From Terriglobales bacterium (lineage in GTDB: Bacteria; Acidobacteriota; Terriglobia; Terriglobales; Acidobacteriaceae), in contig DASTZZ010000107.1 of NCBI GenBank assembly GCA_035764005.1, positions 1 through 64,000 of the forward strand: 64,000 nt of DNA. Direction: 5' to 3'. The notes below the pieces were generated by a model, which made no database searches, was not told the origin of the DNA, and was given only the letters and a program-made list of their open reading frames with translations. The position numbers were made by a program, and so were the translations under genes. Positions 1 to 64,000 of the stretch are shown one piece after another; the first letter of the stretch is position 1, and each line of letters opens with the position of its first letter.

Positions 1-562
1 ACTGACTTCCCGTTTCGGCCCACGTCATCTCGCGAGCTTTGCTACCGGTTCTTGTTTTCCACTCACTGAACATCTGAGCGTAGCTTGCGGTGATGTACTC
101 AGATTCCCCTATCGCCAGGACTCCTGCTGTGTGATCGATCCAGTCAGGCGAGCCTTCCAGTTCAGCGATGTTGCCGATGGGTGTTTCATCGACTACTACA
201 TGGCCTTGCCCGTCGCTCCACTCAGCGCGGTACTTTTCATAGCGAAAAGACGGACCCAAGCCGATGGCTTCGAATACATGTGCCAGCGCTTCGCCATCCG
301 CGAGTTCCGTTTCGGTTTCGACGCGCGATTTGTGCTTGCCCGCATTGCCTTTGCTCTTGTGAGTTAACGTCCACTTGGAGCCGTATTTGCGGATGCGCAG
401 CACCTCTCCGCGTGTGCGCAGTCGGCCATCGCTGAAGTCGTAAAGCGTGTTCATCTCGTGAGTGCGCGGCGTGACCAGATGGAATCCTGCCGCAGTGAGC
501 TTGCGGGAGAGGTCGCCGAGATCACCAATTCGGACTTTGATTTCGACTTCTTCAGCGGGCAT
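1..562 (-). CDS. CYTH-domain protein (class IV adenylate cyclase / triphosphatase family), partial
   Basis: The reading frame runs off the left edge, so the C-terminus is missing; about 187 codons are visible. The N-terminus MPAEEVEIKVRI holds the ExExK signature of CYTH proteins, and charged strands typical of the triphosphate tunnel follow: RTRGEVLRIRKYG, WTLTHKSK, SRVETETEL and, later, RYEKYRAEW and VVVDETPIG. CYTH enzymes cyclise ATP (CyaB type) or hydrolyse inorganic or thiamine triphosphate; sequence alone does not decide which. The chosen ATG (560-562 on the plus strand) lies 44 bp past the ligase stop, so the gene is probably the last member of the treZ-debranching-ligase run. Family assignment is firm, substrate is open. 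Confidence 0.8.
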   Translation of the reverse strand, partial: MPAEEVEIKVRIGDLGDLSRKLTAAGFHLVTPRTHEMNTLYDFSDGRLRTRGEVLRIRKYGSKWTLTHKSKGNAGKHKSRVETETELADGEALAHVFEAIGLGPSFRYEKYRAEWSDGQGHVVVDETPIGNIAELEGSPDWIDHTAGVLAIGESEYITASYAQMFSEWKTRTGSKAREMTWAETGSQ

Positions 563-606
563 GTAGAAATTCTATGGAAACAGATGTACTGGGGATGCAA
601 TGCGGC

Positions 607-2529
607 TTACGATGCTTTGCCACGTTCTGCTTTGCTGACTTCTTCGAGGACCGGATGCTTGAATTCGAAGACGCACTCTCGCGGGTTCTTGTCCTCGCGC
701 AACCCTTCATAGACTGGTGCGCGCATCTTGATTCCGCCGATATCCGTCTCGTGCGTCCATTCAGTGAACTTGATTTCAGCCACCAGCTCCGGCTTAACAA
801 AATGCACCTTGCGCGGGCTGTCCACCTTTCCCGTGAAGGGATTCTGCTTCGTCTCAAGCTTGTGGAGTTTCTTCCACATTTCGGCATGTGACGTATGAGT
901 AAAGCCGCTCCCAGCCTGTCCGACCGGCACCAGGTTGCCTTGTTTGTCATACAGTCCAAGTACCAGCGACCCGAAATGCTCGCGACTGCCGCGCGGATCG
1001 GTGTAGCCTCCGATCACGCACTCCTGCCGTTGCGTAATCTTGATCTTCAACCACTCGCTGCTGCGCTTCTGCACATAACAGCTCTTGCGCCGTTTGGCGA
1101 CTATTCCTTCGAGCTTCTGCTGACGCGCAGCATCGAGCAAAGCATGTCCATTGGCGACGAAATGATCGGATATCTTCAGAACCTGGCTCGGCCGGACTAC
1201 AGCGACAAGGAGCTTTTTCCTTTCTTCCAGATCAACGTTCAGCAGCGAGTAGCCCTCGAGGTAGAGCAGATCGAAGGCGTAATACATGATGAAAACGCTG
1301 TGGTCGGGCGATCGGCGTTTGCCATCCAGAGATAGTCCACTGCGCTGCTGCATCAGGCTGAACGAGGCTCGCCCATCTTCGTCGAGGGCAACGATCTCAC
1401 CATCCACGATGCACGAGCGGCAGTGCAAGCTGTCGGCTATCGCGTGCAATTCTGGGAATTCGTTCGTCTGATCATTCTGGTTGCGCGATACCATTCGCAG
1501 CGAACGTTCGCCGTCCTCGCCGAAGAAAACCACAGAGCGGTAGCCATCCCACTTGATTTCATAGAGCCAGTCGTCGTCATCGAATGCGTCATCAACCAGC
1601 GTTGCCAGCATCGGCCGAATCGTCGACGGCATCGGCGCTTTGACCGCGCCTTTGAGCTTATCCAATCCAAAGGCACCATCACTTTGAGAGCCAGCTTTTT
1701 TGGGCCCGCGATTGGACAAAGCCGAATTGGAATTCGAGGGTTTCTTTTTGGGATTCGATCCTGCCGGTTTTTCGCTTGCGGCTGAAGCAGTCGCGCTTGC
1801 TTTTTTCTTTTGCTGGGTGCGGGCCTGCCTATCGTGCTGGGCGATGGAATCGGCAAGCCAGGCATTCTTGCCGGTCGCCTTTCCCGATGATGCCGAACGA
1901 TTGCTCTGCCACTCCCGGGCGCCTTCGTCGCCGGCAATCTGAGCCAGGCTTTTGCGAGTCAGTACGGAGTAGTCGTAGTTATCAATGTCATAGCCGGTGA
2001 CTGCGCTACCGTCACGCTTCTTCATCAAAAGCCATTCGGTGCCTTTTGAACCTGCGCGCCGCGAACGCATCTTCACCAGCACGAAGTCGCCCTTGAGTTT
2101 TTGCCCATGAAGGCGGAATTTGAGATCTCCCTTGGCCAGCATGGCTGCTGCCTGTTTCTCGCGCTCGCTGCGGTTGGCCGGATGGTCCGAATAGTCTTCT
2201 CTTAGCGGCTCCCAGGTTCCTGTGTCCCAAACCATTACCGTGCCCGCTCCGTAGTTGTTGGGCGGAATGATGCCTTCAAAGTGGAAGTAAGACACCGGAT
2301 GATCTTCCACCTGCATGGCCAGGCGTTTGTCGATGGGATCGAGCGATGGCCCTTTTGGCACTGCCCATGATTTCAGCACTCCTTCCATTTCGAGGCGGAA
2401 GTCATAGTGCAGATGAGAAGCACGATGCTTTTGAACAACGAATCGAAAACCCTTTTTGGGATCGAGCTTAGGAGGAGGCTCGGGCGTTCGATCGAAACTG
2501 CGCTTGCGTTTGTATTCGTCGAGAGCCAT
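607..2529 (-). CDS. ligD: ATP-dependent DNA ligase, LigD type without polymerase domain
   Basis: 640 residues. Residues 1-190 are a LigD 3'-phosphoesterase domain, with HYDFRLE around residue 41 and FHFEGIIP around residue 84 supplying typical metal-binding histidines. A lysine/serine/alanine-rich linker covers about 205-300. The ligase domain follows, with the adenylation motif YEIKWDGYR (catalytic lysine near 326), [12 protein letters not shown] and the OB-fold region to the C-terminus ([11 protein letters not shown]). In NHEJ-type LigD proteins these modules repair double-strand breaks with Ku, usually together with a primase-polymerase domain; that domain is absent here and no ku gene lies in the window. 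It is 54 bp downstream of the glycogen debranching gene and 44 bp upstream of the CYTH gene. Confidence 0.9.
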
Positions 2530-2583
2530 AGATGTAAGGCGACTTACAGGTTACAGCAAGACCGTTATCTCCACGCGAACCGC

Positions 2584-4812
2584 TCAGCCGATAACAAAAT
2601 CGCTCGTAGAACTTTCAATATCCTGCTCCTGAGCCGCCGGCGAATCCGCCGCTGATGTTTTTACCCAGCATCGAAGCAGTTCTGCGACGCTCCAGGCTTG
2701 TGCGATGCAGCCGCGTGGCGTGAATGGCGGATCGGCGTCGAAGATTTCACTCACCGAGCCGATACAGCCTTCACTCAGATGATCTGTGAATCCTGAAAGA
2801 AATTTTCTCGCCTGCGAGAAAGCTCCTGGGTGCAGGTTCAACCAGGCGTCGATGAAAGGCCCGATCAGCCACGCCCACACTGTGCCCTGATGGTACGCAG
2901 CATCACGGGCACGCAGGTCGCCGAAGTAGCGAGGCTTGTAATCTGGATGATCGGGAGACAGTGAACGCAGGCCAACCGGCGTCAGCAGCTTGCGCTCGAC
3001 AATATCGAGCACTGGCGCCCAGTAGCGCTGTTCCAGAACGGGATGTTCCAGCGAGATCGCAAACAGTTGATTCGGACGCAGTGCCGGATCTGCTTTTCCA
3101 TCTTCGCCGTCCACCACGTCATACAGATACCGTCCTTCCTGGTACCAGAAGCGCTGGTTGAATGAATCGAAAGCGCGATTGGCATAGCTCGAGAATTTCT
3201 GTGCCGACTCTTCACTACGTTCTTCGCGCGTCCATTCCTCCAGCAGCCGCAGCGCGTTGTACCAAAGCGCATTGATCTCCACGGCTTTGCCGCGACGCGG
3301 AGTTACGACCCAATCGCCGACCTTGGCGTCCATCCATGTGAGCTGATAGCCGTCGGCTCCTTGCGCGAGAAGTCCGTCTTTCGGATCGACTTTGATACCG
3401 AACCGAGTGCCGTTCACATGCCAATCGACTATGTCGCAGAGCTGCGGCAGAAGTAGGCGAAGAGTTGCGCGGTCGTCTGTGTACTGCACGTATTTGTGGA
3501 CCGCGTGGAAGAACCACAGCGTGGCGTCCGCTGTGTGATACAGGCCGCTGTTCTTGCCCTCGGGAAACATATTCGGAATTAGACCGTCGCGTATGTAATG
3601 AGCAAACGTGCGCAGGATGTATCCAGCTTCGGCGTGACGACCTGTCGCGAGCGTCAGCCCTTCGAGGCTGATCATGGTGTCGCGGCCCCAGTCAGTGAAC
3701 CAGTGATAGCCGGCGATGACGGTGCGGATCTCGTCGCCTGCAGCGAGCGCTCGCGCCGTGTCGGCAACCCGTCCTGTGGGTGTGATCAGGAATTGATCGG
3801 CGGCGAGAACGAGTTCTCCACCGAATGCATCCTGCAAGCCAGGGTTGGCTACGCTGATTAGCCGCCGTCGTCGTTCCATTTCGGCATGGAACGCCTCGTT
3901 GGGATCAAGCGCTTCAATCGCCTGCTGGTATTCGGTTGATGCGATCAAACTGACGGGCTTTTCGGGCTCAAGCTGGAGTTCGAAGTATCCGGGTGACCAC
4001 AAATCGCCTTCGTAGTCGTAGCCGCGATCCGCCTCCACACGAAAGCGCAGATCGGGAATCGTTTTTTCGTCTGGATGAAAGGCAGCGTTCTCACGATTAA
4101 TGCCGATGCGCAGAATGGGCAACTCGGAATGGTTGCTGATCTCGAGCCAGTCTTCTTTGACTTCGCATGTGTAGCGTTTCGGATCAAGACCGGAGAGCTG
4201 TCCCTCGTGCGGACGAAAATGCATCGCTGGACGAAGGCGCAGGGTTACTCCTGCCGCGCCGTGCCACTGATAAGTGAGGTGTGCTGTGTTCTGCCGATGA
4301 ACGAGATGAATACGCTTTTCGAGCGCGTTTTTTCCGTAGTTGAAGCGATAAATCCAAACGGGCAGTGCAGCTTCCAGCCGGAATGCCTGCAGATGCGAGA
4401 GCGCGCGGAAATTCGAAACTCCGGTTGATGTTTCTTCACCACCGAGGTCGATGAGTTCACCGCCTGGAAGAAGCACCTGCTCGGAGACATCGTTCAGCAT
4501 CATCGTTCTTCCATGCGGACTGGGAAGCGCGGCGATGAGAACGCCATGGAAGCGTCGGGTGGGTGCGCCGCTAACCGTGCCGGATGCATAACCGCCAAGG
4601 CCATTGGTGACGAGCCACTCGCGTGTGAGCAGCGTCTCCCAGCGTTCTTGATCGTGCCCGTTGTGGGAAGCGTCCCACGAGAACTCGCGCGTGATGCTGT
4701 CGAGAATGCGGCGATCAGGTGTGTTCTTTCCGCGGCGGTACAGGATCGGGATGTCTTGCGTCTTGACCAAGTCGGTCTTGTTCTCAGTTGCCTTCGGTCG
4801 TGGCCGGCGCAA
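2584..4812 (-). CDS. Glycogen debranching enzyme (amylo-alpha-1,6-glucosidase family)
   Basis: About 742 residues. The N-terminal part (WLVTNGLGGYASGTVSG, then RRFHGVLIAAL) is a GDE_N beta-sandwich domain; the C-terminal half is an alpha/alpha-barrel GDE_C domain with the conserved block YHWFTDWGRDTMISLEGL and later YHQGTVWAWLIGPF. The family hydrolyses alpha-1,6 branch points of glycogen or maltodextrin in the cytoplasm. The frame overlaps the end of treZ by 29 bp if translation begins at the TTG at 4812; a second TTG at 4770 would remove the overlap. No ATG lies near the family N-terminus, so the start is uncertain. Translational coupling to treZ and the shared alpha-glucan substrate suggest joint use in glycogen/trehalose turnover. 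Confidence 0.88.
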   Translation of the reverse strand: MRRPRPKATENKTDLVKTQDIPILYRRGKNTPDRRILDSITREFSWDASHNGHDQERWETLLTREWLVTNGLGGYASGTVSGAPTRRFHGVLIAALPSPHGRTMMLNDVSEQVLLPGGELIDLGGEETSTGVSNFRALSHLQAFRLEAALPVWIYRFNYGKNALEKRIHLVHRQNTAHLTYQWHGAAGVTLRLRPAMHFRPHEGQLSGLDPKRYTCEVKEDWLEISNHSELPILRIGINRENAAFHPDEKTIPDLRFRVEADRGYDYEGDLWSPGYFELQLEPEKPVSLIASTEYQQAIEALDPNEAFHAEMERRRRLISVANPGLQDAFGGELVLAADQFLITPTGRVADTARALAAGDEIRTVIAGYHWFTDWGRDTMISLEGLTLATGRHAEAGYILRTFAHYIRDGLIPNMFPEGKNSGLYHTADATLWFFHAVHKYVQYTDDRATLRLLLPQLCDIVDWHVNGTRFGIKVDPKDGLLAQGADGYQLTWMDAKVGDWVVTPRRGKAVEINALWYNALRLLEEWTREERSEESAQKFSSYANRAFDSFNQRFWYQEGRYLYDVVDGEDGKADPALRPNQLFAISLEHPVLEQRYWAPVLDIVERKLLTPVGLRSLSPDHPDYKPRYFGDLRARDAAYHQGTVWAWLIGPFIDAWLNLHPGAFSQARKFLSGFTDHLSEGCIGSVSEIFDADPPFTPRGCIAQAWSVAELLRCWVKTSAADSPAAQEQDIESSTSDFVIG

Positions 4813-6691
4813 GCACGGTCGCCGACTCGCCCTGAATTCGCCAGCCCTGGTCCGAATCGGGGTTCATGTATCCCGATCCTCCGTACTTCATTTCTTCGCT
4901 CGACCAGAGGACTTGCCAACGCTTGTTCTCAGGCGCGGCGAGCAGAGGTTCGGGTGCATGGCGCAGATCCAAATCGGCGCCGAGATTTATGACGAGCAGG
5001 CGATCCTGACCAGCCTCGACGAAGTATCGCAGCACGAAGGCCTGTGGCGCGATTACTGCGCCGTCAACTCGTCCGTATAGCTGCATACGAAATGCCGGAT
5101 CCGTGTGCCGAAGCTGCAGCAGATCGCGATGCAGCGCTACAAAATGCGAGTTTCGCTCCCATTCGCTCCAATCCAATTTACAGGCATCGAGAGTCTCTCG
5201 CCTCGCCGGATCGGGAACGCGGGCGCGCATCTCCTCGGATTTGAGCTGAGGAAACTGCGCGAGAAATTCTGCGCGACCTTTATGCACGAGCTTTGCCAAC
5301 TCTGGATTGTGATCGGCAAAAAAGAGGAATGGCTTGCTGGATCCGAATTCCTGGCCTTGAAATAGCAGCGGAGTTCCCGGGCCAAGCAGCGTAAGCGCCG
5401 TGAGTGCGCGATAACGTCCCGGACTCGTGAGCTGGTGCAGACGCTTGCCGTGGGCTGAGTTCGAGACCTGATCGTGATTTTCGATGAACGTGACGAATGC
5501 CGCTGGCTCCATTCCGAGCGTAGTTTCACCTCGGCGCTTGTTTTGCCAACTGTAGTACTGGCCCTGATAGAGATAGCCGTACTTGATCGCCGAAATGAAC
5601 TCCTGCGGAGTGCCGGAATAATCTGTGTAGTAAGCCTGCCTCATCCCCGTGGAAGCGGCGATGGCGCTGTGATGGAAGTCATCGTTCCAGAGCGCGTCGA
5701 AGCCGTAGCCGCCGCGCTCGACAGGTTTGGCGATCTTTGCTTCCTGTGCTTCATTCTCAGCGACGAGGATGATCTCGCGATTACCTGCTGCGGCGCGAGC
5801 GCGACGCGCCATATCCGCGAGAATGTGCTCACGAGATCGATCGACGATGGCTTGCGTCGCGTCAAAGCGCAAACCATCGAGGTGATACTCGCGAATCCAG
5901 TACTCGACATTGCCTGCGAAAAAATCGCGCACCGGTCCGCTGTTCTCGCCATCGAAGTTGATCGCGTCTCCCCATTCGGTCGTGTGCTCGCGATGGAAGT
6001 AGTCATCAGAGAACTGCGTCAGGTAATTCCCATCTGGACCCACGTGGTTGTAGACAACGTCAAGAATTACTCCCAAGCCGATGCTGTGCGCGTAATCGAC
6101 AAAGCTGCGGAAGTCGTCGGGAGTGCCGTAGCGGGGGTACGGAGCGTAGAGGTTCACTCCATCATAACCCCAGCCAAACTCTCCGGGGAAACACGCCACA
6201 GGCATCACTTCGACGACAGTGACACCAAGTTCTTTCAGCAACGGCAATTTCTCTTTTGCTGATTCGTAAGTGCCACTTGGTGTGAAGGTTCCGATGTGCA
6301 GTTCGTAAATGACCTGTCCGCGAATGCTGACGCCGGGCCAATCCTTGTCCGTCCAGGCAAACTTCTGGTGATCGACGACTGCAGAAACTCCATGCGGCCC
6401 TTCAGGCTGCCAGTGCGACGCCGGATCGGGAAAAGTCTCGTTGCCATCGACGCGCAGCTTGTAGCGGGTTCCAGCGTTTGCATCTGCTAAGAAGCCGGAG
6501 AAGTAGCCGTCATCTTCGCGATCGAGCGGAAATGATTTGCCAGGCTCACGGTCGCTTTCGAAAAAAACGATCTCAACAGAGCGCCGCTTGGGTGCCCACA
6601 CGCGAAAATGGGTACCTCCGCCGGGCTGCAATTCTGGTCCAACGGCAAGCGTGCGAGTTACAGACTGGGGTTCTTTCAGAATGGGATTCAT
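4784..6691 (-). CDS. treZ: Malto-oligosyltrehalose trehalohydrolase
   Basis: 635 residues. An N-terminal CBM48-like domain (GGGTHFRVWAPKRRSVEIVF) precedes a GH13 barrel with VILDVVYNHVGPDGNY, the nucleophile region LDGLRFDATQAI, the acid/base region ILVAENEAQ and the TFIENHDQVSNSAHG block, an arrangement typical of TreZ rather than glycogen branching enzyme. TreZ releases trehalose from maltooligosyl-trehalose made by TreY; treY and treS are not in this window. It is the first gene of the run treZ, debranching enzyme, ligD, CYTH. It starts at the ATG at 6691, 87 bp after the anti-sigma factor gene, without an obvious Shine-Dalgarno sequence. Length is normal for the family. Confidence 0.92.
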   Translation of the reverse strand: MNPILKEPQSVTRTLAVGPELQPGGGTHFRVWAPKRRSVEIVFFESDREPGKSFPLDREDDGYFSGFLADANAGTRYKLRVDGNETFPDPASHWQPEGPHGVSAVVDHQKFAWTDKDWPGVSIRGQVIYELHIGTFTPSGTYESAKEKLPLLKELGVTVVEVMPVACFPGEFGWGYDGVNLYAPYPRYGTPDDFRSFVDYAHSIGLGVILDVVYNHVGPDGNYLTQFSDDYFHREHTTEWGDAINFDGENSGPVRDFFAGNVEYWIREYHLDGLRFDATQAIVDRSREHILADMARRARAAAGNREIILVAENEAQEAKIAKPVERGGYGFDALWNDDFHHSAIAASTGMRQAYYTDYSGTPQEFISAIKYGYLYQGQYYSWQNKRRGETTLGMEPAAFVTFIENHDQVSNSAHGKRLHQLTSPGRYRALTALTLLGPGTPLLFQGQEFGSSKPFLFFADHNPELAKLVHKGRAEFLAQFPQLKSEEMRARVPDPARRETLDACKLDWSEWERNSHFVALHRDLLQLRHTDPAFRMQLYGRVDGAVIAPQAFVLRYFVEAGQDRLLVINLGADLDLRHAPEPLLAAPENKRWQVLWSSEEMKYGGSGYMNPDSDQGWRIQGESATVLAPATTEGN

Positions 6692-6778
6692 CGCGGAAGA
6701 AGTGGACGCAAAGAAAGCAGCGTCTCAACATAAAGTCAGATGCAAAAAGTGAGATGCGGAAAGGCTTCAGTCCGCCAC

Positions 6779-7543
6779 TTAGGAGCCCGTCATCACCAGC
6801 GGCATCGTCGGCGTCTGACTCCCACCTTCAGCCTCGATGGTTACGGCGAACATCTTGGGCCAGGCATCTTTCTCCGCGTAGGGGGTGACCATGGCTGCGT
6901 TTCCGTTGGTATCGGGCTTGAAGGTTCCACACGGCATTGGTTTGGTGCCGCTGGCCGGCACGAGCCACAACTGGTACGTCTTTTCCGGCGGCAAAGGCGG
7001 CAGATGCTGAGCAGTGAAGACCACTGTCCCTGTCTTGCGCATGTAGCTGGCCTTGCCTTCAGGAACCGGCTGGTCTTTCACCGAAACCAGCGCGAAGTGC
7101 GACGACTCGGGTGACGTGAGTGCATCCAGGACAAGCCGTGCACGATCCAGATCTCCCTGCTGCTGCTCGAAGCGCTGCTGCGTCGCTTCGAGTCTGTTTC
7201 GCAAGCTGGTGTTCTCGCGCCAAAGCATCAGTCCGAAGATAGCCAGCAGCACTGCCGCAAAAGTGGGGACGAAGCTCCACCATGGCCTGCGCATCACCAC
7301 TCGCCGCACCCGCGGCGGCTCGGTCCTGATTGCCTGAAGCAGCCGCTCACGCGAACGCTGTGGAGGGGCAGACCCCACGCTCGACAACGCCAGCATGGCC
7401 ATTTGCGAATTGATTTCTTCCAGTTCGCGTCGGCAGCCTGCGCATTCCTTGAGGTGCTCGCGAAATTCTGCGGTATCGGAGGCAGGCAGCTCGTGCAGCG
7501 CATAGAGCGCTAGATCGTCTGCGAATTGCTGATGATCTCTCAT
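6779..7543 (-). CDS. Anti-sigma factor, RskA/zinc-finger family
   Basis: 254 residues. Residues 1-50 hold a putative zinc-finger anti-sigma domain with HLKECAGCRREL (HxxxCxxC). One membrane segment follows at about residues 95-115 (FVPTFAAVLLAIFGLMLW), then a coiled-coil-like stretch (ENTSLRNRLEATQQRFEQQQ) and a periplasmic RskA-type C-terminal domain with TYQLWLVPASGTKPMPCGTF. It should hold the partner sigma factor at the membrane until a signal releases it. The start overlaps the sigma factor stop by 4 bp (ATGA), so the pair is translationally coupled. The inducing signal cannot be read from the sequence. Confidence 0.88.
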   Translation of the reverse strand: MRDHQQFADDLALYALHELPASDTAEFREHLKECAGCRRELEEINSQMAMLALSSVGSAPPQRSRERLLQAIRTEPPRVRRVVMRRPWWSFVPTFAAVLLAIFGLMLWRENTSLRNRLEATQQRFEQQQGDLDRARLVLDALTSPESSHFALVSVKDQPVPEGKASYMRKTGTVVFTAQHLPPLPPEKTYQLWLVPASGTKPMPCGTFKPDTNGNAAMVTPYAEKDAWPKMFAVTIEAEGGSQTPTMPLVMTGS

Positions 7544-8097
7544 GCCGCGAGCCCCTTTCTGAGCGCTGCCAGAGCTGCTCGAATGCGCGTCTTGATTGTT
7601 CCCAGCGGCTCGCCTGTTTTGGCCGCAACTTCGGAATGCGTGAGGCCATGAAAGAAAGCAAGCTCCAGCGCTCGGCGTTGTTCAAGCGGCAACTGCTCGA
7701 CTGCGCTGCGGATTCTGGCAATCGCCCGATTGCGGTCCGCCGTCTGTTCCAAATCGGAATCGATGGAAATGACTACGTCGTCGATATCCGACTCCGGACG
7801 CCTCCTACGCAACTGGTCGATTGCACGATGCCGTGCGATTACAGCGAGCCAGGCGCCGAGACTGCCGCGATTTGAATCGAACGTCTCCGGCTTCCTCCAA
7901 AGTTGCAGAAAGATTTCCTGCAGGATGTCTTCGGCCTGCGCAGTATCGCCCAGCACGCGCAGCGCCACCGAATACACCACCTGCGCGTAACGGTCATGCA
8001 GCACGGCAAGCGCGTCTTGGTCGCCGGCGCGGATGCGGGAGATCAGCATGGAATCCGTCACCTGGGAGTGGTCTTTGGCGCTCGTGGCCGAGCTCAT
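7540..8097 (-). CDS. ECF-type RNA polymerase sigma factor (SigK/RpoE-like)
   Basis: 185 residues, normal ECF length. Region 2 is ALAVLHDRYAQVVYSVALRV followed by AEDILQEIFLQLWRKP, and region 4 contains LPLEQRRALELAFFHGLTH and GTIKTRIRAALAALRKGL, the helix-turn-helix that reads the -35 element. No extra domains are present. It is co-transcribed with, and overlaps by 4 bp, the anti-sigma gene, the usual SigK-RskA arrangement. Such factors in Acidobacteriota often control envelope or redox stress genes, but no regulon member can be proven here. The start is the ATG at 8097. Confidence 0.92.
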   Translation of the reverse strand: MSSATSAKDHSQVTDSMLISRIRAGDQDALAVLHDRYAQVVYSVALRVLGDTAQAEDILQEIFLQLWRKPETFDSNRGSLGAWLAVIARHRAIDQLRRRRPESDIDDVVISIDSDLEQTADRNRAIARIRSAVEQLPLEQRRALELAFFHGLTHSEVAAKTGEPLGTIKTRIRAALAALRKGLAA

Positions 8098-8188
8098 TTC
8101 CTTTCCTTAAGAACGAATCAGTGTCGTCGCTCGGATTGCATTTCCGAGGAGGTGAAGGCCGATTCTAACGCACACGGAGACAAGTCAC

Positions 8189-9151
8189 TCAGCGGCCACT
8201 TCCCAGAGCGGAGTTGAGCAGCGTCGCCAAGCGCACGCCTGCTTTCGCAAGCTGTTCTTCGACAATCGGATGCGACACATCGTCGTACCGGGCACCCAAA
8301 TCAATATGCAGGTCGGCCATGCGCTTGCCGATGTGGTTGTCGGCGCATGAACTGACTTTGTTTCCGGGCTCACGGGGAATGAAAGCAGGCAGAGCACGGT
8401 AGGCGGTGACGGCAGCGTCGTGTCCCTCCCAGGCCCAATCGATTGGCTGACCGACGTTCCACCGAGGAGCTCGGGAGTGATAGCGGATGTCGATAAAGTC
8501 GGCGAACTCCTCGACCGTCATGTCGTGATCGTCAAGGAGGCTCTCGAGAAGACCGGTATCCCAAACCGAGTGCAGATTCGGGAAGTAGTCTTCGCGCTGC
8601 GGGCTCGTAAGGCGCGGCGCCTCATCTTCGAAGGCAACCGGCACACAATTTCCGCCTTCGTCGCTGTTGTCTTCATCGTGGAGCGGCTGATGAATGTCGC
8701 CGACCAGGTGAATGACAAAGCGCAGAGCGTCGCCACGGGCGGCGGCATCCTTGCTGGTTTTGAGCTGCTGAACGTACTTATTGATCGCATCGATCACGCA
8801 GCCCGATTGGCACATTTGCGACACGTCGTATTTGTCGCGCGTGACGTTCAAAGGAATATTGACGTAGTGCAGAGGACCGGTATCGGGCTGCTCAGCCCGA
8901 TAATCGTCGGCCCAGGTGGCCGCATCGGCGATTGGAGGCAGGCCGAGATTGCGGCAATAGCGGCGAAGAGCGGAGTTGACCGGCGCCGTCGCGAGAATCG
9001 CATTCACCTGTCCGGCGACCTGCGGCTGCAGGTGCTTCATCGCAATCAGGGCGACGATCTGATGACCTTCGCACCCCCAGGCATGAGCCGGCGTCGAAGA
9101 TGCTGAGACGAGTAGAAGAACGAACGAGCAACACAGGGCTTTCAATTTCAT
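8189..9151 (-). CDS. Secreted S1/P1-type zinc nuclease
   Basis: 320 residues. A signal peptide (residues 1-24, ending STPAHA) precedes mature WGCEGHQIVALIAMKHL; the N-terminal tryptophan of mature S1/P1 enzymes coordinates zinc through its free amino group. Further metal-binding blocks are HLVGDIHQPLH and LHSVWDTGLLES, as expected of the trinuclear zinc site. The family degrades single-stranded DNA and RNA and can remove 3'-phosphate from nucleotides, and would act in the periplasm or outside, perhaps for phosphate and nucleoside scavenging. It stands alone between the sigma factor gene (91 bp away) and a small conserved gene. Confidence 0.9.
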   Translation of the reverse strand: MKLKALCCSFVLLLVSASSTPAHAWGCEGHQIVALIAMKHLQPQVAGQVNAILATAPVNSALRRYCRNLGLPPIADAATWADDYRAEQPDTGPLHYVNIPLNVTRDKYDVSQMCQSGCVIDAINKYVQQLKTSKDAAARGDALRFVIHLVGDIHQPLHDEDNSDEGGNCVPVAFEDEAPRLTSPQREDYFPNLHSVWDTGLLESLLDDHDMTVEEFADFIDIRYHSRAPRWNVGQPIDWAWEGHDAAVTAYRALPAFIPREPGNKVSSCADNHIGKRMADLHIDLGARYDDVSHPIVEEQLAKAGVRLATLLNSALGSGR

Positions 9152-9188
9152 CGCGGAAATTCTACCTGCTCGGTGCCCTTATTGACGC

Positions 9189-9593
9189 TTACTCGAGCGC
9201 TTCAGGCGTGAGTTGGATGTTTTTCTCTCCGGCTGCACGCTTTTCCCAGTATTTCTTTACCCAGGCTTCGAAGCTCTTGCCGGCCGCGGGATCGCGGTCG
9301 CTGAATTTTAGAGCGACGATATCGGAGTAGGGAATGGAGAGCTTTTCGCGGGCGTTGTTGGGGATAATGCGAACGAATGAATCGGCGAGGCTTTTTCCTG
9401 TTTTGCGGTCAAAGACATAGCCTTCGATCCTGCTGCCATCTTTTCGCGTGATGGCCACATCGCCTCGATAGTCAAAGGCTTTTTCCAGTGCTTGTCGAAT
9501 GTCTTCTTCGCTTCCTAGATTGGGAAGCCAGCCTTCGAGTTTTTCGTGCGCTGTGCCTGGAGCTACTTCGAGGGTCTCTGGATTGATGCTCAT
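9189..9593 (-). CDS. Conserved small protein of unknown function next to the hopanoid genes
   Basis: 134 residues, soluble, with no signal peptide or membrane segment. I do not recognise the family. Visible blocks are LGSEEDIRQALEKAFDYRGDV, VTRKDG-like ITRKDGSRIEGYVFDRK and PYSDIVALKFSDRDPAAGKSF, suggesting a compact beta-rich domain followed by a helix (FEAWVKKYWEKRAAGE). The ATG at 9593 is preferred over a TTG three bases upstream because GGAG sits 6 bp before it. It lies downstream of hpnH on the same strand, separated by about 135 bp holding an inverted repeat, so it may be a hopanoid accessory gene or an independent unit. Confidence 0.7.
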   Translation of the reverse strand: MSINPETLEVAPGTAHEKLEGWLPNLGSEEDIRQALEKAFDYRGDVAITRKDGSRIEGYVFDRKTGKSLADSFVRIIPNNAREKLSIPYSDIVALKFSDRDPAAGKSFEAWVKKYWEKRAAGEKNIQLTPEALE

Positions 9594-9610
9594 CAAAACT
9601 CCGTTGGGTT

Positions 9611-9730
9611 ACCACGAAGATCACAAAGTCAGTACCGTCCGCGGTAGCGGATCGGGTTAGCTCGATTGTGTCTGTTCACCCATTCGCTACCGCGAACCGT
9701 ACTGACTTATCGATGCGTGGCCTTCGTGTT
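9611..9730. repeat. Nested inverted repeat between hpnH and the small conserved gene
   Basis: Outer arms carry CACGAAG/CTTCGTG words (about 9611-9624 and 9717-9730). Inner arms 9626-9651 and 9683-9708 match at 23 of 26 positions by eye, with a 31 bp loop. A transcript from either strand could fold here, so it may act as a terminator or RNA-stability element. It belongs to the group of degenerate inverted repeats seen elsewhere in the window. Confidence 0.7.
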
Positions 9731-10847
9731 AACTCCGGGTGAGTTGTTCGCTGTTTGTCTCAATCTGTACCAGCGGATTAAACGCGTGCACCGGCCGCAC
9801 TGGATCGTTCAGCAGTTTCAGCGCGCCTTCGTCCTTATGGCTCGCAAAAGTCGCGCGGATGGTCTGCAGGAATCCGCGCAGTGAGCTGAACGTGTGATCG
9901 ACTGCCGAAACCTCGTAGCCGCTATGCACCATGCAGTTCGCGCAGCGCGGATTTCCCGATTCGGTACCGTACATGTGCCACTCGGTTGCTTCCATCAACT
10001 CCTGGAACGTGTCGGCGTATCCGTCTTGTAACAGATAGCAAGGCTTCTGCCAGCCGAAGATGTTGAACGTTGGCATGCCCCACGGTGTGCATGAATACTG
10101 TTGCTTGCCCATCAGGAATTCAAGAAATAGGGGCGACTGATTAAACCGCCAACTCTTCTTGCGATTAGACAAGATGGCGCGGAAAAGCCGGCGTGTGCGG
10201 GCACGTCCGAGAAAGTGCTTCTGGTCCGGTGCCTTGTCGTACGAATAGCCCGGCGAGAGCATCATGCTCTCCACGCCAAGCTTCATCATTTCGTCGAAGT
10301 GCGAACGCACGCTGTTGGGATCAGCGCCGTCGAACAGCGTCGTGTTGGTTGTGATGCGGAAGCCGCGACGGATCGCTTCGCGAATGCCTTCGACTGCTAT
10401 GTCGTATCCACCTTCGCGGCAGACGGAAAAATCGTGGTGCTCGCGTTGACCATCGATGTGAACCGAGAAGGTCAGGTACTTACTGGGCTTGAACAGATCG
10501 AGCTTCTCTTTGAGCAGCAGCGCGTTGGTGCAGAGGTAAATGTACTTCTTGCGCGAGACCAAGCCTTCCACGATCTTATCGATCTCGGAATGCATGAGCG
10601 GTTCGCCGCCCGGGATGCTGACCACCGGCGCGCCGCATTCGTCAACGGCACGGAAGCATTCTTCCGGCGTGAGCTGCTGTTTGAGGATGTGAGCGGGGTA
10701 CTGGATCTTGCCGCATCCGGCGCACGCCAGGTTGCAGCGGAAGAGGGGTTCGAGCATGAGCACGAGCGGATAGCGCTTGCGTCCTTTCAGCTTCTGCTTA
10801 AGGACGTAAGTCGATACCGTCCACATTTGTGAGATTGGTCCCGGCAA
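9729..10847 (-). CDS. hpnH: Adenosyl-hopene transferase (radical SAM)
   Basis: 372 residues. The radical SAM cluster motif [10 protein letters not shown] (Cys38, Cys42, Cys45) sits in the family block [20 protein letters not shown]. It continues with [14 protein letters not shown] (SAM-binding GGE motif) and a C-terminal HpnH extension that includes the cysteine-containing [15 protein letters not shown]. HpnH adds a 5'-deoxyadenosyl group to diploptene, the first step of C35 hopanoid side-chain synthesis. The frame starts with TTG at 10847, which fits the family N-terminus and has GGAGAG 7 bp upstream; an ATG at 10826 is less likely. It follows shc in the same direction, separated by a 132 bp gap containing a palindromic repeat. 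Confidence 0.93.
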
Positions 10848-10878
10848 ATTCCTTCTCTCCTCTGTCCTGCTTCTTCTC

Positions 10879-10977
10879 TTGTCATTCCGAACCGCGTGCT
10901 TTGGCGGCGCGGAATCCCTATTTATACCGATACCGTTTGGGCACGGTAGGGATTCCTCCCTACGGTCGGAATGACAA
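10879..10977. repeat. Palindromic repeat element between shc and hpnH
   Basis: Outer arms TTGTCATTCCGAACCG (10879-10894) and CGGTCGGAATGACAA (10963-10977) are complementary apart from one extra base. Inside is a perfect 10 bp inverted pair, GGAATCCCTA (10911-10920) and TAGGGATTCC (10947-10956). Design and end sequence (GTCATTCC/GTCATCCT) resemble the longer elements at 42.6 and 54.9 kb. Confidence 0.75.
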
Positions 10978-10979
10978 TG

Positions 10980-12929
10980 CTAATTGCGTTCTGTACATAC
11001 CTTCCCGTATGTCGTGAGCGCGATCAATGGGAAGTACACCCGATACAGGTGGTACGCCAAATAAAATACCCGAGGGAATCCGGTTCCTGTGTACTGCGGC
11101 TCATCCCAACCGCCGTCCTTGCGCTGCGTTCGCAGCAGATATGCAATGCCGCGGGCCACAGCGTCACTGCGAGTGTCGCCAGCCGCCAGCAATCCCATAA
11201 TCGCCCACGCCGTTTGTGAGGGTGTGCTCGGACCTAGCCCCTTTTTAGTGGGATCGTCGTACGACATGCAACTCTCGCCCCATCCGCCATCCGAGTTCTG
11301 GTACATGCGCAGCCACTCCGCGGCCTGCTGAATACAGGGCTCGTGATTGTCCACACCCATGGCTTCCATTCCGCGCAAAACGAGCATCGTCCCGTAAATG
11401 TAATTGACGCCCCAGCGCCCGAACCATGAGCCATCGGATTCCTGCTTCCGTTTCAGGAATTCGAGCGCCTTCTTCACGCGGCGATCGCTCTGTGTATAAC
11501 CGTAGGTCGCGAGACACTCGAGGATGCGGCCAGTGATGTCCACCGTCGCTGGATCGAGCATGGCGTTGTGATCGGCGAAGGGAATGTGCTCGAACATCAT
11601 CTTGTCGTTGTCTTTGTCGAACGATGCCCACCCACCATCCTTGCACTGCATGGCAAAGATCCAGTCGATCGCTCGCTGTACCGATTCGTGCTGGTAACGC
11701 TCGTTCGGCACCTGAATTTTGCTCAGACCGAGCGCGACCATCGCGGTATCGTCCACGTCGGGATAAAACTCATTGTTGAACTCGAAATACCAGCCCGCGG
11801 GCGCCGCATCTTTCACCTTCACTGACCAGTCGCCCCTGTGCGTGACCTGCTTCTGCAGCAGCCATTCCCCAACGGCCACCATGCGCGGATCGGTCGCCGG
11901 CACTCCGGCTTCGCCGAGCGCGAACGCAGCATATGCCGTGTCCCATACAGGCGATTTGCAGGGCTGCATGCGGAAGGTTTCTTCCTCCTCGATTCCGAGC
12001 GCTTCGAACTCATCGATTGCACGGATCACCTGCGGATCGTCGGTCGAGTAGCCCAGGCATCGCAGCGCGATGATCGAATTCATAATCGCCGGATAGATGG
12101 CGGCCAGTCCGTCGCTCATCTCCATGTGTTCGATCATCCATTCTTCGGCAGCTTTCAAGGCAATCGAGCGCAGCGGGCGCACGTGAACCGCCTCGAACCA
12201 GTGCGTAAGACGATCGAGCACCAGGAAGAAGTTGCGCCAACTGATGAGCTTGTCACTCCACTTCAGACGCAGATCAGTGTTGTGGCGTCCGTCGGGAAAC
12301 AACTCCTGGATCCCCATCTCGTCGGGAATCTTCTTGAACGGCTTCTTCGCATAGCAGATCGAGAGCGGCACAAGAATGCCGCGCGACCATGACGAAATTT
12401 CGTAAATGTTGAACCAGAACCACTTCGGGAATAGCACGATCTCCGGCGGGACTGCAGGGACGGCATCGTAGTCGTACTGTCCGAGGAAGCAGAGATAGAT
12501 CTTCGTAAAGGTGTTGACCGCAGTAACGCCACCGAGCGCGAATATGCGCTCACGCGCGCGGACCAAAATGGGATCGTCGGGCCTGTGTCCGGTGAGCTTC
12601 AGTCCCAGATACGCTTTCACCGTTGCGCTGATATTCGAAGGACCGCCGTGGTAAATCGGCCACCCGCCATCTTCGTTCTGATGGCGAATGATCTCCCGTG
12701 CGGTCTTCTGCAGGCGCACTTCATCGCGCGTCCCAAGCAGCGTGTGCAGCAGGATGTAATCGGATTCTAGGGTGGTATCGGCTTCGAGTTCGCCGCACCA
12801 GAAGCCTTCGGGATCTTGCGTTGAGAAGAGGAATCGACGCGCGCCATCCACCGCTGCGGCTACGCGGCTGGCAATGTCATCGATTTTGCCAAACACCATC
12901 TGCACAGGGCGACGGGGGGATTCGTCCAT
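10980..12929 (-). CDS. shc: Squalene-hopene cyclase
   Basis: 649 residues, typical of the family. The catalytic DxDD motif is visible as DVDDTAM at residues 391-397. QW-type repeats stabilise the alpha/alpha barrels: QNEDGGW (84-90), QCKDGGWASF, QESDGSWFGRWG, QNSDGGWGE and QRKDGGWDE. The enzyme is a monotopic membrane protein that cyclises squalene to hopene and hopanol, the base of the hopanoids that order the outer membrane. It starts at the ATG at 12929, 8 bp after the ispH stop, so the two are very likely co-transcribed. No squalene synthase genes (hpnCDE) lie in the window. Confidence 0.96.
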   Translation of the reverse strand: MDESPRRPVQMVFGKIDDIASRVAAAVDGARRFLFSTQDPEGFWCGELEADTTLESDYILLHTLLGTRDEVRLQKTAREIIRHQNEDGGWPIYHGGPSNISATVKAYLGLKLTGHRPDDPILVRARERIFALGGVTAVNTFTKIYLCFLGQYDYDAVPAVPPEIVLFPKWFWFNIYEISSWSRGILVPLSICYAKKPFKKIPDEMGIQELFPDGRHNTDLRLKWSDKLISWRNFFLVLDRLTHWFEAVHVRPLRSIALKAAEEWMIEHMEMSDGLAAIYPAIMNSIIALRCLGYSTDDPQVIRAIDEFEALGIEEEETFRMQPCKSPVWDTAYAAFALGEAGVPATDPRMVAVGEWLLQKQVTHRGDWSVKVKDAAPAGWYFEFNNEFYPDVDDTAMVALGLSKIQVPNERYQHESVQRAIDWIFAMQCKDGGWASFDKDNDKMMFEHIPFADHNAMLDPATVDITGRILECLATYGYTQSDRRVKKALEFLKRKQESDGSWFGRWGVNYIYGTMLVLRGMEAMGVDNHEPCIQQAAEWLRMYQNSDGGWGESCMSYDDPTKKGLGPSTPSQTAWAIMGLLAAGDTRSDAVARGIAYLLRTQRKDGGWDEPQYTGTGFPRVFYLAYHLYRVYFPLIALTTYGKVCTERN

Positions 12930-12937
12930 AGCTTGCC

Positions 12938-13927
12938 TTATTCCGCGGCGACGGCAGTCTGGGAGGGCGCGGCCTGAATCGCGGCCACGATCTCCGGCGG
13001 CAGTCCGAAACGGACGTTCTCCGCCATGATCTCGACTTCCTCAACGCGGTTGAAGCCCTCCTTTGTGGAGAGATACTCAACCACTTCTTCCACCAGGCAC
13101 TCCGGGGCCGAAGCTCCGGCCGTCAACGCAACCGTCTTCACGCTTTCCAGCCATTCCGGACGGATCGCGCGGCAGTTCTCAATTAAGTACGCGGGAGTCT
13201 CGAGGCGAGTTGCAACTTCGACCAGTCGGTTTGAATTGGAACTATTCTCCGAACCGACAACCAGCAGCAGGTCGGCCTGTGGGGCGACGTTCTTCACTGC
13301 AATTTGACGGTTCTCGGTCGCGTAGCAGATGTCCTGCGCATGGGGCCCATGGATCTTGGGAAACCTGCGCTTCAAAGCTTCGATGATGTCTTTGGCTTCG
13401 TCGAGCGAGAGCGTCGTCTGCGTAAGATAAGCCACACGTTCCGGATCGGGAACGTGCAGGTTGTCGACCTCCTTGGGAGAGCTAACGACCTGCGTCACTT
13501 CTGGAGCCTCGCCGAGTGTACCGATGATCTCGTCGTGATCGCGATGTCCGACCAGAATCAGCGAATTGCCTTGCTTAGCAAACTTGATAGCTTCAACGTG
13601 GACCTTGGTCACCAGCGGGCAGGTCGCGTCGATCACCTTCAACTTGCGCGCCTTGCTGGCTTCGCGCACTTCCGGGGCTACGCCGTGCGCGCTGTAGATG
13701 ACGCGCGCCCCTTCAGGCACGTCCTCGACGCTGTCGACAAAAATCGCTCCCTTAGCCGCCAAGTCATCGACAACATAGCGGTTGTGCACAATTTCTTTAC
13801 GTACGTAGATCGGAGCGCCAAAGGTTTCGAGCGCAATGCGAACGATGTCGATAGCGCGCACAACACCCGCGCAAAATCCGCGAGGCTTGAGCAGCAGGAC
13901 GATCTTTTCTTCGGTTGGCAGGGTCAT
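12938..13927 (-). CDS. ispH: 4-hydroxy-3-methylbut-2-enyl diphosphate reductase
   Basis: 329 residues. The three iron-sulfur cysteines are visible in KPRGFCAGVVRAIDIV, DATCPLVTKVH and GASAPECLVEEVVEYL, together with YSAHGVAP, LVGHRDHDEIIGTLGEAP and the substrate-binding SSNSNRLVEVA. IspH performs the last step of the MEP pathway, giving IPP and DMAPP in the cytoplasm. Immediate coupling to squalene-hopene cyclase suggests isoprenoid flux is directed to hopanoids. The start codon is the ATG at 13927 with AAGGA directly upstream; a TATACT-like -10 element is visible just before it on the minus strand (around 13938-13943), without a convincing -35. Confidence 0.96.
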   Translation of the reverse strand: MTLPTEEKIVLLLKPRGFCAGVVRAIDIVRIALETFGAPIYVRKEIVHNRYVVDDLAAKGAIFVDSVEDVPEGARVIYSAHGVAPEVREASKARKLKVIDATCPLVTKVHVEAIKFAKQGNSLILVGHRDHDEIIGTLGEAPEVTQVVSSPKEVDNLHVPDPERVAYLTQTTLSLDEAKDIIEALKRRFPKIHGPHAQDICYATENRQIAVKNVAPQADLLLVVGSENSSNSNRLVEVATRLETPAYLIENCRAIRPEWLESVKTVALTAGASAPECLVEEVVEYLSTKEGFNRVEEVEIMAENVRFGLPPEIVAAIQAAPSQTAVAAE

Positions 13928-13970
13928 TCCTTGTCTCTAAGTATAACCGTGAATGAGCAGATATCCCATT

Positions 13971-13993
13971 TCAACCCTAATGAGCGGGGTTGA
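13971..13993. promoter_or_regulatory. Short inverted repeat upstream of ispH
   Basis: TCAACCC (13971-13977) and GGGTTGA (13987-13993) form a perfect 7 bp inverted repeat with a 9 bp loop, about 45 bp upstream of the ispH start codon. It may be an operator or a leader hairpin of the ispH-shc transcript. No matching regulator is identified. Confidence 0.4.
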
Positions 13994-13999
13994 GCCAGT

Positions 14000-14301
14000 C
14001 AATGCAAGTGAATGAAATGGCGTGAATTAACACTGGACGGCACCATTTGGGCCATTAATGGGGAAACCGCATTTTTTTATCGTTTCCTCCTTGCAACCCC
14101 GTCAGAGCAGTCATTCAGACCGAAGGCGATGGGCATGAGGATTATCTAACGCCGATTATGGTCGCGAGCTGTCTCTGGCGGTGCAGCTTGTTTCGACGCA
14201 CGGTACCTATTCGACGCACGGTACCTATTCAATGTGCCGCGATTTGCGTTTCGATTTCCTTGCAGAAACTCAACTCTGGACGAAGATTTGCCCAGCGACA
14301 A
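14000..14301. other. Intergenic region between ispH and the FG-GAP gene
   Basis: About 300 bp with no convincing gene. The only structure I see is an 18 bp direct repeat, TTCGACGCACGGTACCTA, present twice without a gap (14192-14209 and 14210-14227). An open plus-strand frame that begins inside this region is the antisense shadow of the FG-GAP gene. Confidence 0.6.
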
Positions 14302-16041
14302 CTATGCCCATTTCGTCACCTGCCATTTACCGGTACCCTCGATGATGGTGACGTAGCGGTCGATAGGAACATTTGTAAACCGCTCGACAGCGCCGCTAGG
14401 TTGCGGCCATTTCACTTCAAGCCAGTCGATCTTCGTTCTTTTGCCGATACCGAGCACGATGCGCGGATCGTGCGAAGACAAATAACTGCCGCCTCCTACT
14501 TTCATGTGACTACGCTTCAGATCGCCGGCCTGGTAGGTCACACGCGCTCCGATCGCATCCCGATTGGCCTTTTTGCCGACCAGCTTCAAACCAACCCAAT
14601 GACTTTCTGCGCCAATGTTGTTGCGCAGCAGCAATGGACCGCCATTGTTGCACGAGATAAGGACATCGATTGCACCATCATTATTGAAATCGCCGATCGC
14701 CAAACCACGAGCTGAAAGGGGCTTCGCGAAGACTGGCCCAGATTGAGCACTCACGTTCTTGAATCCGGAGCCGGTGTTCTGAAAGAGCATGAGCGGCTCG
14801 CGATAGGAGACGCGCGCATCGAGGAGGTTGATCAGATCATCCGGCTCCCCATTGGAGAGAAACAGATCGAGGTTCCCATCATTGTCGTAATCGAAGAACT
14901 TGAGTCCCCAGCCGCTCATGAGTCGCGTCGCATTCCCAATGCCTGTGGGTAGTGCCTGGTCATCGAAGGTCTCGTCGCCGTTGTTCTTGTAGAGCGCGTA
15001 CATTTCGTTATCGATATTGGCGACGAAGAGATCGATGTTGCCGTCCTGGTTGTAATCGGCTGCGTCCACGCCCATTCCTGATCTGGGACGGCCGGCTGCG
15101 CTGTAGGCAATGCCTGCCGGTTCTCCAATTTCCTCGAATTTCCCCTTGCCACGATTTATGAACAGGAAGTTGGGGGCAGTGTCGTTGGCGACGAACAGGT
15201 CCATGCGTCCATCGTTGTTTACGTCCGCGGCTACTACACCCCACGCTTTCCCTAAATGGGCAGCGATTTCTGAGCTCTTGCTGACATCGGTGAATGTGCC
15301 GTCGCCGTTGTTATGGAAAAGCCAACTGGCCATCGGCTTGTAAATGCGCGGAATGCAATAGTGACGCTCCTGCTTCTCGACTTGTCCGCAGAATTGATCT
15401 TTTTCTCTGCTGTAATCGACGAAGCGGCAGACGAACAGATCGAGACGGCCGTCGTTGTCGTAATCGAACCACACGGCGCTCGACGACCAGCCCGGAGCGG
15501 CCACCCCGGCTTTCTCAGTAACGTCTGTAAACGTACCGTCGCCGTTGTTGTGATAGAGGATGCTGCGGCCGTACTGCGTAACGTACAGATCGGGAAAGCC
15601 GTCGCCGTCGTAGTCACCGACTGCAACTCCCTGCCCAAATCCTCCGCCGCCAACCCCTGCTTTTTCGGTGACGTCAGTGAACGTTCCGTCGCGGTTGTTG
15701 CGGTAGAGAGCATTGCGCAAAGGTGGATTCGGATCGAAGAAGTCGCATTTGCCGCTATTGACGAGATAGATGTCCATCCAACCGTCGTTGTCGTAGTCGA
15801 GAAAGGCGCAGCCCGCGCCAGTGGTCTCGGGCAAGTATTTGTGCGGCGATGCTCCGCTGCGGTGCACCCAGGTGATGCCGCTCGCCGACGGCGGAACTTC
15901 CTCGAATGGAGAAAGCGGTTGAGCACCGAACCCCAATCGGGAAAGCATTGAGAGCGCAGCCGCCTTGCCGAGGTTCTGGAGGAAAGCGCGGCGCGTGAGA
16001 GAGGAGATGATGTTCGGCCCGACTGGAAATTGTCTGATCAC
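14302..16041 (-). CDS. Exported FG-GAP/VCBS-repeat protein with ASPIC/UnbV C-terminal domain
   Basis: 579 residues. A twin-arginine signal ([18 protein letters not shown], residues 16-33) indicates export of a folded protein. At least six FG-GAP/VCBS-type calcium-binding repeats follow, each with a D-x-D-x-D-G core ([89 protein letters not shown]). They make up a predicted beta-propeller. The ASPIC/UnbV domain covers the end ([20 protein letters not shown]). The role of these proteins, often called CRTAC1 homologues and abundant in Acidobacteriota, is unknown; carbohydrate or matrix binding is suspected. The start is a GTG. The TPR gene upstream is on the same strand. Confidence 0.9.
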
Positions 16042-16052
16042 AAGTTATCAGA

Positions 16053-16176
16053 ACTGCCGGCAACAGCCGCTGGGCCGGAGATGGCGGATGGCCAGCTCCG
16101 AGTAACGTGAGTTGACCGAATCCGGCAAGCAGCCGCAAACACGCGGCTGCCCCCGCGGCTACCGCCGCCGCTTCCG
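16053..16176. repeat. GC-rich palindromic repeat between the FG-GAP and TPR genes
   Basis: Contains an imperfect palindrome CCGGAGATGGC..GCCAGCTCCG (16075-16100) and a second GC-rich hairpin with CGCGGCTGCCCCCGCGGC and GCGGCTACCGCCGCCGC words. The reverse complement shares GGAAGCGGCGGCGGTAGCCG and CGGAGCTGGCC with the repeats at 36.1 and 38.0 kb, so it is one copy of a dispersed family. Confidence 0.6.
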
Positions 16177-17118
16177 TTACTGCGGAGTCGCCGACGGATT
16201 TGCTTCCTGCATCTTGCGGTGAATCGCGAATTCACGCTCGGCCTCTTCTTTATGTCCGGTGCGGCTTAGGGCGGTTGCCAGATCATAGTGCCCGGCTGGA
16301 TTCTCGGGTTGAAGCTTCACGCCGGTTTCCAGCGGCTGTAACGCATCTGCATATCGCTTTTCGCCGATTAGAGACGATCCTAGTCCGAGATAAGCCTCGG
16401 CAAAGTTGGCATCGAGCTTCGTCGCGCGCGAGAAGTGATTGACGGCTTCCGGCCACTGACTCGACTGCCGCGCGAGTTCGCCCAGGACATATTCGGCTCC
16501 GGCATTCTGGGGATCGATCTTAAGTTCCTGTTCGAAATTCTTCCTTGCATCGTCCACGACGTCTGGGCCGGGATTCGGTTTCGACAACAAGAGCCGGCCA
16601 AGCCGGTAATGAATGCCAGGCAGGTTCGGATTCATTGCGAGAATTTTGCGGTATTCGGCGGCCGCGTCATCCCATTTGCCCTGGGTCTCGAGCGATTCGG
16701 CATTCAGCTCGTGCACCTGATAAGAAGATGGGGCCACGCGTAATAGGTCCTGTGAAGCGCGAATTGCCAAATCGGAGTATGCGTGCGTTGCCTGATACAA
16801 AACTTCAGGATCGTCATGGAAGTCTCGATTCAAAACCTGAAGGAAATCGACAGCCTCGTAGGGCTGGTTGTGAGTCATGGCACAGCGCAATCCCGCGAGG
16901 CCGGCCTTCTTTTTTACGTCTGCTGCAATCGACTGATGCACCGCGCGTTTCAGTTCGGGAATCGCCTCAGCACAGCGCCCGGTGGCTGCGAGATTGATGG
17001 CATGGTTCGCAGCTGCAGCGGGCGGCTGCGACGGAGAACCTTGGCCGAAGGAAAGGATTGAGACAGTCAGCACCAACACAGAGCCGCTGACAAAGCGGGA
17101 CACCATGGACGAAATCAT
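16177..17118 (-). CDS. Exported tetratricopeptide-repeat protein
   Basis: 313 residues. An N-terminal signal peptide (residues about 5-26, VSGSVLVLTVSILSFGQ) precedes a series of TPR helices: AINLAATGRCAEAIPELKRA, AESLETQGKWDDAAAEYRKI, KNFEQELKIDPQNAGAEYV, VNHFSRATKLDANFAEAYLG, ADALQPLETGVKLQPENPAG and THK-like RTGHKEEAEREFAIHRKM. It is probably a periplasmic protein scaffold. It lies upstream of the FG-GAP/ASPIC gene on the same strand, and the pairing of TPR and ASPIC/FG-GAP proteins is common in this phylum, so the two products may work together. The partner is unknown. Confidence 0.83.
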   Translation of the reverse strand: MISSMVSRFVSGSVLVLTVSILSFGQGSPSQPPAAAANHAINLAATGRCAEAIPELKRAVHQSIAADVKKKAGLAGLRCAMTHNQPYEAVDFLQVLNRDFHDDPEVLYQATHAYSDLAIRASQDLLRVAPSSYQVHELNAESLETQGKWDDAAAEYRKILAMNPNLPGIHYRLGRLLLSKPNPGPDVVDDARKNFEQELKIDPQNAGAEYVLGELARQSSQWPEAVNHFSRATKLDANFAEAYLGLGSSLIGEKRYADALQPLETGVKLQPENPAGHYDLATALSRTGHKEEAEREFAIHRKMQEANPSATPQ

Positions 17119-17205
17119 AAGCCGGACCAGCAGAGCTTCTGCTCGAAAAAGTAAATGGCAGACGCGGTTACGCCTGCCATTCCCCTTTTCTCTTCTGTGT
17201 GCGAT

Positions 17206-20200
17206 TCAGAAGTAGAATTTCAGCGCCAGTTGTATCTGTCGCGCATCCTGAGTTGAGTTGATGACCCCTGTGCTCATATTCGGGTGAGCAAAGTTGGGAT
17301 GGTTAAAGGCATTCAGAAAATCGGCGCGGAATTGGAACCGCCGCACTTCGCCGATTGGGAAATTCTTCTGAAGGCTTATATCGGCGTCGATGTAGCCAGG
17401 TCCAATCACCGGACCCTGCGCCGGGCAGTTGCCAAACTGTCCAGGAGCTGTCGGCGTGACGAATGCTGGATTGAACCAGAGCAGGCCACTCGTGTCTGTG
17501 GTCTTCGGATAGCTCAACAAAGCATCGTTGCAGTTGGGTCGAGCACCGGGGGAACCAGTTCCAGTCGTATCACTTCCGTAAAGAGCGAGCGGGAACCCTG
17601 TATGCCAGGAGACAATCGGGTTGACCGACCAGTTCCCAACAACAGCATCAACTACCGCAGGCAGGTCTTTACCAAACTGCTTGCCGTGTCCAACTGGCAG
17701 TTGATAGATCGCGTAGGCGCTGACTATGTGCTTGGAATCCCAGTAGCACTGAGCCCATTCCGCGCGCTCGTTATAGAGATTCTGGAAGTACGGAGAAGCC
17801 GGCGTAGCTTGCGTGGTGCCGCTCCAGGTTCCGAAGTAGCCGCTGTTGTCCGTCATGCACTTCGAGTACGTGTAGGAGATTTGCGTCTCCAGCCCGTGGC
17901 TTTCACGCTTTTGCAGGACAGCTTGTAGCGCGTTGTACTTCATCGCACCGATGGAGGCGGTGTCTTTTACTACGCCGAATCCGTTTGGACCATAGGTCGG
18001 CGAAGCGACAGTTGATCCGTTTACGCCCGGTGGGTTCATGCCACCGACGTATGGAGTCGAAACGACGTTGCCGTTAACGAGTTGATTCTGAGTAAGCCAG
18101 ACCGGAACCATGAGATGAGTAGCATGCTGTCCGATATAGCCAACTTGTAGAGAGGTGTTTTTTGCAACTTCCTGCTGGATGGTGAGGTTGTATTGCTGTG
18201 CCATCGCTGGCTGAACGGTTGGATTCCAGGCAAGCATCGTTGCTCCCAGGAAGGGATTGCCTCCAATCACCGCACCGGCGCTCGGTCCAGCTTCGGTGGT
18301 GAAAGGCGTTCCAGAGGTCACATTGACTGCTTGTGTCTGTGGAGGCGTGTTAGGAGGATTCTGCGTCAAACGCAGATTCGTTCCTGTGCCCTCCAAGTAA
18401 GAGGAGATGGTGTACGCGCCACGAACGACCATCTTGTTCCCAGATCGGGACGGAGTCCACGCGAATCCAATTCTCGGCTGAAAATCCGGCAGACCATAGG
18501 TCGATTTGTACAATCCGCTGCTGAAGCCATTGCTGCCGGAGCCAACGACGGTTGCATTGCCTGGATACTCAAGAGCTCCAGTCATGATGTTCACGTTGAC
18601 CTGGCGATTGTTGACTTCGGTCCAGGGCGTACGTGCTTCATAGCGGAGCCCGAGGTTGAGCGTCAGGTGATCGGTAAAGCGCCAATCATCCTGAACAAAA
18701 CCTGCATACAGCCAGTCCTGCTGATGCCATGCTCCGCCGCCGCCGCCGCTCACGCCGCGACCTACCAGGGATGGCAAGCCGAGCGCAAAGTCGGCTGCGG
18801 CTGCGTCCGTTTGTTGAGTAGCAGTGACGTTCGATCCGATTGGCCCTGAATATTGGCCGTCGTATAGCAGTAGTCCAAGTTCGCCACCGTTACCGGCATA
18901 GAAGACGTTGATTCGATACCGGTTCATCTGGAAGCCGGTTTTGAATACATGCCGTCCGTGGCTGTAGATAACGTTGTCGTTGAACTGGACGACGGTCGAT
19001 GCGAAGTTCTCGAGAGCGATGTTGTTGCCGATGCAGCTCAGCGCACCGCACGCGGAATTCGTAACGCTGCCGCCACCAAAACCGAACAGCGGCAGACCCG
19101 CCGAAGTGACTCCGTTAATTCCCAGCCCGCCGGCGAGCGTTTGAACAGATTTATCAAATGTGTAGTTGTTGTTGGCAAAGTTGATGTAGTTCGTCCCGAA
19201 TCGGGCCTCATTCACCAATGAGGGTGAGATCATGTGCTCCCAGTTCGTAGACGTGTTGTAAAGATTCGCAGTGTTGACTACCGAGCCGAAAAGCAGAATT
19301 GAACTACTGCTGGGATCGTTCTGCTTGCCTTGGGAATAGCGTGCGTTAAATCGATCTTTACTGGACAGGTTGTAGTCCAGCTTGACGTCGCCTTGGTCAG
19401 AGTTAAACGCCTGTCCGAAGGAGTCGATCGCTGATCCAAATCCGTTGGATAAAGGAGTTGCAGACGGATAAAGACTGGAGGTCACCAGCTTGGTAAAAGC
19501 TGGATCCAGCATCGACGAAGGAATGATGTTGTTCGCAAATGGAACCCTTGCAGCCGGTGCAACCAGGCTGCAAGGTGTTCCGGAAACGCCGGTTCCCGGC
19601 GCGCACGGATTGAATAATTGCACGCCTTGCGAAAGCAACGCGCTGAAGTCGCCAGTTCGCTCCGCTGTCGTGAGGACTGAGCAAGTGCCTCCACCGCCGT
19701 TGCAGGAAGAAGTTGGCGGATGGTCGAGGCGACCGCCCTGGTAATCGGCGAAGAAGAATAGCTTGTTCTTAAGCACTGGACCACCCAGAGTTCCACCAAA
19801 CATGTTCCAGCGAACTTTTGGTGTGCCGATGGGGGTCGCCGGGTTCAGCCCGTTCTCCCACTTGTTCGCGTTGAGCGCGTCGTTACGGAAGAACTCCCAC
19901 ACATCGCCGTGGAATGCGTTCGTGCCGGACTTCAAAGTCGTGTTGATGATTCCGCCATCGAAGTTGCCGTATTCCGCGGGCGCATTCTGCGTGATCAGGT
20001 TGAATTCTTGAATCGCGTCCGGCGCAGGTGTGAGGCCAAGGCGGTTTTCTGAGGTCTGATTGTTATCGACTCCGTCCAGCAGGAAGTTGTCGGCCTGCTC
20101 GCGGTTGCCGTTGATATAGGGTCGTCCGCCACCTTCGGCGGTGTTCGATCCCAAATTGAAACTGGCTGCATCGACCGTCACCGAGCCGGGAGCGAGCAGC

Positions 20201-20682
20201 GTCAGCTGCGTAGGATTGCGCGTTGCCAGCGGGAGATTGTCGTTGGTCTGAGCATCGATGACCGTGCTCACTTCGGTCGTATCGGTGTGCAGCACTGGAG
20301 CCTCAGAGCTCACTTCTACAGTCTCTTTTACGCTGCCGACTTTTAGATCGAAATTGATGCGCGCGGTCTGATCCAGATCGAGCGTCACGGCGGAATGCTG
20401 TGCCGATTCGAAGCCCGACGATTCCGCCTTAATGGCATACGTCCCGATTGGAACTCGCTGGATGCTGTAGATGCCGCTCTCGTTGCTCTTGGCCGTGTAC
20501 ACCGCGCCGCGGTTTGTGTCCGACGCGGTGACGGTTGCGCCAACGATCGGAGCCCCGGTTGGATCGAGCACCGTGCCGGTAATGTTCGCCGTCACCTGCT
20601 GTGCCAATGTCGCTTGTGAGATGACCAGAGTGAAGACAGCCAAAAGGGAGAGCCCTCGCAGGGATTGCAGTCTGCGTTTCAC
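17206..20682 (-). CDS. TonB-dependent receptor, Oar-like with N-terminal carboxypeptidase-regulatory domain
   Basis: 1158 residues. A signal peptide (1-27) precedes a carboxypeptidase-regulatory beta-sandwich (TANITGTVLDPTGAPIVGATV, about 30-115). A plug domain follows (NLPLATRNPTQLTLLAPGS, FLLDGVDNNQ) and then a 22-strand-type barrel that ends in the outer-membrane signature LALKFYF. No TonB box is obvious. Proteins of this type are the dominant outer-membrane receptors of Acidobacteriota and import large ligands, often glycans. The GTG start has AGGAGG 7 bp upstream. A strong promoter, TTGACA-N16-TATAGC, lies upstream and its -10 is covered by a GCTATATAGC palindrome; a divergent GntR regulator is the likely controller. 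Confidence 0.92.
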   Translation of the reverse strand: MKRRLQSLRGLSLLAVFTLVISQATLAQQVTANITGTVLDPTGAPIVGATVTASDTNRGAVYTAKSNESGIYSIQRVPIGTYAIKAESSGFESAQHSAVTLDLDQTARINFDLKVGSVKETVEVSSEAPVLHTDTTEVSTVIDAQTNDNLPLATRNPTQLTLLAPGSVTVDAASFNLGSNTAEGGGRPYINGNREQADNFLLDGVDNNQTSENRLGLTPAPDAIQEFNLITQNAPAEYGNFDGGIINTTLKSGTNAFHGDVWEFFRNDALNANKWENGLNPATPIGTPKVRWNMFGGTLGGPVLKNKLFFFADYQGGRLDHPPTSSCNGGGGTCSVLTTAERTGDFSALLSQGVQLFNPCAPGTGVSGTPCSLVAPAARVPFANNIIPSSMLDPAFTKLVTSSLYPSATPLSNGFGSAIDSFGQAFNSDQGDVKLDYNLSSKDRFNARYSQGKQNDPSSSSILLFGSVVNTANLYNTSTNWEHMISPSLVNEARFGTNYINFANNNYTFDKSVQTLAGGLGINGVTSAGLPLFGFGGGSVTNSACGALSCIGNNIALENFASTVVQFNDNVIYSHGRHVFKTGFQMNRYRINVFYAGNGGELGLLLYDGQYSGPIGSNVTATQQTDAAAADFALGLPSLVGRGVSGGGGGAWHQQDWLYAGFVQDDWRFTDHLTLNLGLRYEARTPWTEVNNRQVNVNIMTGALEYPGNATVVGSGSNGFSSGLYKSTYGLPDFQPRIGFAWTPSRSGNKMVVRGAYTISSYLEGTGTNLRLTQNPPNTPPQTQAVNVTSGTPFTTEAGPSAGAVIGGNPFLGATMLAWNPTVQPAMAQQYNLTIQQEVAKNTSLQVGYIGQHATHLMVPVWLTQNQLVNGNVVSTPYVGGMNPPGVNGSTVASPTYGPNGFGVVKDTASIGAMKYNALQAVLQKRESHGLETQISYTYSKCMTDNSGYFGTWSGTTQATPASPYFQNLYNERAEWAQCYWDSKHIVSAYAIYQLPVGHGKQFGKDLPAVVDAVVGNWSVNPIVSWHTGFPLALYGSDTTGTGSPGARPNCNDALLSYPKTTDTSGLLWFNPAFVTPTAPGQFGNCPAQGPVIGPGYIDADISLQKNFPIGEVRRFQFRADFLNAFNHPNFAHPNMSTGVINSTQDARQIQLALKFYF

Positions 20683-20736
20683 AAAAGCCTCCTGATGCGC
20701 GTGAAATTTCTTGATTTCCCGCTATGAGTCGAATAA

Positions 20737-20764
20737 GCTATATAGCACTCGCAGTCGTTGTCAA
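20737..20764 (-). promoter_or_regulatory. Promoter of the TonB-dependent receptor with an overlapping palindromic operator
   Basis: On the minus strand TTGACA (20759-20764) and TATAGC (20737-20742) are separated by 16 bp, a good sigma-70-type promoter about 55 bp upstream of the receptor start. GCTATATAGC (20737-20746) is a perfect palindrome over the -10, so a bound repressor would block transcription. CTATAG cores also occur twice upstream of the divergent GntR gene. Confidence 0.6.
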
Positions 20765-20804
20765 GAAAAAAAGTGCAGAATTCAGAAGGACAGGTGATGT
20801 TGTC

Positions 20805-20832
20805 CTATAGCAGCCATTAAATTTCTCTATAG
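20805..20832 (+). promoter_or_regulatory. Two CTATAG motifs upstream of the first GntR gene
   Basis: CCTATAGC (20804-20811) and TCTATAGC (20826-20833) contain identical CTATAGC words spaced 22 bp apart, about two helical turns, and lie 43-71 bp before the GntR start codon. The matching CTATATAGC palindrome at 20737 suggests a set of binding sites for one or both GntR proteins, giving autoregulation. The assignment is by sequence similarity only. Confidence 0.45.
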
Positions 20833-20875
20833 CGGTTAGATCGGCCGTAGTCCAAAGCTCCAGCGCACCCGACAA

Positions 20876-21619
20876 ATGGGACAACACACTATCGCCAGAG
20901 TTTCAAAGATTGAAAGTTCGATGCCGGCGTACCGGCGCATCCACCGAATCATCCGCCAGCGAATCGAGAATGGACGCCTTCGCCCCGGAGACATCGTTGA
21001 TTCTGAACGGGAACTGGCGCGCGCCCATCAGGTGAGCCTGATGACTGCGCGCCACGCGTTGGCCGAACTAGAGCGCGATGGATTCGTGGAGCGACGCCGC
21101 GGCTCAGGAACGTTTGTTGCGCCGCCGAAGATTCAATTCAATCGTCTCACCAGCTTCACTGAGCAGATGGCGACGCGCAGCCTGGCGCCGCAGTCGAAGG
21201 TGCTCTCGTCGCGGATCATCCAAAGCGAGCCAGACATCGCCGCGCGGCTTGGGCTCTCGCCCATGACTCCTTTACTAGTGATCGAGCGACTGCGGCAAGC
21301 GGCCGGCGAGCCGTTCGCGCTGGAAACCTGCTACTTCTCCGCACAGCAATACGGAGCACTGGCTCGCGCTCCGCTCGATCGACAGTCGTTGTTCCTACTA
21401 TTGCAGAAGGATTTTGGAGCGAAGCTGGCTTACTCGGACGAAAACATCGATGCCACCGTCGCCGATCCCCAGTTGGCACGGCTTCTGAGCGTTCCGCGGG
21501 GAGCGCCGTTGCTCAGAATCCGGCAGGTCATCTTTTCCGAAATGGGAAGCGCAATCACGTATGTGCTCGGCCTCTACCGCTCCGACCGGCATACGTTTAC
21601 GATTCGTCGGACGCGCTGA
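20876..21619 (+). CDS. GntR-family transcriptional regulator with UTRA domain (first of a tandem pair)
   Basis: 247 residues. The winged helix-turn-helix occupies about residues 16-85 (PAYRRIHRIIRQRIENGRL, LMTARHALAELERDGFVERR, GSGTFVAPP). The UTRA effector domain of the HutC subfamily covers 95-245 (EPFALETCYFSAQQYG, LLRIRQVIFSEMGSAITYVLGLYRSDRH). HutC-type regulators usually bind a sugar phosphate or other small ligand and leave DNA. The gene is divergent from the TonB receptor, whose promoter carries a matching palindrome. ATG 20921 is an alternative start. About two thirds of the sequence is shared with the next gene, so the pair arose by tandem duplication. Confidence 0.92.
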   Translation: MGQHTIARVSKIESSMPAYRRIHRIIRQRIENGRLRPGDIVDSERELARAHQVSLMTARHALAELERDGFVERRRGSGTFVAPPKIQFNRLTSFTEQMATRSLAPQSKVLSSRIIQSEPDIAARLGLSPMTPLLVIERLRQAAGEPFALETCYFSAQQYGALARAPLDRQSLFLLLQKDFGAKLAYSDENIDATVADPQLARLLSVPRGAPLLRIRQVIFSEMGSAITYVLGLYRSDRHTFTIRRTR

Positions 21620-21679
21620 AGCTGCCGCCAGCGTGCATTTTGGGGTTCACACGAGGAATAAAACGAATTAGCGCGATGT

Positions 21680-22420
21680 ATGCTGAAGGCAATGAGGAGC
21701 TCTGACGCGAATGGAAACGCCCTTCCCGCGTATCGGCGGATCCAGAACGCCATCCGGAAGAAGATCGATGACGGCAAGCTGAAGCCGGGCGAACTGGTCG
21801 ATTCCGAGCGCGAACTGGCGCGCGTACACGGCGTGAGTCTCATGACTGCGCGCCACGCTCTAGCCGAACTCCAGCGCGAGGGCTTGGTTGAGCGTCATCG
21901 CGGATCTGGAACCTACGTTGCTCCTCCGAAAATCGAATTCAACAAGCTGACCAGCTTCACCGAGCAGATGTCCGGACGCAGCATGACCGCGCAATCACGC
22001 GTGCTGCACCTCAGCACCCTCCATGGCGAGCAGGACATCTCCGCACGTCTGGCTCTCCCTGCGACGACGCGGCTGCTGTATATCGAACGTCTGCGCGAAG
22101 CTGGAGGAGAGCCGTTTGCCCTGGAAACGTCGTACCTTTCCGCCGAGACGTACGGGAGCATCACGCGTTCGCAGCTTGAACGTGGCTCGCTCTTTATTCT
22201 TCTTGAGAAGGATTACCAGACCAGAATCGCGTATGCCGACGAGGACGTCGACGCTACCGTAGCCGATCCGAAAACCGCATCGTTGCTGCGAGTTCCGCAG
22301 GGATCTCCGCTGCTGAGGATTCGTCAGACCATCTTCTCTACTGACGGAAAGGCGATGCTGTACGTGCTTGGACTGTACCGTTCTGACCGGCATGTCTTGC
22401 ACATACGGCGCTTCCGCTAG
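21680..22420 (+). CDS. GntR-family transcriptional regulator with UTRA domain (second of a tandem pair)
   Basis: 246 residues, collinear with the preceding gene: PAYRRIQNAIRKKIDDGKLKPG, SLMTARHALAELQREGLVERH and GSGTYVAPPKIEFNKLTSFTEQM in the DNA-binding half, then a UTRA domain ending VLGLYRSDRHVLHIRRFR. The recognition helix region is nearly identical between the two, so both may bind the same operators. Effector-domain residues differ more (LSAETYGSITRSQLERGSL against FSAQQYGALARAPLDRQSL), as expected if the ligands diverged. The gene lies 60 bp downstream. ATG 21692, preceded by AAGG, is a possible alternative start. Confidence 0.92.
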   Translation: MLKAMRSSDANGNALPAYRRIQNAIRKKIDDGKLKPGELVDSERELARVHGVSLMTARHALAELQREGLVERHRGSGTYVAPPKIEFNKLTSFTEQMSGRSMTAQSRVLHLSTLHGEQDISARLALPATTRLLYIERLREAGGEPFALETSYLSAETYGSITRSQLERGSLFILLEKDYQTRIAYADEDVDATVADPKTASLLRVPQGSPLLRIRQTIFSTDGKAMLYVLGLYRSDRHVLHIRRFR

Positions 22421-22598
22421 CTATCCTTGTCTGCTGGATGACGAACTGTCCGCACCACTCCCTGGCGCGAGCTTTCGCCAATGCTATGCTGGCGATTCAG
22501 GGAGTCTTCAAATTCACAGCATCGAGTCCGTAACAGACGCAAACGCGCCACGCCACGAACGCGGCCGGCTTACGAAGTGGTCTCATCGTCCAGCGCTC

Positions 22599-23867
22599 AT
22601 GTTTTGGGTGGGACTCGTTGCGCGTGAAACAGCTATCTTGATCGGCCACACGTATCGGATCTCCAAGCTGCAGGGAAGCTTTGGATTTGGTTGGGAGACA
22701 GGAAGAATCGCGGATTCGATAGCGACCGGTCACGGATTCAGTTCTCCCTTCGTCGCCGGCACCGGACCCACTGCGTGGCTCGCGCCGGTCTATCCTTATA
22801 TTCTGGCAGGCGTTTTCAAGACCTTCGGCGTGTACACCACGTCATCCGCGATCGCAATTCTTTCCATCAACTCCATCTTCTCATCGCTGACTATCTTCCC
22901 CGTTTTCTACGCTGCACGGCGCACGTTCGGACCTCGTGCGGCGTGGTGGTCCGGATGGCTGGCTGCGCTCTTGCCCTATGCCTGGTATTGGGCGATCAAG
23001 TGGGCGTGGGAAACGAGCCTGGCGATTCTCCTGCTCGCCTGTGTGTTCCTGCTGAGCTTGAAAATGGCAGGAATCCAGTGGTTAGCAGTTCGGAAATGGG
23101 AATTCCTTCCGGTTGCGCGCTGGAGGGAGTGGCTGCAGTTTGGAGTGCTTTGGGGAGCTATCGCCCTGGTCAATCCGTCTCTTCTGCTCTGGCTGCCCTT
23201 CGCCGGGACTTGGCTGCTAGTTCGGCAGATACAGGCTAAGGGTCGAGCGCAGCCTTTCATCCAAGCTGCCTGTGCCGGCGCGATCTTCATTGCCATAGTC
23301 AGTCCGTGGACTATTCGCAACTATTATGTCTTCCACCGTTTCATTCCGGTACGCGGTAACTTCTGGGCCGAGTTTCGCATGGGCAATGCCGAGGATGCAG
23401 TTGGGTTATGGCGTTTCTGGATGCATCCGAGCAGTAACGTTTTGGAGTTGCAAAAGTATGAGCAGATGGGCGAAGTTGCTTATGTTCAGATGAAGAAAGC
23501 CGAAGCCCTCAATTTTGTGCGCACGCATCCGGGAAAGTTTTTGACACTCTGCATCCGTCGCGCGGTCTTCTATTGGTACGACACGCCGCGAGATACCGGT
23601 GTGGCGGCGTTATCGGAGAGTCGCAATTTGGGCTTTCTGCTCTCTTCGATTCTCGCGTTCGGAGGACTGTGGGTGATGTGGCGACGCGCGAATCCGGCCA
23701 CGTTTCTCTTTAGCTCACTGTTGTTTGCTGTTCCGCTTGTGTATTACCTGACATTCCCACATCCGCGATATCGCGCGCCGATCGAGCCGCAGATGCTGGT
23801 TTTGGCAGTGGGACTATTTCTTGCCGCCGAACCTCGAAAACGTGTAACCGCACCGCATGTCGCATAG
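22599..23867 (+). CDS. Multi-pass membrane glycosyltransferase (GT39/ArnT-like)
   Basis: About 422 residues from the ATG at 22599. The frame is open back to a TTG at 22368 and an ATG at 22392, but those would overlap the GntR gene and add a stretch without family features. An early block ETGRIADSIATGHGFSSPF, followed by TAWLAPVYPYILAGVF, is typical of GT39-like enzymes with acidic residues facing the periplasm. About ten hydrophobic segments follow. Such proteins transfer sugars from polyprenyl-phosphate carriers. The next gene encodes a polyprenyl-phosphate glycosyltransferase-like GT2, which could make its donor. Spacing is 15 bp, so they are probably one operon. Confidence 0.72.
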   Translation: MFWVGLVARETAILIGHTYRISKLQGSFGFGWETGRIADSIATGHGFSSPFVAGTGPTAWLAPVYPYILAGVFKTFGVYTTSSAIAILSINSIFSSLTIFPVFYAARRTFGPRAAWWSGWLAALLPYAWYWAIKWAWETSLAILLLACVFLLSLKMAGIQWLAVRKWEFLPVARWREWLQFGVLWGAIALVNPSLLLWLPFAGTWLLVRQIQAKGRAQPFIQAACAGAIFIAIVSPWTIRNYYVFHRFIPVRGNFWAEFRMGNAEDAVGLWRFWMHPSSNVLELQKYEQMGEVAYVQMKKAEALNFVRTHPGKFLTLCIRRAVFYWYDTPRDTGVAALSESRNLGFLLSSILAFGGLWVMWRRANPATFLFSSLLFAVPLVYYLTFPHPRYRAPIEPQMLVLAVGLFLAAEPRKRVTAPHVA

Positions 23868-23882
23868 GAGAGCTGCGAGCTA

Positions 23883-24641
23883 ATGGAGATCGTGCCCTCA
23901 CGTAAGTTCGTGATCAACCCAGACAAGCCATTGCGGCGGCTATCGATCGTGCTTCCGGTTTTCAATGAAAAGGACACGATCGGGACCACCTTAGAACGCG
24001 TGCTAACTGCCGCCACTCCGCTTGAGCACGAGCTCATAATCGTTGACGATTATTCCCGCGATGGCACAAGAGAGCTTCTTCCCGGACTCACTAACACGAT
24101 GCGATCGGCGTTTGGGATTCCGATCGAGCTTGTACTTCATCAGGAGAATCAGGGAAAAGGCGCTGCATTGCGCACAGGGTTCAAGCATGCAACCGGAGAT
24201 GTTATTTTGATTCAGGACGCGGACCTCGAATACGATCCTCGCGACTATCCGCAATTACTGGAACCCATTCTTGAAGGCTTTGCCGACGTGGTATTCGGGA
24301 ACCGCTTTCATGGCGGGTCCCATCGCGTGCTCTACTTCTGGCACTACTTGAGCAATCAGGCGCTGACGTTCTTTTGCAACATGCTCTGCAACCTGAACCT
24401 GACAGACATGGAGGTCGGATACAAGGTGTTTCGGCGCGAGGTCCTCGATGCCCTGCGGTTTCGGAGCGATCGTTTCGGATTCGAGCCAGAATTCACCATC
24501 AAAGTCGCGGGCCTCGGTTGCCGGATTTACGAAGTCCCAATTCGGTATCACGGACGCACTTATGAGGAAGGCAAGAAGATTACTTGGCGCGATGGCATTG
24601 CCGCCATCTGGCACATTCTGCGATTCCGGTTCTTTGAATGA
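23883..24641 (+). CDS. Family 2 glycosyltransferase, dolichyl/polyprenyl-phosphate sugar synthase-like
   Basis: 252 residues. The GT-A fold is visible from [21 protein letters not shown] to [13 protein letters not shown], then the metal-binding [17 protein letters not shown] (DxD-like DAD), [29 protein letters not shown], and [14 protein letters not shown]. This pattern resembles DPM1/ArnC-type enzymes that load a sugar onto a polyprenyl phosphate at the inner face of the membrane. There is no C-terminal membrane anchor beyond one weak hydrophobic stretch. The stop overlaps the next start by 4 bp (ATGA). With the GT39-like protein upstream it suggests a lipid-carrier glycosylation pathway. 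Confidence 0.88.
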
Positions 24642-25657
24642 CAATTTCCGACAAGAAGCTTCGCGTGGCCGTAATCGGCTGCGGCGCGTTTGGGCGTAGC
24701 CATGCTCGCGTATATCGACAACTTCAATCCAGTAATGGAAGTGTTGAATTGGCCGGAGTTGTTGACAAAAATCAGACTGCAGCGCAAGCGGTAGCAGCAG
24801 AATTTCAGACGCAGGCGCTCTCGTCGATCTCTGATCTTAAGGACAGAATTGATGCCGCTTCGGTAGCCGTCCCAACCATCCATCACCTTACGGTTGCGAG
24901 CGAATTGATGCGCAATGGCATTGATGTGCTAATCGAAAAGCCGCTGGCCGCGACTCTGGTGGAAGCAGATGAGCTCGTCGCGGTAGCTCGGGAGCACAAT
25001 CGGGTCGCCCAAGTTGGGCACCTAGAGCGATTCAATCCTGCGGTGCTCGCTGCAATTCCCATTGTGAATCATCCTATGTTCTTCGAGGTTCACCGCCTTA
25101 GCGTCTTTACTCCGCGGTCGCTCGATGTCGATGTTGTGATGGACCTGATGATTCACGATCTCGACATTGTATTGTCATTCGTGAACTCGTCTGTCCGTGA
25201 GATTCGTGCAGTTGGCTTGGCTGTGATCAGCAACAAGGTTGATATTGCGAATGTGCGTGTTGAATTTGAAAACGGCTGTGTCGCCAACTTCACCGCCAGC
25301 AGAGTTAGCACTGAGAAAGTCCGCAAGGTGCGCTTCTTTCAGCCGCATCAGTACATCTCGATCGATTATGGACGGCAGGACCTCATCAGCATTCGCGTCG
25401 ATGAGCGCGCTGCGGCAGAGTTGATGAGTGGAAAGATCCCTCCGTCCGGATTAGGTCCGGCTCCGGGCATTGCTTTGGACAAGCCCAAAGTGGAACCACG
25501 CGAGCCTTTGCGAGCCGAGATCGAATCCTTCCTGGATGCGGTGCGTCGGCGCCGCAAACCGGTGGTTTCGTTGGAAGATGGCCGCCGCGCCCTGGAAGTT
25601 GCGCTGCAAATCAATCGCGCGATCGAAGCGCATCATCGCGCAGCAGGTCTGAGCTAA
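24638..25657 (+). CDS. Gfo/Idh/MocA-family NAD(P)-dependent dehydrogenase
   Basis: 339 residues. The Rossmann motif [20 protein letters not shown] starts at residue 11, the family EKPLA block is present ([17 protein letters not shown]), and [15 protein letters not shown] supplies the catalytic-region histidine. The C-terminal domain is of normal length, ending [14 protein letters not shown]. Enzymes of this family oxidise or epimerise sugars and often act on nucleotide sugars in surface glycan synthesis, which fits the glycosyltransferase genes it overlaps. The substrate is not evident. Its 3' end meets the relic of fliI on the opposite strand. Confidence 0.9.
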
Positions 25658-25973
25658 GGCTCATTGGCCGCCGACCGCCGTCGATTGGAGTGCCGGTGGC
25701 GTCGATCACGCGCCCAAGCAGGCTCTCGCCGACGCGAATCGAGGGGCGATTCCCGGTGCTGATCACGCGGTCGCCATAGCGGATTCCCATGGGCTTGTCG
25801 AGCGCCGTCGAGAGCACCGCCGATCCGCGGAATCCGATGATCTCTCCCGGAAAGCGCTGACCGTTGTTGATAGCGATCTCGCAGCACTCGCCTACCGAGC
25901 GTCCGGTCAATTGATGCGTGGGAGTACTGCCCGCTACGATTACGTTCTGAACGTCAGCTTGCAAGATGTGCAT
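25611..25973 (-). pseudogene. fliI: Relic of fliI/sctN (flagellar or type III export ATPase), truncated at both ends
   Basis: The frame of 120 codons starts with ATG after a good GGAGAGG. Residues about 8-102 read as the N-terminal beta-barrel domain of FliI: SVGECCEIAINNGQRFPGEIIGFRG, PMGIRYGDRVISTG, and VGESLLGRVIDATGTPIDGG. The family continues for another 330 residues with a Walker A motif, but here similarity stops near 25673, and the remaining codons ([11 protein letters not shown]...) are merely antisense to the end of the Gfo/Idh gene. The first 20-30 family residues are also missing. No other flagellar gene lies in the window, so this looks like debris of a lost flagellar locus. Confidence 0.75.
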
Positions 25974-26071
25974 CCTCTCCGCACGACGGAGAGCGAGTGT
26001 AGCGCTTCAGAATAAGAATTGGCTTAGATGAAAATTAAATTCTTCTTAGAGACGAAAAATAATTAAAGAAA

Positions 26072-26785
26072 TCAGGAATTCTGCCGAGGAAGTACGACCC
26101 GAAAACAATTCTTTCCGGTGGCGGTAGCGCGTAACTCTACATCCCCCGCAAACGCGCGAATGATTCGTTGGCTGAGCGCGAGATCAAGATTTCCAGACTC
26201 TCCGGGTTCGATCTGCACTCCAGGTGGGAACGGTTCAAAGATGTTCGGCGCTGACTCGGGATCGTAAGACGCCTCATCAGAAATTTCGATCTGAGTTCTT
26301 CCGGCGGGGAACAAGAGCTTTACCGTAATTGCCGCTGCGTTTGGATTTTTTCTGACACACCAAGTAAAGAGATTCTCAATCGCATCCCGCAAATAGACGG
26401 GATCCGCCAGCACCTGTGAATCCTGATCCCCAGAGATGACGAAGCGGATCTTTTTTGCTTCCGCTACAGGCAGCGAGTTGCTCACCGCAGCTTGAATGCA
26501 TTCACGAAGCGAAACAACGCGCGCGCGTGCGCCAAAATCGGTCGCAAAGAACTCCCGCGCAATCTGAAACAGCCAGCGCAACCGCTCCAATTGGGTGAGG
26601 CCAGCTTCAATTGCGGATTTAAGTTGTTTGGCATCATCGCTCATCAGTCCAAGTTCGAGCGACGCATATATTGCACCGATGGGCTGGCTCAGCTTGTGGA
26701 AGAAGCTTTCGGCAAGGTTCTCCGGCGGCAGTACAGGATTCTCAACCAGCGAAGCGCCGGATTCACGCTTGACGTTCTCGTTCAC
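26072..26785 (-). CDS. Soluble sensor histidine kinase-like protein with degenerate ATP-binding motifs
   Basis: About 238 residues from a GTG at 26785; an ATG at 26860 would overlap the response regulator by 68 bp. There is no membrane segment. The phosphoacceptor region is ESFFHKLSQPIGAIYASLELG, followed by a helical dimerisation domain and a HATPase-like fold with YLRDAIENLFTW as the N-box. The usual DxGxG (G1) is replaced by SDEASYDPES and GTGLGL (G2) by SGNLDLAL, so catalytic activity is doubtful. It lies 8 bp after the response regulator gene, so the two are a pair. It may be a phosphatase, scaffold or pseudokinase. Confidence 0.75.
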   Translation of the reverse strand: MNENVKRESGASLVENPVLPPENLAESFFHKLSQPIGAIYASLELGLMSDDAKQLKSAIEAGLTQLERLRWLFQIAREFFATDFGARARVVSLRECIQAAVSNSLPVAEAKKIRFVISGDQDSQVLADPVYLRDAIENLFTWCVRKNPNAAAITVKLLFPAGRTQIEISDEASYDPESAPNIFEPFPPGVQIEPGESGNLDLALSQRIIRAFAGDVELRATATGKNCFRVVLPRQNS

Positions 26786-26792
26786 GCGCAAC

Positions 26793-27524
26793 TCACGAGG
26801 CCGCGCTGGGGGCGGTCGTAGAGGAATCCTCAGAGTCGGCAGTGGAGAACTCCAGACCATCGCTCAGGACGTAGCCTACTCCGCGGACCGTACGGATGAG
26901 CTTCGGCTCGAGATTGCCATCGACCTTCTTGCGAAGATAATTGATGTATACGTCTACGACGTTGGTGCTGGTATCGAACGAATGTTGCCATACGCGCTCG
27001 AGAATCATGGTACGCGTCACTTTGCGGCCGGCGTTGGCCATAAGATATTCGAGCAGCGCATATTCTTTCGGGCTTAGCTCGATCTCTTTTCCTGAGCGGG
27101 TAACGCGCCGATCAACGCGATTGAGTTCCAGATCCGCGATGCGCAGCCTGTCCTCCATTGGCTTTGCGCGACGGCGCAAGAGAGCGCGTACTCGGGCGGA
27201 AAGCTCCGAGAAAGAGAACGGTTTCACCAGGTAGTCATCGGCGCCGAGATCGAGCAGCGTCACACGATCTTCAACTTTGCTCCTCGCCGTTAGAACCAAT
27301 ACGGGAGTGTTGTTGTTGGCGTTGCGCATCCGCCGCAGTATTTGTACCCCGTCCACGCGTGGCAGGTTCAGGTCAAGGATGAGCAAATCATATTCCTGCG
27401 TGCTTAGCAGGAAATCGACTTCATCCCCGGCGTGAGAGAGATACACCTGATGTTGTTCAGCTTCCAGGCCCTTGCGGACAAAATTGCCTAACGACACATC
27501 GTCTTCGGCGAGAAGAATTCTCAT
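26793..27524 (-). CDS. OmpR/PhoB-family two-component response regulator
   Basis: About 243 residues. The receiver domain begins MRILLAEDDVSLGNFV, with phosphoacceptor aspartate in DLLILDLNLPRVDG and the conserved lysine in DYLVKPFSFSEL. The C-terminal winged helix is typical of OmpR proteins (ELSPKEYALLEYLMANAGR, VDVYINYLRKKVD, IRTVRGVGYVLSDG). The frame is open to a TTG at 27551, but the ATG at 27524 begins exactly at the receiver fold. A kinase-like gene follows at 8 bp. Target genes are not evident. The C-terminal tail (STADSEDSSTTAPSAAS) is serine/threonine-rich. Confidence 0.93.
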   Translation of the reverse strand: MRILLAEDDVSLGNFVRKGLEAEQHQVYLSHAGDEVDFLLSTQEYDLLILDLNLPRVDGVQILRRMRNANNNTPVLVLTARSKVEDRVTLLDLGADDYLVKPFSFSELSARVRALLRRRAKPMEDRLRIADLELNRVDRRVTRSGKEIELSPKEYALLEYLMANAGRKVTRTMILERVWQHSFDTSTNVVDVYINYLRKKVDGNLEPKLIRTVRGVGYVLSDGLEFSTADSEDSSTTAPSAAS

Positions 27525-27765
27525 GAAGTAGTATCGCGGGAGAAAAAACAAAGATTAGGGCTTACAAATCGAATGTAGCGATGCTGCAAACCGCTTGTCA
27601 ACGAATAGCCGAGGCTCATGCTAATTCCAAGAGCGAGTCAGTAATTGCTGAAGGATATTTAAGGAAAAAGCTTTAGCGCTGAAATATGGACTCTCCAGAT
27701 AGTGGTTGTCGATGCTTGCCACGACAAGTTTCCGTCAAAAGCAATGAGCGCGTGGCCGTAACGAT

Positions 27766-29088
27766 TCACCAGCGCGGCAAAACGCGGCGCCAATCTGGGT
27801 CGACGTGCTTGCGCATTTCAGCCTCGTCATCGCGCTTCCGGTATGGATGCTTATGATAACGCTCCAGGCCGCGCGCGAGCTGATCGTGATCCAGTTCAAT
27901 TCCCAATCCGGGCTTTTCTTGGATGCGAACGCAACCGTTTGCGATCGAGATCCTGCCACCTGCAACAACTTCGTCCTTCTCTGATTGCCAGGGATAATGC
28001 GTGTCACAGGCGTAGGTAAGCTGAGGGGTCGCCGCAGCAGCATGGGCCATCGCCATGAGAGATACACCGAGATGCGAATTGGAGTGCATCGAGAGCCCCA
28101 GCCCGAAGGTGCGGCAGATCTTGCCCAGATGCTTCACCTGCTGAATGCCGCCCCAGTAATGAGGATCGCAGAGGACAACCTGCACGGCGTCCATCCGGAT
28201 CGTCTCGGGCAGGTCGGCGAATCCGGTCACCGCAACATTGCTCGCTAATGGCGTTTCCACCCCGCCATTGAGCAACTCGCGGCGAACTTGCGCCATTCCG
28301 GGAATTGTGGCCGTAGGATCTTCGAGGTACCCACCATTCCCGAGTTCCTCGCGCAGAGCTTTTCCGATCTGAACAGAAGTTTTTACTGACCACGCACAGT
28401 TCGGGTCAAGGCGAATCGGAACAGTGGGACCAAACTCTGCCCGAAGCTGCCGGACCGTCTCGGTCTCCTCTGCAGGATCGAGCACGCCGGCTTTGAACTT
28501 GATCTCGCGAAATCCATATTTCGCGAACATCTGCTTCACCTGCGCGACGAGTTGCTTCGGCGTGAGCGCTTCGCCGTATTCGTCTTCGCGCATGTCATCC
28601 CCCTCGCCGCCACCACCCGCATGTTTGTAGAACGGATATGCCGAAAACGGAACTTCGCTTCGAGCTCGCCCTCCAAGCAAATCGCAAACGGGCTTGCCTA
28701 CGGATTTGCCAATCAAATCAAGACAGGCAATCTCGATTGCAGAATAAAGCCTCGCAGCTTCGTCGGCGGGATTCTCGCCCGGGAGGTAGTAAGTCTGGGA
28801 CCGGTCAAACCGGCCGGTGACGCCGCTGCTGTCGACCATGGGCAACAGAAGTCCACAGAGCCGATATGCATCCTGTCCTAGGATTCGGCTTCGTAATTTC
28901 CCGAATGCCTGCAGGATCGCCTCGCCGCCGTGGGTCTCGCTGACACCGACAATTCCATCTTCGCTCTTGAGTTCCAGAACGGTTCTCAATGCGTACGGCG
29001 CATGCAAACCATAAGAGCTGCGTAGCGGAGGGTCCGCTATGGCGAGGGGATGAAGGCTCATATCAGCGATTTGCATTCTGAACTCCAT
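27766..29088 (-). CDS. gudD: Glucarate dehydratase-like enolase-superfamily enzyme
   Basis: 440 residues. The enolase-superfamily fold shows FREIKFKAGVLDPAEE (KxK base motif), RLDPNCAWS and YLEDPTATIPGM (metal-binding acidic residues), and MHSNSHLGVSLMAMAHA, the histidine-containing block of glucarate dehydratases. The enzyme would dehydrate D-glucarate or L-idarate to 5-keto-4-deoxyglucarate. It is far (about 25 kb) from the sugar-acid island at 53-63 kb but would feed the same product into it. The gene is flanked by intergenic DNA on both sides and appears to be its own unit. Substrate is inferred from motifs. Confidence 0.82.
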   Translation of the reverse strand: MEFRMQIADMSLHPLAIADPPLRSSYGLHAPYALRTVLELKSEDGIVGVSETHGGEAILQAFGKLRSRILGQDAYRLCGLLLPMVDSSGVTGRFDRSQTYYLPGENPADEAARLYSAIEIACLDLIGKSVGKPVCDLLGGRARSEVPFSAYPFYKHAGGGGEGDDMREDEYGEALTPKQLVAQVKQMFAKYGFREIKFKAGVLDPAEETETVRQLRAEFGPTVPIRLDPNCAWSVKTSVQIGKALREELGNGGYLEDPTATIPGMAQVRRELLNGGVETPLASNVAVTGFADLPETIRMDAVQVVLCDPHYWGGIQQVKHLGKICRTFGLGLSMHSNSHLGVSLMAMAHAAAATPQLTYACDTHYPWQSEKDEVVAGGRISIANGCVRIQEKPGLGIELDHDQLARGLERYHKHPYRKRDDEAEMRKHVDPDWRRVLPRW

Positions 29089-29169
29089 CAGTGACGACTC
29101 TTTGCGGAAGCATTACTTGAGGATTTGAACAGCGACTGAGGGAATACCGCTGTCAAAGCCAATGTAGCT

Positions 29170-29682
29170 CTAGAGGCGGCCCGTAGCTTGCAATTCGCGA
29201 TAGAACCCGAGATCTTCGCCTTGAAGCATCTTGGTGATGTATGTAATTTGGCCGTAGTGCAGGCCGAAGTGTTCGATCACCTGATACACGGCATGCAGGC
29301 CGCTCACGGTGTAACCCTGAATTTGGTAGGTCTGAACCAACTCCGATTCGGAGATGCGCGGAAGCACCTCTGCGACTTCTTGCATTGTAACCGCAAGCTT
29401 CTCGATAACTTCTGTTTTGGGAAGATGTCGCCGCTCGGCGAACTCGGCGGGACGGTTCCGCTTGTCCTCGCGATGGGCGAACGGCGCGATGATCCATTGG
29501 GTGACGTTTCCGTTCAAATGCAGAATCAAGTTGCCGATGCTGTTGCTTGCCTCATTTGGACGCCACCACACCTGCTCGTCATTCAGTGAATCCACACACG
29601 TATGCAGACGCGGCCAGTATTGCTCCAGCAGCTTCCAGCGAGAGAACTCAATGAATTCGGCAGTGACAGTTCTGGGCGGCAT
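29170..29682 (-). CDS. DinB-family putative metalloenzyme (DUF1572-like)
   Basis: 170 residues, four-helix bundle by pattern. LILHLNGNVTQWII and VIEHFGLHYGQITYI supply the three histidines expected at the metal site of the DinB/YfiT superfamily. Members include thiol-dependent S-transferases and damage-induced proteins; the substrate here is unknown. ATG start at 29682. The preceding gene (the PRTase/kinase-like protein) is on the same strand, 79 bp away, with CACGGAGGTCACGAAGG-type repeat words in the gap. Confidence 0.82.
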   Translation of the reverse strand: MPPRTVTAEFIEFSRWKLLEQYWPRLHTCVDSLNDEQVWWRPNEASNSIGNLILHLNGNVTQWIIAPFAHREDKRNRPAEFAERRHLPKTEVIEKLAVTMQEVAEVLPRISESELVQTYQIQGYTVSGLHAVYQVIEHFGLHYGQITYITKMLQGEDLGFYRELQATGRL

Positions 29683-29761
29683 GGCGGGATTATAGACTTT
29701 GACTTGAACCGGCTGCGAAAACCAAGAACGATCACGGAGGTCACGAAGGCAAGTACAAGTG

Positions 29762-31423
29762 TCACGGAGCTACTGCGGTTCCTTCTAGTAGCTTCAACGC
29801 TGCAGTTGTGTACCTGGTTGCTTCCTGTCGCAGGCGGGATTTTTCTCCGAATTCAGCAATGGAATTTGCGGCGCTCTGCGCGAATGCCATACGGAAGGAC
29901 GAATATGCGATCAAGTAGTCGGGAAGACGCTTTTGGACCTCGTCCCCGCTGATGCGGCAATATTCGCTGAGTAACAGATCGGCAGCTTCCGCGTTCAGCT
30001 CCCATTCAACAATGGCTCCGGCGAGATCCCACGCGATGTCAGTTGGGCCAGGGAAGAAGTGGTTATCGCCATGATCTGCGGCATCGAACTTCTGCAGACT
30101 GCCGTCATTTAGGGCAATCCATTCGAACGGCATCATGCGCGCATCGGCGACCACGGGTCGTTCCACCGGCAACTTGATTTGCCGAGATACTCCAAGTGCT
30201 CGCTCTAAATTGATCTGCGCCATATGCTCAAGTTCCGTTTCGGAAGCCACCGGGGAGGTCAGGTGTTCGCTGCGAAAGGCGCAGTATCGGGCCAAATGCG
30301 TCACCACCTCGCGATTTGCGCACTGTAAACGCGCTCCGCTCAACCACGCGGACACGCTGAAGCCATCTCCGCCAGAGCTGATCTGTGGTCCCCAACCATG
30401 GTTCGCCAAAAGTTGAGAGCGTTGGCGCACAGCCTTTCCATAGTGTCCATGACCGTCAAAGCGGAAAAGTAAAGTTCCATTCCGGGAAGTATACTTTTGG
30501 CGCTCAGTCCAAGGCCACACCCCCGGCCAGTCCGCTTCTGAGTCGAATACTCGACTTCGCCATGCGCCGCCTCCAATGTACTCGTCGGCTTGCGATGGCA
30601 TGTAGCGAGTTGGCTTGAGCGGAGTAGTTCGAAAGTTCTTCCAGCGCTGAGCGGCATTAGGAGCGAAGAGATTCTCGAGGTTCGGCGTAGAGCTTGGCAT
30701 GAGAACGATGCGCTCGGCTGGAACACCTTCTTCAACCAAAGCTTCCGCAACCGAGAGAAACGACGAACCGCTCAGCCCTGGACCCTCATCGACAACGAAA
30801 AAATGCGCGTTCTGCCCGTTCTGTGCTGCGATCCAGTTCCGCTCATCCTGGGTGACAGGAAGGCGACGTTCGAACGGATGTCCAATAGGGCGCACCGTGA
30901 TTCGTGCGGCGCCAATTCCTTTCGCCGAAAACCATGCGCGGACGATTGCGGAAAGTGTCGTACCAATCGAGCGAATACCGACCACCGCCGCCGCTGGCGG
31001 ACATGTCGCCTCGGCAGCGAGCAAATCGGCGTAGTCGAGTGGATGCAGCGCGTAATAACAAAATCCTTCCGGAGTGGACAGCGTGAGCGACCGTGGGACC
31101 TGTAACTCTCCAAGAGTGGCTGCGAGCTTCGCTGAGATGTGCGGACGTGATTTGGTAAGCAGCGCCGACGCAAGCTGGTCGGCTGCTTCAGCGATTACGT
31201 GTGCTTCCATACTGCCGGCATCGTGATCAACCAGAGCGCATTCGAGTCCGCCTGCGCGGAGGAGAGCATCGATCAGCTCGTCCCGAGCAATTTGATTGGA
31301 AAAGTCGGTGAGCGACAGGACCGCTTCGATCTGCGCGAGTAATCCGCGTAGCAGCTCTGGACCGCTGCGTACACTCCGCCCATCGCGGAAGACAAGAAGC
31401 TTCCAAGTATCGGCTGTACTCAC
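29762..31423 (-). CDS. Uncharacterised protein, possible phosphoribosyltransferase-like domain fused to a kinase-like domain
   Basis: 553 residues, soluble. I do not recognise the family as a whole. The middle (about 145-260) resembles a type I PRTase: FFVVDEGPGLSGSSFLSVAEAL has the acidic-pair plus glycine/serine PRPP-loop pattern, and GIRSIGTTLSAIVRAWF precedes it. The C-terminal part (about 325-550) recalls aminoglycoside phosphotransferase-like kinases: a nucleotide-lobe-like GTLLFRFDGHGHYGKAVRQR, then FDAADHGDNHFFPGPTDIAW with DLAGAIVEWEL after it. The start is a GTG. No partner gene points to a pathway. The domain calls are inferences from short motifs. Confidence 0.6.
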   Translation of the reverse strand: MSTADTWKLLVFRDGRSVRSGPELLRGLLAQIEAVLSLTDFSNQIARDELIDALLRAGGLECALVDHDAGSMEAHVIAEAADQLASALLTKSRPHISAKLAATLGELQVPRSLTLSTPEGFCYYALHPLDYADLLAAEATCPPAAAVVGIRSIGTTLSAIVRAWFSAKGIGAARITVRPIGHPFERRLPVTQDERNWIAAQNGQNAHFFVVDEGPGLSGSSFLSVAEALVEEGVPAERIVLMPSSTPNLENLFAPNAAQRWKNFRTTPLKPTRYMPSQADEYIGGGAWRSRVFDSEADWPGVWPWTERQKYTSRNGTLLFRFDGHGHYGKAVRQRSQLLANHGWGPQISSGGDGFSVSAWLSGARLQCANREVVTHLARYCAFRSEHLTSPVASETELEHMAQINLERALGVSRQIKLPVERPVVADARMMPFEWIALNDGSLQKFDAADHGDNHFFPGPTDIAWDLAGAIVEWELNAEAADLLLSEYCRISGDEVQKRLPDYLIAYSSFRMAFAQSAANSIAEFGEKSRLRQEATRYTTAALKLLEGTAVAP

Positions 31424-31441
31424 CTCTGGAATGGTACCGCG

Positions 31442-31672
31442 CTATGCAGCTTTGTTCTTGCCCCGAGTGACCCGCGGGGAGCGCGAGACGTCGCCCTCTT
31501 TGTCGATGAAATATAGAAACTGATTATCGCGATCGACTGCATGCTCGACGAGGACCTCAGTCTTGCCCTCACCCGACTTCGGCTTCTGGCAAACGTTGCC
31601 GTCTTTGTCGAGGAAGTAGAGGTACTTTGCGTAGTCCCGCTTCAACCCAAGCTGCTTCACCTTTTCTGCCAT
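31442..31672 (-). CDS. Small protein with two internal repeats
   Basis: 76 residues. Two similar blocks, KYLYFLDKDGNVCQKPKSGEG and QFLYFIDKEGDVSRSPRVTRG, cover most of the protein, giving a repeated F-L-D/K-D/E-G beta-hairpin pattern. I do not recognise the family; similar short repeat proteins occur in Acidobacteriota. It starts at the ATG at 31672 and lies 18 bp upstream of the PRTase/kinase-like gene on the same strand, so the two may be co-transcribed. Confidence 0.65.
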   Translation of the reverse strand: MAEKVKQLGLKRDYAKYLYFLDKDGNVCQKPKSGEGKTEVLVEHAVDRDNQFLYFIDKEGDVSRSPRVTRGKNKAA

Positions 31673-31778
31673 GGCTTGCTTGGATTCGTTAACGTAACAG
31701 CCTGATGCCCGCCCAGGATGGCAGCAGAATCAGCCGCTGCGTCGGCGCAGTTTGACGCGAGCAAACAAGTCAGACCGG

Positions 31779-33008
31779 CTACTTTGCTGCTCGCCTCGCT
31801 TTGCCTTTGGATTGAAGATTCGCAGGAGCAGCTTTCACTGGAGTCTCGCCCGGCGCGAGGACTCGCTTGACGATCACACCCTCTAACCGATACTTCTGCG
31901 CGACGGTGCTGCCGTTTTCGTCCCGCACGTGGATGGTGAATGTTGGCTCAGTGCCAAGATTTTCGAACTGTTCTTGTCCCACCGAGACCGGCAGCAGACC
32001 AAAGATGTTGCGATCGCGGTAAGCCGTTTCATAACGGTGCTTTTTTACGTTCCAGCTGAAGACGCGAACCTGGTTGTAGTCGAAGGGCATGCCGTCTTTG
32101 GGTTCGGTGAGCAGGACAAGATAATAGGACTCGTCCTTGTTTAGCTCGGGATCATGAACGGTGGTGAGGGGAAAGAACGAAACGATGCGCTGGCCTTCCG
32201 CATACTGCGCGATATCGAGCGGCACGTCAATGTCGATCATGCGCCCAAGAACCCACCCGCTATGCCCTTGGGAAGTGCGAACCAGCCACCAGTCTTCCAT
32301 GGGCACTGCCGGCACTACAGGCTGATCTTCGGCAACACGTTGCGGCTTACCTTTGGAGGATTTTTTGCTAGTTGGCGCAGCCTTGGCTGGCGCAGCAGAG
32401 GCCGGCTGTTCCTTGCTTTTGTATTCGGTCTCGTCTTCCTTCGCGGCGTCGCTTGCATCCTGCTTCTCTTCGGATTTTTCCGCAGTTGCTGAAGCCGATG
32501 CCTGGAGCAGAGGTGGCGGAGGCGCAGAACTCGCGGCACGCGAAACCGCTGCGCGCTGCAGCAGATCAATCTTGTCTCCCTCTTTCAGCAGGAAGAGGCG
32601 ATCGGTGTCACGCCCGGGCGTGAGATGCAGGCGGAAGTCGCTGCGCAGCACGCCATGCGCCTGCACAGGATCGTTCTGGTGGTCGCGATTGAGCTGCTGA
32701 AAGCCGCGAAAAACATCTTCACCGACGAGGTAACGGTCCTGGAGCCATCCCTCCTCACCTTTCTCGTTGCGTACGCGCTCCCAGCGTTTGCCGCGCTCCA
32801 GGACAACTACTTTATCGCCGTTCTTAACGATTCCCGTTTTGGAATACACAGGCGCGACGCGGTCGCGAAGCGCAGCCTGCGGAGCGGCGGTGACGTACAG
32901 GATTTCATCTTGCTTTCCGTCACCGTGCCCGCACGCAGAGAACAGTAAGGCTGCGAATACGCAGAGGAGAAAAATGCTTACAGAAGCTTTAGGGGAACTG
33001 ATTTTCAC
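31779..33008 (-). CDS. Lipoprotein with bacterial SH3-like domains
   Basis: About 409 residues. A lipoprotein signal peptide ends in the lipobox LLFSAC (cysteine near residue 26). An SH3b-like domain follows (KNGDKVVVLERGKRWERVRN, EEGWLQDRYL), then an alanine/serine/lysine-rich disordered linker (about 165-230), then a second SH3-like segment (DWWLVRTSQGHSGWVLGRM) and a C-terminal beta-rich domain. SH3b domains bind peptidoglycan or peptides, so a periplasmic wall-binding role is likely. The frame is open to TTG 33011, but GTG 33008 is equally possible. No catalytic domain is visible. Confidence 0.75.
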   Translation of the reverse strand: MKISSPKASVSIFLLCVFAALLFSACGHGDGKQDEILYVTAAPQAALRDRVAPVYSKTGIVKNGDKVVVLERGKRWERVRNEKGEEGWLQDRYLVGEDVFRGFQQLNRDHQNDPVQAHGVLRSDFRLHLTPGRDTDRLFLLKEGDKIDLLQRAAVSRAASSAPPPPLLQASASATAEKSEEKQDASDAAKEDETEYKSKEQPASAAPAKAAPTSKKSSKGKPQRVAEDQPVVPAVPMEDWWLVRTSQGHSGWVLGRMIDIDVPLDIAQYAEGQRIVSFFPLTTVHDPELNKDESYYLVLLTEPKDGMPFDYNQVRVFSWNVKKHRYETAYRDRNIFGLLPVSVGQEQFENLGTEPTFTIHVRDENGSTVAQKYRLEGVIVKRVLAPGETPVKAAPANLQSKGKARRAAK

Positions 33009-33095
33009 CAAACAGTCTGACTCTGAATCAAGGAGTTAGGGCTACACAGAATTGTAGCTCCCGATAGCGGCAATCTCGAAGCTGTGCGGACCAAT

Positions 33096-33533
33096 CTAGT
33101 TAGGCTTCTTCTTGACCTTCGTGATCGTCTCGTCGATTGGCTTGCGACCGGCGTAGCCTTCCTCAAGATCGTGCCAGTGCGTGATTTTTTCTTCTCCCAT
33201 CTTCCAGCAGAGCAGAATGGTCTTGCCATCGACAACGCACGGAAAATCCAGCAGGCCCATATCAAGATCTTTTACCTGAACGCCAGTAGCATCGATTTCA
33301 GCAACCGCATCCTTGATTCGCTGTGCGGTTTTTTCGCGCTCGGCACGCCGCATCGCCGCCTTGCCGATCTCGACCAACAAACCGCCGGAGAGGAAAATGC
33401 GCTGCGCGAGTTCCTGGAATTCGGCGTCGATGGTTTCGATCAGCTGCTTGCCGTCAATCGCCTGCTTCAGCAGCGACTTGAGTACAGGAAGCAGTACTTG
33501 TGCTTCCTGCAGAGTGAAATGCTTTTGTGCCAT
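33096..33533 (-). CDS. DUF2203 family protein
   Basis: 145 residues. It begins at MAQKHFTLQEAQVLLPVLKSLL, typical of DUF2203 proteins, and ends with the conserved DFPCVVDGKTILLCWKMGEEKITHWHDLEEGYAGRKPI region (written in part). The frame extends upstream to an ATG at 33632, but that stretch lacks family similarity and overlaps an inverted repeat. The function of the family is unknown; conserved tryptophan and histidine residues in CWKMGEEKITHWH suggest ligand binding. It stands between nadA and the SH3 lipoprotein gene on the same strand. Confidence 0.85.
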   Translation of the reverse strand: MAQKHFTLQEAQVLLPVLKSLLKQAIDGKQLIETIDAEFQELAQRIFLSGGLLVEIGKAAMRRAEREKTAQRIKDAVAEIDATGVQVKDLDMGLLDFPCVVDGKTILLCWKMGEEKITHWHDLEEGYAGRKPIDETITKVKKKPN

Positions 33534-33576
33534 GGTGTCAGAAACTATTTTAATTGATTGCAAAGCAGCCGGTTGA

Positions 33577-33636
33577 GTTCGCGATCTGGCTTTCGCGATA
33601 CAAATCACACAATCGCGAAATCGGGAAATCACGAAA
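33577..33636. repeat. Degenerate inverted repeat of CGAAATC words
   Basis: The right arm (33612-33636) is a degenerate tandem of ATCGCGAAATC, GGGAAATC and ACGAAAT words; the left arm (33577-33599) contains TTCGCGAT twice, its complement. It lies between nadA and DUF2203 and may end the nadA transcript. Confidence 0.5.
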
Positions 33637-33670
33637 TTACACCAGCGCGGCGCTCTCGAAGAGGTTCCGT

Positions 33671-34783
33671 CTAGGTTCCGATCTCCAGCATTCGGTCCAG
33701 CGCAACCTTAGCCCAATACTTCACGTCATCCGCAACTCGAATGCGATTAACGACGTTGCCTTCAACAAGGTTTTCGAGAGCCCACGCCAGGTGCTGCGGA
33801 GAAATCCGGAACATTGTGGTGCACAAACAGCCAGAGTCGTCCAGCGTGATCACCTTCTTGCCCTGCTCAGCAAAGCGCTTGCCCATGCGGTTGACCAGGT
33901 GAATTTCAGTTCCAACGGCGAACATTGTGCCGCTCGGAGCTTCTTCGATGATCTTGATCAGCCGTTCGGTTGAGCCGAGCCGGTCAGCCTTCTGGCAGAC
34001 TTCCCACCGGCATTCCGGGTGGACGATCACCTGAATTCCCGGATATTTGGCCCGAACCTTGTCCACATGCTCCGGCAGGAAACGCTGGTGAACCGAGCAG
34101 TGTCCTTTCCAGAGAATCACTTTGGCGGATCGCAGACGCTCGGGTGTGACTCCGCCATTCAGCATGTAAGGATCCCAGACCACCATCTCCGAAAGCGGAA
34201 TTCCCATCGCGTAAGCGGTATTCCGGCCAAGATGCTGATCGGGTAAGAATAAGACTTTCGGAGCTTTCTTATAGGCCCAGTGGAAGGCATTTCCAGCGTT
34301 CGACGACGTGCAAACGAGCCCACCACGCTCACCGACAAACGCTTTGATCGCCGCCGTGGAGTTCATATAAGTAAGAGGAACAAGCCCGTTTTCGAGAACC
34401 CCAAGCCGCTCTAGCTGCTCCCAGCAGTCCTCTACCTGACCGATTTCTGCCATGTCGGCCATCGAGCAGCCGGCATTCAGATCCGGCAGGATCACCTGCT
34501 GCTCGCGACGCGCCAGAATATCGGCGCTTTCCGCCATGAAATGCACGCCGCAGAAGACAATAAATCGCCCATCGGCCTGCGCCGAGATCTTGGAAAGCTT
34601 ATAGGAATCGCCCGTGTAGTCGGCGAAGCGGATCACTTCATCTCGCTGATAGTGATGGCCCAATATTACGCAATCGCGTCCCAGCTCGCGCCGGGCAGCG
34701 GCAATGCGCTCATCCATGGTGTGATCGGGGAGAACTAAGTAGTTCTCAAGCGAACAGGAAACCTGTGCAGTTGCAGTCGTCAC
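33671..34783 (-). CDS. nadA: Quinolinate synthase A
   Basis: 370 residues. The fold repeats of NadA are visible: CVILGHHYQRDEVIRFADYTGDS, FCGVHFMAESADIL, and the iron-sulfur cysteine blocks DLNAGCSMADMAE, VVHPECRWEV-like VIVHPECRWEVCQKAD and DDSGCLCTTMFRIS. The enzyme condenses iminoaspartate with dihydroxyacetone phosphate to give quinolinate for NAD synthesis and needs a [4Fe-4S] cluster. The start is a GTG at 34783; no better ATG exists. nadB and nadC are not in the window. Family identity is certain. Confidence 0.96.
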   Translation of the reverse strand: MTTATAQVSCSLENYLVLPDHTMDERIAAARRELGRDCVILGHHYQRDEVIRFADYTGDSYKLSKISAQADGRFIVFCGVHFMAESADILARREQQVILPDLNAGCSMADMAEIGQVEDCWEQLERLGVLENGLVPLTYMNSTAAIKAFVGERGGLVCTSSNAGNAFHWAYKKAPKVLFLPDQHLGRNTAYAMGIPLSEMVVWDPYMLNGGVTPERLRSAKVILWKGHCSVHQRFLPEHVDKVRAKYPGIQVIVHPECRWEVCQKADRLGSTERLIKIIEEAPSGTMFAVGTEIHLVNRMGKRFAEQGKKVITLDDSGCLCTTMFRISPQHLAWALENLVEGNVVNRIRVADDVKYWAKVALDRMLEIGT

Positions 34784-35145
34784 GTCTATTTTCCGCCTTC
34801 AGTCTCGACACAACCGCCGGGCTTTCACTCGGTTCGGCTGCTCGAAACGGGGATGTTGAAAGCAATCCGCCGGCTCCAGTAGGTCCACTACGCTGGTTCG
34901 CGCCCGACCTACGGGGATGTTGAAGCCGACATCTATTCGATGTCCCAGCCGCCCAAAAGTCGCCAGGTTGCTGGCGTTTTCAGGCGCTTAGACCTATATA
35001 GTGTCGCATTTCTGAGGCCCTCGGTGCAACGCGAACAGCGGATATCTGCCGCTTAGCCATTACCAGTAGCCTTTCTGTACGATTACTAAGGCCGGACTCC
35101 GTGACCTTCTCTGTGCCTTCGTGACCTTTGTGTTCGCTCCTCCGT
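34784..35145. other. Intergenic region between nadA and the Get3/ArsA gene, divergent promoters expected
   Basis: About 360 bp without a convincing gene. It holds a direct repeat, ACGGGGATGTTGAA, twice (about 34847-34861 and 34912-34926), and, just before the ATPase gene, GTGACCTTCTCTGTGCC and TTCGTGACCTTTGTG words of the CACGAAGG repeat class (35101-35131). Genes on both sides point away, so promoters of both must lie here, but I see no clear -35/-10 pair. Confidence 0.6.
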
Positions 35146-37254
35146 ATGCCGAAACGCCAGCCCAAACTAACGTTTTTTCTCGGCAAAGGCGGGGTCGGCA
35201 AGACCACGGTCAGCACCGCTTATGCCCTGCATGCCAGCTCCAAACCCGGAAAAAGCGTAGTACTGATCTCGACCGACCCGGCTCATTCCTTGGGAGATGT
35301 GCTGGATACAAAGCTCAAATCCGGACTCCAAAATCTGCGCACCGGGAACGGAGGCAAGCTCTCAGTCTGGCAAGTTGATGCCGGAGCCCGATTCCAGGAG
35401 TTCCTCAACGACTATCGCGGCGCCATCACGGAACTAATGGAACAAGGAACGTTCCTCTCGAGGAATGAGATCGAGTCGTTCCTCGAAACCGCGCTGCCCG
35501 GCCTGGCCGAAGTAAGCGCCCTGCTCACGATCTCCGACTTGCTGGAGAGTGCGAAGTTCGACGAGATCGTCGTCGATACCGCTCCCATCGGACATACACT
35601 CCAACTCTTCCGGATTCCCGACCAGCTCGCCCGCTTTCTCGACTTCCTCGAACTCTCCGGACGCCGCGATCAAGTACTAGCCGAACACTTCGGCGGAAGC
35701 ACCAGAGCCAGGCGTCCCGCAGTCGTTGATCAATGGGACGCAGTGCTCTCTTCGCTGCGCCGAGCGCTCTCCAGCGAACAAGCCAGGCTGGTGATGGTCA
35801 CGAGCGCAGAGCGCTTTTCGCTCGAAGAGGCATCGCGAACGGCGCGGATGCTGGAGGAAGATTCGCAAGCAGAGATAGCCGAAGTAGTCATCAATCGCGC
35901 AGTGACACGCAAGACCACCTGCAAACGCTGTCAGGAAAGATTTCATCTCTACGAAGCGGCACGCAGGTTCGTCTCGCGGAGATTCCCGAATGCGGAAATT
36001 CGCGTAGGAGAAGATTCCGGCGCGCCGCCGATCGGCCTCGAAAACCTGCGCGCTTTCGGCGGGCAAGTGTACGGAACCGCCACCGGTAGGCGCGCAGAAA
36101 ACAGAACCGCCGGCGGTAGCCGGGGGGTCGGAGCTGGCCGAATGGCCAGCTCCGAGCAGCACCATGCTGCGATGAAGCTGAAATCAGTTCGACCCAAGAA
36201 AGCCAGTGAAGTGACCCTCCAGCCCACGGAATGGCCCGATCCCAGCACTCAACTCACTCTCACGCTCGGCAAAGGCGGCGTCGGCAAGACAACCATCTCC
36301 GGCGGCCTGGCCTACACCCACCGCCAACAACATCCGCGGGCAAACGTGCTCATCTGCTCCACCGACCCCGCGCCGTCGCTAGACGACCTCTTCGAGCAAA
36401 ACGTCGGACCAGTTCCCAAACCGGTACTGCACGACAAACAGTTTCAGGCCGTCGAAGTCGATTCCACAGCCGAATACCTAGCCTGGAGCCGCAAGGTGAA
36501 GCAGGTGATCGCGCAATCGCTGCAGGTGCAGCAAGGCGGGCTGCATGTCGAACTTTCGTTCGAGCACGAGATGCTCTCAGCATTGCTCGACATCGTACCC
36601 CCCGGAGTCGACGAGATCTTCGCCGTCTTCAAGCTGCTCGACTTCATCGAATCCCGCGACCTGACGCTGGTGATCGACATGGCGCCCACCGGACACGCGC
36701 TCGAACTTCTGCGCACGCCTGAGCGTCTAGTCGTCTGGACGCGCCTGCTGTTGAAAAGCCTGTCAGCGCACCGTACACTGCCGCTGGCGCAAGAACTGGC
36801 TGTCGAGGTCGCATCGATCTCGCAGCGCGCGAGAGAGTTGGCGCAACTATTGAAAGATCGCAAGCGCGCAAGCGTGTTTGTCGTGTTGCTCGCCGAGCCG
36901 CTGCCTGACCGCCAGACGGGACGCTTGCTTGCGAGCCTTGACGATCTCGAACTCAAACCGGCAGCAATCTTCGTGAATCGCTTGCTGCCGAACCAGAATG
37001 GGAAATGCCCACGCTGCCGCCTGGCGCGGGAATGGCAGTTAGCAACGTTGTCACGTTTGAGCTCCGAGCGGAAGTATTTCGCAGTCCCTGACTTCTCCCG
37101 TCAGATTTCAGGAGAAGATGGACTGGAGCGATTGACCGAACGATTATGGGAAATAGAAAGAAGAGCGAACACCCATTCGACCAGCTCAGGGCGGGCTCCG
37201 GTCAGGAAGGCAACACGAAGTTCACGAAGACGCTCTCCGTGGCCTTCTGTTTGA
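35146..37254 (+). CDS. Double-domain Get3/ArsA-family ATPase
   Basis: 702 residues from the ATG at 35146 (the frame opens at a TTG 18 bp upstream). Two complete ArsA/Get3 modules: P-loops FLGKGGVGKTT (residues 11-21) and LGKGGVGKTT (about 374-383), each followed by STDPAHSLGD or STDPAPSLDD (switch I) and DTAPIGHTLQLFRIP or DMAPTGHALELLRTP (switch II). Each module also has a CxxC pair (CKRCQERF; CPRCRLAREW), as in Get3 zinc-linked dimers, which favours a Get3-like role over arsenite export. The linker near residues 310-345 is encoded by a GC palindromic repeat. The C-terminal ~25 residues read into another repeat and look adventitious. A GvpL/F gene follows at 35 bp. Confidence 0.88.
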   Translation: MPKRQPKLTFFLGKGGVGKTTVSTAYALHASSKPGKSVVLISTDPAHSLGDVLDTKLKSGLQNLRTGNGGKLSVWQVDAGARFQEFLNDYRGAITELMEQGTFLSRNEIESFLETALPGLAEVSALLTISDLLESAKFDEIVVDTAPIGHTLQLFRIPDQLARFLDFLELSGRRDQVLAEHFGGSTRARRPAVVDQWDAVLSSLRRALSSEQARLVMVTSAERFSLEEASRTARMLEEDSQAEIAEVVINRAVTRKTTCKRCQERFHLYEAARRFVSRRFPNAEIRVGEDSGAPPIGLENLRAFGGQVYGTATGRRAENRTAGGSRGVGAGRMASSEQHHAAMKLKSVRPKKASEVTLQPTEWPDPSTQLTLTLGKGGVGKTTISGGLAYTHRQQHPRANVLICSTDPAPSLDDLFEQNVGPVPKPVLHDKQFQAVEVDSTAEYLAWSRKVKQVIAQSLQVQQGGLHVELSFEHEMLSALLDIVPPGVDEIFAVFKLLDFIESRDLTLVIDMAPTGHALELLRTPERLVVWTRLLLKSLSAHRTLPLAQELAVEVASISQRARELAQLLKDRKRASVFVVLLAEPLPDRQTGRLLASLDDLELKPAAIFVNRLLPNQNGKCPRCRLAREWQLATLSRLSSERKYFAVPDFSRQISGEDGLERLTERLWEIERRANTHSTSSGRAPVRKATRSSRRRSPWPSV
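36129..36154. repeat. Palindromic repeat inside the double ATPase gene
   Basis: CGGAGCTGGCC (36129-36139) and GGCCAGCTCCG (36144-36154) form a perfect 11 bp inverted repeat with a GAAT loop. Preceding bases (36076-36125) contain GGTAGGCG and ACCGCCGGCGGTAGCCG words shared with the intergenic repeats at 16.1 and 38.0 kb. It encodes the linker between the two ATPase modules without breaking the frame. Confidence 0.75.
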
Positions 37255-37272
37255 CTTCGTGACCTTCGTGTT
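37212..37272. repeat. Inverted repeat over the end of the ATPase gene
   Basis: AACACGAAGTTCACGAAG (37212-37229) and CTTCGTGACCTTCGTGTT (37255-37272) are complementary at 17 of 18 positions, with a 25 bp loop that contains the ATPase stop codon (37252-37254). It is a CACGAAGG-type repeat. It may have supplied the final codons of the gene and may attenuate readthrough into gvpL/F. Confidence 0.7.
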
Positions 37273-37289
37273 AACCCCGGTTTCTTGAA

Positions 37290-38009
37290 ATGCCAGAAAA
37301 GCACCTGCTCTATCTCTACGGCATCAGCGCCAAAGCTCCGAAGCTGAAGGTGCCAACTTCGATCGACGGCGCCTCCCCTTTAGAGCACCTCGAAGCCGCC
37401 GGCCTCACCGCCTGGTACAGCCGAGTTTCGCCCGTCGAGTTCGGCGAGCGGCTAGCTGCGAACATGGAGAACCTCGAGTGGCTTTCGGCAGTGAGCGTCC
37501 GTCATCAAAGAACCGTCGCCCAGATCTCCGAAGCAGTCACTCTGCTCCCTGCCCGATTTGGAACTGTATTCAAAACCGAGAAATCGCTCGCCGACCACAT
37601 CCGCGAGCAGAAGGACCAACTCGAACAAAAGCTCGCCCGCATCGACGGTGCAGAGGAATGGGGAGTGAAGGTATTTCTGAACACTGCCGCGCCGGCTGCA
37701 GAGATCAACGTAGCCTCCGGACGCGACTACCTGCGCGCCAAATCGGCGGCGACCCAGGTAAAGCGCCGCACCGAACTCGACCCCGAAGTGGCGGAGTTCG
37801 CTCGCGAACTCCAATCCATCGCTGCTGATTCTGCTCCAACCGGCAAAGTCAGCTCCAGCCAGCCAAAACTCGAATGGCAGGCAACGTTCTTAGTACGAAA
37901 GAAGGATCGCCCAAAATGGGACAAGGCCCTAAAGAAGTATGCCACCCGCTGGGCCGACCGCCGCGAAATTCAATGCACCGGACCTTGGCCGCCGTATTCG
38001 TTCGTGTAG
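37290..38009 (+). CDS. gvpF/L: GvpL/GvpF-family gas vesicle protein
   Basis: 239 residues. The family pattern is visible: LYLYGISAKAPKL at the N-terminus, GLTAWYSRVSPVEFGERLA, the highly typical VSVRHQRTVAQISEAVTLLPARFGTVF, a helical coiled stretch (DHIREQKDQLEQKLARID), WGVKVFLN, and the C-terminal ending CTGPWPPYSFV. GvpF/L proteins have two alpha/beta domains and help seed gas vesicle assembly by interacting with GvpA. No GvpA, GvpN or other vesicle gene is in the window. The start is the ATG at 37290, 35 bp after the Get3/ArsA-like gene, so the pair probably forms an operon. Confidence 0.88.
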   Translation: MPEKHLLYLYGISAKAPKLKVPTSIDGASPLEHLEAAGLTAWYSRVSPVEFGERLAANMENLEWLSAVSVRHQRTVAQISEAVTLLPARFGTVFKTEKSLADHIREQKDQLEQKLARIDGAEEWGVKVFLNTAAPAAEINVASGRDYLRAKSAATQVKRRTELDPEVAEFARELQSIAADSAPTGKVSSSQPKLEWQATFLVRKKDRPKWDKALKKYATRWADRREIQCTGPWPPYSFV

Positions 38010-38019
38010 CCAGGAGCAA

Positions 38020-38090
38020 ACGGAATCGCCGCAGCCGGTAGGCGGTGCCGGAGATGGCCGTATAGACGGCCTCCGGCTCTGAGTTGGTAG
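38020..38090. repeat. GC-rich palindromic repeat downstream of gvpF/L
   Basis: GGAATCGCCGCAGCCGGTAGGCGG is followed by an imperfect hairpin, CCGGAGATGGCCGT-ATAG-ACGGCCTCCGG (38048-38076). Sequence words match the repeat in the ATPase linker. It sits between convergent genes and could serve as a terminator for both. Confidence 0.6.
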
Positions 38091-38138
38091 AACCGGCAAT
38101 CTATGACTGTTCTTTTGCGCGAGAATTTGTCAACAAGC

Positions 38139-38798
38139 CTACGATGGAATGTGCAATTGCGCATCGGCAAGATCGAGTTGACGGCGCGACCTGCTCATCC
38201 GAACAATAGCTCCGCCAACCACGATTGCGCACAGACCTGCGAAGTACCATGCGATCCCCCAAAAAAAGATATGCCGACCTATAAGCGCCACGACGAGATA
38301 GCCGACAACAGCCATTGCGCCGAGGACGAGACTTAGAGTCGTTGTGGCGAGCATCTCCCTGCCTCTACTCGCAAACCCGACGAAGGATCCCACCAGCGTC
38401 GAAGCAATGAGGTTTCCGATCAACATTCCCCTTGCCGCCAGAAACAGGTAAAGTTTGAAATGATTCGACCAGTACAAGAGGTATTTGTCGGTAGCAGCGG
38501 ACAGTGCCTTGTCGAGCAAGCCATGCAAAAAGCCATTTAGGAGCCAGCCGCCGAGTATTGCGGCGATCATCGACCAGTGCGCGGCGCGGTATCCAGCCAT
38601 TGCAAAATTTGCGATTGTCTTAAGTGTCTGTCGCCAGTACCAGCTTCGTGCGAAGGCAACTCCCGAGTGCGAGCACAGGTGGGAGTATTCCTCCAGCAGA
38701 TCACCCAATACACACTCCGCTTCTTTGGAAGGGCTAAATAGAGTGATCAGCCATGCAGCCAGATGAGGCGGGCAGGTCGAATCAGTTTGGAAAATCAT
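38139..38798 (-). CDS. Membrane protein with permease-prefix-type N-terminus
   Basis: 219 residues. The N-terminal 60 residues (CPPHLAAWLITLFSPSKEAEC, VLGDLLEEYSHL, ARSWYWRQTLKTIANF) match the prefix domain found at the start of many acidobacterial ABC-type permeases. In place of an ABC permease core there are only about four membrane segments (AAILGGWLLNGFLHGLL, LIASTLVGSFVGFA, LVLGAMAVVGYLVVALI, WYFAGLCAIVVGGAIV). It may be a shortened relative or a regulator of such transporters. The ATG overlaps the PadR stop by 4 bp, so PadR very likely controls it. Confidence 0.75.
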   Translation of the reverse strand: MIFQTDSTCPPHLAAWLITLFSPSKEAECVLGDLLEEYSHLCSHSGVAFARSWYWRQTLKTIANFAMAGYRAAHWSMIAAILGGWLLNGFLHGLLDKALSAATDKYLLYWSNHFKLYLFLAARGMLIGNLIASTLVGSFVGFASRGREMLATTTLSLVLGAMAVVGYLVVALIGRHIFFWGIAWYFAGLCAIVVGGAIVRMSRSRRQLDLADAQLHIPS

Positions 38799-39127
38799 GA
38801 ATAACTCCCGATTAGATCGAGTCCCTGAGTCAGACTCCGGAGTGCACGTTGTGTGCGGTTCACAGCCGCCATTCCCTTAGCTGTCACCTGAAAAAAGCGC
38901 TTCGACCGACCACCACGCTCTGGGGTAGGATCCCCGCTGCGCGATTTAACGTACCCTTTTATTTCTAATCGATCGAGAGTCGCATACACGGCACCAATGG
39001 ACACCTCCCGCTTGGTTCGCAAATCGATCTCTTGTCGCACAGTAACGCCATAAGCGCGATCTTCGAGGCGCAAAACTGCCAGAAGAACGATGTGTTCGAA
39101 TTCACCGAGAAAATCGTGAGTAGGCAT
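38795..39127 (-). CDS. PadR-family transcriptional regulator
   Basis: 110 residues. The PadR winged helix is recognisable from FEHIVLLAVLRLEDRAYGVTVRQEI and VSIGAVYATLDRLEIKGYVKSRSG to RSKRFFQVTAKGMAAVNRT. PadR proteins bind palindromes at their own promoters and leave DNA upon ligand binding. The gene overlaps the membrane protein gene by 4 bp. A second PadR gene is divergent, starting at 39267; the 139 bp between contains an inverted pair, GCTGGC/GCCAGC (39183-39200). Confidence 0.9.
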   Translation of the reverse strand: MPTHDFLGEFEHIVLLAVLRLEDRAYGVTVRQEIDLRTKREVSIGAVYATLDRLEIKGYVKSRSGDPTPERGGRSKRFFQVTAKGMAAVNRTQRALRSLTQGLDLIGSYS

Positions 39128-39245
39128 TACCTATACATTATAGAAGAAAGTGGCGTACCAAAGTCAAAGACCTGCGCGTTTCGCTGGCCGTATCGCCAGC
39201 TCAGCGCGAGTCGGTTCCGAGTTTGACGCATAGCTCGGATTCCGA

Positions 39246-39255
39246 TATAACGTTA
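39246..39255. promoter_or_regulatory. Candidate PadR operator ATAACGTTAT
   Basis: A perfect 10 bp palindrome about 12 bp upstream of the second PadR start codon. Position so near the start codon fits autorepression. Assignment rests on position and symmetry only. Confidence 0.4.
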
Positions 39256-39266
39256 TCCGAGCGTCT

Positions 39267-39623
39267 ATGACCGACGACTACACACCTCACCTGCCTCTCT
39301 CACCCGCGAGCCTGCATATCTTGCTCGCCCTAGCAGGCGAAGATCGGCATGGGTACGGAATCATGCAGGATGTCGCACGTCAGTCCGAAGGACGCTACAA
39401 GCTCGGCCCTGGCACGCTTTATGACAACCTGCAGAAGTTAACAGAACAGGGGCTGATCGAGACGGTGTCCTCGCGCGGAGCGAGTGAGGATCCGCGAAGG
39501 AAGTACTATCGGCTGACCCGGTTCGGACGTGGTGTACTCGAGGCGGATGTCGCGCGCCTGGAGCGCGTACTGCGCGAAGCGCGAGCACATGCTCTTGTAC
39601 CGAAGCCGCGGAGGGCGACCTGA
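39267..39623 (+). CDS. PadR-family transcriptional regulator
   Basis: 118 residues. LSPASLHILLALAGEDRHGYGIMQDV, YKLGPGTLYDNLQKLTEQGLIE and RRKYYRLTRFGRGVLEADVARLERVL give the PadR winged helix plus dimerisation helix. It begins a four-gene unit: a small membrane protein (1 bp overlap), an ABC ATPase and a permease. By analogy it represses this export module. TATAACG-like sequence GATATAACGTTATCCG (around 39242-39257), containing the palindrome ATAACGTTAT, lies just upstream and is a candidate operator. Confidence 0.9.
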   Translation: MTDDYTPHLPLSPASLHILLALAGEDRHGYGIMQDVARQSEGRYKLGPGTLYDNLQKLTEQGLIETVSSRGASEDPRRKYYRLTRFGRGVLEADVARLERVLREARAHALVPKPRRAT

Positions 39624-39886
39624 TGCGGCAGCTCTATTTGTTTTTCCTGGATCTGCATCCAGACGAGTTTCACTCGGAATACTCGAAGGAACTTCTCTGG
39701 ATCTTCGATGAGGAAGCCGCGCGCGGTGCAAGCAAGCTCAACCTGCTTTTCGACATCATCAAGTCGTTCGCACGCCAGTGGATTCTTCGCCGCGCCGCAT
39801 GGAAGTGGGCGATCGGGATTGCGATTGGAGCGCTGCAGGTGGCGGTCGCGCTGGCAGGAGTCTTCGCAGCTAACCATCGTCATTGA
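39623..39886 (+). CDS. Small single-pass membrane protein of the PadR/ABC module
   Basis: 87 residues. The N-terminus LYLFFLDLHPDEFHSEYSKELLWIF recalls the LHPxxF..EY prefix seen in acidobacterial permeases. One membrane helix near the C-terminus (WAIGIAIGALQVAVALAGVFA) ends the protein. Function is unknown. It starts on the last base of the PadR stop codon (TGATG) and is followed after 16 bp by the ABC ATPase, so it is certainly part of the operon and may be an accessory to the transporter. Confidence 0.75.
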   Translation: MRQLYLFFLDLHPDEFHSEYSKELLWIFDEEAARGASKLNLLFDIIKSFARQWILRRAAWKWAIGIAIGALQVAVALAGVFAANHRH

Positions 39887-39902
39887 GAAAGTTGGCGACT
39901 CT

Positions 39903-40667
39903 ATGCTCGAGTTGCGGCACGTTACGAAACTCTACGCGGCGATTCCCGCCGTCTCTGACGTCAGCTTCATAGCACCTGCCGGAGAAGTAACCGGCTATCT
40001 CGGGCCAAATGGATCAGGCAAATCGACAACGCTGAAGATGATCGCCTGTCTGATCGACCCCAGCGAAGGCCAGATTCTTTTTCGTGGTGAACCGATCAGC
40101 CGCAATCGCATCAAGTACCGGCAATCCTTCGGATACGTTCCCGAAGAGCCGCAACTGTATCCACACCTCACCGGCGAAGAGTACATCCGCATGGTGGGCG
40201 AGCTGCGGGGGATTCCTGAGCAGCAGTTAGAAGCGCGGCTAAACGGATTCCTGCGCCTGTTCTCGCTCGAAGACAACCGTCACGTCGCGATCTCTTCTTA
40301 CTCAAAGGGCATGCGCCAGAAGGTCTTGTTGTCTTCTGCTCTTCTCCACAATCCCGATCTCATCCTGCTCGACGAGCCCTTTTCGGGACTCGATGTGAAC
40401 TCGGCGATGATCTTGAAAGATCTAATCCGCCAGCTCGCGGCACGCGGCAAAGTCGTGCTGTTCAGCTCGCACGAACTCGAGACGGTCGAGCGCGTTTGCT
40501 CGCGCGTGATCATCCTGCACAAAGGGCATCTGGTCGCAAACGATTCCATCGAGAAGCTGCGGACGCTGATGTCGCTTGCGTCGCTGGAAAAGATTTTTGC
40601 GCAACTCGCGGTGGAGCAGGATCCGAGCGAAGTGACACGAGAGATCGTCGAACTGATGGAGACGTAG
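39903..40667 (+). CDS. ABC transporter ATP-binding protein
   Basis: 254 residues from the ATG at 39903; the longer open frame upstream has no family similarity. Walker A is GPNGSGKST (34-42), Q-loop SFGYVPEEPQLYPHLT, signature YSKGMRQKV (a modified LSGGQ), Walker B LILLDEPFSGLD and the switch histidine SSHELE. This is the exporter type of ATPase (ABC-2/Bcr-like) that pairs with large permeases. The next gene begins 2 bp after the stop. Substrate is unknown; PadR control suggests a drug- or stress-related exporter. Confidence 0.92.
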   Translation: MLELRHVTKLYAAIPAVSDVSFIAPAGEVTGYLGPNGSGKSTTLKMIACLIDPSEGQILFRGEPISRNRIKYRQSFGYVPEEPQLYPHLTGEEYIRMVGELRGIPEQQLEARLNGFLRLFSLEDNRHVAISSYSKGMRQKVLLSSALLHNPDLILLDEPFSGLDVNSAMILKDLIRQLAARGKVVLFSSHELETVERVCSRVIILHKGHLVANDSIEKLRTLMSLASLEKIFAQLAVEQDPSEVTREIVELMET

Positions 40668-40669
40668 TC

Positions 40670-42451
40670 ATGCTCAGCGAGGCGAAGCAGGTCAAGATTC
40701 TGTTCCGCGCTTTCCTCAGCCGCATTCTCGATTTCGAGTTGCTGTCGAACGGCGCCGAATCGCAAAACCTGCTCGTCCAATTTGCGGCGCTGCTGGGAGC
40801 TTTTAGCTTCGTTCTTACGATTCTTCTGGTCCCTCGCTACGGTACATCAACACAATCGCATGCAGCGCTCATCGTGAACGCCTGGCACGACGAAGAGTTC
40901 CTGATCGCCACGACGATTGCAGTCTCTGCTTTCTTGATGGTGCTTTCTTGGGATACTTTGATTCCTGATCGGCGCGACTGCATTGCGCTTGGAGTTCTAC
41001 CGGTTCGCAGCCGCACAATCCTGCTGGCGAAACTTGCGGCGATTGGCAGCGCGACCGGCGCGGCGGTGGTGCTGGTAAACATCTTCACCAGTTTCTGCTA
41101 TCCGCTCGTCCTGCTTCCGAGTGCCGGCGGATTCTTCACTCTGCTGCGCACATTCCTTGCGTATTGGATCACGATGCTTGCAGCGGGAATCTTTATTGCC
41201 TGCGCCGTTCTTTCCATTCAGGGAATTCTCACCCAGGTACTTCCTCAGCGTCTCTTCTTCCGAATCTCAGGATTGCTGCAGGTCACTGTCTTCTTCTTCG
41301 TACTGGCGATCTATTTCTTGAAGCCGCCCTTAGCCACGCCGAGGGACCTGTTTGCTTCTCGCCCGAGCCAGTGGCTGCTGTGGACGCCCTCGTACTGGTT
41401 CTTCGGGCTCTTTCACAAATTGAACGGATCTGCGCCCGGACGCGCATTCAATTGGCTAGCCCTCCGCGCAATATGGGCGCTGCTGGCCTCATTGCTCGGT
41501 GCGGCAGTGGCCTACGCTCTAAGCTACGCGCGGACGATGCGCCGCATTGTCGAGCAGCCTGACATTCTGCCAGCAGAACGGAGCCACGGCACTGGGATGC
41601 TTGTGCGATGGTTACAGCGGAGAGCATTCAGGAAACCGCTTCAACGCGCACTCGTGCTCTTTACGGCGCGCACACTGGCGCGCAGTAGACAGCATCGCTT
41701 GTTGATTGCGTTCTATTTCGGTATCGGAGTTGCCATAGCGCTCGCGTACTTCAATACGTTTCGGGAGAGCAACGTGCAGGAAAGATTGCCTATACATGCG
41801 TTTATCACGGCCAGCCTCTTCCTGCTGTTTTTCGCGATTCTCTCCGTCCGTGCGTCCTTTGTTCTTCCACACACGCTGCGGGCGAACTGGGTCTTCCGTA
41901 CCACCCTGGTCCACCGGCCATCGGAGTACCTGAACGCGGTGCGTAGCTCGTTGTATTTGATTTCTGCCTTCCCGATTTGGATCGTCTGCGCCGTTCTGTT
42001 TGCCGGCATGTGGTCCGGCCGGCCTGCACTCGAACACATTCTCGTGTTGATCCTGATCGGAGTCTTCATGGTTGAACGATCACTCAACGGTTTTCGCAAA
42101 ATACCGTTCGCGTGCTCATACCTGCCGGGAAAGGCGAACCTGAAGGTCACGCTGGCGCTGTACGGATCGATCATCTTTTTCGGAATGAATGCCCTGGGTG
42201 CAATTGAAACCTGGACATTGAATCGCCTGGTTGCGTACGTCGTCGTGTTAATTGTTGTGGCTGCATTCGCGGCAGTAGCCTTTCATCGCAGAGCGGAATT
42301 CGCCAATGCTCCTCACATCTCGCTCCAATTCGACGATGTTCCGCCTGACTCCTTCTTCTCGCTCGATCTGGCGGGCGATCGCGATCTCACGAATGATGAT
42401 GAGAACGTAGATTCGCAAGCCGCTGGAGCGACGCGGAAGCAACCCTCATAG
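40670..42451 (+). CDS. ABC-2-type permease, large membrane protein
   Basis: 593 residues from ATG 40670. At least ten hydrophobic segments: FAALLGAFSFVLTILLV, IATTIAVSAFLMVLSW, a repeated pattern in the centre (VTVFFFVLAIYFL, WALLASLLGAAVAYAL) and near the end (VVVLIVVAAFAAVAFH). No periplasmic domain of MacB type is present. It is the membrane partner of the ABC ATPase, with which it is translationally coupled (2 bp spacing). A polar C-terminal tail follows the last helix. Substrate is unknown. Confidence 0.82.
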   Translation: MLSEAKQVKILFRAFLSRILDFELLSNGAESQNLLVQFAALLGAFSFVLTILLVPRYGTSTQSHAALIVNAWHDEEFLIATTIAVSAFLMVLSWDTLIPDRRDCIALGVLPVRSRTILLAKLAAIGSATGAAVVLVNIFTSFCYPLVLLPSAGGFFTLLRTFLAYWITMLAAGIFIACAVLSIQGILTQVLPQRLFFRISGLLQVTVFFFVLAIYFLKPPLATPRDLFASRPSQWLLWTPSYWFFGLFHKLNGSAPGRAFNWLALRAIWALLASLLGAAVAYALSYARTMRRIVEQPDILPAERSHGTGMLVRWLQRRAFRKPLQRALVLFTARTLARSRQHRLLIAFYFGIGVAIALAYFNTFRESNVQERLPIHAFITASLFLLFFAILSVRASFVLPHTLRANWVFRTTLVHRPSEYLNAVRSSLYLISAFPIWIVCAVLFAGMWSGRPALEHILVLILIGVFMVERSLNGFRKIPFACSYLPGKANLKVTLALYGSIIFFGMNALGAIETWTLNRLVAYVVVLIVVAAFAAVAFHRRAEFANAPHISLQFDDVPPDSFFSLDLAGDRDLTNDDENVDSQAAGATRKQPS

Positions 42452-42568
42452 ACTTCGACGCAAGAAGAGATTCTTACAGCGTGTTTCCAGGCGATCTAGT
42501 CCACCTCTCCTATCTCTCGAGCTTATTTGGATTTCTGGAGATTGTTCCCGGCGATGCTCTCAATCATT

Positions 42569-42716
42569 TGTCATCCTGAAGGCCATCTTTTGGCCGAAGG
42601 ATCTCCCGGGATGTTTCGGCTTGAAATGCTTTAGAGTGGCTCTCTACGAGAAACGCTATGTTCATTGGCCAAGAGCCCGGGAGATCCTTCGCGCAAAAGA
42701 GCGCTTCAGGATGACA
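42569..42716. repeat. Structured inverted-repeat element (copy 1)
   Basis: Left arm 42569-42610 and right arm 42676-42716 are near-perfect complements, from TGTCATCCTGAAG inward to GAAGGATCTCCCGGG. Each arm contains its own small hairpin: GGCC-ATCTTTT-GGCC on the left and GCGC-AAAAGA-GCGC on the right. The body between is similar to copy 2 (54855-55037), including a GATGTTTCGGCTTGAAATGC stretch. It fills most of the gap between the ABC permease and chitinase genes. Confidence 0.85.
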
Positions 42717-42861
42717 GACGTTAAAAGCATCGGCGAAAAATAGCCGCTTAATAGCGAGAATAGATAACATTTTGTCACTGAGCCGGTGGACATCTGGGTC
42801 GGATACATTGCTGTCGCCAGAGCGCAGAAACTTCGCATTTGCTGTGCAATAAAAGGACTGA
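42717..42861. other. Intergenic remainder upstream of the chitinase gene
   Basis: Together with 42452-42568 this is the rest of a 410 bp gap. I see no gene. AAAAGGA precedes the chitinase ATG by 5 bp, a clear ribosome-binding site. A promoter must lie between the repeat element and 42850, but no strong match is evident. Confidence 0.5.
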
Positions 42862-44127
42862 ATGCTCGATTACTCCCGTCGTCTGCGACTCGAAGTCCTT
42901 CTCTTCCTGATTGCTGCTGTTCCTTTGTTCGCTCAAGCTCCTCGATTTCAGGTAGTCGGCTATTATGCCGAGCGCCACGCTGTTTCTGGCGACTATCCAC
43001 TCAAACAATTTGCCGAAAATGGCGCCGCGGGGATTCTCACTCAACTCGACTACGCCTTTGGCAAAGTCGCGAAGAAACGATGCGAAGTTCCTAATCCCGA
43101 TGTCGAGTTGAAAAAGCAGTTTCCTGCGGAGCAGACTGTGGATGGGACAGCCGATTCCTCCGACTCGAATCAGCTCCATGGCACTTTTCACCAGCTTCAG
43201 GAGCTCAAGAAGAAGTTTCCCAAATTGAAAATCCTGATCTCGCTGGGCGGCTGGGCGAATTCCGATGGATTTTCTGACGCGGCGCAGCCGGCCAACGTGC
43301 GCGATTTTGTGCGGTCCTGCGTGGATATCTACATCAAGGGCAACTTCGCTCCGGGCATTCATGCGCCGGGAGTTTTCGACGGCATCGATATCGATTGGGA
43401 ATATCCGGTGGACGGAGGCATGATTCCCGGCCGTCCGGAAGACACGAAGAACATGAATGCCATGGCGGCTGAGTTTCGGCGTCAGCTCGACGCGGTTCGT
43501 CCTGGGTTGTTGCTCACGGCGGCCATTCCAGCAGGCTCGGAAGATTACAAGCACTTCGATCTGAAAACGCTTAGCCGGTACATGAACGATCTCTCGATCA
43601 TGGCTTATGACCTTCACTGGAACGGCGAGAAGACCACGAACCTGCACAGCGCGCTCTTCCACGATCCGGCGGATCCTTCGAAGCCTCCGATGGACACACA
43701 TTACGGCGCGCACGCCGTCGAGGATTTCCTTCGCGCCGGTGTTTCGCCGCGCAAGATTGTCTTTGGCGTTCCCTTTTACGGAAAAGGCTGGACTGGCGTG
43801 AGCGACACCAATCATGGTCTCTATCAACCAGCCAAGGATGCGTCGAAACTTCCGCCGGAGTATCGCAACCTGAAAACACTGCCTGCGAGCGCTGATCGCC
43901 AGTACTATGCCAAGCTCGCGACATGCTCGATTTGGAACGACGACGAATTCTTCAGTTATGACTGTCCGGAGGCAATGCAGGCGAAGCTCAAGTATGTGCG
44001 CCAACACCATCTCGGAGGGGTGATGTTCTGGGAGATGGGCCAGGACACGCTGGATGCGGAGCTGTTGCGGGCACTGGCTGGCGGTAGTCGGATGCCTCCG
44101 AGCAATAGCAGAGGCAATAGGCAATAG
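42862..44127 (+). CDS. Glycoside hydrolase family 18 chitinase
   Basis: 421 residues. A signal peptide (1-25, ending PLFAQA) directs export. The catalytic barrel shows QVVGYYAERHAV (first strand), LKILISLGGWANSDGFSDA and the active-site motif DGIDIDWEYPVDGG with catalytic glutamate, then DLSIMAYDLHWNGEK, FGVPFYGKGWTG and GGVMFWEMGQDT. This covers all eight strands of a GH18 barrel. The enzyme cleaves chitin or related N-acetylglucosamine polymers. No chitin-binding module is attached. It stands alone, bounded by repeats at both ends. Confidence 0.93.
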   Translation: MLDYSRRLRLEVLLFLIAAVPLFAQAPRFQVVGYYAERHAVSGDYPLKQFAENGAAGILTQLDYAFGKVAKKRCEVPNPDVELKKQFPAEQTVDGTADSSDSNQLHGTFHQLQELKKKFPKLKILISLGGWANSDGFSDAAQPANVRDFVRSCVDIYIKGNFAPGIHAPGVFDGIDIDWEYPVDGGMIPGRPEDTKNMNAMAAEFRRQLDAVRPGLLLTAAIPAGSEDYKHFDLKTLSRYMNDLSIMAYDLHWNGEKTTNLHSALFHDPADPSKPPMDTHYGAHAVEDFLRAGVSPRKIVFGVPFYGKGWTGVSDTNHGLYQPAKDASKLPPEYRNLKTLPASADRQYYAKLATCSIWNDDEFFSYDCPEAMQAKLKYVRQHHLGGVMFWEMGQDTLDAELLRALAGGSRMPPSNSRGNRQ

Positions 44128-44240
44128 GCAGTAGGCAACAACACAAAAAACCATTCACAAAGCAAGGTTGCACCGTACCGAACCGACTTTCGCTGTTTGG
44201 CTTTCGCCTACCGCCTATTGCCTATCGCTTATTGCCTATC
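44112..44240. repeat. Inverted repeat of degenerate AATAGGC words
   Basis: Left arm 44112-44138 is a tandem of GGCAATA, GGCAATA and GGCAGTA; right arm 44206-44240 is its inverted relative (GCCTACCGCCTATTGCC, then TATCGCTTATTGCCTATC). Arms of about 27-35 bp are separated by about 67 bp. The left arm includes the last codons of the chitinase gene. It may terminate that transcript. Confidence 0.75.
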
Positions 44241-44318
44241 ACCATGGCCAATCGCTTCGAACAGGTTCACGCGGCGCGACACACCCGTATGCACCACTTC
44301 TATTAGAATCAACGCTTC

Positions 44319-45503
44319 ATGCTTCGTTTCTGCACAGCCGGTGAATCTCATGGAGAAGCCCTGATCGCGGTGATCTCGGGCATTCCTGCGGGGATCGAGA
44401 TCGATCAGGAGTTCGTGAACCACGAGCTGTGGCGGCGTCAGCAAGGCTATGGCCGTGGCGGGCGCATGCGCATCGAGCGCGATACGGCACATTTCATCTC
44501 CGGGGTACGGCATGGCAAGACGATCGGCTCTCCGATTTCGCTGCGCATTGAAAACCGCGATTGGAAGAACTGGGAAGAGGTTCTGCCCGTAGGCGCAGGT
44601 GATCCGGCGAAGCACAAACGAGTCTCATCGCCCCGTCCTGGTCACGCTGACTTGGCGGGAGCGCTCAAGTACAACCTTCCCGAAGCGCGATATGTACTGG
44701 AACGAGCTTCGGCGCGGGAATCGACGGCTCGCGTTGCAGTTGGTGCCGTGGCAAAACTGCTGCTCAAGAGCATTGAGGTAGAAGTACTCAGTCACGTAAT
44801 CGCTGTGGGCAAAGCGAATTACGACGGCATTCCCGATTGGGAACAGGTGCGGGCTCTCGCGCGAAAAGAAGAAGTCCTGCTGGGATGCGCCGATGTCGAA
44901 GCCGAGCAGCGCATGAAAGCCGAGGTCGATCAGGCGCTGCGAACGGGTGACTCAGTAGGGGGCATCTTCGAGGTGATCGGTCATCACGTTCCTCCCGGAT
45001 TGGGAACGTACTCGAATTGGGACGAGCGTCTCGACGCCCAGCTTGCTGCCGCCGTCATGTCGCTGCAGGCGGTGAAAGCGGTCGAGATCGGACGCGGGGT
45101 TACGGCGGCAGTTTCGTTCGGCTCACAGGTCCACGATGCGATCGGTTATTCCGGCGAAAAGAATGGTGACGATCGTTTCACTCGCTTCACACGCGCTCGC
45201 AACAATGCCGGCGGGATCGAAGGCGGCATCTCTAATGGAGAAGATATCGTCGTTCGCGGCTACCTCAAGCCGATTTCCACGCTGCGGCGTCCGCTGGAAT
45301 CTGTCGACTTCGCTACACGCGAGCCGGTGAAAGCTGCCTACGAGCGGTCGGATGTCTGCGTGGTGCCAGCAGCGGGAGTTGCCGCAGAAGCGATGGTCGC
45401 GCTGACTCTGGCGCGCGTTGCGTTGGAGAAATTCGGCGGAGATTCGGCGACCGAGCTCGAACGGAATTACAAAAGTTATTGCAAGCAGATCGCGGAGTAT
45501 TAA
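44319..45503 (+). CDS. aroC: Chorismate synthase
   Basis: 394 residues. FMN/EPSP-binding signatures are present: CTAGESHGEALIAVISGIPAG at the N-terminus, RIERDTAHFISGVRHGKTIGSPI, SSPRPGHADLAGALKYNL, ARESTARVAVGAVAKLLL, and NNAGGIEGGISNGEDIVVR followed by RSDVCVVPAAGVAAEAMVAL near the C-terminus. The enzyme makes chorismate from EPSP, the last shared step of aromatic biosynthesis, and requires reduced FMN. Start is ATG 44319. No other aro gene is adjacent; AATAGGC-type repeats lie on both sides. Confidence 0.97.
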   Translation: MLRFCTAGESHGEALIAVISGIPAGIEIDQEFVNHELWRRQQGYGRGGRMRIERDTAHFISGVRHGKTIGSPISLRIENRDWKNWEEVLPVGAGDPAKHKRVSSPRPGHADLAGALKYNLPEARYVLERASARESTARVAVGAVAKLLLKSIEVEVLSHVIAVGKANYDGIPDWEQVRALARKEEVLLGCADVEAEQRMKAEVDQALRTGDSVGGIFEVIGHHVPPGLGTYSNWDERLDAQLAAAVMSLQAVKAVEIGRGVTAAVSFGSQVHDAIGYSGEKNGDDRFTRFTRARNNAGGIEGGISNGEDIVVRGYLKPISTLRRPLESVDFATREPVKAAYERSDVCVVPAAGVAAEAMVALTLARVALEKFGGDSATELERNYKSYCKQIAEY

Positions 45504-45509
45504 ACGAAC

Positions 45510-45589
45510 GCAATAAGCAGTAAGCAATAGGCAGTAAGCAATGGGCAATACGTCGGTTTATTGAAGCCTACTGCCTATCGCCTATCGCC
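45510..45589. repeat. Inverted repeat of degenerate AATAGGC words downstream of aroC
   Basis: Left arm 45510-45549 is a tandem of GCAATAAGCAGTA and GCAATAGGCAGTAAGCAAT words; right arm 45566-45589 is GCCTACTGCC followed by TATCGCCTATCGCC. It begins 7 bp after the aroC stop, consistent with a terminator, and is the same family as 44112-44240. Confidence 0.75.
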
Positions 45590-45627
45590 CGCACCCCTCG
45601 ATCGATGAGGACCTCGACGACTACAAA

Positions 45628-46137
45628 ATGATCTATCCCATCGTGAAGTATGGCGATCCCGTTCTGGATAAGCCCGCCGCCACAGTCACGGTCTTTGACG
45701 AACAACTCACGAAGCTGATCGACGACATGTTCGAGTCCATGTACGCCGCCCATGGCGTAGGGCTGGCCGCACCCCAAATTGGGATTTCCAAACGCATCGC
45801 CGTAATCGACTGCTCATTCAAGGAAGATCCCGGGGCAAAGCTAGTAATCATCAATCCTGAGATCGTCCGCAAAGAAGGCCGCCAGACGCATAGTGAAGGC
45901 TGCCTTAGCCTCCCGGATTTTCGCGAGAACGTGACGCGCGCGATGAAGTGCACGGTGCGGGCGCAGGACGTCGAAGGCAAATGGTTCGAGTCTGACGGTG
46001 AAGAGTTGCTCGCGCGCGCCATGCAGCACGAAACCGATCACCTGAATGGAAAGTTGTTCATCTCACATATCAGCGCACTCAAGCGGGACCTCATCAAACG
46101 CAAAATTCGAAAGCTGCAGAAAGCCGGAGAGTGGTAG
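45628..46137 (+). CDS. def: Peptide deformylase
   Basis: 169 residues. The three family motifs are intact: GVGLAAPQIG (about 43-52), EGCLSLPD (metal-binding cysteine) and QHETDHLNG (HExxH with two metal-binding histidines and catalytic glutamate). The enzyme removes the formyl group from the N-terminal methionine of new proteins in the cytoplasm. The C-terminus KRDLIKRKIRKLQKAGEW is a basic helix. Start ATG 45628 gives MIYPIVKYGDPVLDKPA, typical for the family. fmt is not adjacent. Confidence 0.96.
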   Translation: MIYPIVKYGDPVLDKPAATVTVFDEQLTKLIDDMFESMYAAHGVGLAAPQIGISKRIAVIDCSFKEDPGAKLVIINPEIVRKEGRQTHSEGCLSLPDFRENVTRAMKCTVRAQDVEGKWFESDGEELLARAMQHETDHLNGKLFISHISALKRDLIKRKIRKLQKAGEW

Positions 46138-46232
46138 CGAATCAGGAGAGCTAACACTTAGGTGACCTTTGGTTGCCGACAGTGGGACGAAACGCGCGCC
46201 GCATATGGCAGACTCTGACTCAACTCAGATAA

Positions 46233-47276
46233 GTGAGTTTCAAAGTGAGCCTTCTGTCTTCGCGAAGGGTTTGGCGCTGGTTTGCTGTCGTTGCGATGCT
46301 CGCTGCCGGCACGTGGCTCATGGCTACCCGGTTCCGAGAACCTCGACCGCCACAAACGGCGCGGGCCATAGCAACGCTTCGAGTCGAGGCGACACCCAAG
46401 TCTCAGCCGCCACCTCAGCAGCCGCTTCCGGCGCCCCCTGCAGCACAACCGATCTCCCCGGCAGCGGCAGAAATGGATGAACAAGAGCCGGATGCCTGCG
46501 AGCCTCCAACGGGAAGAGAAATTGCAGGCTTGCTGATCAAAGAGCTGGAGAAGGACTTTCCCAATTTGGGTAACCTTGTCGTGCCCGAAGATACGAAGGC
46601 GAGTTTTGATCAAAGATTCTCGATGTTAATTCAGATCTTGCAAGATGCCGGCAACGCCTCGGCCGACCGAAAACCTGTACTGTTGCTCGCAGCCAACCAG
46701 GTTGCTGCCAATCTTTTTTTTCCTTTCACCTATCCACCGACTCCCGATATGACACAGAAGATCGATCAGCTCAAGAGCTATGGCTTAACCGTCTCATGGG
46801 CGGAGCTGGGGGGCAGCTATGAATATCAGAACGACTTGCTGTGGGTCCTGTGGCGTGATTACCCCGACACGCCCAGTGGGGAGGATGCATTCGTTCTGCT
46901 GCTAAAGCATGGCTGGGATACCAGCAGCGTTTGCGCGAAAGGCAGTGATCAGTTTCGCGATGTGATTCGCGAGGGCGAAGCATTCCTCAAACAGCATCCT
47001 GAGAACGCGCACGCGGCGACAGTTGATTACGATCTTGCGCAGGCCTATGAAACCTGGTGGTCGTTGGGGAAGGCGCCACAGAATAACGAAGAGGAAGTAG
47101 AGCCGGAGCGGTATGTCGATGGCGCGAGCGTCGGCGAACGAGCTCTGGATTACTACAACCAGCTCACCCAGAAATATCCGCAGAGCACTGAATCCGCATG
47201 CGCCAAACAGTCGATCGATCTGCTGCGCCAGGGGAAGGATACGCGGCAGAGGCGCTACTTCTGCATTTACGACTAG
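46233..47276 (+). CDS. Uncharacterised membrane-anchored protein with helical repeats
   Basis: 347 residues from a GTG at 46233 (GTG 46245 is an alternative). An N-terminal anchor (WRWFAVVAMLAAGTWLMATRF) is followed by a proline/alanine/glutamine-rich linker (PPPQQPLPAPPAAQPISPAA) and a C-terminal helical domain. TPR-like pairs can be seen in it: SDQFRDVIREGEAFLKQHPENAHAATVDY and GERALDYYNQLTQKYPQSTES (quoted in part). This suggests a periplasmic protein-interaction role. I do not recognise the family. It stands alone between def and the AraC regulator gene. Confidence 0.7.
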   Translation: MSFKVSLLSSRRVWRWFAVVAMLAAGTWLMATRFREPRPPQTARAIATLRVEATPKSQPPPQQPLPAPPAAQPISPAAAEMDEQEPDACEPPTGREIAGLLIKELEKDFPNLGNLVVPEDTKASFDQRFSMLIQILQDAGNASADRKPVLLLAANQVAANLFFPFTYPPTPDMTQKIDQLKSYGLTVSWAELGGSYEYQNDLLWVLWRDYPDTPSGEDAFVLLLKHGWDTSSVCAKGSDQFRDVIREGEAFLKQHPENAHAATVDYDLAQAYETWWSLGKAPQNNEEEVEPERYVDGASVGERALDYYNQLTQKYPQSTESACAKQSIDLLRQGKDTRQRRYFCIYD

Positions 47277-47414
47277 GATCTCTAGAACCTTCCATATTCA
47301 GCGTTTAACCTACCTTGGAGCATCGGGCTTAATCTGCTCTTTATCGTCCGTTTTTGCTCGACTCTCGCCGTGGCGGATTGCAAACTGATGGGCAGCTCAT
47401 ACGTCTTTTAGCCT

Positions 47415-48272
47415 ATGCAGACGAGCAGCTCAGTTCTCCTGTCACCGATTCCCGGACGCGAGATTCTCTTTACCTCCTCGACGGACCGGGTGCGCGTGAC
47501 CTTGATGTCGGATGAACCTGGGCTGGTGGAATTCGGCGGTTCGGCTCGGACGATTGTTTCAATCCACGTCGGACCTGCCGCCGTGATGACGTGCCGCCGC
47601 GGTGGCGTGTCCCATACCGGGAATGCCGTGCACGGTGATATTGACGTAATTCCGCCGTTTCTCCCCGGCACTTGGGAACTCAAGCACAAAGACACCGCTC
47701 TCGTCGTTGGCCTTGAGCCGGAGCTCTTGCAACGTGCGGCAGAGGAACTCGACGCCGATCCCGGCAGAGTTGAAATCAGAAACCGATTTCAGACTCGCGA
47801 TACCAGCCTGGAACACATTGCCTGGGCGCTGAAGGCGGAGATGGAAACTGGATGTCCAGGCGGGCGCCTATACATGGACAGCCTGGCAACGGCATTGGCG
47901 TTGCAGCTGGTGACGAACCATAGTTCGCTGCAGACTTCTCCAAACCTCAACGGCGGACTATCCCCCCACAAGCTCAAACAGGTTCTGGCGTTTATCGAGG
48001 AGAACCTCGGGGCCGATCTTTCCCTGCAATCGATTGCCGATGTCGCGGGCCTGAGCGTTTCTCACTGCAAGGTTCTATTTCGCAAGGCGGTTGGTGTACC
48101 GGTGCATCAGTACGTGATCCGGCGAAGGATTGATCGGGCGGCAGAGCTGCTGCGCAAAGGCGACTTGCCGGTCAGCCAGGTAGCGCTCGAGACTGGGTTT
48201 GCGCACCAGAGTCATTTGGCGGCGCAGATGAAGCGAGTCCTCGGGATTTCGCCCAAGTCTCTGAAGCGATAG
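47415..48272 (+). CDS. AraC-family transcriptional regulator
   Basis: 285 residues. A divergent N-terminal sensory domain (about 1-170) precedes two helix-turn-helix motifs at the C-terminus: LSLQSIADVAGLSVSHCKVLFRK and LPVSQVALETGFAHQSHLAAQMKRVLGISPKSL (quoted as two motifs). The second motif, with GFAHQSHLA..FK-like spacing, is the AraC family signature. A small membrane protein gene follows 154 bp later on the same strand and may be its target. The effector is unknown. Confidence 0.92.
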   Translation: MQTSSSVLLSPIPGREILFTSSTDRVRVTLMSDEPGLVEFGGSARTIVSIHVGPAAVMTCRRGGVSHTGNAVHGDIDVIPPFLPGTWELKHKDTALVVGLEPELLQRAAEELDADPGRVEIRNRFQTRDTSLEHIAWALKAEMETGCPGGRLYMDSLATALALQLVTNHSSLQTSPNLNGGLSPHKLKQVLAFIEENLGADLSLQSIADVAGLSVSHCKVLFRKAVGVPVHQYVIRRRIDRAAELLRKGDLPVSQVALETGFAHQSHLAAQMKRVLGISPKSLKR

Positions 48273-48426
48273 TTTTCGTCGGAATCTGTTCGATTTCCAG
48301 CCGATTCTGCGCGATTACGTTCGAAGTTTTGTTCATGCTGTGCGACGTGGGACGGAGTTCCAGCGCGTAATGCGCTGCGCAGGAGCGCTTGCGCGCTGGC
48401 TCCGACTCCGACCGAGGAGCCTTGAA

Positions 48427-48948
48427 ATGGAGGACAAGAATAGTCAGCCCAGAATGGGAATGGCTATTTTCTGGGGTGGACTCATTTGCGGAGTTCTCGA
48501 CATCGCCTATGCTTTTGCACTTTATGGCGCCAGAGGCGTTCCGCCGCTACGCTTGCTGCAAGGAATCGCCAGAGGCCTGGTCGGTCCGGCTGCGCTTCGC
48601 GGCGGCGGGGCGACTGCCCTGCTTGGATTGCTTCTGCACTTCACCATCGCCTTCGGCGCAGCCGTGACCTATTGCCTTGCGAGCCGAAAACTCACGTGGA
48701 TGATTCGCCGGGCGTTCTACTCTGGTCTGTTCTTCGGCGTTGCTGTTTATCTGTTCATGAACTTCGTCGTAATCCCGTTATCCGCGATTCACCGATGGCC
48801 AGTGATTGGAATGTTGTTCGTCGTCAATTTGGTCGAGCACATGCTCATTGTCGGACTACCCATCGCACTCGCCGCTCGCAAGTTTATGGGAATAGCAAAC
48901 GTGGAGGTTGTTCCCGGCACCGCTCGTGGCGCATCGCAATCCGCGTAA
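48427..48948 (+). CDS. Small integral membrane protein (four segments)
   Basis: 173 residues from ATG 48427, which has GAGGAG upstream; the frame is open further to 48340 without a better start. Four hydrophobic helices: MAIFWGGLICGVLDIAYAFAL, ATALLGLLLHFTIAFGAAVTY, AFYSGLFFGVAVYLFMNFVV and VIGMLFVVNLVEHMLIVGLPI. The pattern resembles YagU/DUF1440-like inner-membrane proteins, but I am not certain. It lies downstream of the AraC regulator gene, which may control it. No catalytic residues are evident. Confidence 0.75.
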   Translation: MEDKNSQPRMGMAIFWGGLICGVLDIAYAFALYGARGVPPLRLLQGIARGLVGPAALRGGGATALLGLLLHFTIAFGAAVTYCLASRKLTWMIRRAFYSGLFFGVAVYLFMNFVVIPLSAIHRWPVIGMLFVVNLVEHMLIVGLPIALAARKFMGIANVEVVPGTARGASQSA

Positions 48949-49073
48949 GTTAATCAAGGTACATCGTGCGGCGCACTCTGCTGCATGTGAAACGGGCCGA
49001 AGTGCAAGCTCGACAGTCGGCACAGCGAACACGAGTCCTGCGTTTCCCGCAAAGTCTTGTGAAGTTGCAGAAC

Positions 49074-49295
49074 TCAGTTCATCGAGCAGGCGCCTGGGCC
49101 GCGAGGATCGCCACAGCTCCCGCATGGCGCTGGTGACGACGCGAAGCTCTTCTCCGAACTCCCCACCGCGAAGCTCGACAACTGATGCTCAAGATTCTTC
49201 CCTGAACAGGAGGGACAAACGGCAGAATCAGTTCCACGAACGACCGCTTCAAAGCGGCGCTCACAATCCTTGCAGATATACTCAAAGATAGGCAT
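49074..49295 (-). CDS. FmdB-family zinc ribbon protein
   Basis: 73 residues. It begins MPIFEYICKDCERRFEAVV and has a second pair in VCPSCSGKNLEHQLSSF, giving the CxxC-CxxC zinc ribbon typical of FmdB-like putative regulators. The C-terminus adds a glycine/serine/cysteine-rich tail (PCGSCGDPRGPGACS), also common in the family. It may bind DNA or proteins; function is unknown. It is convergent with the membrane protein gene and divergent from the YheT gene, with an inverted repeat in between. Confidence 0.9.
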   Translation of the reverse strand: MPIFEYICKDCERRFEAVVRGTDSAVCPSCSGKNLEHQLSSFAVGSSEKSFASSPAPCGSCGDPRGPGACSMN

Positions 49296-49304
49296 ACGAA
49301 ATTA

Positions 49305-49409
49305 GGGTACAGGGGACAGGTTACAGGGAACAGGAAAGACTCGCCAGTCCCTGAGCAATCGAGTCGGCTCGATGTTTTTCCTGTTCCCTGTTACCCGTCA
49401 CCTGTAACC
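49305..49409. repeat. Inverted repeat of degenerate ACAGGGA words
   Basis: Left arm 49305-49337 (GGGTACAGGGGACAGG then TTACAGGGAACAGGAAA) and right arm 49375-49409 (TTTTTCCTGTTCCCTG then TTACCCGTCACCTGTAACC) are degenerate tandem words in inverted order. It lies between the divergent FmdB and YheT genes, so it is not simply a terminator; the promoters of both must overlap it or lie beside it. Confidence 0.75.
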
Positions 49410-49414
49410 TCGGC

Positions 49415-50422
49415 ATGGACATCTCTTCCGAGTTCAACTTCATTCCCCGGCGCGGGCTCCGGCACGGACATTTGCAGACGATCGCCGGCAACTTCCTGCC
49501 GCGCACCAATCTTCTTCCCCCAGGCGAGCGGCGGCGCTTTGTCGTCGATGAGCATCGCTCCGGCGCGCACATTCAGGTCGAATGCGTTTGCCACTGGCAA
49601 TCGAATCGTAAGGAGGCAATGGCCGTCATCATCGTTCATGGCCTGGAAGGATCGGTTGAATCGCAGTACGTGATTGGAACCGGCAGCAAGGCTTGGGCTG
49701 CCGGCATGAGCGTCATCCGCATGAACATGCGCAACTGCGGCGACACCGAGACGCTCACTCCCACGCTCTACCACTCTGGACTATCCGCCGACGTAGGCGC
49801 AGTGGCGGAAGCGCTAATCGAAGAAGAAGGCTTGCGGCGGATTTCCATTGTGGGATTTTCCATGGGAGGGAATCTGGCGCTCAAACTGGCGGGTGAATGG
49901 AGCGATCATGCGCCGAAACAAGTAAAAGTGTTCGCAACGGTCTCACCTGCCATGGACCTTGCCGCCTCGGCCGACGCGCTGCACTCCTGGCGCAACTGGC
50001 TCTACGAGCAGCGTTTTCTCCGCGGATTACGCAAACGCTATCAGCGCAAAGCCATACTATTTCCCGACGTGTACGATCTCGCGCATCTACGCCGCTTCGC
50101 CAGCATTCGCGAGTTCGATCACGAGATCACAGCGCGCTACGAAGGCTTCGCCGGAGCAGACGACTACTACCACCGCGCAGCAGCAGCTCGTGTTTTAGAA
50201 CAGATTCGCGTTCCCACTTTGGTACTTCACGCTGATGACGATCCCTTCATCCGCATCCTGCCGGAAACCCGAGCCAAGCTGGTGGGCAACCCTGCGATTC
50301 GCTTGATCGAAACTCGCAACGGCGGCCACTGCGCGTTTCTTGCCGCTCCCAACGGCTATGATGGGCGCTGGGCGGAGAGAATAGTGATCGATTTCATCAA
50401 AGAACCTGCCAGTCGGCCGTGA
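49415..50422 (+). CDS. YheT-family alpha/beta hydrolase
   Basis: 335 residues. The family N-terminus is seen in GLRHGHLQTIAGNFLPR; the catalytic residues are the serine in VGFSMGGNLALKLAG (GxSxG), the aspartate in LHADDDPFI and the histidine in NGGHCAFLA. VIIVHGLEGSVESQYVIG supplies the oxyanion region. YheT proteins are esterase-like with poorly known substrates, and relatives act on medium-chain esters. ATG 49415 lies only 5 bp after an inverted repeat, so its translation signal is embedded in repeat DNA. A tRNA gene follows. Confidence 0.92.
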   Translation: MDISSEFNFIPRRGLRHGHLQTIAGNFLPRTNLLPPGERRRFVVDEHRSGAHIQVECVCHWQSNRKEAMAVIIVHGLEGSVESQYVIGTGSKAWAAGMSVIRMNMRNCGDTETLTPTLYHSGLSADVGAVAEALIEEEGLRRISIVGFSMGGNLALKLAGEWSDHAPKQVKVFATVSPAMDLAASADALHSWRNWLYEQRFLRGLRKRYQRKAILFPDVYDLAHLRRFASIREFDHEITARYEGFAGADDYYHRAAAARVLEQIRVPTLVLHADDDPFIRILPETRAKLVGNPAIRLIETRNGGHCAFLAAPNGYDGRWAERIVIDFIKEPASRP

Positions 50423-50505
50423 ATTTCGGCCCGACCCGACGGAGCCTCAACACAGGAGCGTGCCTTTGCGGGTTTTGAAAGCAGGTAAGTTACAATCGGA
50501 TTAGT

Positions 50506-50582
50506 CGGGGCGTAGCGCAGCCTGGTAGCGCATCTGCTTTGGGAGCAGAGGGTCGTGGGTTCAAATCCCTCCGCCCCGACCA
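50506..50582 (+). tRNA. tRNA-Pro (anticodon UGG)
   Basis: 77 bases. The acceptor stem CGGGGCG pairs with CGCCCCG, the D-arm is GCGC/GCGC, the anticodon stem TCTGC/GCAGA surrounds the loop TTTGGGA with anticodon TGG, and the T-arm is GTGGG-TTCAAAT-CCCTC with one mismatched pair. The discriminator A and the terminal CCA are encoded in the DNA. Confidence 0.97.
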
Positions 50583-50623
50583 GCAATCCAGCTATCAGTC
50601 AGCTGCCAACACCAATCTCCACA

Positions 50624-51253
50624 TCAGTTCGGCTCTCCGCTGACGGGAAGGTCGTAATCCGCTTTGGGCAGCAGTCGGTCACGGTCGTAGGGCAAGGCCT
50701 CGTGCGGGGGTATAGGATCGTTGGGCCAATCCCTATGCCAGTCGCGGCGCCAGGCTTCATCAGCGTAGTACTTGAGGTAGAGCTCAGTATCCTCGGCGCT
50801 CCAGCCGCCCAGGATTTCGATGTGCCAGGCCCCATTTGCAGACGCCGGCAACATCGGAGTTTCCTCGCGCAGGGATTCGGTCCAGAGATGCGTATAGAGT
50901 TCGCGGTCGCTGAGATGGTCTGTTTGTGAGATGAATACTCGAAGCAACGCGAGCTTATGGATCACCTCCCAAAGCTTTGCCGTGAGTTCCTCGTCATTCA
51001 ACGAATCCGGTGCGGGAAGCGACACGCCAGCATCCTCCAGCTGCTGAAAGTTCGTGGTCAATGGAGCTTCCTCGTAGTCGACCACGTACTTCCAGAATGA
51101 CTCCTCCAATTCCGCCGGGCAGTCATCCATTGTGCCCACTTCCATCTCGCCGCCACAAAGCTCTTCTGCACGGCGCTTCAAGTCCTCAATCCGTTTTTCT
51201 TGGTCGTCGTTGTCTTCCAGCTTTGCCAAAATTACCTCCCCCTGCGGCGGCAT
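50624..51253 (-). CDS. Uncharacterised acidic soluble protein
   Basis: 209 residues from ATG 51253; the open frame continues upstream to 51433 without evidence for coding. I do not recognise the family. It begins with a charged coiled-coil-like stretch (QEKRIEDLKRRAEELCGGE), then FWKYVVDYEEAPL, a middle block LWEVIHKLALLRVFISQTDHLS, DRELYTHLWTESLREE, and a C-terminus with HIEILGGWSAEDTELYLKYY and the tryptophan-rich WRRDWHRDWPNDPIPPHEALP. No signal peptide or membrane segment is present. The pattern is reminiscent of conserved acidobacterial proteins found in single copies. Confidence 0.7.
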   Translation of the reverse strand: MPPQGEVILAKLEDNDDQEKRIEDLKRRAEELCGGEMEVGTMDDCPAELEESFWKYVVDYEEAPLTTNFQQLEDAGVSLPAPDSLNDEELTAKLWEVIHKLALLRVFISQTDHLSDRELYTHLWTESLREETPMLPASANGAWHIEILGGWSAEDTELYLKYYADEAWRRDWHRDWPNDPIPPHEALPYDRDRLLPKADYDLPVSGEPN

Positions 51254-51429
51254 AGCGCTCCGAGCTTGCCTAATCCGGGCGCTAATGCTACGCGAATCTC
51301 GGCCGCTTTTACAAGCAAGAGAACTGCCTTCAAAGCAACTGTTCCAGCGCTGGGCCTTGCCTGCCGAATGGGCTGTTCCGACATCGAGAAACATATGCTC
51401 GGACCGCTCTGGACTATCGCTTTGCCAGC

Positions 51430-51837
51430 TCAACAGAGCTCTAGTTGCACTTTGCGATAGCCGGCAATCAGCTCAAAATCAGCATGATTTGCGGTCACGA
51501 GACGCGCTCCTGCAGATCTGGCGGTCAGTGCGATCAGGAGATCAAAGTGTAAATCGCGAAGCTTTTCCGCATGGAAGACCTTGTCGGCACGAATCCTGCT
51601 AAGCAGCGTCCTGATTCAAGCCAGTTCTGCTCGGTTCGGCGTCAAGATTGGATGGTTCCGAGCAAGTCGTTCGACAAATTCGTGCTCTGACAGCTTAGTG
51701 GCTCCCCGGCTTAGCTCTGCGAGCACTACGGCTGAATTTCGCACCAGGCCGGTCGTTGCTGCGAGGCGCTGCTCGTGTCGGCCTGTACGGAGATGATCGA
51801 TAAATATTGAAGTATCGAAGACAACGAAATTACTCAT
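51430..51837 (-). pseudogene. vapC: VapC-type PIN-domain toxin interrupted by an in-frame TGA
   Basis: The reading frame from ATG 51837 encodes FVVFDTSIFIDHLRTGRHEQ (PIN catalytic aspartate) through RNHPILTPNRAELA, then meets TGA at 51616-51618. The same frame continues without another stop for 61 codons that complete the PIN domain (HFDLLIALTARSAGARLVTANHADFELI), to a TGA at 51430-51432. Full length would be 135 residues, normal for VapC. Only one base separates TGA from a sense codon, so this is a recent inactivation or a stop read through. The intact antitoxin gene overlaps its start by 8 bp. Confidence 0.85.
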
Positions 51838-52018
51838 CGTAGCCGGAAAATTCGAGCTTTCCGCCGTACTTCGACATCAGCTTCTTGAAACGCTTAAGAG
51901 CAACGATCTCGCGCAGCGCGGCGTGAACAGCTTCCGTTCGGGATTTGACGCCCAAAACCTCGGCTGCCTCATCTGCCAGTCGCTTATCGAGCCTAATAGA
52001 TGTAAGAGCCACTGCCAT
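51830..52018 (-). CDS. vapB: VapB-family antitoxin
   Basis: 62 residues. SIRLDKRLADEAAEVLGVKSRTEAVHAAL gives a VapB (DUF2191-type) ribbon-helix-helix, and LMSKYGGKLEFSGYDE is the typical toxin-binding tail. It overlaps the toxin reading frame by 8 bp. The toxin is broken, so the antitoxin may persist as an orphan or as protection against related toxins. ATGTATATACAT, a perfect palindrome 14 bp upstream of the start, is a likely operator. Confidence 0.88.
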   Translation of the reverse strand: MAVALTSIRLDKRLADEAAEVLGVKSRTEAVHAALREIVALKRFKKLMSKYGGKLEFSGYDE

Positions 52019-52031
52019 ATGTTCTGTCTAA

Positions 52032-52043
52032 ATGTATATACAT
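52032..52043. promoter_or_regulatory. Palindromic operator upstream of vapB
   Basis: ATGTATATACAT is a perfect 12 bp palindrome ending 14 bp before the vapB start codon (minus strand). Autoregulation by VapB-VapC complexes on such palindromes is usual for the family. Confidence 0.55.
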
Positions 52044-52156
52044 ACTACCAACACCATATATATCAATTCAATAGTAGCGACGGATATGTTGCCACGGACA
52101 CACCGAAAAAAGCTTCTCTGCGGAACTCGAAAGGCAAAGGGTTGACGGGCTGTTAA

Positions 52157-52174
52157 ATGATATCGTGATATCAT
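52157..52174. promoter_or_regulatory. Operator-like repeats upstream of fitA
   Basis: TGATATC occurs twice (52158-52164 and 52166-52172), the second within the palindrome TGATATCA. TTGACG (52142-52147) with TGATAT (52166-52171) gives an 18 bp-spaced promoter whose start point would be close to the ATG, suggesting a leaderless transcript. The repeats probably bind the antitoxin. Confidence 0.5.
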
Positions 52175-52181
52175 ATAATCT

Positions 52182-52448
52182 ATGGCAAGTCGAAAAGCTA
52201 AAGCGCAACTTGTTGTTCGCAATCTCGAGCCGGAGACTAAACGCCGTCTGCAGAAGCGCGCGGCCCGCCACGGCCGAAGTATGGAAGACGAGGTCCGTGA
52301 CATACTGCGCAACGCCGTCAAGGAGAACGCCGAGGCTACCGGTGGTCTGGGGACTGCTATTGCTCGTCTGTTCGCTGATTGTCGCCTGGATTCAGAAATT
52401 CCCGAATTACGGGGTCACGCGATCGAAACGGTCAGGTTCGACGAATGA
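52182..52448 (+). CDS. fitA: FitA-like antitoxin (ribbon-helix-helix)
   Basis: 88 residues. AQLVVRNLEPETKRRLQKRAARHGRSMEDEV is the Arc/FitA-type DNA-binding domain, followed by a C-terminal tail (GGLGTAIARLFADC, LRGHAIETVRFDE) that would occupy the toxin active site. It overlaps the toxin start by 4 bp (ATGA), the usual coupled arrangement. It is divergent from the vapB gene across a 163 bp promoter region. Complete and probably functional. Confidence 0.9.
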   Translation: MASRKAKAQLVVRNLEPETKRRLQKRAARHGRSMEDEVRDILRNAVKENAEATGGLGTAIARLFADCRLDSEIPELRGHAIETVRFDE

Positions 52449-52870
52449 TCATTCTCGATACGAATGTAATCTCCGCTCTAATGCGCCACCCAGCCGATGG
52501 GCAAGTGATTGCCTGGCTCGACCGGCAACCGCGTTCCTCGATTTGGACAACATCCATCACGCTGCTGGAGCTCCATTACGGTTTGCAAATCATTGCATCT
52601 GGCCGCAAGCGCTCGGCACTGATGCAGCGGCTCGAGACCCTGGTAACAGAAAACCTCGATAGAAGAATTGCGGCCTTTGACGCAAGCGCTGCTGAACACG
52701 CCGCCGATCTCATGGCGGGCAGAAAGAAAGCCGGACGTCCAGTAGAACTGAGAGACACAATGATCGCCGGAATTGCTCTCGCGTCGAATGCGGCCTTGGC
52801 CACCCGCAATAAACCCCACTTCGACGATCTTCCCGTTCCCATAATCGATCCGTGGATGACGAAACTTTAG
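52445..52870 (+). CDS. fitB: FitB-like PIN-domain ribonuclease toxin
   Basis: 141 residues. The PIN active-site acids are present: MIILDTNVISALM (first aspartate), TSITLLELHYGL (glutamate), RDTMIAGIALASNAALATRN (third aspartate) and the final HFDDLPVPIIDPW. These toxins cleave structured RNA, often tRNA, when free of antitoxin. The start is the ATG at 52445 that overlaps the fitA stop. Unlike the neighbouring vapC this copy is intact. It ends 11 bp before the convergent aldo/keto reductase gene. Confidence 0.92.
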   Translation: MIILDTNVISALMRHPADGQVIAWLDRQPRSSIWTTSITLLELHYGLQIIASGRKRSALMQRLETLVTENLDRRIAAFDASAAEHAADLMAGRKKAGRPVELRDTMIAGIALASNAALATRNKPHFDDLPVPIIDPWMTKL

Positions 52871-52881
52871 TTTCGGCTCGG

Positions 52882-53850
52882 TTAGCGGTTGTAAACCGGA
52901 ATTGGACCACGCAATTCTCTCCAGACTTCATCGCACGCTTTGACCACATCTTCTGGCAAACGTCCTTCTTCACACGCCGCGAGGTTCTGGGCGAGTTGCT
53001 CCGGACGCGATGCGCCGAGGATCACGCAATCGCTCGCGGTGTGATGCAGGAGCCAGTTGAAGGCAATGCTGATCAGCGAGCGTCCCGATTTCTCCGAAAT
53101 GACTTTCAGTTTCTCGACCGCTTCAAAGTCCTGCTTGTGCCAGTAGCGGTCCTGATAGAGCTTGTTGTTGTCGAACCGCGTGCCCGGAGTGACCGTCTGC
53201 ATCTGGTGCTTGCCGGTAAGCAGGCCGGCCGCGAGCGGGTTATAGACGATGTTGGATAACCCGTAGTGCTTGGTCATCGGCAGCCATTCCTGCTCGATGC
53301 CGCGCGCCAACAGGTTGTACATCGGTTGCGTGATCACCGCCGGCTTGTAGTTCTTCTTCTCGGCGATCCAGAGCATTTCGACCTGCTGCCATGCAGCGTA
53401 ATTGGAAGTAGCCGGATAGCGAATCTTGCCTTGCTTCACCAGCAATTCGAGCGTGTCGAGCGTTTCCTCAGTCGCGACGTCGTAATCGGGATAATGCAGA
53501 TAGTAGATGTCGAGATAGTCGGTCTGCAGCCTCTTCAGGCTCTCCTCGACTGCGCGCAGGATGGCTTTGCGCGAGAGGCCGCTCTGGTCGGGGCCGTCTC
53601 CCATTTTGAAACGGACCTTGCTGGCCAGGATGAGGTTCTTGCGGCGCCCTTTCAAAGCCTCGCCGAGCATGGTTTCAGCAACACCAAGCTGATACATGTT
53701 GGCGGTATCGAAGAAATTGATACCGGCCTCGATGCATTGATCGACCATGCGCGTCGAGGTCGCCTGATCCGCAGGTTTGCCGAATGTCATGGTGCCGAAG
53801 CAAAGGCGGGAGATATTCAGGTCAGTACGATTGAGCTTCTTGAACATCAT
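52882..53850 (-). CDS. Aldo/keto reductase
   Basis: 322 residues. The (beta/alpha)8 fold shows GTMTFGKPADQ, NFFDTANMYQLGVAETMLGEAL (catalytic aspartate and tyrosine), ILASKVRFKMGD (catalytic lysine) and DYLDIYYLHYPDYD (catalytic histidine); ISIAFNWLLHH and VILGASRPEQL bind NADPH. The closest general class is the AKR11/AKR12-type oxidoreductases. The start overlaps the aldolase gene stop by 4 bp, so it belongs to the sugar-acid island and may reduce an aldehyde product, for example tartronate semialdehyde, though no specific substrate can be proven. Confidence 0.92.
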   Translation of the reverse strand: MMFKKLNRTDLNISRLCFGTMTFGKPADQATSTRMVDQCIEAGINFFDTANMYQLGVAETMLGEALKGRRKNLILASKVRFKMGDGPDQSGLSRKAILRAVEESLKRLQTDYLDIYYLHYPDYDVATEETLDTLELLVKQGKIRYPATSNYAAWQQVEMLWIAEKKNYKPAVITQPMYNLLARGIEQEWLPMTKHYGLSNIVYNPLAAGLLTGKHQMQTVTPGTRFDNNKLYQDRYWHKQDFEAVEKLKVISEKSGRSLISIAFNWLLHHTASDCVILGASRPEQLAQNLAACEEGRLPEDVVKACDEVWRELRGPIPVYNR

Positions 53851-54656
53851 CGGGCAGGAGTGCTCGCTTTCCGGTTATGAATGGCCTCGTTTAATTGTTT
53901 AAGAATCGTCTGCGCGCCGATCCGCAGACACGCAATGTCGTTGCCGCAGAAAAGCAGGTCGATTCCCTGGTCGACCCAGAACTGCACGTCAGGGAGAGGA
54001 GCGCCGACCGCGACCAGTTTGTCGTGCTTCCGCGCACTGCGCAGAATCTTCTGAATCGCTTCGGCCACTTTCGGGTGCGTTGTCTGGCCGGGCACGCCAA
54101 GACTCGCGGAAAGATCCGCTGGGCCGATGAAAATATCGATGCCATCGATCACGCAGAGTTCATCGACGCGATTTACCGCCTCCTCAGTTTCAATCTGGAT
54201 CATCAGGCAAAGTTCAGAGTTGACCTTCTGCTGAGCGGCGGGAAGGCTGTCGGTGATTCCATAATCGAGTGCGCGAGGAACGCTGAAATATCCGCGCGCG
54301 CCTGCCGGCCGAAAACGGGCGTGCTGGGTGAACGCGCGCACGATCTCCGGCGAGTCAGCCATTGGCAGGTCGAGGATGTCCGGTCCGCACTCGGCCGCCT
54401 TGAGCACGCTCTCGCGGCGATTGTCGGGGATGCGAATCATCGTGAGCATCCCAGCGCCCGAAGCAATGCGACACAGATTGGCTGCTTCGGCGAACGTAAT
54501 GTGCGCGTGCTCCATCTCGATCCAGAGCACGCGAAAGCCAAGCTTGGCTGCGATCTCGACAAAGATCGGATCGTAGAAATATGCAGCGATGCCCAGCAGA
54601 GGTGCGCCGGATTCTTTAACTGCGCGGCTCACGCGCGTTGTTCTTTTTTCACTCAT
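53847..54656 (-). CDS. HpcH/HpaI-family aldolase (2-keto-3-deoxy-sugar-acid aldolase-like)
   Basis: 269 residues. The barrel shows RVLWIEMEHAHIT, LTMIRIPDN, GYFSVPRALDYG, MIQIETEEAVNRVDEL (metal-binding glutamate) and the signature IDIFIGPADLSASLGVPGQ (aspartate). This family cleaves 5-keto-4-deoxyglucarate or 2-keto-3-deoxyaldonates to pyruvate (or tartronate semialdehyde) and an aldehyde, with a divalent metal. In this neighbourhood it would use the products of the dehydratases and glucarate/galactarate enzymes. It overlaps the aldo/keto reductase gene by 4 bp. GarL-like function is the best guess. Confidence 0.88.
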   Translation of the reverse strand: MSEKRTTRVSRAVKESGAPLLGIAAYFYDPIFVEIAAKLGFRVLWIEMEHAHITFAEAANLCRIASGAGMLTMIRIPDNRRESVLKAAECGPDILDLPMADSPEIVRAFTQHARFRPAGARGYFSVPRALDYGITDSLPAAQQKVNSELCLMIQIETEEAVNRVDELCVIDGIDIFIGPADLSASLGVPGQTTHPKVAEAIQKILRSARKHDKLVAVGAPLPDVQFWVDQGIDLLFCGNDIACLRIGAQTILKQLNEAIHNRKASTPAR

Positions 54657-55112
54657 CGAATGGTCGCCCGGTGACAGGAATCGTGTGATGTGGATAATGT
54701 TCGGTGCACGCTGGCTTCATCGGTTTTATTCAGCAGAATGCCGGGTTCAAGTCCGGAACAGCAGAGAATATCAAGACGGAGGTTTTCGGTTTTTGGAAGA
54801 TGAGACTCTAGTTCGGGAAAGGCCGAATTCATTTGCAACGAGCCCTTCTACTTTCTGTCATCCTGAAGCGCATCCTTTGCGCGAAGGATCTCCGATGATG
54901 CTTCAGGCTGAAATGCCCTTGAGAGGCCCTTCGGCCGAGCGGTCGTGACGGTATGGTGAAGGAGCCACTCGAATGCGATCAAGTCAGATGCCTTTACGGG
55001 AGATCCTTCGCGCAACAGAAGCGCTTCAGGATGACAGAACCGAAAAACATCGACATCCACAGAATGAATCTACAAAAACGCTGAAATCCCCAGTTTTACG
55101 CTGAGGCAAACG
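54657..55112. other. Intergenic region between the aldolase and transporter genes
   Basis: About 456 bp between divergent genes; most is the structured repeat listed at 54855-55037. The part nearest the aldolase gene (54657-54850) should hold its promoter but shows no clear box. The part next to the transporter gene (55038-55112) contains GAGG at 55103-55106, the ribosome-binding site for the TTG start at 55113. Confidence 0.55.
54855..55037. repeat. Structured inverted-repeat element (copy 2)
   Basis: Left arm 54855-54893 (TCTGTCATCCTGAAG.., internal GCGC-ATCCTTT-GCGC hairpin) and right arm 54999-55037 (GGAGATCCTTC.., internal GCGC-AACAGAA-GCGC hairpin) are complementary. Body sequence GATGCTTCAGGCTGAAATGCC matches copy 1 at 42569-42716. 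This copy is longer, by about 35 bp in the centre, and stays between divergent genes. Confidence 0.85.
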
Positions 55113-56390
55113 TTGTCATCGACCATCACCCCGGCTCCCGCTAGCACGCAGGATCAACGTTGGCTGCGCATTCTCACCGTTTCGTTCGTCATGTACACCA
55201 TCTCGTACATCGACCGCACCAACGTGTCGATGGCGCTGCCGCAAATGAGCGCGCAGTTGCACATGGATCCGCAGCAGGCGGGAGATGCGGTGGGCATCTT
55301 CTTCTGGGGATACCTTTTCCTCCAGATGCCTGCCGGACATCTCGCGCAAACCTGGAGCGCGAAACGCGTTGTGGCCATTCTGCTGGTTGCCTGGGGACTC
55401 TGTTCGATTGCAACTGGCCTCGTGAACACGGCGCGCGAGTTCTGGATCATGCGTCTCGTTTTGGGACTGGCAGAGGGCGGAGTCTGGCCGGCGGTGCTGG
55501 TATTGGTTGCGCATTGGTTTCCGCGCCATGAGCGAGCGCGCGCGAACGCCTACTGGATGTTGTGCCTTCCGCTCTCGGTCGTGATTTCCTCACCGTTCTC
55601 CGGATGGCTGCTGAAGCACTGGAACTGGCGAGTGCTGCTGATCGTCGAAGGCGCCTTTCCGTTCCTGTGGCTGCTCATCTGGCTGGCGATGATCGACGAC
55701 TATCCCAAAGATGCGAAATGGATCTCGGCGGGCGAGCGCGACTATCTCGAAACCACCCTCGCTCAGGAAGCCGCCGAGGCAAGAAGCGCGGAACGCACAG
55801 GATACCTGGCTACGCTGCTTTCCCCACAAGTGCTGCTCTTGATCGTGATTTATTTCATGCGCAATTTCGGCAGTTACGGATCGCTGTTCTGGCTGCCATC
55901 CGCCCTCGAAAAAGCCAAGAATCTCAGCGAGCTCACGCTGGGAAACATCGTCAGCATTCCTTACATTTTGGCAGCAATCATGATGGTGGCAACCGCCAAG
56001 AGCTCCGACAGAACCGGCGAACGTCGTGCGCACATGAGCGTAACGTTCATTGTCTCGGGTGGAGCATTTTTGCTCGCGCTGGCTGTGCAGCAGCGACCAT
56101 TGCTTTGCTTCTCATTACTCTCCATAGCAGTCGGCGCCGTGTACGCGTCGCTTGGACCATTTTGGGCGATCCCCACGGAAACTTTGCCGCAGAAATCAGT
56201 AGCCAGTGCAATGGGACTGATCAATGCAATTGGAAATCTCGGAGGCTATTTCGGACCGGTCGTGATCGGATATTTCCTGAAGCGCTCCGGCGGATTCGTG
56301 TATGGGTTCGGAAGCTTAGGCGCCGCGCTGCTGCTTGGGGCCGTGCTGTGCTTCTGTCTGCGCCCGGCTCAGCGACGAGCCGCTACTTGA
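55113..56390 (+). CDS. MFS transporter of the anion:cation symporter family (hexuronate/glucarate type)
   Basis: 425 residues, 12 membrane segments. The signature YTISYIDRTNVSMALPQM near the N-terminus and GIFFWGYLFLQMPAGHLA are typical of the ACS family (ExuT, GudP, DgoT); GLAEGGVWPAVLVLVAHWF and LINAIGNLGGYFGPVVIGYF are the other conserved blocks. These carry organic anions with protons into the cell. In this cluster it is the likely importer of aldarates or aldonates. The start is a TTG with GAGG 6 bp upstream; no ATG is near. The next gene on the strand is a dehydratase, 245 bp away. Confidence 0.9.
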   Translation: MSSTITPAPASTQDQRWLRILTVSFVMYTISYIDRTNVSMALPQMSAQLHMDPQQAGDAVGIFFWGYLFLQMPAGHLAQTWSAKRVVAILLVAWGLCSIATGLVNTAREFWIMRLVLGLAEGGVWPAVLVLVAHWFPRHERARANAYWMLCLPLSVVISSPFSGWLLKHWNWRVLLIVEGAFPFLWLLIWLAMIDDYPKDAKWISAGERDYLETTLAQEAAEARSAERTGYLATLLSPQVLLLIVIYFMRNFGSYGSLFWLPSALEKAKNLSELTLGNIVSIPYILAAIMMVATAKSSDRTGERRAHMSVTFIVSGGAFLLALAVQQRPLLCFSLLSIAVGAVYASLGPFWAIPTETLPQKSVASAMGLINAIGNLGGYFGPVVIGYFLKRSGGFVYGFGSLGAALLLGAVLCFCLRPAQRRAAT

Positions 56391-56430
56391 GTCGCAACGG
56401 AGCCGTGGACAGACAGGCACAGCAAGACAA

Positions 56431-56571
56431 TTGAACACGGAGGGCACGGAGGACGCAGAGGTAGATTCAGGCTTCGAAAAATCGCTACACACTTTCAACA
56501 CTGGTCCTGGAACGGAATCAGGCTTTTTGGCGTCTTGATCCCTCTGTGTCCTCCGTGCCCTCCGTGTTCAA
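56431..56571. repeat. 31 bp inverted repeat of CACGGAGG words
   Basis: Left arm 56431-56461 and right arm 56541-56571 are complementary at 30 of 31 positions: TTGAACACGGAGGGCACGG to GGACGCAGAGG and its complement. The loop is 79 bp. A run of T follows the right arm (56571-56582), as in a terminator for the transporter gene, but the arms also resemble the CACGAAGG-type repeats elsewhere. Confidence 0.8.
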
Positions 56572-56635
56572 ATTATTTTTTTCTCCGTGGCTCCATGCTG
56601 AACTGAATGTTGACTTTTCCAGGCGATGAAGACGA

Positions 56636-58354
56636 ATGAGCGATAAACCGCAGGGGCTCGATGGTGGGCTCACCAATTATGGCGATCGTAAGTTTTCGCG
56701 ATATCTGCGGCGGTCGTTTGCTCGTTCCATGGGCTTTTCCGGAGCAATGCTCGATAGGCCGATAGTCGGGATTGCGACCTCGGGCAGCGGCTTCAATAAC
56801 TGTCATCGCACGATGGAGGATCTCGTCGCGGCTGTCTCGCGTGGCGTACTCGCGGCCGGTGGGCTTCCTCTGCCCTTTCCAACGATTTCTCTCGGCGAAG
56901 TTTTTCTAAATCCCACCAGCATGATGTTTCGCAACCTCATGTCGATGGATGTGGAGGAGATGATCCGGGCGCAGCCGATGGACTCGGTTGTTCTGATCGG
57001 CGGTTGCGATAAGACGGTTCCGGCGCAGCTTATGGGCGCGGCCTCGGCGGGAAAGCCGGCGATTCAGCTTGTCACCGGACCGATGATGACTGGACGCTAT
57101 CGCGGTGAGCGTCTTGGGGCTTGCACGGACTGCCGCCGGTTTTGGGCGAAGTATCGCGCCGGCGAAGTGAGCGACGAAGAGATTTTTGAAGTTGAAGGCA
57201 ATCTCGCAGTCACTGCCGGCACTTGTGCCGTAATGGGAACGGCGAGCACGATGGCCTGCGTCGCCGAGGCGCTTGGCATGACGCTACCAGAGACAGCAGC
57301 GATTCCAGCGGTTCACGCGGCGCGACTCGTCGCTGCCGAGAACACCGGGAAGACAGCTGTACGTCTCGCTAATCAGCCTATTTCTCCCGAACAAATCATC
57401 ACGCCGAAATCTGTCGAGAACGCCCTGCGAGTTCTGCTCGCGATTGGCGGATCGACTAATGCAGTGATTCACCTCACCGCGATCGCGGGCCGGCTTGGCA
57501 TTCCGCTCTCATACGACCAATTGAATCGAATGTCCGATGAGACTCCGGTACTGGTCGATCTCAAGCCGGTGGGCGAGGGCTACATGGAAGATTTTCACGC
57601 TGCCGGTGGAATGGCGGCTCTGCTGCGTGAACTGCGTCCGCTGCTTCATCTCGACTGCATAGGCGTCGATGGACGCAAGTTGAGTGAACGGCTCACAGAC
57701 GACAAGCACTCGACCTTTGTTGATCACAAAGTGATTCATCGACTATCTGAACCCGTTTCGCCTGACGGAGGCATCGTTGCTCTGCGCGGGAGCCTCGCTC
57801 CCGACGGCGCCATCTTCAAACGCGCTGCTGCAAATCCTTCATCTTTCGAATGCGAAGGTCGTGCGGTTGTCTTCGATGGACTGGATGATCTTGCGACGCG
57901 CATTGATGATCCCGATCTCGACGTAGCTCCGCTGGATTTTCTCGTGCTCAAGAACGCCGGGCCATTGGCCGCGGCGATGCCGGAAGCGGGCTATCTTCCC
58001 ATACCTGGCAAACTCGCTCGTAAAGGAGTGAAAGACATGGTGCGCATTTCCGATGCGCGAATGAGCGGTACCGCGTTTGGAACTGTCGTGCTCCATGTCG
58101 CTCCGGAAGCTGCGACCGGAGGCGCGCTCGCCGCTGTGCGAACCGGGGACCGCATTGCGTTATCCGTTTCGAAGAAACGCCTCGACCTGCTGATCTCAGA
58201 AGAAGAGCGGAAGGCAAGACTCGCAGGATTCCGACCGCCCCCAGTTCCAGAGCGCGGCTACGCAGGACTGTACCGCCGCTGCGTCATGCAGGCACCGCAA
58301 GGGTGCGACTTCGACTTTCTTGTGAAGCCGACCAGGACTGCCGGCAAGGATTAA
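56636..58354 (+). CDS. IlvD/EDD-family sugar-acid dehydratase (first)
   Basis: 572 residues. Iron-sulfur cysteines are visible in VLIGGCDKTVPAQLMGA, GACTDCRRFWAKY and TAGTCAVMGTASTMACVAEAL. The family blocks LRVLLAIGGSTNAVIHLTAI and VRISDARMSGTAFGTVVLH-VAPEAA (Mg-binding and catalytic serine) are intact. EDD-family enzymes dehydrate dihydroxy acids or aldonates such as L-arabinonate, D-xylonate and gluconate. Here, among sugar-acid genes, an aldonate substrate is likelier than branched-chain amino acid synthesis. It shares only moderate similarity with the other EDD gene at 58.6-60.3 kb, so the substrates probably differ. Confidence 0.88.
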   Translation: MSDKPQGLDGGLTNYGDRKFSRYLRRSFARSMGFSGAMLDRPIVGIATSGSGFNNCHRTMEDLVAAVSRGVLAAGGLPLPFPTISLGEVFLNPTSMMFRNLMSMDVEEMIRAQPMDSVVLIGGCDKTVPAQLMGAASAGKPAIQLVTGPMMTGRYRGERLGACTDCRRFWAKYRAGEVSDEEIFEVEGNLAVTAGTCAVMGTASTMACVAEALGMTLPETAAIPAVHAARLVAAENTGKTAVRLANQPISPEQIITPKSVENALRVLLAIGGSTNAVIHLTAIAGRLGIPLSYDQLNRMSDETPVLVDLKPVGEGYMEDFHAAGGMAALLRELRPLLHLDCIGVDGRKLSERLTDDKHSTFVDHKVIHRLSEPVSPDGGIVALRGSLAPDGAIFKRAAANPSSFECEGRAVVFDGLDDLATRIDDPDLDVAPLDFLVLKNAGPLAAAMPEAGYLPIPGKLARKGVKDMVRISDARMSGTAFGTVVLHVAPEAATGGALAAVRTGDRIALSVSKKRLDLLISEEERKARLAGFRPPPVPERGYAGLYRRCVMQAPQGCDFDFLVKPTRTAGKD

Positions 58355-58616
58355 CTTATTTCGGCGCTGATTGTCTTGCGTGCGCTTTGCCAAAAAAATC
58401 CCTGTTGTTTCCCTGTTAATTCTTTGAAAGCCCGAGTCAGTGCAAGGAAGTCCTGTGATGTCTTTGCATTACCGCCCAAATGCCCGCTTTCCCTGTTAAT
58501 TCCCTGGTCGTGAAAGAAATTTTCGAATTTGCGGCCAAATTTGCGGATTTTCGTGTTTTCACGAATCCATTCCCTGTATATATCGCTGTTCCTTCAAGAA
58601 AGTTGCCGATTCTGAT
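58355..58616. other. Intergenic region between the convergent dehydratase genes, with repeated words
   Basis: 262 bp without a gene. TTTCCCTGTTAATTC occurs twice (58408-58422 and 58488-58502), with degenerate TTCCCTGTATATATC at 58570. AATTTGCGG is also doubled (around 58526-58548). The convergent arrangement makes this a shared terminator region. Confidence 0.65.
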
Positions 58617-60326
58617 TCAGTGGCTATCCCTCGGCACGCCGGCGCCGCTGCCGCCCGGCAGAAAATCCAGGTCGGCTCCCTTATCGGCCTGCATTACGTG
58701 ATCGAAGTAGAGCTTGTAGTACCCACGCTCGAAGACCGGCTTCGGCGGCTTCCAGTCGGCTAAGCGGCGTTTGATTTCCTGATCGGGAACATTCAGATGC
58801 AGCCTTCTCGCCTCAACATCCAGATCGATCGTGTCGCCGTCTTTCACGACGGCGAGAATGCCACCGGCTGCCGCCTCCGGGGAAACGTGCAGGACGACGG
58901 TTCCATACGCAGTGCCGCTCATGCGCGCGTCTGAGATGCGAACCATGTCAGTGATCCCCTTCTTCAGAATCTTCGAAGGCAGAGGCATATTGCCGACCTC
59001 CGGCATGCCCGGATAGCCGCGTGGACCGCAGTTCTTCAGCACCATCACGCAGCGCTCATCGATGTCCAGATTGGGATCATCGATGCGCTCGTAGAAGTGC
59101 TCGATGTTTTCGAAGACGACGGCACGACCTGTGTGCTTCATCAGTTCGGGAGTTGCGGCAGATGGTTTCAGCACGGAGCCATTCGGACAGAGATTTCCGT
59201 GCAGGACGGCGATTCCGCTGTGTTCCCGAATCGGTTTTTCCGGTGGAGCGATGACATCAGCGTCGTAGCAAGGAGCATCTTTCACGTTCTCGCCAATCGT
59301 CTTCCCGTTCACGGTCAGGGCATCGCGATGGATGAGATCGCCGAGTTCGCGAATGATCGCGGGCAATCCGCCGGCGTAGTAAAAGTCTTCCATCAGGTAC
59401 TTGCCTGCGGGCATGAGATTCAGCAGGCAGGGAACGTTGCGTCCGAGGGTGTCCCAATCTTTAAGCGAGAGTTCCACGCCGACCCGGCCGGCGATCGCGA
59501 TGAGATGGATCACTGCATTCGTCGAGCCGCCAATTGCGCCCACTACGCGAATCGCGTTCTCAAATGCTTTGCGCGTAAGGATCTTTGACATGCGCAGATC
59601 CTCTTTCACCATCTCCACGATGCGACGCCCAGCATTGTGCGCCAGCGTGTAGCGACGCGCATCGACGGCGGGAATCGCGGCGTTCATCGGCAGTCCCATA
59701 CCGAGCGATTCGACGACGCAGGCCATCGTGGAAGCGGTGCCCATGGTCATGCAGTGTCCGGCGGAGCGGCTCATGCAGGCTTCGGCATCCATGAAGTCGC
59801 CGATGCTCATCACGCCGCAGCGCACGTCTTCGCTGAACTTCCAAACGTTTGTGCCGGACCCAATATCCTGCCCGCGAAATTTTCCATTGAGCATCGGGCC
59901 GCCGGAGATCATGAGCGAGGGCAGATCGCAACTAGCTGCGCCCATCAGGAGCGCAGGCGTCGTCTTGTCGCAACCGGCAAGGAGCACGACTCCGTCGATC
60001 GGGTTCGCGCGGATTGATTCCTCCACGTCCATGCTCACCAGATTGCGAAAGAGCATCGTGGTCGGACGCATCAGCGTCTCGCCGAGAGACATCACCGGGA
60101 ATTCGAGAGGGAAGCCTCCAGCTTCGTACACGCCGCGCTTCACAAATTCGGCGATGCGGCGGAAATGCGCGTTGCACGGCGTGAGCTCTGACCAGGTGTT
60201 GCAGATTCCTATAACGGGACGCCCGTCGAAAAGGTGATCGGGCAAGCCTTGATTCTTCATCCAACTGCGATGAATGAATCCGTCGCGAGTGCGTGGCCCA
60301 AACCACGCCGTGCTGCGCAGCTTCAT
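58617..60326 (-). CDS. IlvD/EDD-family sugar-acid dehydratase (second, L-arabinonate dehydratase-like)
   Basis: 569 residues from ATG 60326 with GGAGGA upstream; the open frame extends to 60485 but overlaps the kinase gene. Visible: ICNTWSELTPCNAHFRRIAE (first Fe-S cysteine), LLAGCDKTTPALLMGA, RSAGHCMTMGTASTMACVVE (others), AFENAIRVVGAIGGSTNAVIH and MVRISDARMSGTAYGTVVLHV. The opening RSTAWFGPRTRDGFIHRSWMK is typical of the aldonate group (arabinonate/xylonate dehydratases). It overlaps the kinase gene by 4 bp, suggesting that its 2-keto-3-deoxy product is then phosphorylated. Cluster membership supports a catabolic role. Confidence 0.9.
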   Translation of the reverse strand: MKLRSTAWFGPRTRDGFIHRSWMKNQGLPDHLFDGRPVIGICNTWSELTPCNAHFRRIAEFVKRGVYEAGGFPLEFPVMSLGETLMRPTTMLFRNLVSMDVEESIRANPIDGVVLLAGCDKTTPALLMGAASCDLPSLMISGGPMLNGKFRGQDIGSGTNVWKFSEDVRCGVMSIGDFMDAEACMSRSAGHCMTMGTASTMACVVESLGMGLPMNAAIPAVDARRYTLAHNAGRRIVEMVKEDLRMSKILTRKAFENAIRVVGAIGGSTNAVIHLIAIAGRVGVELSLKDWDTLGRNVPCLLNLMPAGKYLMEDFYYAGGLPAIIRELGDLIHRDALTVNGKTIGENVKDAPCYDADVIAPPEKPIREHSGIAVLHGNLCPNGSVLKPSAATPELMKHTGRAVVFENIEHFYERIDDPNLDIDERCVMVLKNCGPRGYPGMPEVGNMPLPSKILKKGITDMVRISDARMSGTAYGTVVLHVSPEAAAGGILAVVKDGDTIDLDVEARRLHLNVPDQEIKRRLADWKPPKPVFERGYYKLYFDHVMQADKGADLDFLPGGSGAGVPRDSH

Positions 60327-61375
60327 GAGCTGAAGTTCCTCCGAATATTGTGAGCTGAAGATCGATCCAGCGAATGGCGTGCTTTCTCCAGAATAAGCCT
60401 TAGCCCGGTTAAAAAGGCATTCTCGACAGTTCCCGAGTCGATGGTGGCAGATGGAACGCCGGCATCGCTGAGACCGAATTGCCATGCCTCGGAAAGCGCT
60501 TTGCTGCCGAGAATGCTGATCTTGTGCTGTGAACTGAGAGCACCCCGTTTTCGCAGTGCATCCAGGTCTGATGCGACGAAAGCTCCAACCGCGAATGCAA
60601 AACGATTTTCTGAAGTACCAGTATGAGAAAGGTCAAGCAGCCGCGCGCAAAAGAGTGTACGCGCGAGTCCAGACTGCCGGGCGAGTTCCATTCCCGATTT
60701 GAGCCATTCCAGCGAGAGCCGATCGGGCCAGTTCATCGCGATGGAATCGGCGAGAATTGTATGTTGCTGCGTCGCGTGAATCAGTTCGCCTGATAATGAA
60801 GTACTGCTGGAGGACACTCGTCCTTTTGCATCGAGCTGAATTGCCTTCCAGTGCGAACCCAGGTTCAAAACGACGTCGGAACGGCTCACAACATTGAGAG
60901 CAACGAGCCCTGCGCAGAGCGTTTCCTCGCCACGCATCACATCCACGGACTCAATCTGTTCGATACGGGGATTCGTGGGGCCGCAGCGCACTCCCGGGAC
61001 CACAAGAATCGGCAAATCAGATATGTGCTCGAAACGGTGCCACTGCGCGGCGGCTGACAATTCGTCGAATCCTGCTGGAGCAATAACGTGCGGGACTTCA
61101 GTCAGGCCGAGAGAGGAGCCAATCATCCCCGCTGCGGCGATGTGTGTTGGCCTGCAATGACGAGAACGAACCTCACGAAGTCGTACGATCAGCGCGTGCA
61201 AACCTTCGTGAATTATCTTCGGCGACTTCTCGCGAGCTGAGTCGCGGATGCCGACAGGGGAGAACTCCCGTGCGATTACATGGCTTCCTTCCATCAGCCA
61301 CGCTCGAGTATTGGTCGTCCCCATGTCCACGTAAATGGCGCAGAGCTTTTCGCGCGGCTCACTTGGTGATGACAT
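60323..61375 (-). CDS. dgoK: 2-dehydro-3-deoxygalactonokinase
   Basis: 350 residues. ATP-binding and family signatures: YVDMGTTNTRAWLMEG at the N-terminus, AAGMIGSSLGLTEVPHV, VPGVRC, VDVMRGEETLCAGL, VLNLGSHWKAIQLD and FAVGAFVASDLDALRKR. The enzyme phosphorylates 2-keto-3-deoxygalactonate in the De Ley-Doudoroff pathway. It is translationally coupled (4 bp overlap) to the dehydratase that would supply a 2-keto-3-deoxyaldonate. A dedicated phospho-aldolase (dgoA) is absent; the HpaI-type aldolase at 53.8-54.7 kb may serve instead. The start ATG 61375 is 90 bp from the divergent garD-like gene. Confidence 0.93.
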   Translation of the reverse strand: MSSPSEPREKLCAIYVDMGTTNTRAWLMEGSHVIAREFSPVGIRDSAREKSPKIIHEGLHALIVRLREVRSRHCRPTHIAAAGMIGSSLGLTEVPHVIAPAGFDELSAAAQWHRFEHISDLPILVVPGVRCGPTNPRIEQIESVDVMRGEETLCAGLVALNVVSRSDVVLNLGSHWKAIQLDAKGRVSSSSTSLSGELIHATQQHTILADSIAMNWPDRLSLEWLKSGMELARQSGLARTLFCARLLDLSHTGTSENRFAFAVGAFVASDLDALRKRGALSSQHKISILGSKALSEAWQFGLSDAGVPSATIDSGTVENAFLTGLRLILEKARHSLDRSSAHNIRRNFSS

Positions 61376-61465
61376 GGAATGTTCTGCAATATACGTCAGG
61401 ACGAAAGGAATTGCTTCTTAGTACACGAAACGTGCGCTCTTGCTGATTAAAGAAGAGGCGCTAAC
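61376..61465. promoter_or_regulatory. Divergent promoter region of the dgoK and garD-like genes
   Basis: 90 bp must hold both promoters. Its AT-rich centre contains AATATACGTC and TTAGTACACGAAACG, but I cannot name a reliable -35/-10 pair. Both operons belong to sugar-acid breakdown, so common control from here is likely. No regulator gene of the island lies in the window. Confidence 0.4.
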
Positions 61466-63028
61466 ATGGCCATATCCATGCAGCCAAGCCGCTCAGCACC
61501 GCTGTGCATTCGCGTGCATCCGCGCGACAACGTGGCCATTGTGGTCGCGGATGATGGCTTATCTGCCGGAACTCAGATTCCCGACGGGCCAACACTGCTC
61601 GACAAAATTCCGCAGGCACACAAGGTCGCGTTGTGCGACATCGACAAGGGCCAACCCGTGGTGCGATATGGGCACACGATCGCTTTCGCGAATCGCAACA
61701 TTCGTGCGGGCGCTTGGGTGCGCGAGGAGATGCTTGATGTTCCGCAAGCTCCTCCTCTCGATGACCTTCCGCTGGCCACGACTCCGCCGCCTCGCCAACC
61801 GGCTCTCACCGGTTACACGTTTGCGGGATATCACAATGCCGATGGCAGCATCGGAACAAAGAACATTCTGGGGATAACGACAACAGTTCAGTGTGTTGCT
61901 CCCACTGTGGATTATGCGGTTCGCCGTATCAAGAACGAAGTCCTTCCGCGATTCCCGAATGTGGATGATGTGATCGCTATCACGCACACTTTCGGGTGCG
62001 GAGTTGCGCTCGATGCGCCCGGTTCAGAGATTCCGGTTGCCACGCTACGGCACATCGGAATGCACGCGAATTTAGGATCGACCCCAATGGTGGTTAGTCT
62101 GGGATGCGAGAAGCTGCAGCCATCGCGACTCTTTCCTGATCACGATACAAAGGCCTTTCCCATTCTGGAATCCGATCCGCTTGTTATTCGTATGCAGGAT
62201 GAGCACGGTTTTGGAGAGGTAGTCGCGGCGATCATGCGCGCCGCCGAGAAGCGGCTTGAGCAACTCAATGGCAGGGGTCGGCAAACGGTTCCTGCTTCGG
62301 AGCTGGTGGTCGGGCTTCAATGCGGCGGAAGCGATGCTTTTTCTGGCGTCACCTGCAACCCGGCGGTTGGCTATGCGGCTGATCTGCTGGTCCGAGCCGG
62401 AGCAACGGTCATGTTTTCGGAAGTCACGGAAGTTCGCGACGCGGTACATCTGCTTACGCCTCGCGCGATCAACGAGCAGGTCGCGCGTGACTTGATCCGG
62501 GAGATGCGCTGGTACGATGACTACCTCGCCCGCGGCGGAGCAGATAGAACTGCGAATCCCACTCCAGGAAACAAGCGCGGCGGCTTGGCCAATGTCGTCG
62601 AGAAAGCCCTCGGATCAGTCGCCAAATCAGGCACGTCGGCGCTCATGGCCGTCGCTTCCCAAGGAGAGAAGATCAAATCGAAAGGACTTGTCTTTGCCGC
62701 GACTCCGGCGAGCGACTTCGTCTGTGGAACGCAGCAACTTGCCTCGATGAACCTTCACATATTTACGACTGGGGAAGGCAGTCCTTACGGCCTGGCGATG
62801 GTGCCAGTTGTGAAAGTTTCCTCGCGAACGGCGCTCGCTGAACGCTGGCCGGACCTGATCGACATCGATGCCGGACGTATCGCGACCGGCCAGGCAACCG
62901 TAGAGGAGGTCGGCTGGGAGATTTTTCAGTTCATCCTTGAGGTCGCCAGTGGGAGTAAGAAGACCTGGGCCGAGCACTGGGGCCTTCACAACGCGCTCGC
63001 ACCATTCAATCCGGCGCCCGTAACGTGA
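61466..63028 (+). CDS. garD: Galactarate dehydratase-like protein (UxaA/GarD family)
   Basis: 520 residues, close to the length of E. coli GarD. The N-terminal SAF-like domain (about 12-90, [21 protein letters not shown]) is followed by the UxaA-type domain: [66 protein letters not shown] and the C-terminal [21 protein letters not shown] (cysteine and glycine-rich blocks typical of the iron enzymes). It would dehydrate galactarate (meso) or altronate to a keto-deoxy product. Divergent from dgoK. UxaA relatives act on altronate, so substrate is inferred from length and domain order. Confidence 0.88.
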
Positions 63029-63085
63029 TGCAGACTTAGAAATACACGACCGGCAACTCTGGCCAGAGCTGCTGAATCAAAGCTC
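63029..63085. other. Short gap between garD-like and phosphoesterase genes
   Basis: 57 bp with no recognisable signal. The same strand continues, so readthrough from garD is possible, although the functions differ. Confidence 0.4.
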
Positions 63086-64000
63086 GTGAGTCGAGTCCGG
63101 GTCGTGAACATTCGTCATATAAATCTTCAGCAGCTTTTGGTTTTCGCAACAATTCTCATCATTATTTTCTGTGCCGGATGTGGGGGTGGCGCATCGCCGC
63201 AGGTTGCATCGGTGGGCAGCGGCGCAAATCCATTGACAGCGCCCGGCCAAACGGCGAGCGTCTCGCTTTCGGCAAACCCGCAGACGGTTGTGGCCGGACA
63301 GCTCACGACCGTGACTTGGAATACGAGCAATGCCGCATCGATCACTTTTTCTCCCTCGTTGCCTGAAGCCGAGGATCGCCAACTCACGCTTCCCACCGGA
63401 TCGGCAACATTCCCGCTCAGCACCACCGTCACTTATGTCGCTACGGTGACGGACGCCGGCGGCCATCAGGCAAGTTCGAGCGCAACGATCACTGTTCTGC
63501 CGGTGCAGTTCAACTTTTCGGTCGAGCCCGACACGATTCAACCGGGCGGCAGCGCAATGCTGAGTTGGACTTCGCAGGGAATCAGCTCATTGTCGGTTGA
63601 CCAGGGAGTCGGAAACCTAAGCGCGCTTCTGCCGAACGGCTCTTTCAAGGTAGCGCCGGGCGTGACGACAACTTACACAGCCACTGCTACGGATCAGAGC
63701 GGCGCGAAGCTGAGTCAGCAGGTTGTAGTCAGCGTAGCCGTGCCGCCACCGGTGATTCCGGATCATCCGATCAAACACATCATCGTCATGCTTCAGGAGA
63801 ACCGCACCTTCGACAACTACTTCGGAGTGCTTGGAGCGTACCGAGCGTCGAAAGTTCCTGGAGCCAGTGCCACCGATATTGATGGATTCAATCCGAATAC
63901 TGAGCTGAAGACCAAAACGGGAAAACTGGTCAAGCCGTATCACTACCAGACAGTCTGTACGGAGGGTCTCGACTTCGCCTGGAATGAGAGCCACACCGAC
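63086..64000 (+). CDS. Surface lipoprotein phosphoesterase (phospholipase C/acid phosphatase family), 3' end cut
   Basis: The frame continues beyond the right edge; 305 codons are visible from the GTG at 63086 (GTG 63104 also possible). A lipoprotein-type signal with LVFATILIIIFCAGCGGG (lipobox around residue 31-34) is followed by two Ig-like beta-sandwich repeats: SLSANPQTVVAGQLTTVTWN (near residue 60) and FSVEPDTIQPGGSAMLSWTS (near 145), each ending in tyrosine/threonine-rich YTATATD-type strands. The phosphoesterase domain begins HIIVMLQENRTFDNYFGVLG (about 235), the signature of PF04185-type phospholipase C/AcpA proteins, whose catalytic threonine sits in ENRTFD. It would act at the cell surface on phospholipids or phosphate esters. 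Confidence 0.85.
   Translation, partial: MSRVRVVNIRHINLQQLLVFATILIIIFCAGCGGGASPQVASVGSGANPLTAPGQTASVSLSANPQTVVAGQLTTVTWNTSNAASITFSPSLPEAEDRQLTLPTGSATFPLSTTVTYVATVTDAGGHQASSSATITVLPVQFNFSVEPDTIQPGGSAMLSWTSQGISSLSVDQGVGNLSALLPNGSFKVAPGVTTTYTATATDQSGAKLSQQVVVSVAVPPPVIPDHPIKHIIVMLQENRTFDNYFGVLGAYRASKVPGASATDIDGFNPNTELKTKTGKLVKPYHYQTVCTEGLDFAWNESHTD

Follow-up and report, generated by a model that had tools for sequence, protein, structure and literature searches.

From our analysis of the window (the whole stretch of 64,000 nucleotides) and of the genome that carries it, the dispersed repeat copies in this DNA are probably, at about two chances in three, nuclease-less (non-autonomous) members of a mobile family in which a single-domain GIY-YIG gene lies between an arm and an inverted arm. 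The full form, 470–557 bp long, was found at three loci of the source genome (G000; 5.10 Mb, 131 contigs), which we compared with 80 relatives (81 genomes in all). A non-autonomous mobile element had been one of the readings in an earlier note on this DNA and is now the most likely one; the GIY-YIG link escaped that note because the whole genome was needed to see it. The copies, all three of them intergenic in the 64-kb window, are laid out as follows.

42569..42716, no strand: copy 1, a nuclease-less head-to-head element with the ends TGTC..GACA
42570..42604, plus strand: left arm hairpin of copy 1, GTC-ATCCT-GA-A-GGCC..GGCC-GA-AGGAT-CT
42682..42715, minus strand: right arm hairpin of copy 1, inner stem GCGC/GCGC
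54856..55036, no strand: copy 2, a nuclease-less head-to-head element
54857..54891, plus strand: left arm hairpin of copy 2, inner stem GCGC/GCGC
55001..55035, minus strand: right arm hairpin of copy 2, inner stem GCGC/GCGC
10880..10976, no strand: copy 3, a head-to-head element of the sister class ATTCC/GGAAT
10881..10917, plus strand: left arm of copy 3
10950..10975, minus strand: right arm of copy 3, short form

Each arm consists of GTC, a 5-bp outer stem, GA, an inner hairpin, the returning outer stem and CYC, with a second GA ahead of the closing outer stem in the arms of copies 1 and 2. The outer stem is ATCCT/AGGAT in copies 1 and 2 and ATTCC/GGAAT in copy 3. Copies 1 and 2 lie within a base of where the earlier note had placed them (42569-42716, 54856-55036), and the inner stems it had read are those found (GGCC/GGCC left and GCGC/GCGC right in copy 1, GCGC/GCGC on both sides in copy 2). 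Its third, shorter relative (10880-10976) does keep the ends and a 10-bp inner inverted repeat but belongs to the sister class. Copy 2 lies between an HpcH/HpaI-family gene (53847-54656, minus strand) and an MFS gene (55113-56390, plus strand); copy 3, which is three bases from a gene's stop codon, lies between a radical SAM/DUF3463 gene (9729-10847, minus strand) and a squalene-hopene cyclase gene (10980-12929, minus strand). The left part of copy 1 has 96% identity over 49 bp with an arm that adjoins a GIY-YIG gene elsewhere in the source genome (G000:C19).

Pattern search of the source genome returned 43 exact arms of the form GTCATCCTGA..AGGATCT, and the degenerate frame GTC-ATYCY-GA..RGRAT-CYC returned 209 arms, with 0 in the reversed control. 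The copies are indeed a dispersed repeat, and the chance that fewer than a handful exist genome-wide, which would have told against it, is refuted by these counts. With the strict degenerate pattern, arms were present in 45 of the 81 genomes and absent from 36, with a maximum of 231 in G073. Among 70 distinct arms on fetched source-genome loci, a subset of the 209, a perfect 4-bp inner stem was found in 53, in 12 pair types (GCGC/GCGC 15, GGCC/GGCC 13, ACCG/CGGT 6, GCCC/GGGC 4, CGCC/GGCG 4, and others). When left and right halves were shuffled among arms (n=1000), these chimeras had on average 8.6 perfect stems and at most 17; by class, perfect inner stems numbered 32 of 36 for ATCCT against a chimera mean of 11.7, and 18 of 30 for ATTCC against 2.8. 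Several of the 17 imperfect arms are hairpins of another geometry, with short GCGAAGC-type loops or longer stems. The covariation that the earlier note had read from two copies is thus seen across the sample, and changes do not break the pairing as often as they keep it. A GA precedes the closing outer stem in 43 of 43 exact arms by eye, the pattern itself demanding the left GA only.

Folded as single-stranded DNA, each arm of copies 1 and 2 forms the described hairpin, at -6.1 to -8.2 kcal/mol. The number of shuffles per 200 that fold as well was 2 for the left and 23 for the right arm of copy 1, and 1 and 11 respectively for copy 2; the right arms alone are unremarkable because 23 and 11 of 200 shuffles match them. 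The whole of copy 2 folds with z = -8.1. Tandem GA mismatches and loops of the GCGAAGC kind are known for their stability in single-stranded DNA; in the energy model used, the short GCGAAGC form folds no better than shuffles, 102 of 200 of which fold as well. In three relatives (G012, G023, G020), the same outer frame holds much longer or nested inner palindromes, a set specific to each genome, and it looks as if the inner hairpin were a module that is exchanged or expanded.

At G000:C19, an arm pair 557 bp apart encloses a frameshifted GIY-YIG gene. A PF01541 search of the 81 genomes supplied 110 loci (L155-L264) for scoring, including 25 uvrC controls; the duplicates L209 and L253 were removed from the counts. 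For the flank score, an arm was GTC plus the 5-bp stem, with one mismatch at the stem end allowed, within 260 bp of the gene and pointing at it. Head-to-head arms were found on both sides at 39 of 65 loci of one GIY-YIG subfamily in the source and related genomes, the subfamily cut-off (E < 1e-24) having been chosen after the table was seen. A scan of named genomes with the family alignment (one genome per species, 84,980 species) gave both-sided arms at 43 of 75 subfamily loci, these being the loci with 200 bp on both sides among the best 80, by similarity, of at least 574 relatives. On plasmids, both-sided arms were found at 7 of 14 loci, hand-picked from 37 records with two later records left out. 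The corresponding counts in controls were 0/24 for uvrC, 0/68 for Y1_Tnp and 2/24 for other small GIY-YIG rows; this last control includes fragments of disrupted subfamily genes (L154, L157, L215, L230, L233, L237), and therefore its 2/24 is if anything too high. At least one arm was found at 57/65 subfamily loci in the source and related genomes, 71/75 in named genomes (from the best 80 of at least 574) and 9/14 on plasmids, against 3/24 for uvrC, 2/68 for Y1_Tnp and 7/24 for other small GIY-YIG rows.

These fractions depend on the definition of an arm. With the exact 5-bp stem, both arms remain at 21/65 loci and, in the best 80 of at least 574 named relatives, at 33/75. A half-arm motif was found on both sides at 41/65 subfamily loci in its strict and 45/65 in its broad form (uvrC 0/24, Y1 0/68), and the broad motif on at least one side at 58/65 subfamily loci, 5/24 uvrC and 5/68 Y1 loci. 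Of the 13 loci missed by an early motif, most have arms with other outer stems on visual inspection, e.g., GTCACCCC, GTCATGCT and GTCATCCC. Arms in the opposite direction as well, on both sides and so in clusters, were found at 13/65 subfamily loci.

The flanked gene matches PF01541 over the cut-off, and Y4, Y14, R24, E61 and N80, which we take to be the GIY-YIG catalytic set, are invariant in a 24-row alignment. The nuclease has a distant sequence match to the UPF0213 structures 1zg2 and 1ywl, and four of the nucleases matched no family in NCBIfam. It has the PF01541 domain in common with GIY-YIG homing endonucleases and UPF0213-like small proteins; unlike them, it is free-standing and lies between REP hairpins. 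Among the papers listed from an open-access full-text collection without preprints and most subscription papers, none linking GIY-YIG to these REPs was found, and literature matches to the repeat sequence, among those listed, are apparently chance hits. In one paper (PMC9465073), both GIY-YIG and ‘repetitive extragenic palindrom’ occur, the latter in a cited reference.

We then compared the units with and without the nuclease. In the source genome, the gene lies frameshifted between ATCCT arms at C19 (557 bp), intact between ATTCC arms at C70 (550 bp), frameshifted between ATTCC arms at C38 (470 bp), and intact at C52 among mixed-class arms in both directions. The relative G005 has ATCCT arms on both sides at 3 of 3 subfamily loci tested, one frame being intact; the nuclease locus of G009 has no arms. 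The outer-stem 5-mer was common to both arms of a locus in 63 of 90 loci (permuted mean 18.9, maximum 31, n=2000). Arm class also tracks the nuclease tree, with 38 changes against a shuffled mean of 64 and minimum of 57, an agreement that could also come from common descent. The loci fetched from the window's genus carry 26 arm pairs, of which 14 are 166-182 bp long and two, of 555 and 557 bp, enclose the nuclease; a 497-bp pair at C22 of the source genome has no detectable nuclease remnant.

The inner 50 nt next to the arms show 50% identity between 4 arms of nuclease units (two loci) and 45 other arms of this genus, dropping from 72% over the first ten bases to 34% over the last ten; over the outer 50 nt of the same arms, identity is 29%, with 27% for shuffled sequence. 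Common inner and unrelated outer flanks are what descent of the nuclease-free from the nuclease units would be expected to leave, and we read the short and long forms as probably one element without and with a middle. In S. meliloti Ak57 pSymB (L347 394-462), a nuclease remnant between arms (profile positions 68-90, E = 2.7e-6) adjoins an intact REP-GIY-REP unit and is likely a deletion derivative beside its parent. The sole ATCCT-class nuclease copy found in the source genome is broken, so that the window copies may now be immobile there.

Presence and absence at related sites was seen at two loci of named bacteria. In A. lipoferum 4B, arms and GIY-YIG gene lie between sufB and sufC, and 4 of 4 other Azospirillum (91-97% identity, matched flanks) have neither the gene nor these arms, B510 having a different palindrome at the site. 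Between gltA and lpxB, Sinorhizobium sp. K101 has REPs without a GIY-YIG gene and S. meliloti Ak57 has the gene. For copy 2 of the window, about 185 bp lie between the matched flanks in G001 and G004 as against 525-530 bp in the window; the orthologous spacer sequence inspected in these two relatives contains no visible arm. Around the GH18 stretch matched at the copy 1 site, the 1.5 kb to each side is free of arms in G001, G003 and G004; G005 has one arm about 1 kb away from that stretch. The junctions at sites without the insert are not base-precise and show no duplication, and no clean base-precise empty site was found at three further plasmid loci. Among the 26 elements, a flanking match of 4 bp or more was found at 1 (null 6.3%), so that target-site duplications, which the earlier note had proposed to look for, are not above chance.

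Within the best 80 of at least 574 named loci, all 80 of them in the per-phylum denominators with short flanks included and many being metagenome-assembled genomes, both arms were found in 15 named phyla: Acidobacteriota (15/31), Pseudomonadota (9/10), Chloroflexota (2/10), Verrucomicrobiota (2/5), Bacillota (2/5), Planctomycetota (2/2), Bacteroidota (2/2), Myxococcota (1/2), and single loci of Parcubacteria, Nitrospinota, Calditrichota, Zixiibacteriota, Chlorobiota, Cloacimonadota and Omnitrophota. From the same best 80, both arms were also found at 2 of 3 loci without a phylum name and were absent at single Cyanobacteriota, Ignavibacteriota and Thermodesulfobacteriota loci. The 31 Acidobacteriota among these 80 loci, together with the nadA riboswitches of the window, suggest that phylum for the source genome. 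A GIY-YIG homologue with REPs was also noticed on Planktothrix agardhii plasmid p1 (L345), between an MmeI-type restriction enzyme gene and the DISARM gene drmA.

The subfamily was found in 25 of 31 genomes with at least 5 arms and in 10 of 50 with fewer (Fisher p = 1.2e-7), on the basis of the PF01541 matches listed (E to about 4e-9), with subfamily counts per genome being at least those given and G010 scored positive by a stop-broken copy (E about 1e-18). A search with the family alignment, which took in neither G042 nor the low-arm genomes, added subfamily matches in G005 and G009 and gave none in G037 (15 arms) and G075 (11) and only a fragment in G006 (10). In G042 (10 arms; genome 53% complete), the one GIY-YIG match among those listed is of uvrC size.

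As for their place among known repeats, REPs have been sorted into GTAG and CGTC superfamilies, and the CGTC superfamily, which includes dRS3 of Neisseria and RPE-4/RPE-6 of Rickettsia, is described as often TGTC-tagged, with AT nearly always as the first two stem pairs, mostly in head-to-head dimers, and as repeats that “apparently lack a dedicated transposase” (Di Nocera, De Gregorio, Rocco 2013, PMC3733652). The arms resemble this description in the unpaired tag, the AT start, the dimers and the lack of an adjoining RAYT. A T stands before the GTC of each end in all 26 head-to-head elements at the genus loci fetched, and none of 68 Y1 loci has arms on both sides. The stems start with AT (ATCCT/AGGAT, ATTCC/GGAAT, ATTCT/AGAAT), partly by construction as the pattern demands AT; a looser scan permitting AT or AC still returned mostly AT. 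The published repeats have a continuous 8-9 bp stem with a 4-5 nt loop and mostly a CCA tail (PMC3733652), whereas our arms have a 5-bp outer stem, a GA/GA mismatch (plus one A in the window arms), a variable inner stem of at least 4 bp and a loop, and those listed end in CTC or CCC (the pattern demands CYC, and the exact-arm pattern only CT). The tag, AT start and dimers fit and the continuous stem and CCA tail do not, and therefore we take the arms, judged by sequence, as a probable separate family within the CGTC/TGTC-tagged REP superfamily; the superfamily would be known and the family new. Acidobacteriota are absent from the five phyla given for CGTC repeats in PMC3733652, where no transposase association is reported and the term GIY-YIG does not occur.

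Arms also surround the GIY-YIG gene in N. gonorrhoeae, S. meliloti and A. lipoferum. The N. gonorrhoeae homologue has on both sides CGTCATTCCCGC..GCGGGAAT palindromes, which we take to be dRS3. Neisseriae (at genus level), S. meliloti and A. lipoferum are CGTC-positive according to PMC3733652, which indicates that the GIY-YIG family adjoins classical CGTC REPs too.

Two kinds of known element are comparable. REPIN/RAYT systems with GTAG REPs are reportedly those described by Bertels and Rainey in 2011 and Nunvar in 2010. Like them, the present system has intergenic pairs of inverted hairpin repeats, repeats that flank the gene of a single-domain DNA enzyme and, here, no target-site duplication; unlike them, it has a TGTC instead of a GTAG tag, and the flanked gene is a GIY-YIG nuclease and not an HUH/Y1 transposase. 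The copies are also MITE-like in being short and non-coding with inverted ends and in having flanks in common with a gene-carrying form. They differ from MITEs in that target-site duplication is absent, the ends are themselves hairpins, and the gene-carrying form encodes a GIY-YIG protein and not a known transposase.

We infer that the nuclease moves the arms, and the route of recognition, cleavage, mobilisation and insertion given here is the proposal that we judge most likely. An arm would be recognised by the GIY-YIG nuclease in its hairpin or cruciform form, the GTC tag, outer stem and GA/GA step being the constant part and the inner stem being free to vary as long as it stays paired. The nuclease would nick beside the tag at each end, and the whole unit from arm to arm would be copied or transferred into a new intergenic site, leaving no target duplication. 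Any two-arm unit could then be moved by the nuclease, for which reason internally deleted copies, such as those of the window, would outnumber complete ones. Nicking of the folded arms at their tag would account for the arms that flank the gene, for the covarying stems and for the existence of deletion derivatives. The GIY-YIG fold family includes junction-resolving enzymes. Structure-selective GIY-YIG nucleases include SLX1 and ANKLE1.

The main rival is homing, in which the arms spread by other means and a GIY-YIG gene cuts existing TGTC/CGTC REPs and is copied into them by arm recombination; we consider it unlikely. GIY-YIG genes are the classic homing nucleases, some genomes have arms without a nuclease gene, and the gltA-lpxB pair of Sinorhizobium sp. 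K101 and S. meliloti Ak57 also counts in favour of homing. The inner flank common to nuclease and nuclease-free units (50% against 29% outside) argues against it, although the same sharing would follow from insertion between the arms of a pair already in place; the match of both arms of a unit to each other and the failure to find another mover (Y1_Tnp being the one tested) also count against it. That mover, a RAYT/Y1 HUH transposase spreading a REPIN, was what the earlier note had suggested, and we now regard it as the least probable of all the readings. The architecture would be the same (inverted hairpin pairs, no target-site duplication), and there are 12 Y1_Tnp genes in the source genome and 69 more in 12 relatives. 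At the 68 of these 81 with full flanks, however, arms were on both sides at 0 and on one side at 2, and RAYT/Y1 as the mover was rejected because of these flanks. The inverted repeats beside the inspected Y1_Tnp genes are other palindromes, and G039 (63 arms) and G021 (32 arms) have no Y1_Tnp but do have the GIY-YIG subfamily gene.

Functions in RNA could also keep the hairpins, as bidirectional terminators, protectors of mRNA 3' ends or regulatory RNA, with their spread incidental. REPs act in mRNA, the inner stems covary, and the sites are intergenic, with copy 3 close to a stop codon. Rfam at the gathering score gave no match covering the copies, the window matching only one tRNA and two nadA riboswitches, and a regulatory RNA of a known family is not borne out (the earlier note had entertained a regulatory RNA motif). 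Moreover, a constant frame in which inner stems can be swapped and the placement of arms around a single nuclease family better fit a recognition site; an RNA role could be secondary and leaves the dispersal unexplained, and as the main explanation it is improbable. Slightly more improbable is hitch-hiking, in which short GIY-YIG genes and REPs accumulate in permissive intergenic hotspots with no functional link. Dense clusters with arms in both directions at some loci are in its favour, but two-sided head-to-head arms are found at one nuclease subfamily and not at Y1, uvrC or most other small GIY-YIG genes, and the arms on both sides are of the same class.

The reading of the copies as nuclease-less members of the GIY-YIG family has a wider form, to which we give even odds: the units would be a new class of transposable element and the nuclease the missing mover of the whole CGTC/TGTC REP superfamily, a second system independent of RAYT/HUH. 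A GIY-YIG family between repeats in many phyla is a single testable candidate for the dedicated transposase that CGTC REPs apparently lack according to PMC3733652. If true, GIY-YIG nucleases would join the enzymes that build bacterial intergenic repeats, the keeping of hairpins with interchangeable inner stems would be explained, and the many small genes that carry no annotation beyond ‘GIY-YIG nuclease family protein’ would gain a meaning.

A few further observations concern other elements. Four Y1_Tnp genes of the source genome (L035, L037, L039 and L040, at C72, C72, C17 and C103) lie next to another palindrome, CCACCCTCGCGAAC..GAGAGTGGGGCACCC; a second repeat system, of RAYT type, apparently coexists with the GIY-YIG one. 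In the window, a 651-codon ORF upstream of copy 1 (40496-42451, plus strand) has no Pfam match. Other dispersed or inverted repeats of unrelated types in the window are CACGGAGG-like, ACAGGGGACAGG-like and CAATAGGCAATAGG-like (56431-56571, 49304-49410, 35097/37235 and 44113/45517/45561). The two nadA riboswitches lie in tandem at 34795-34927 on the minus strand (Rfam RF03013, 61.4 and 50.2 bits) and are, to our knowledge, restricted to Acidobacteriota.
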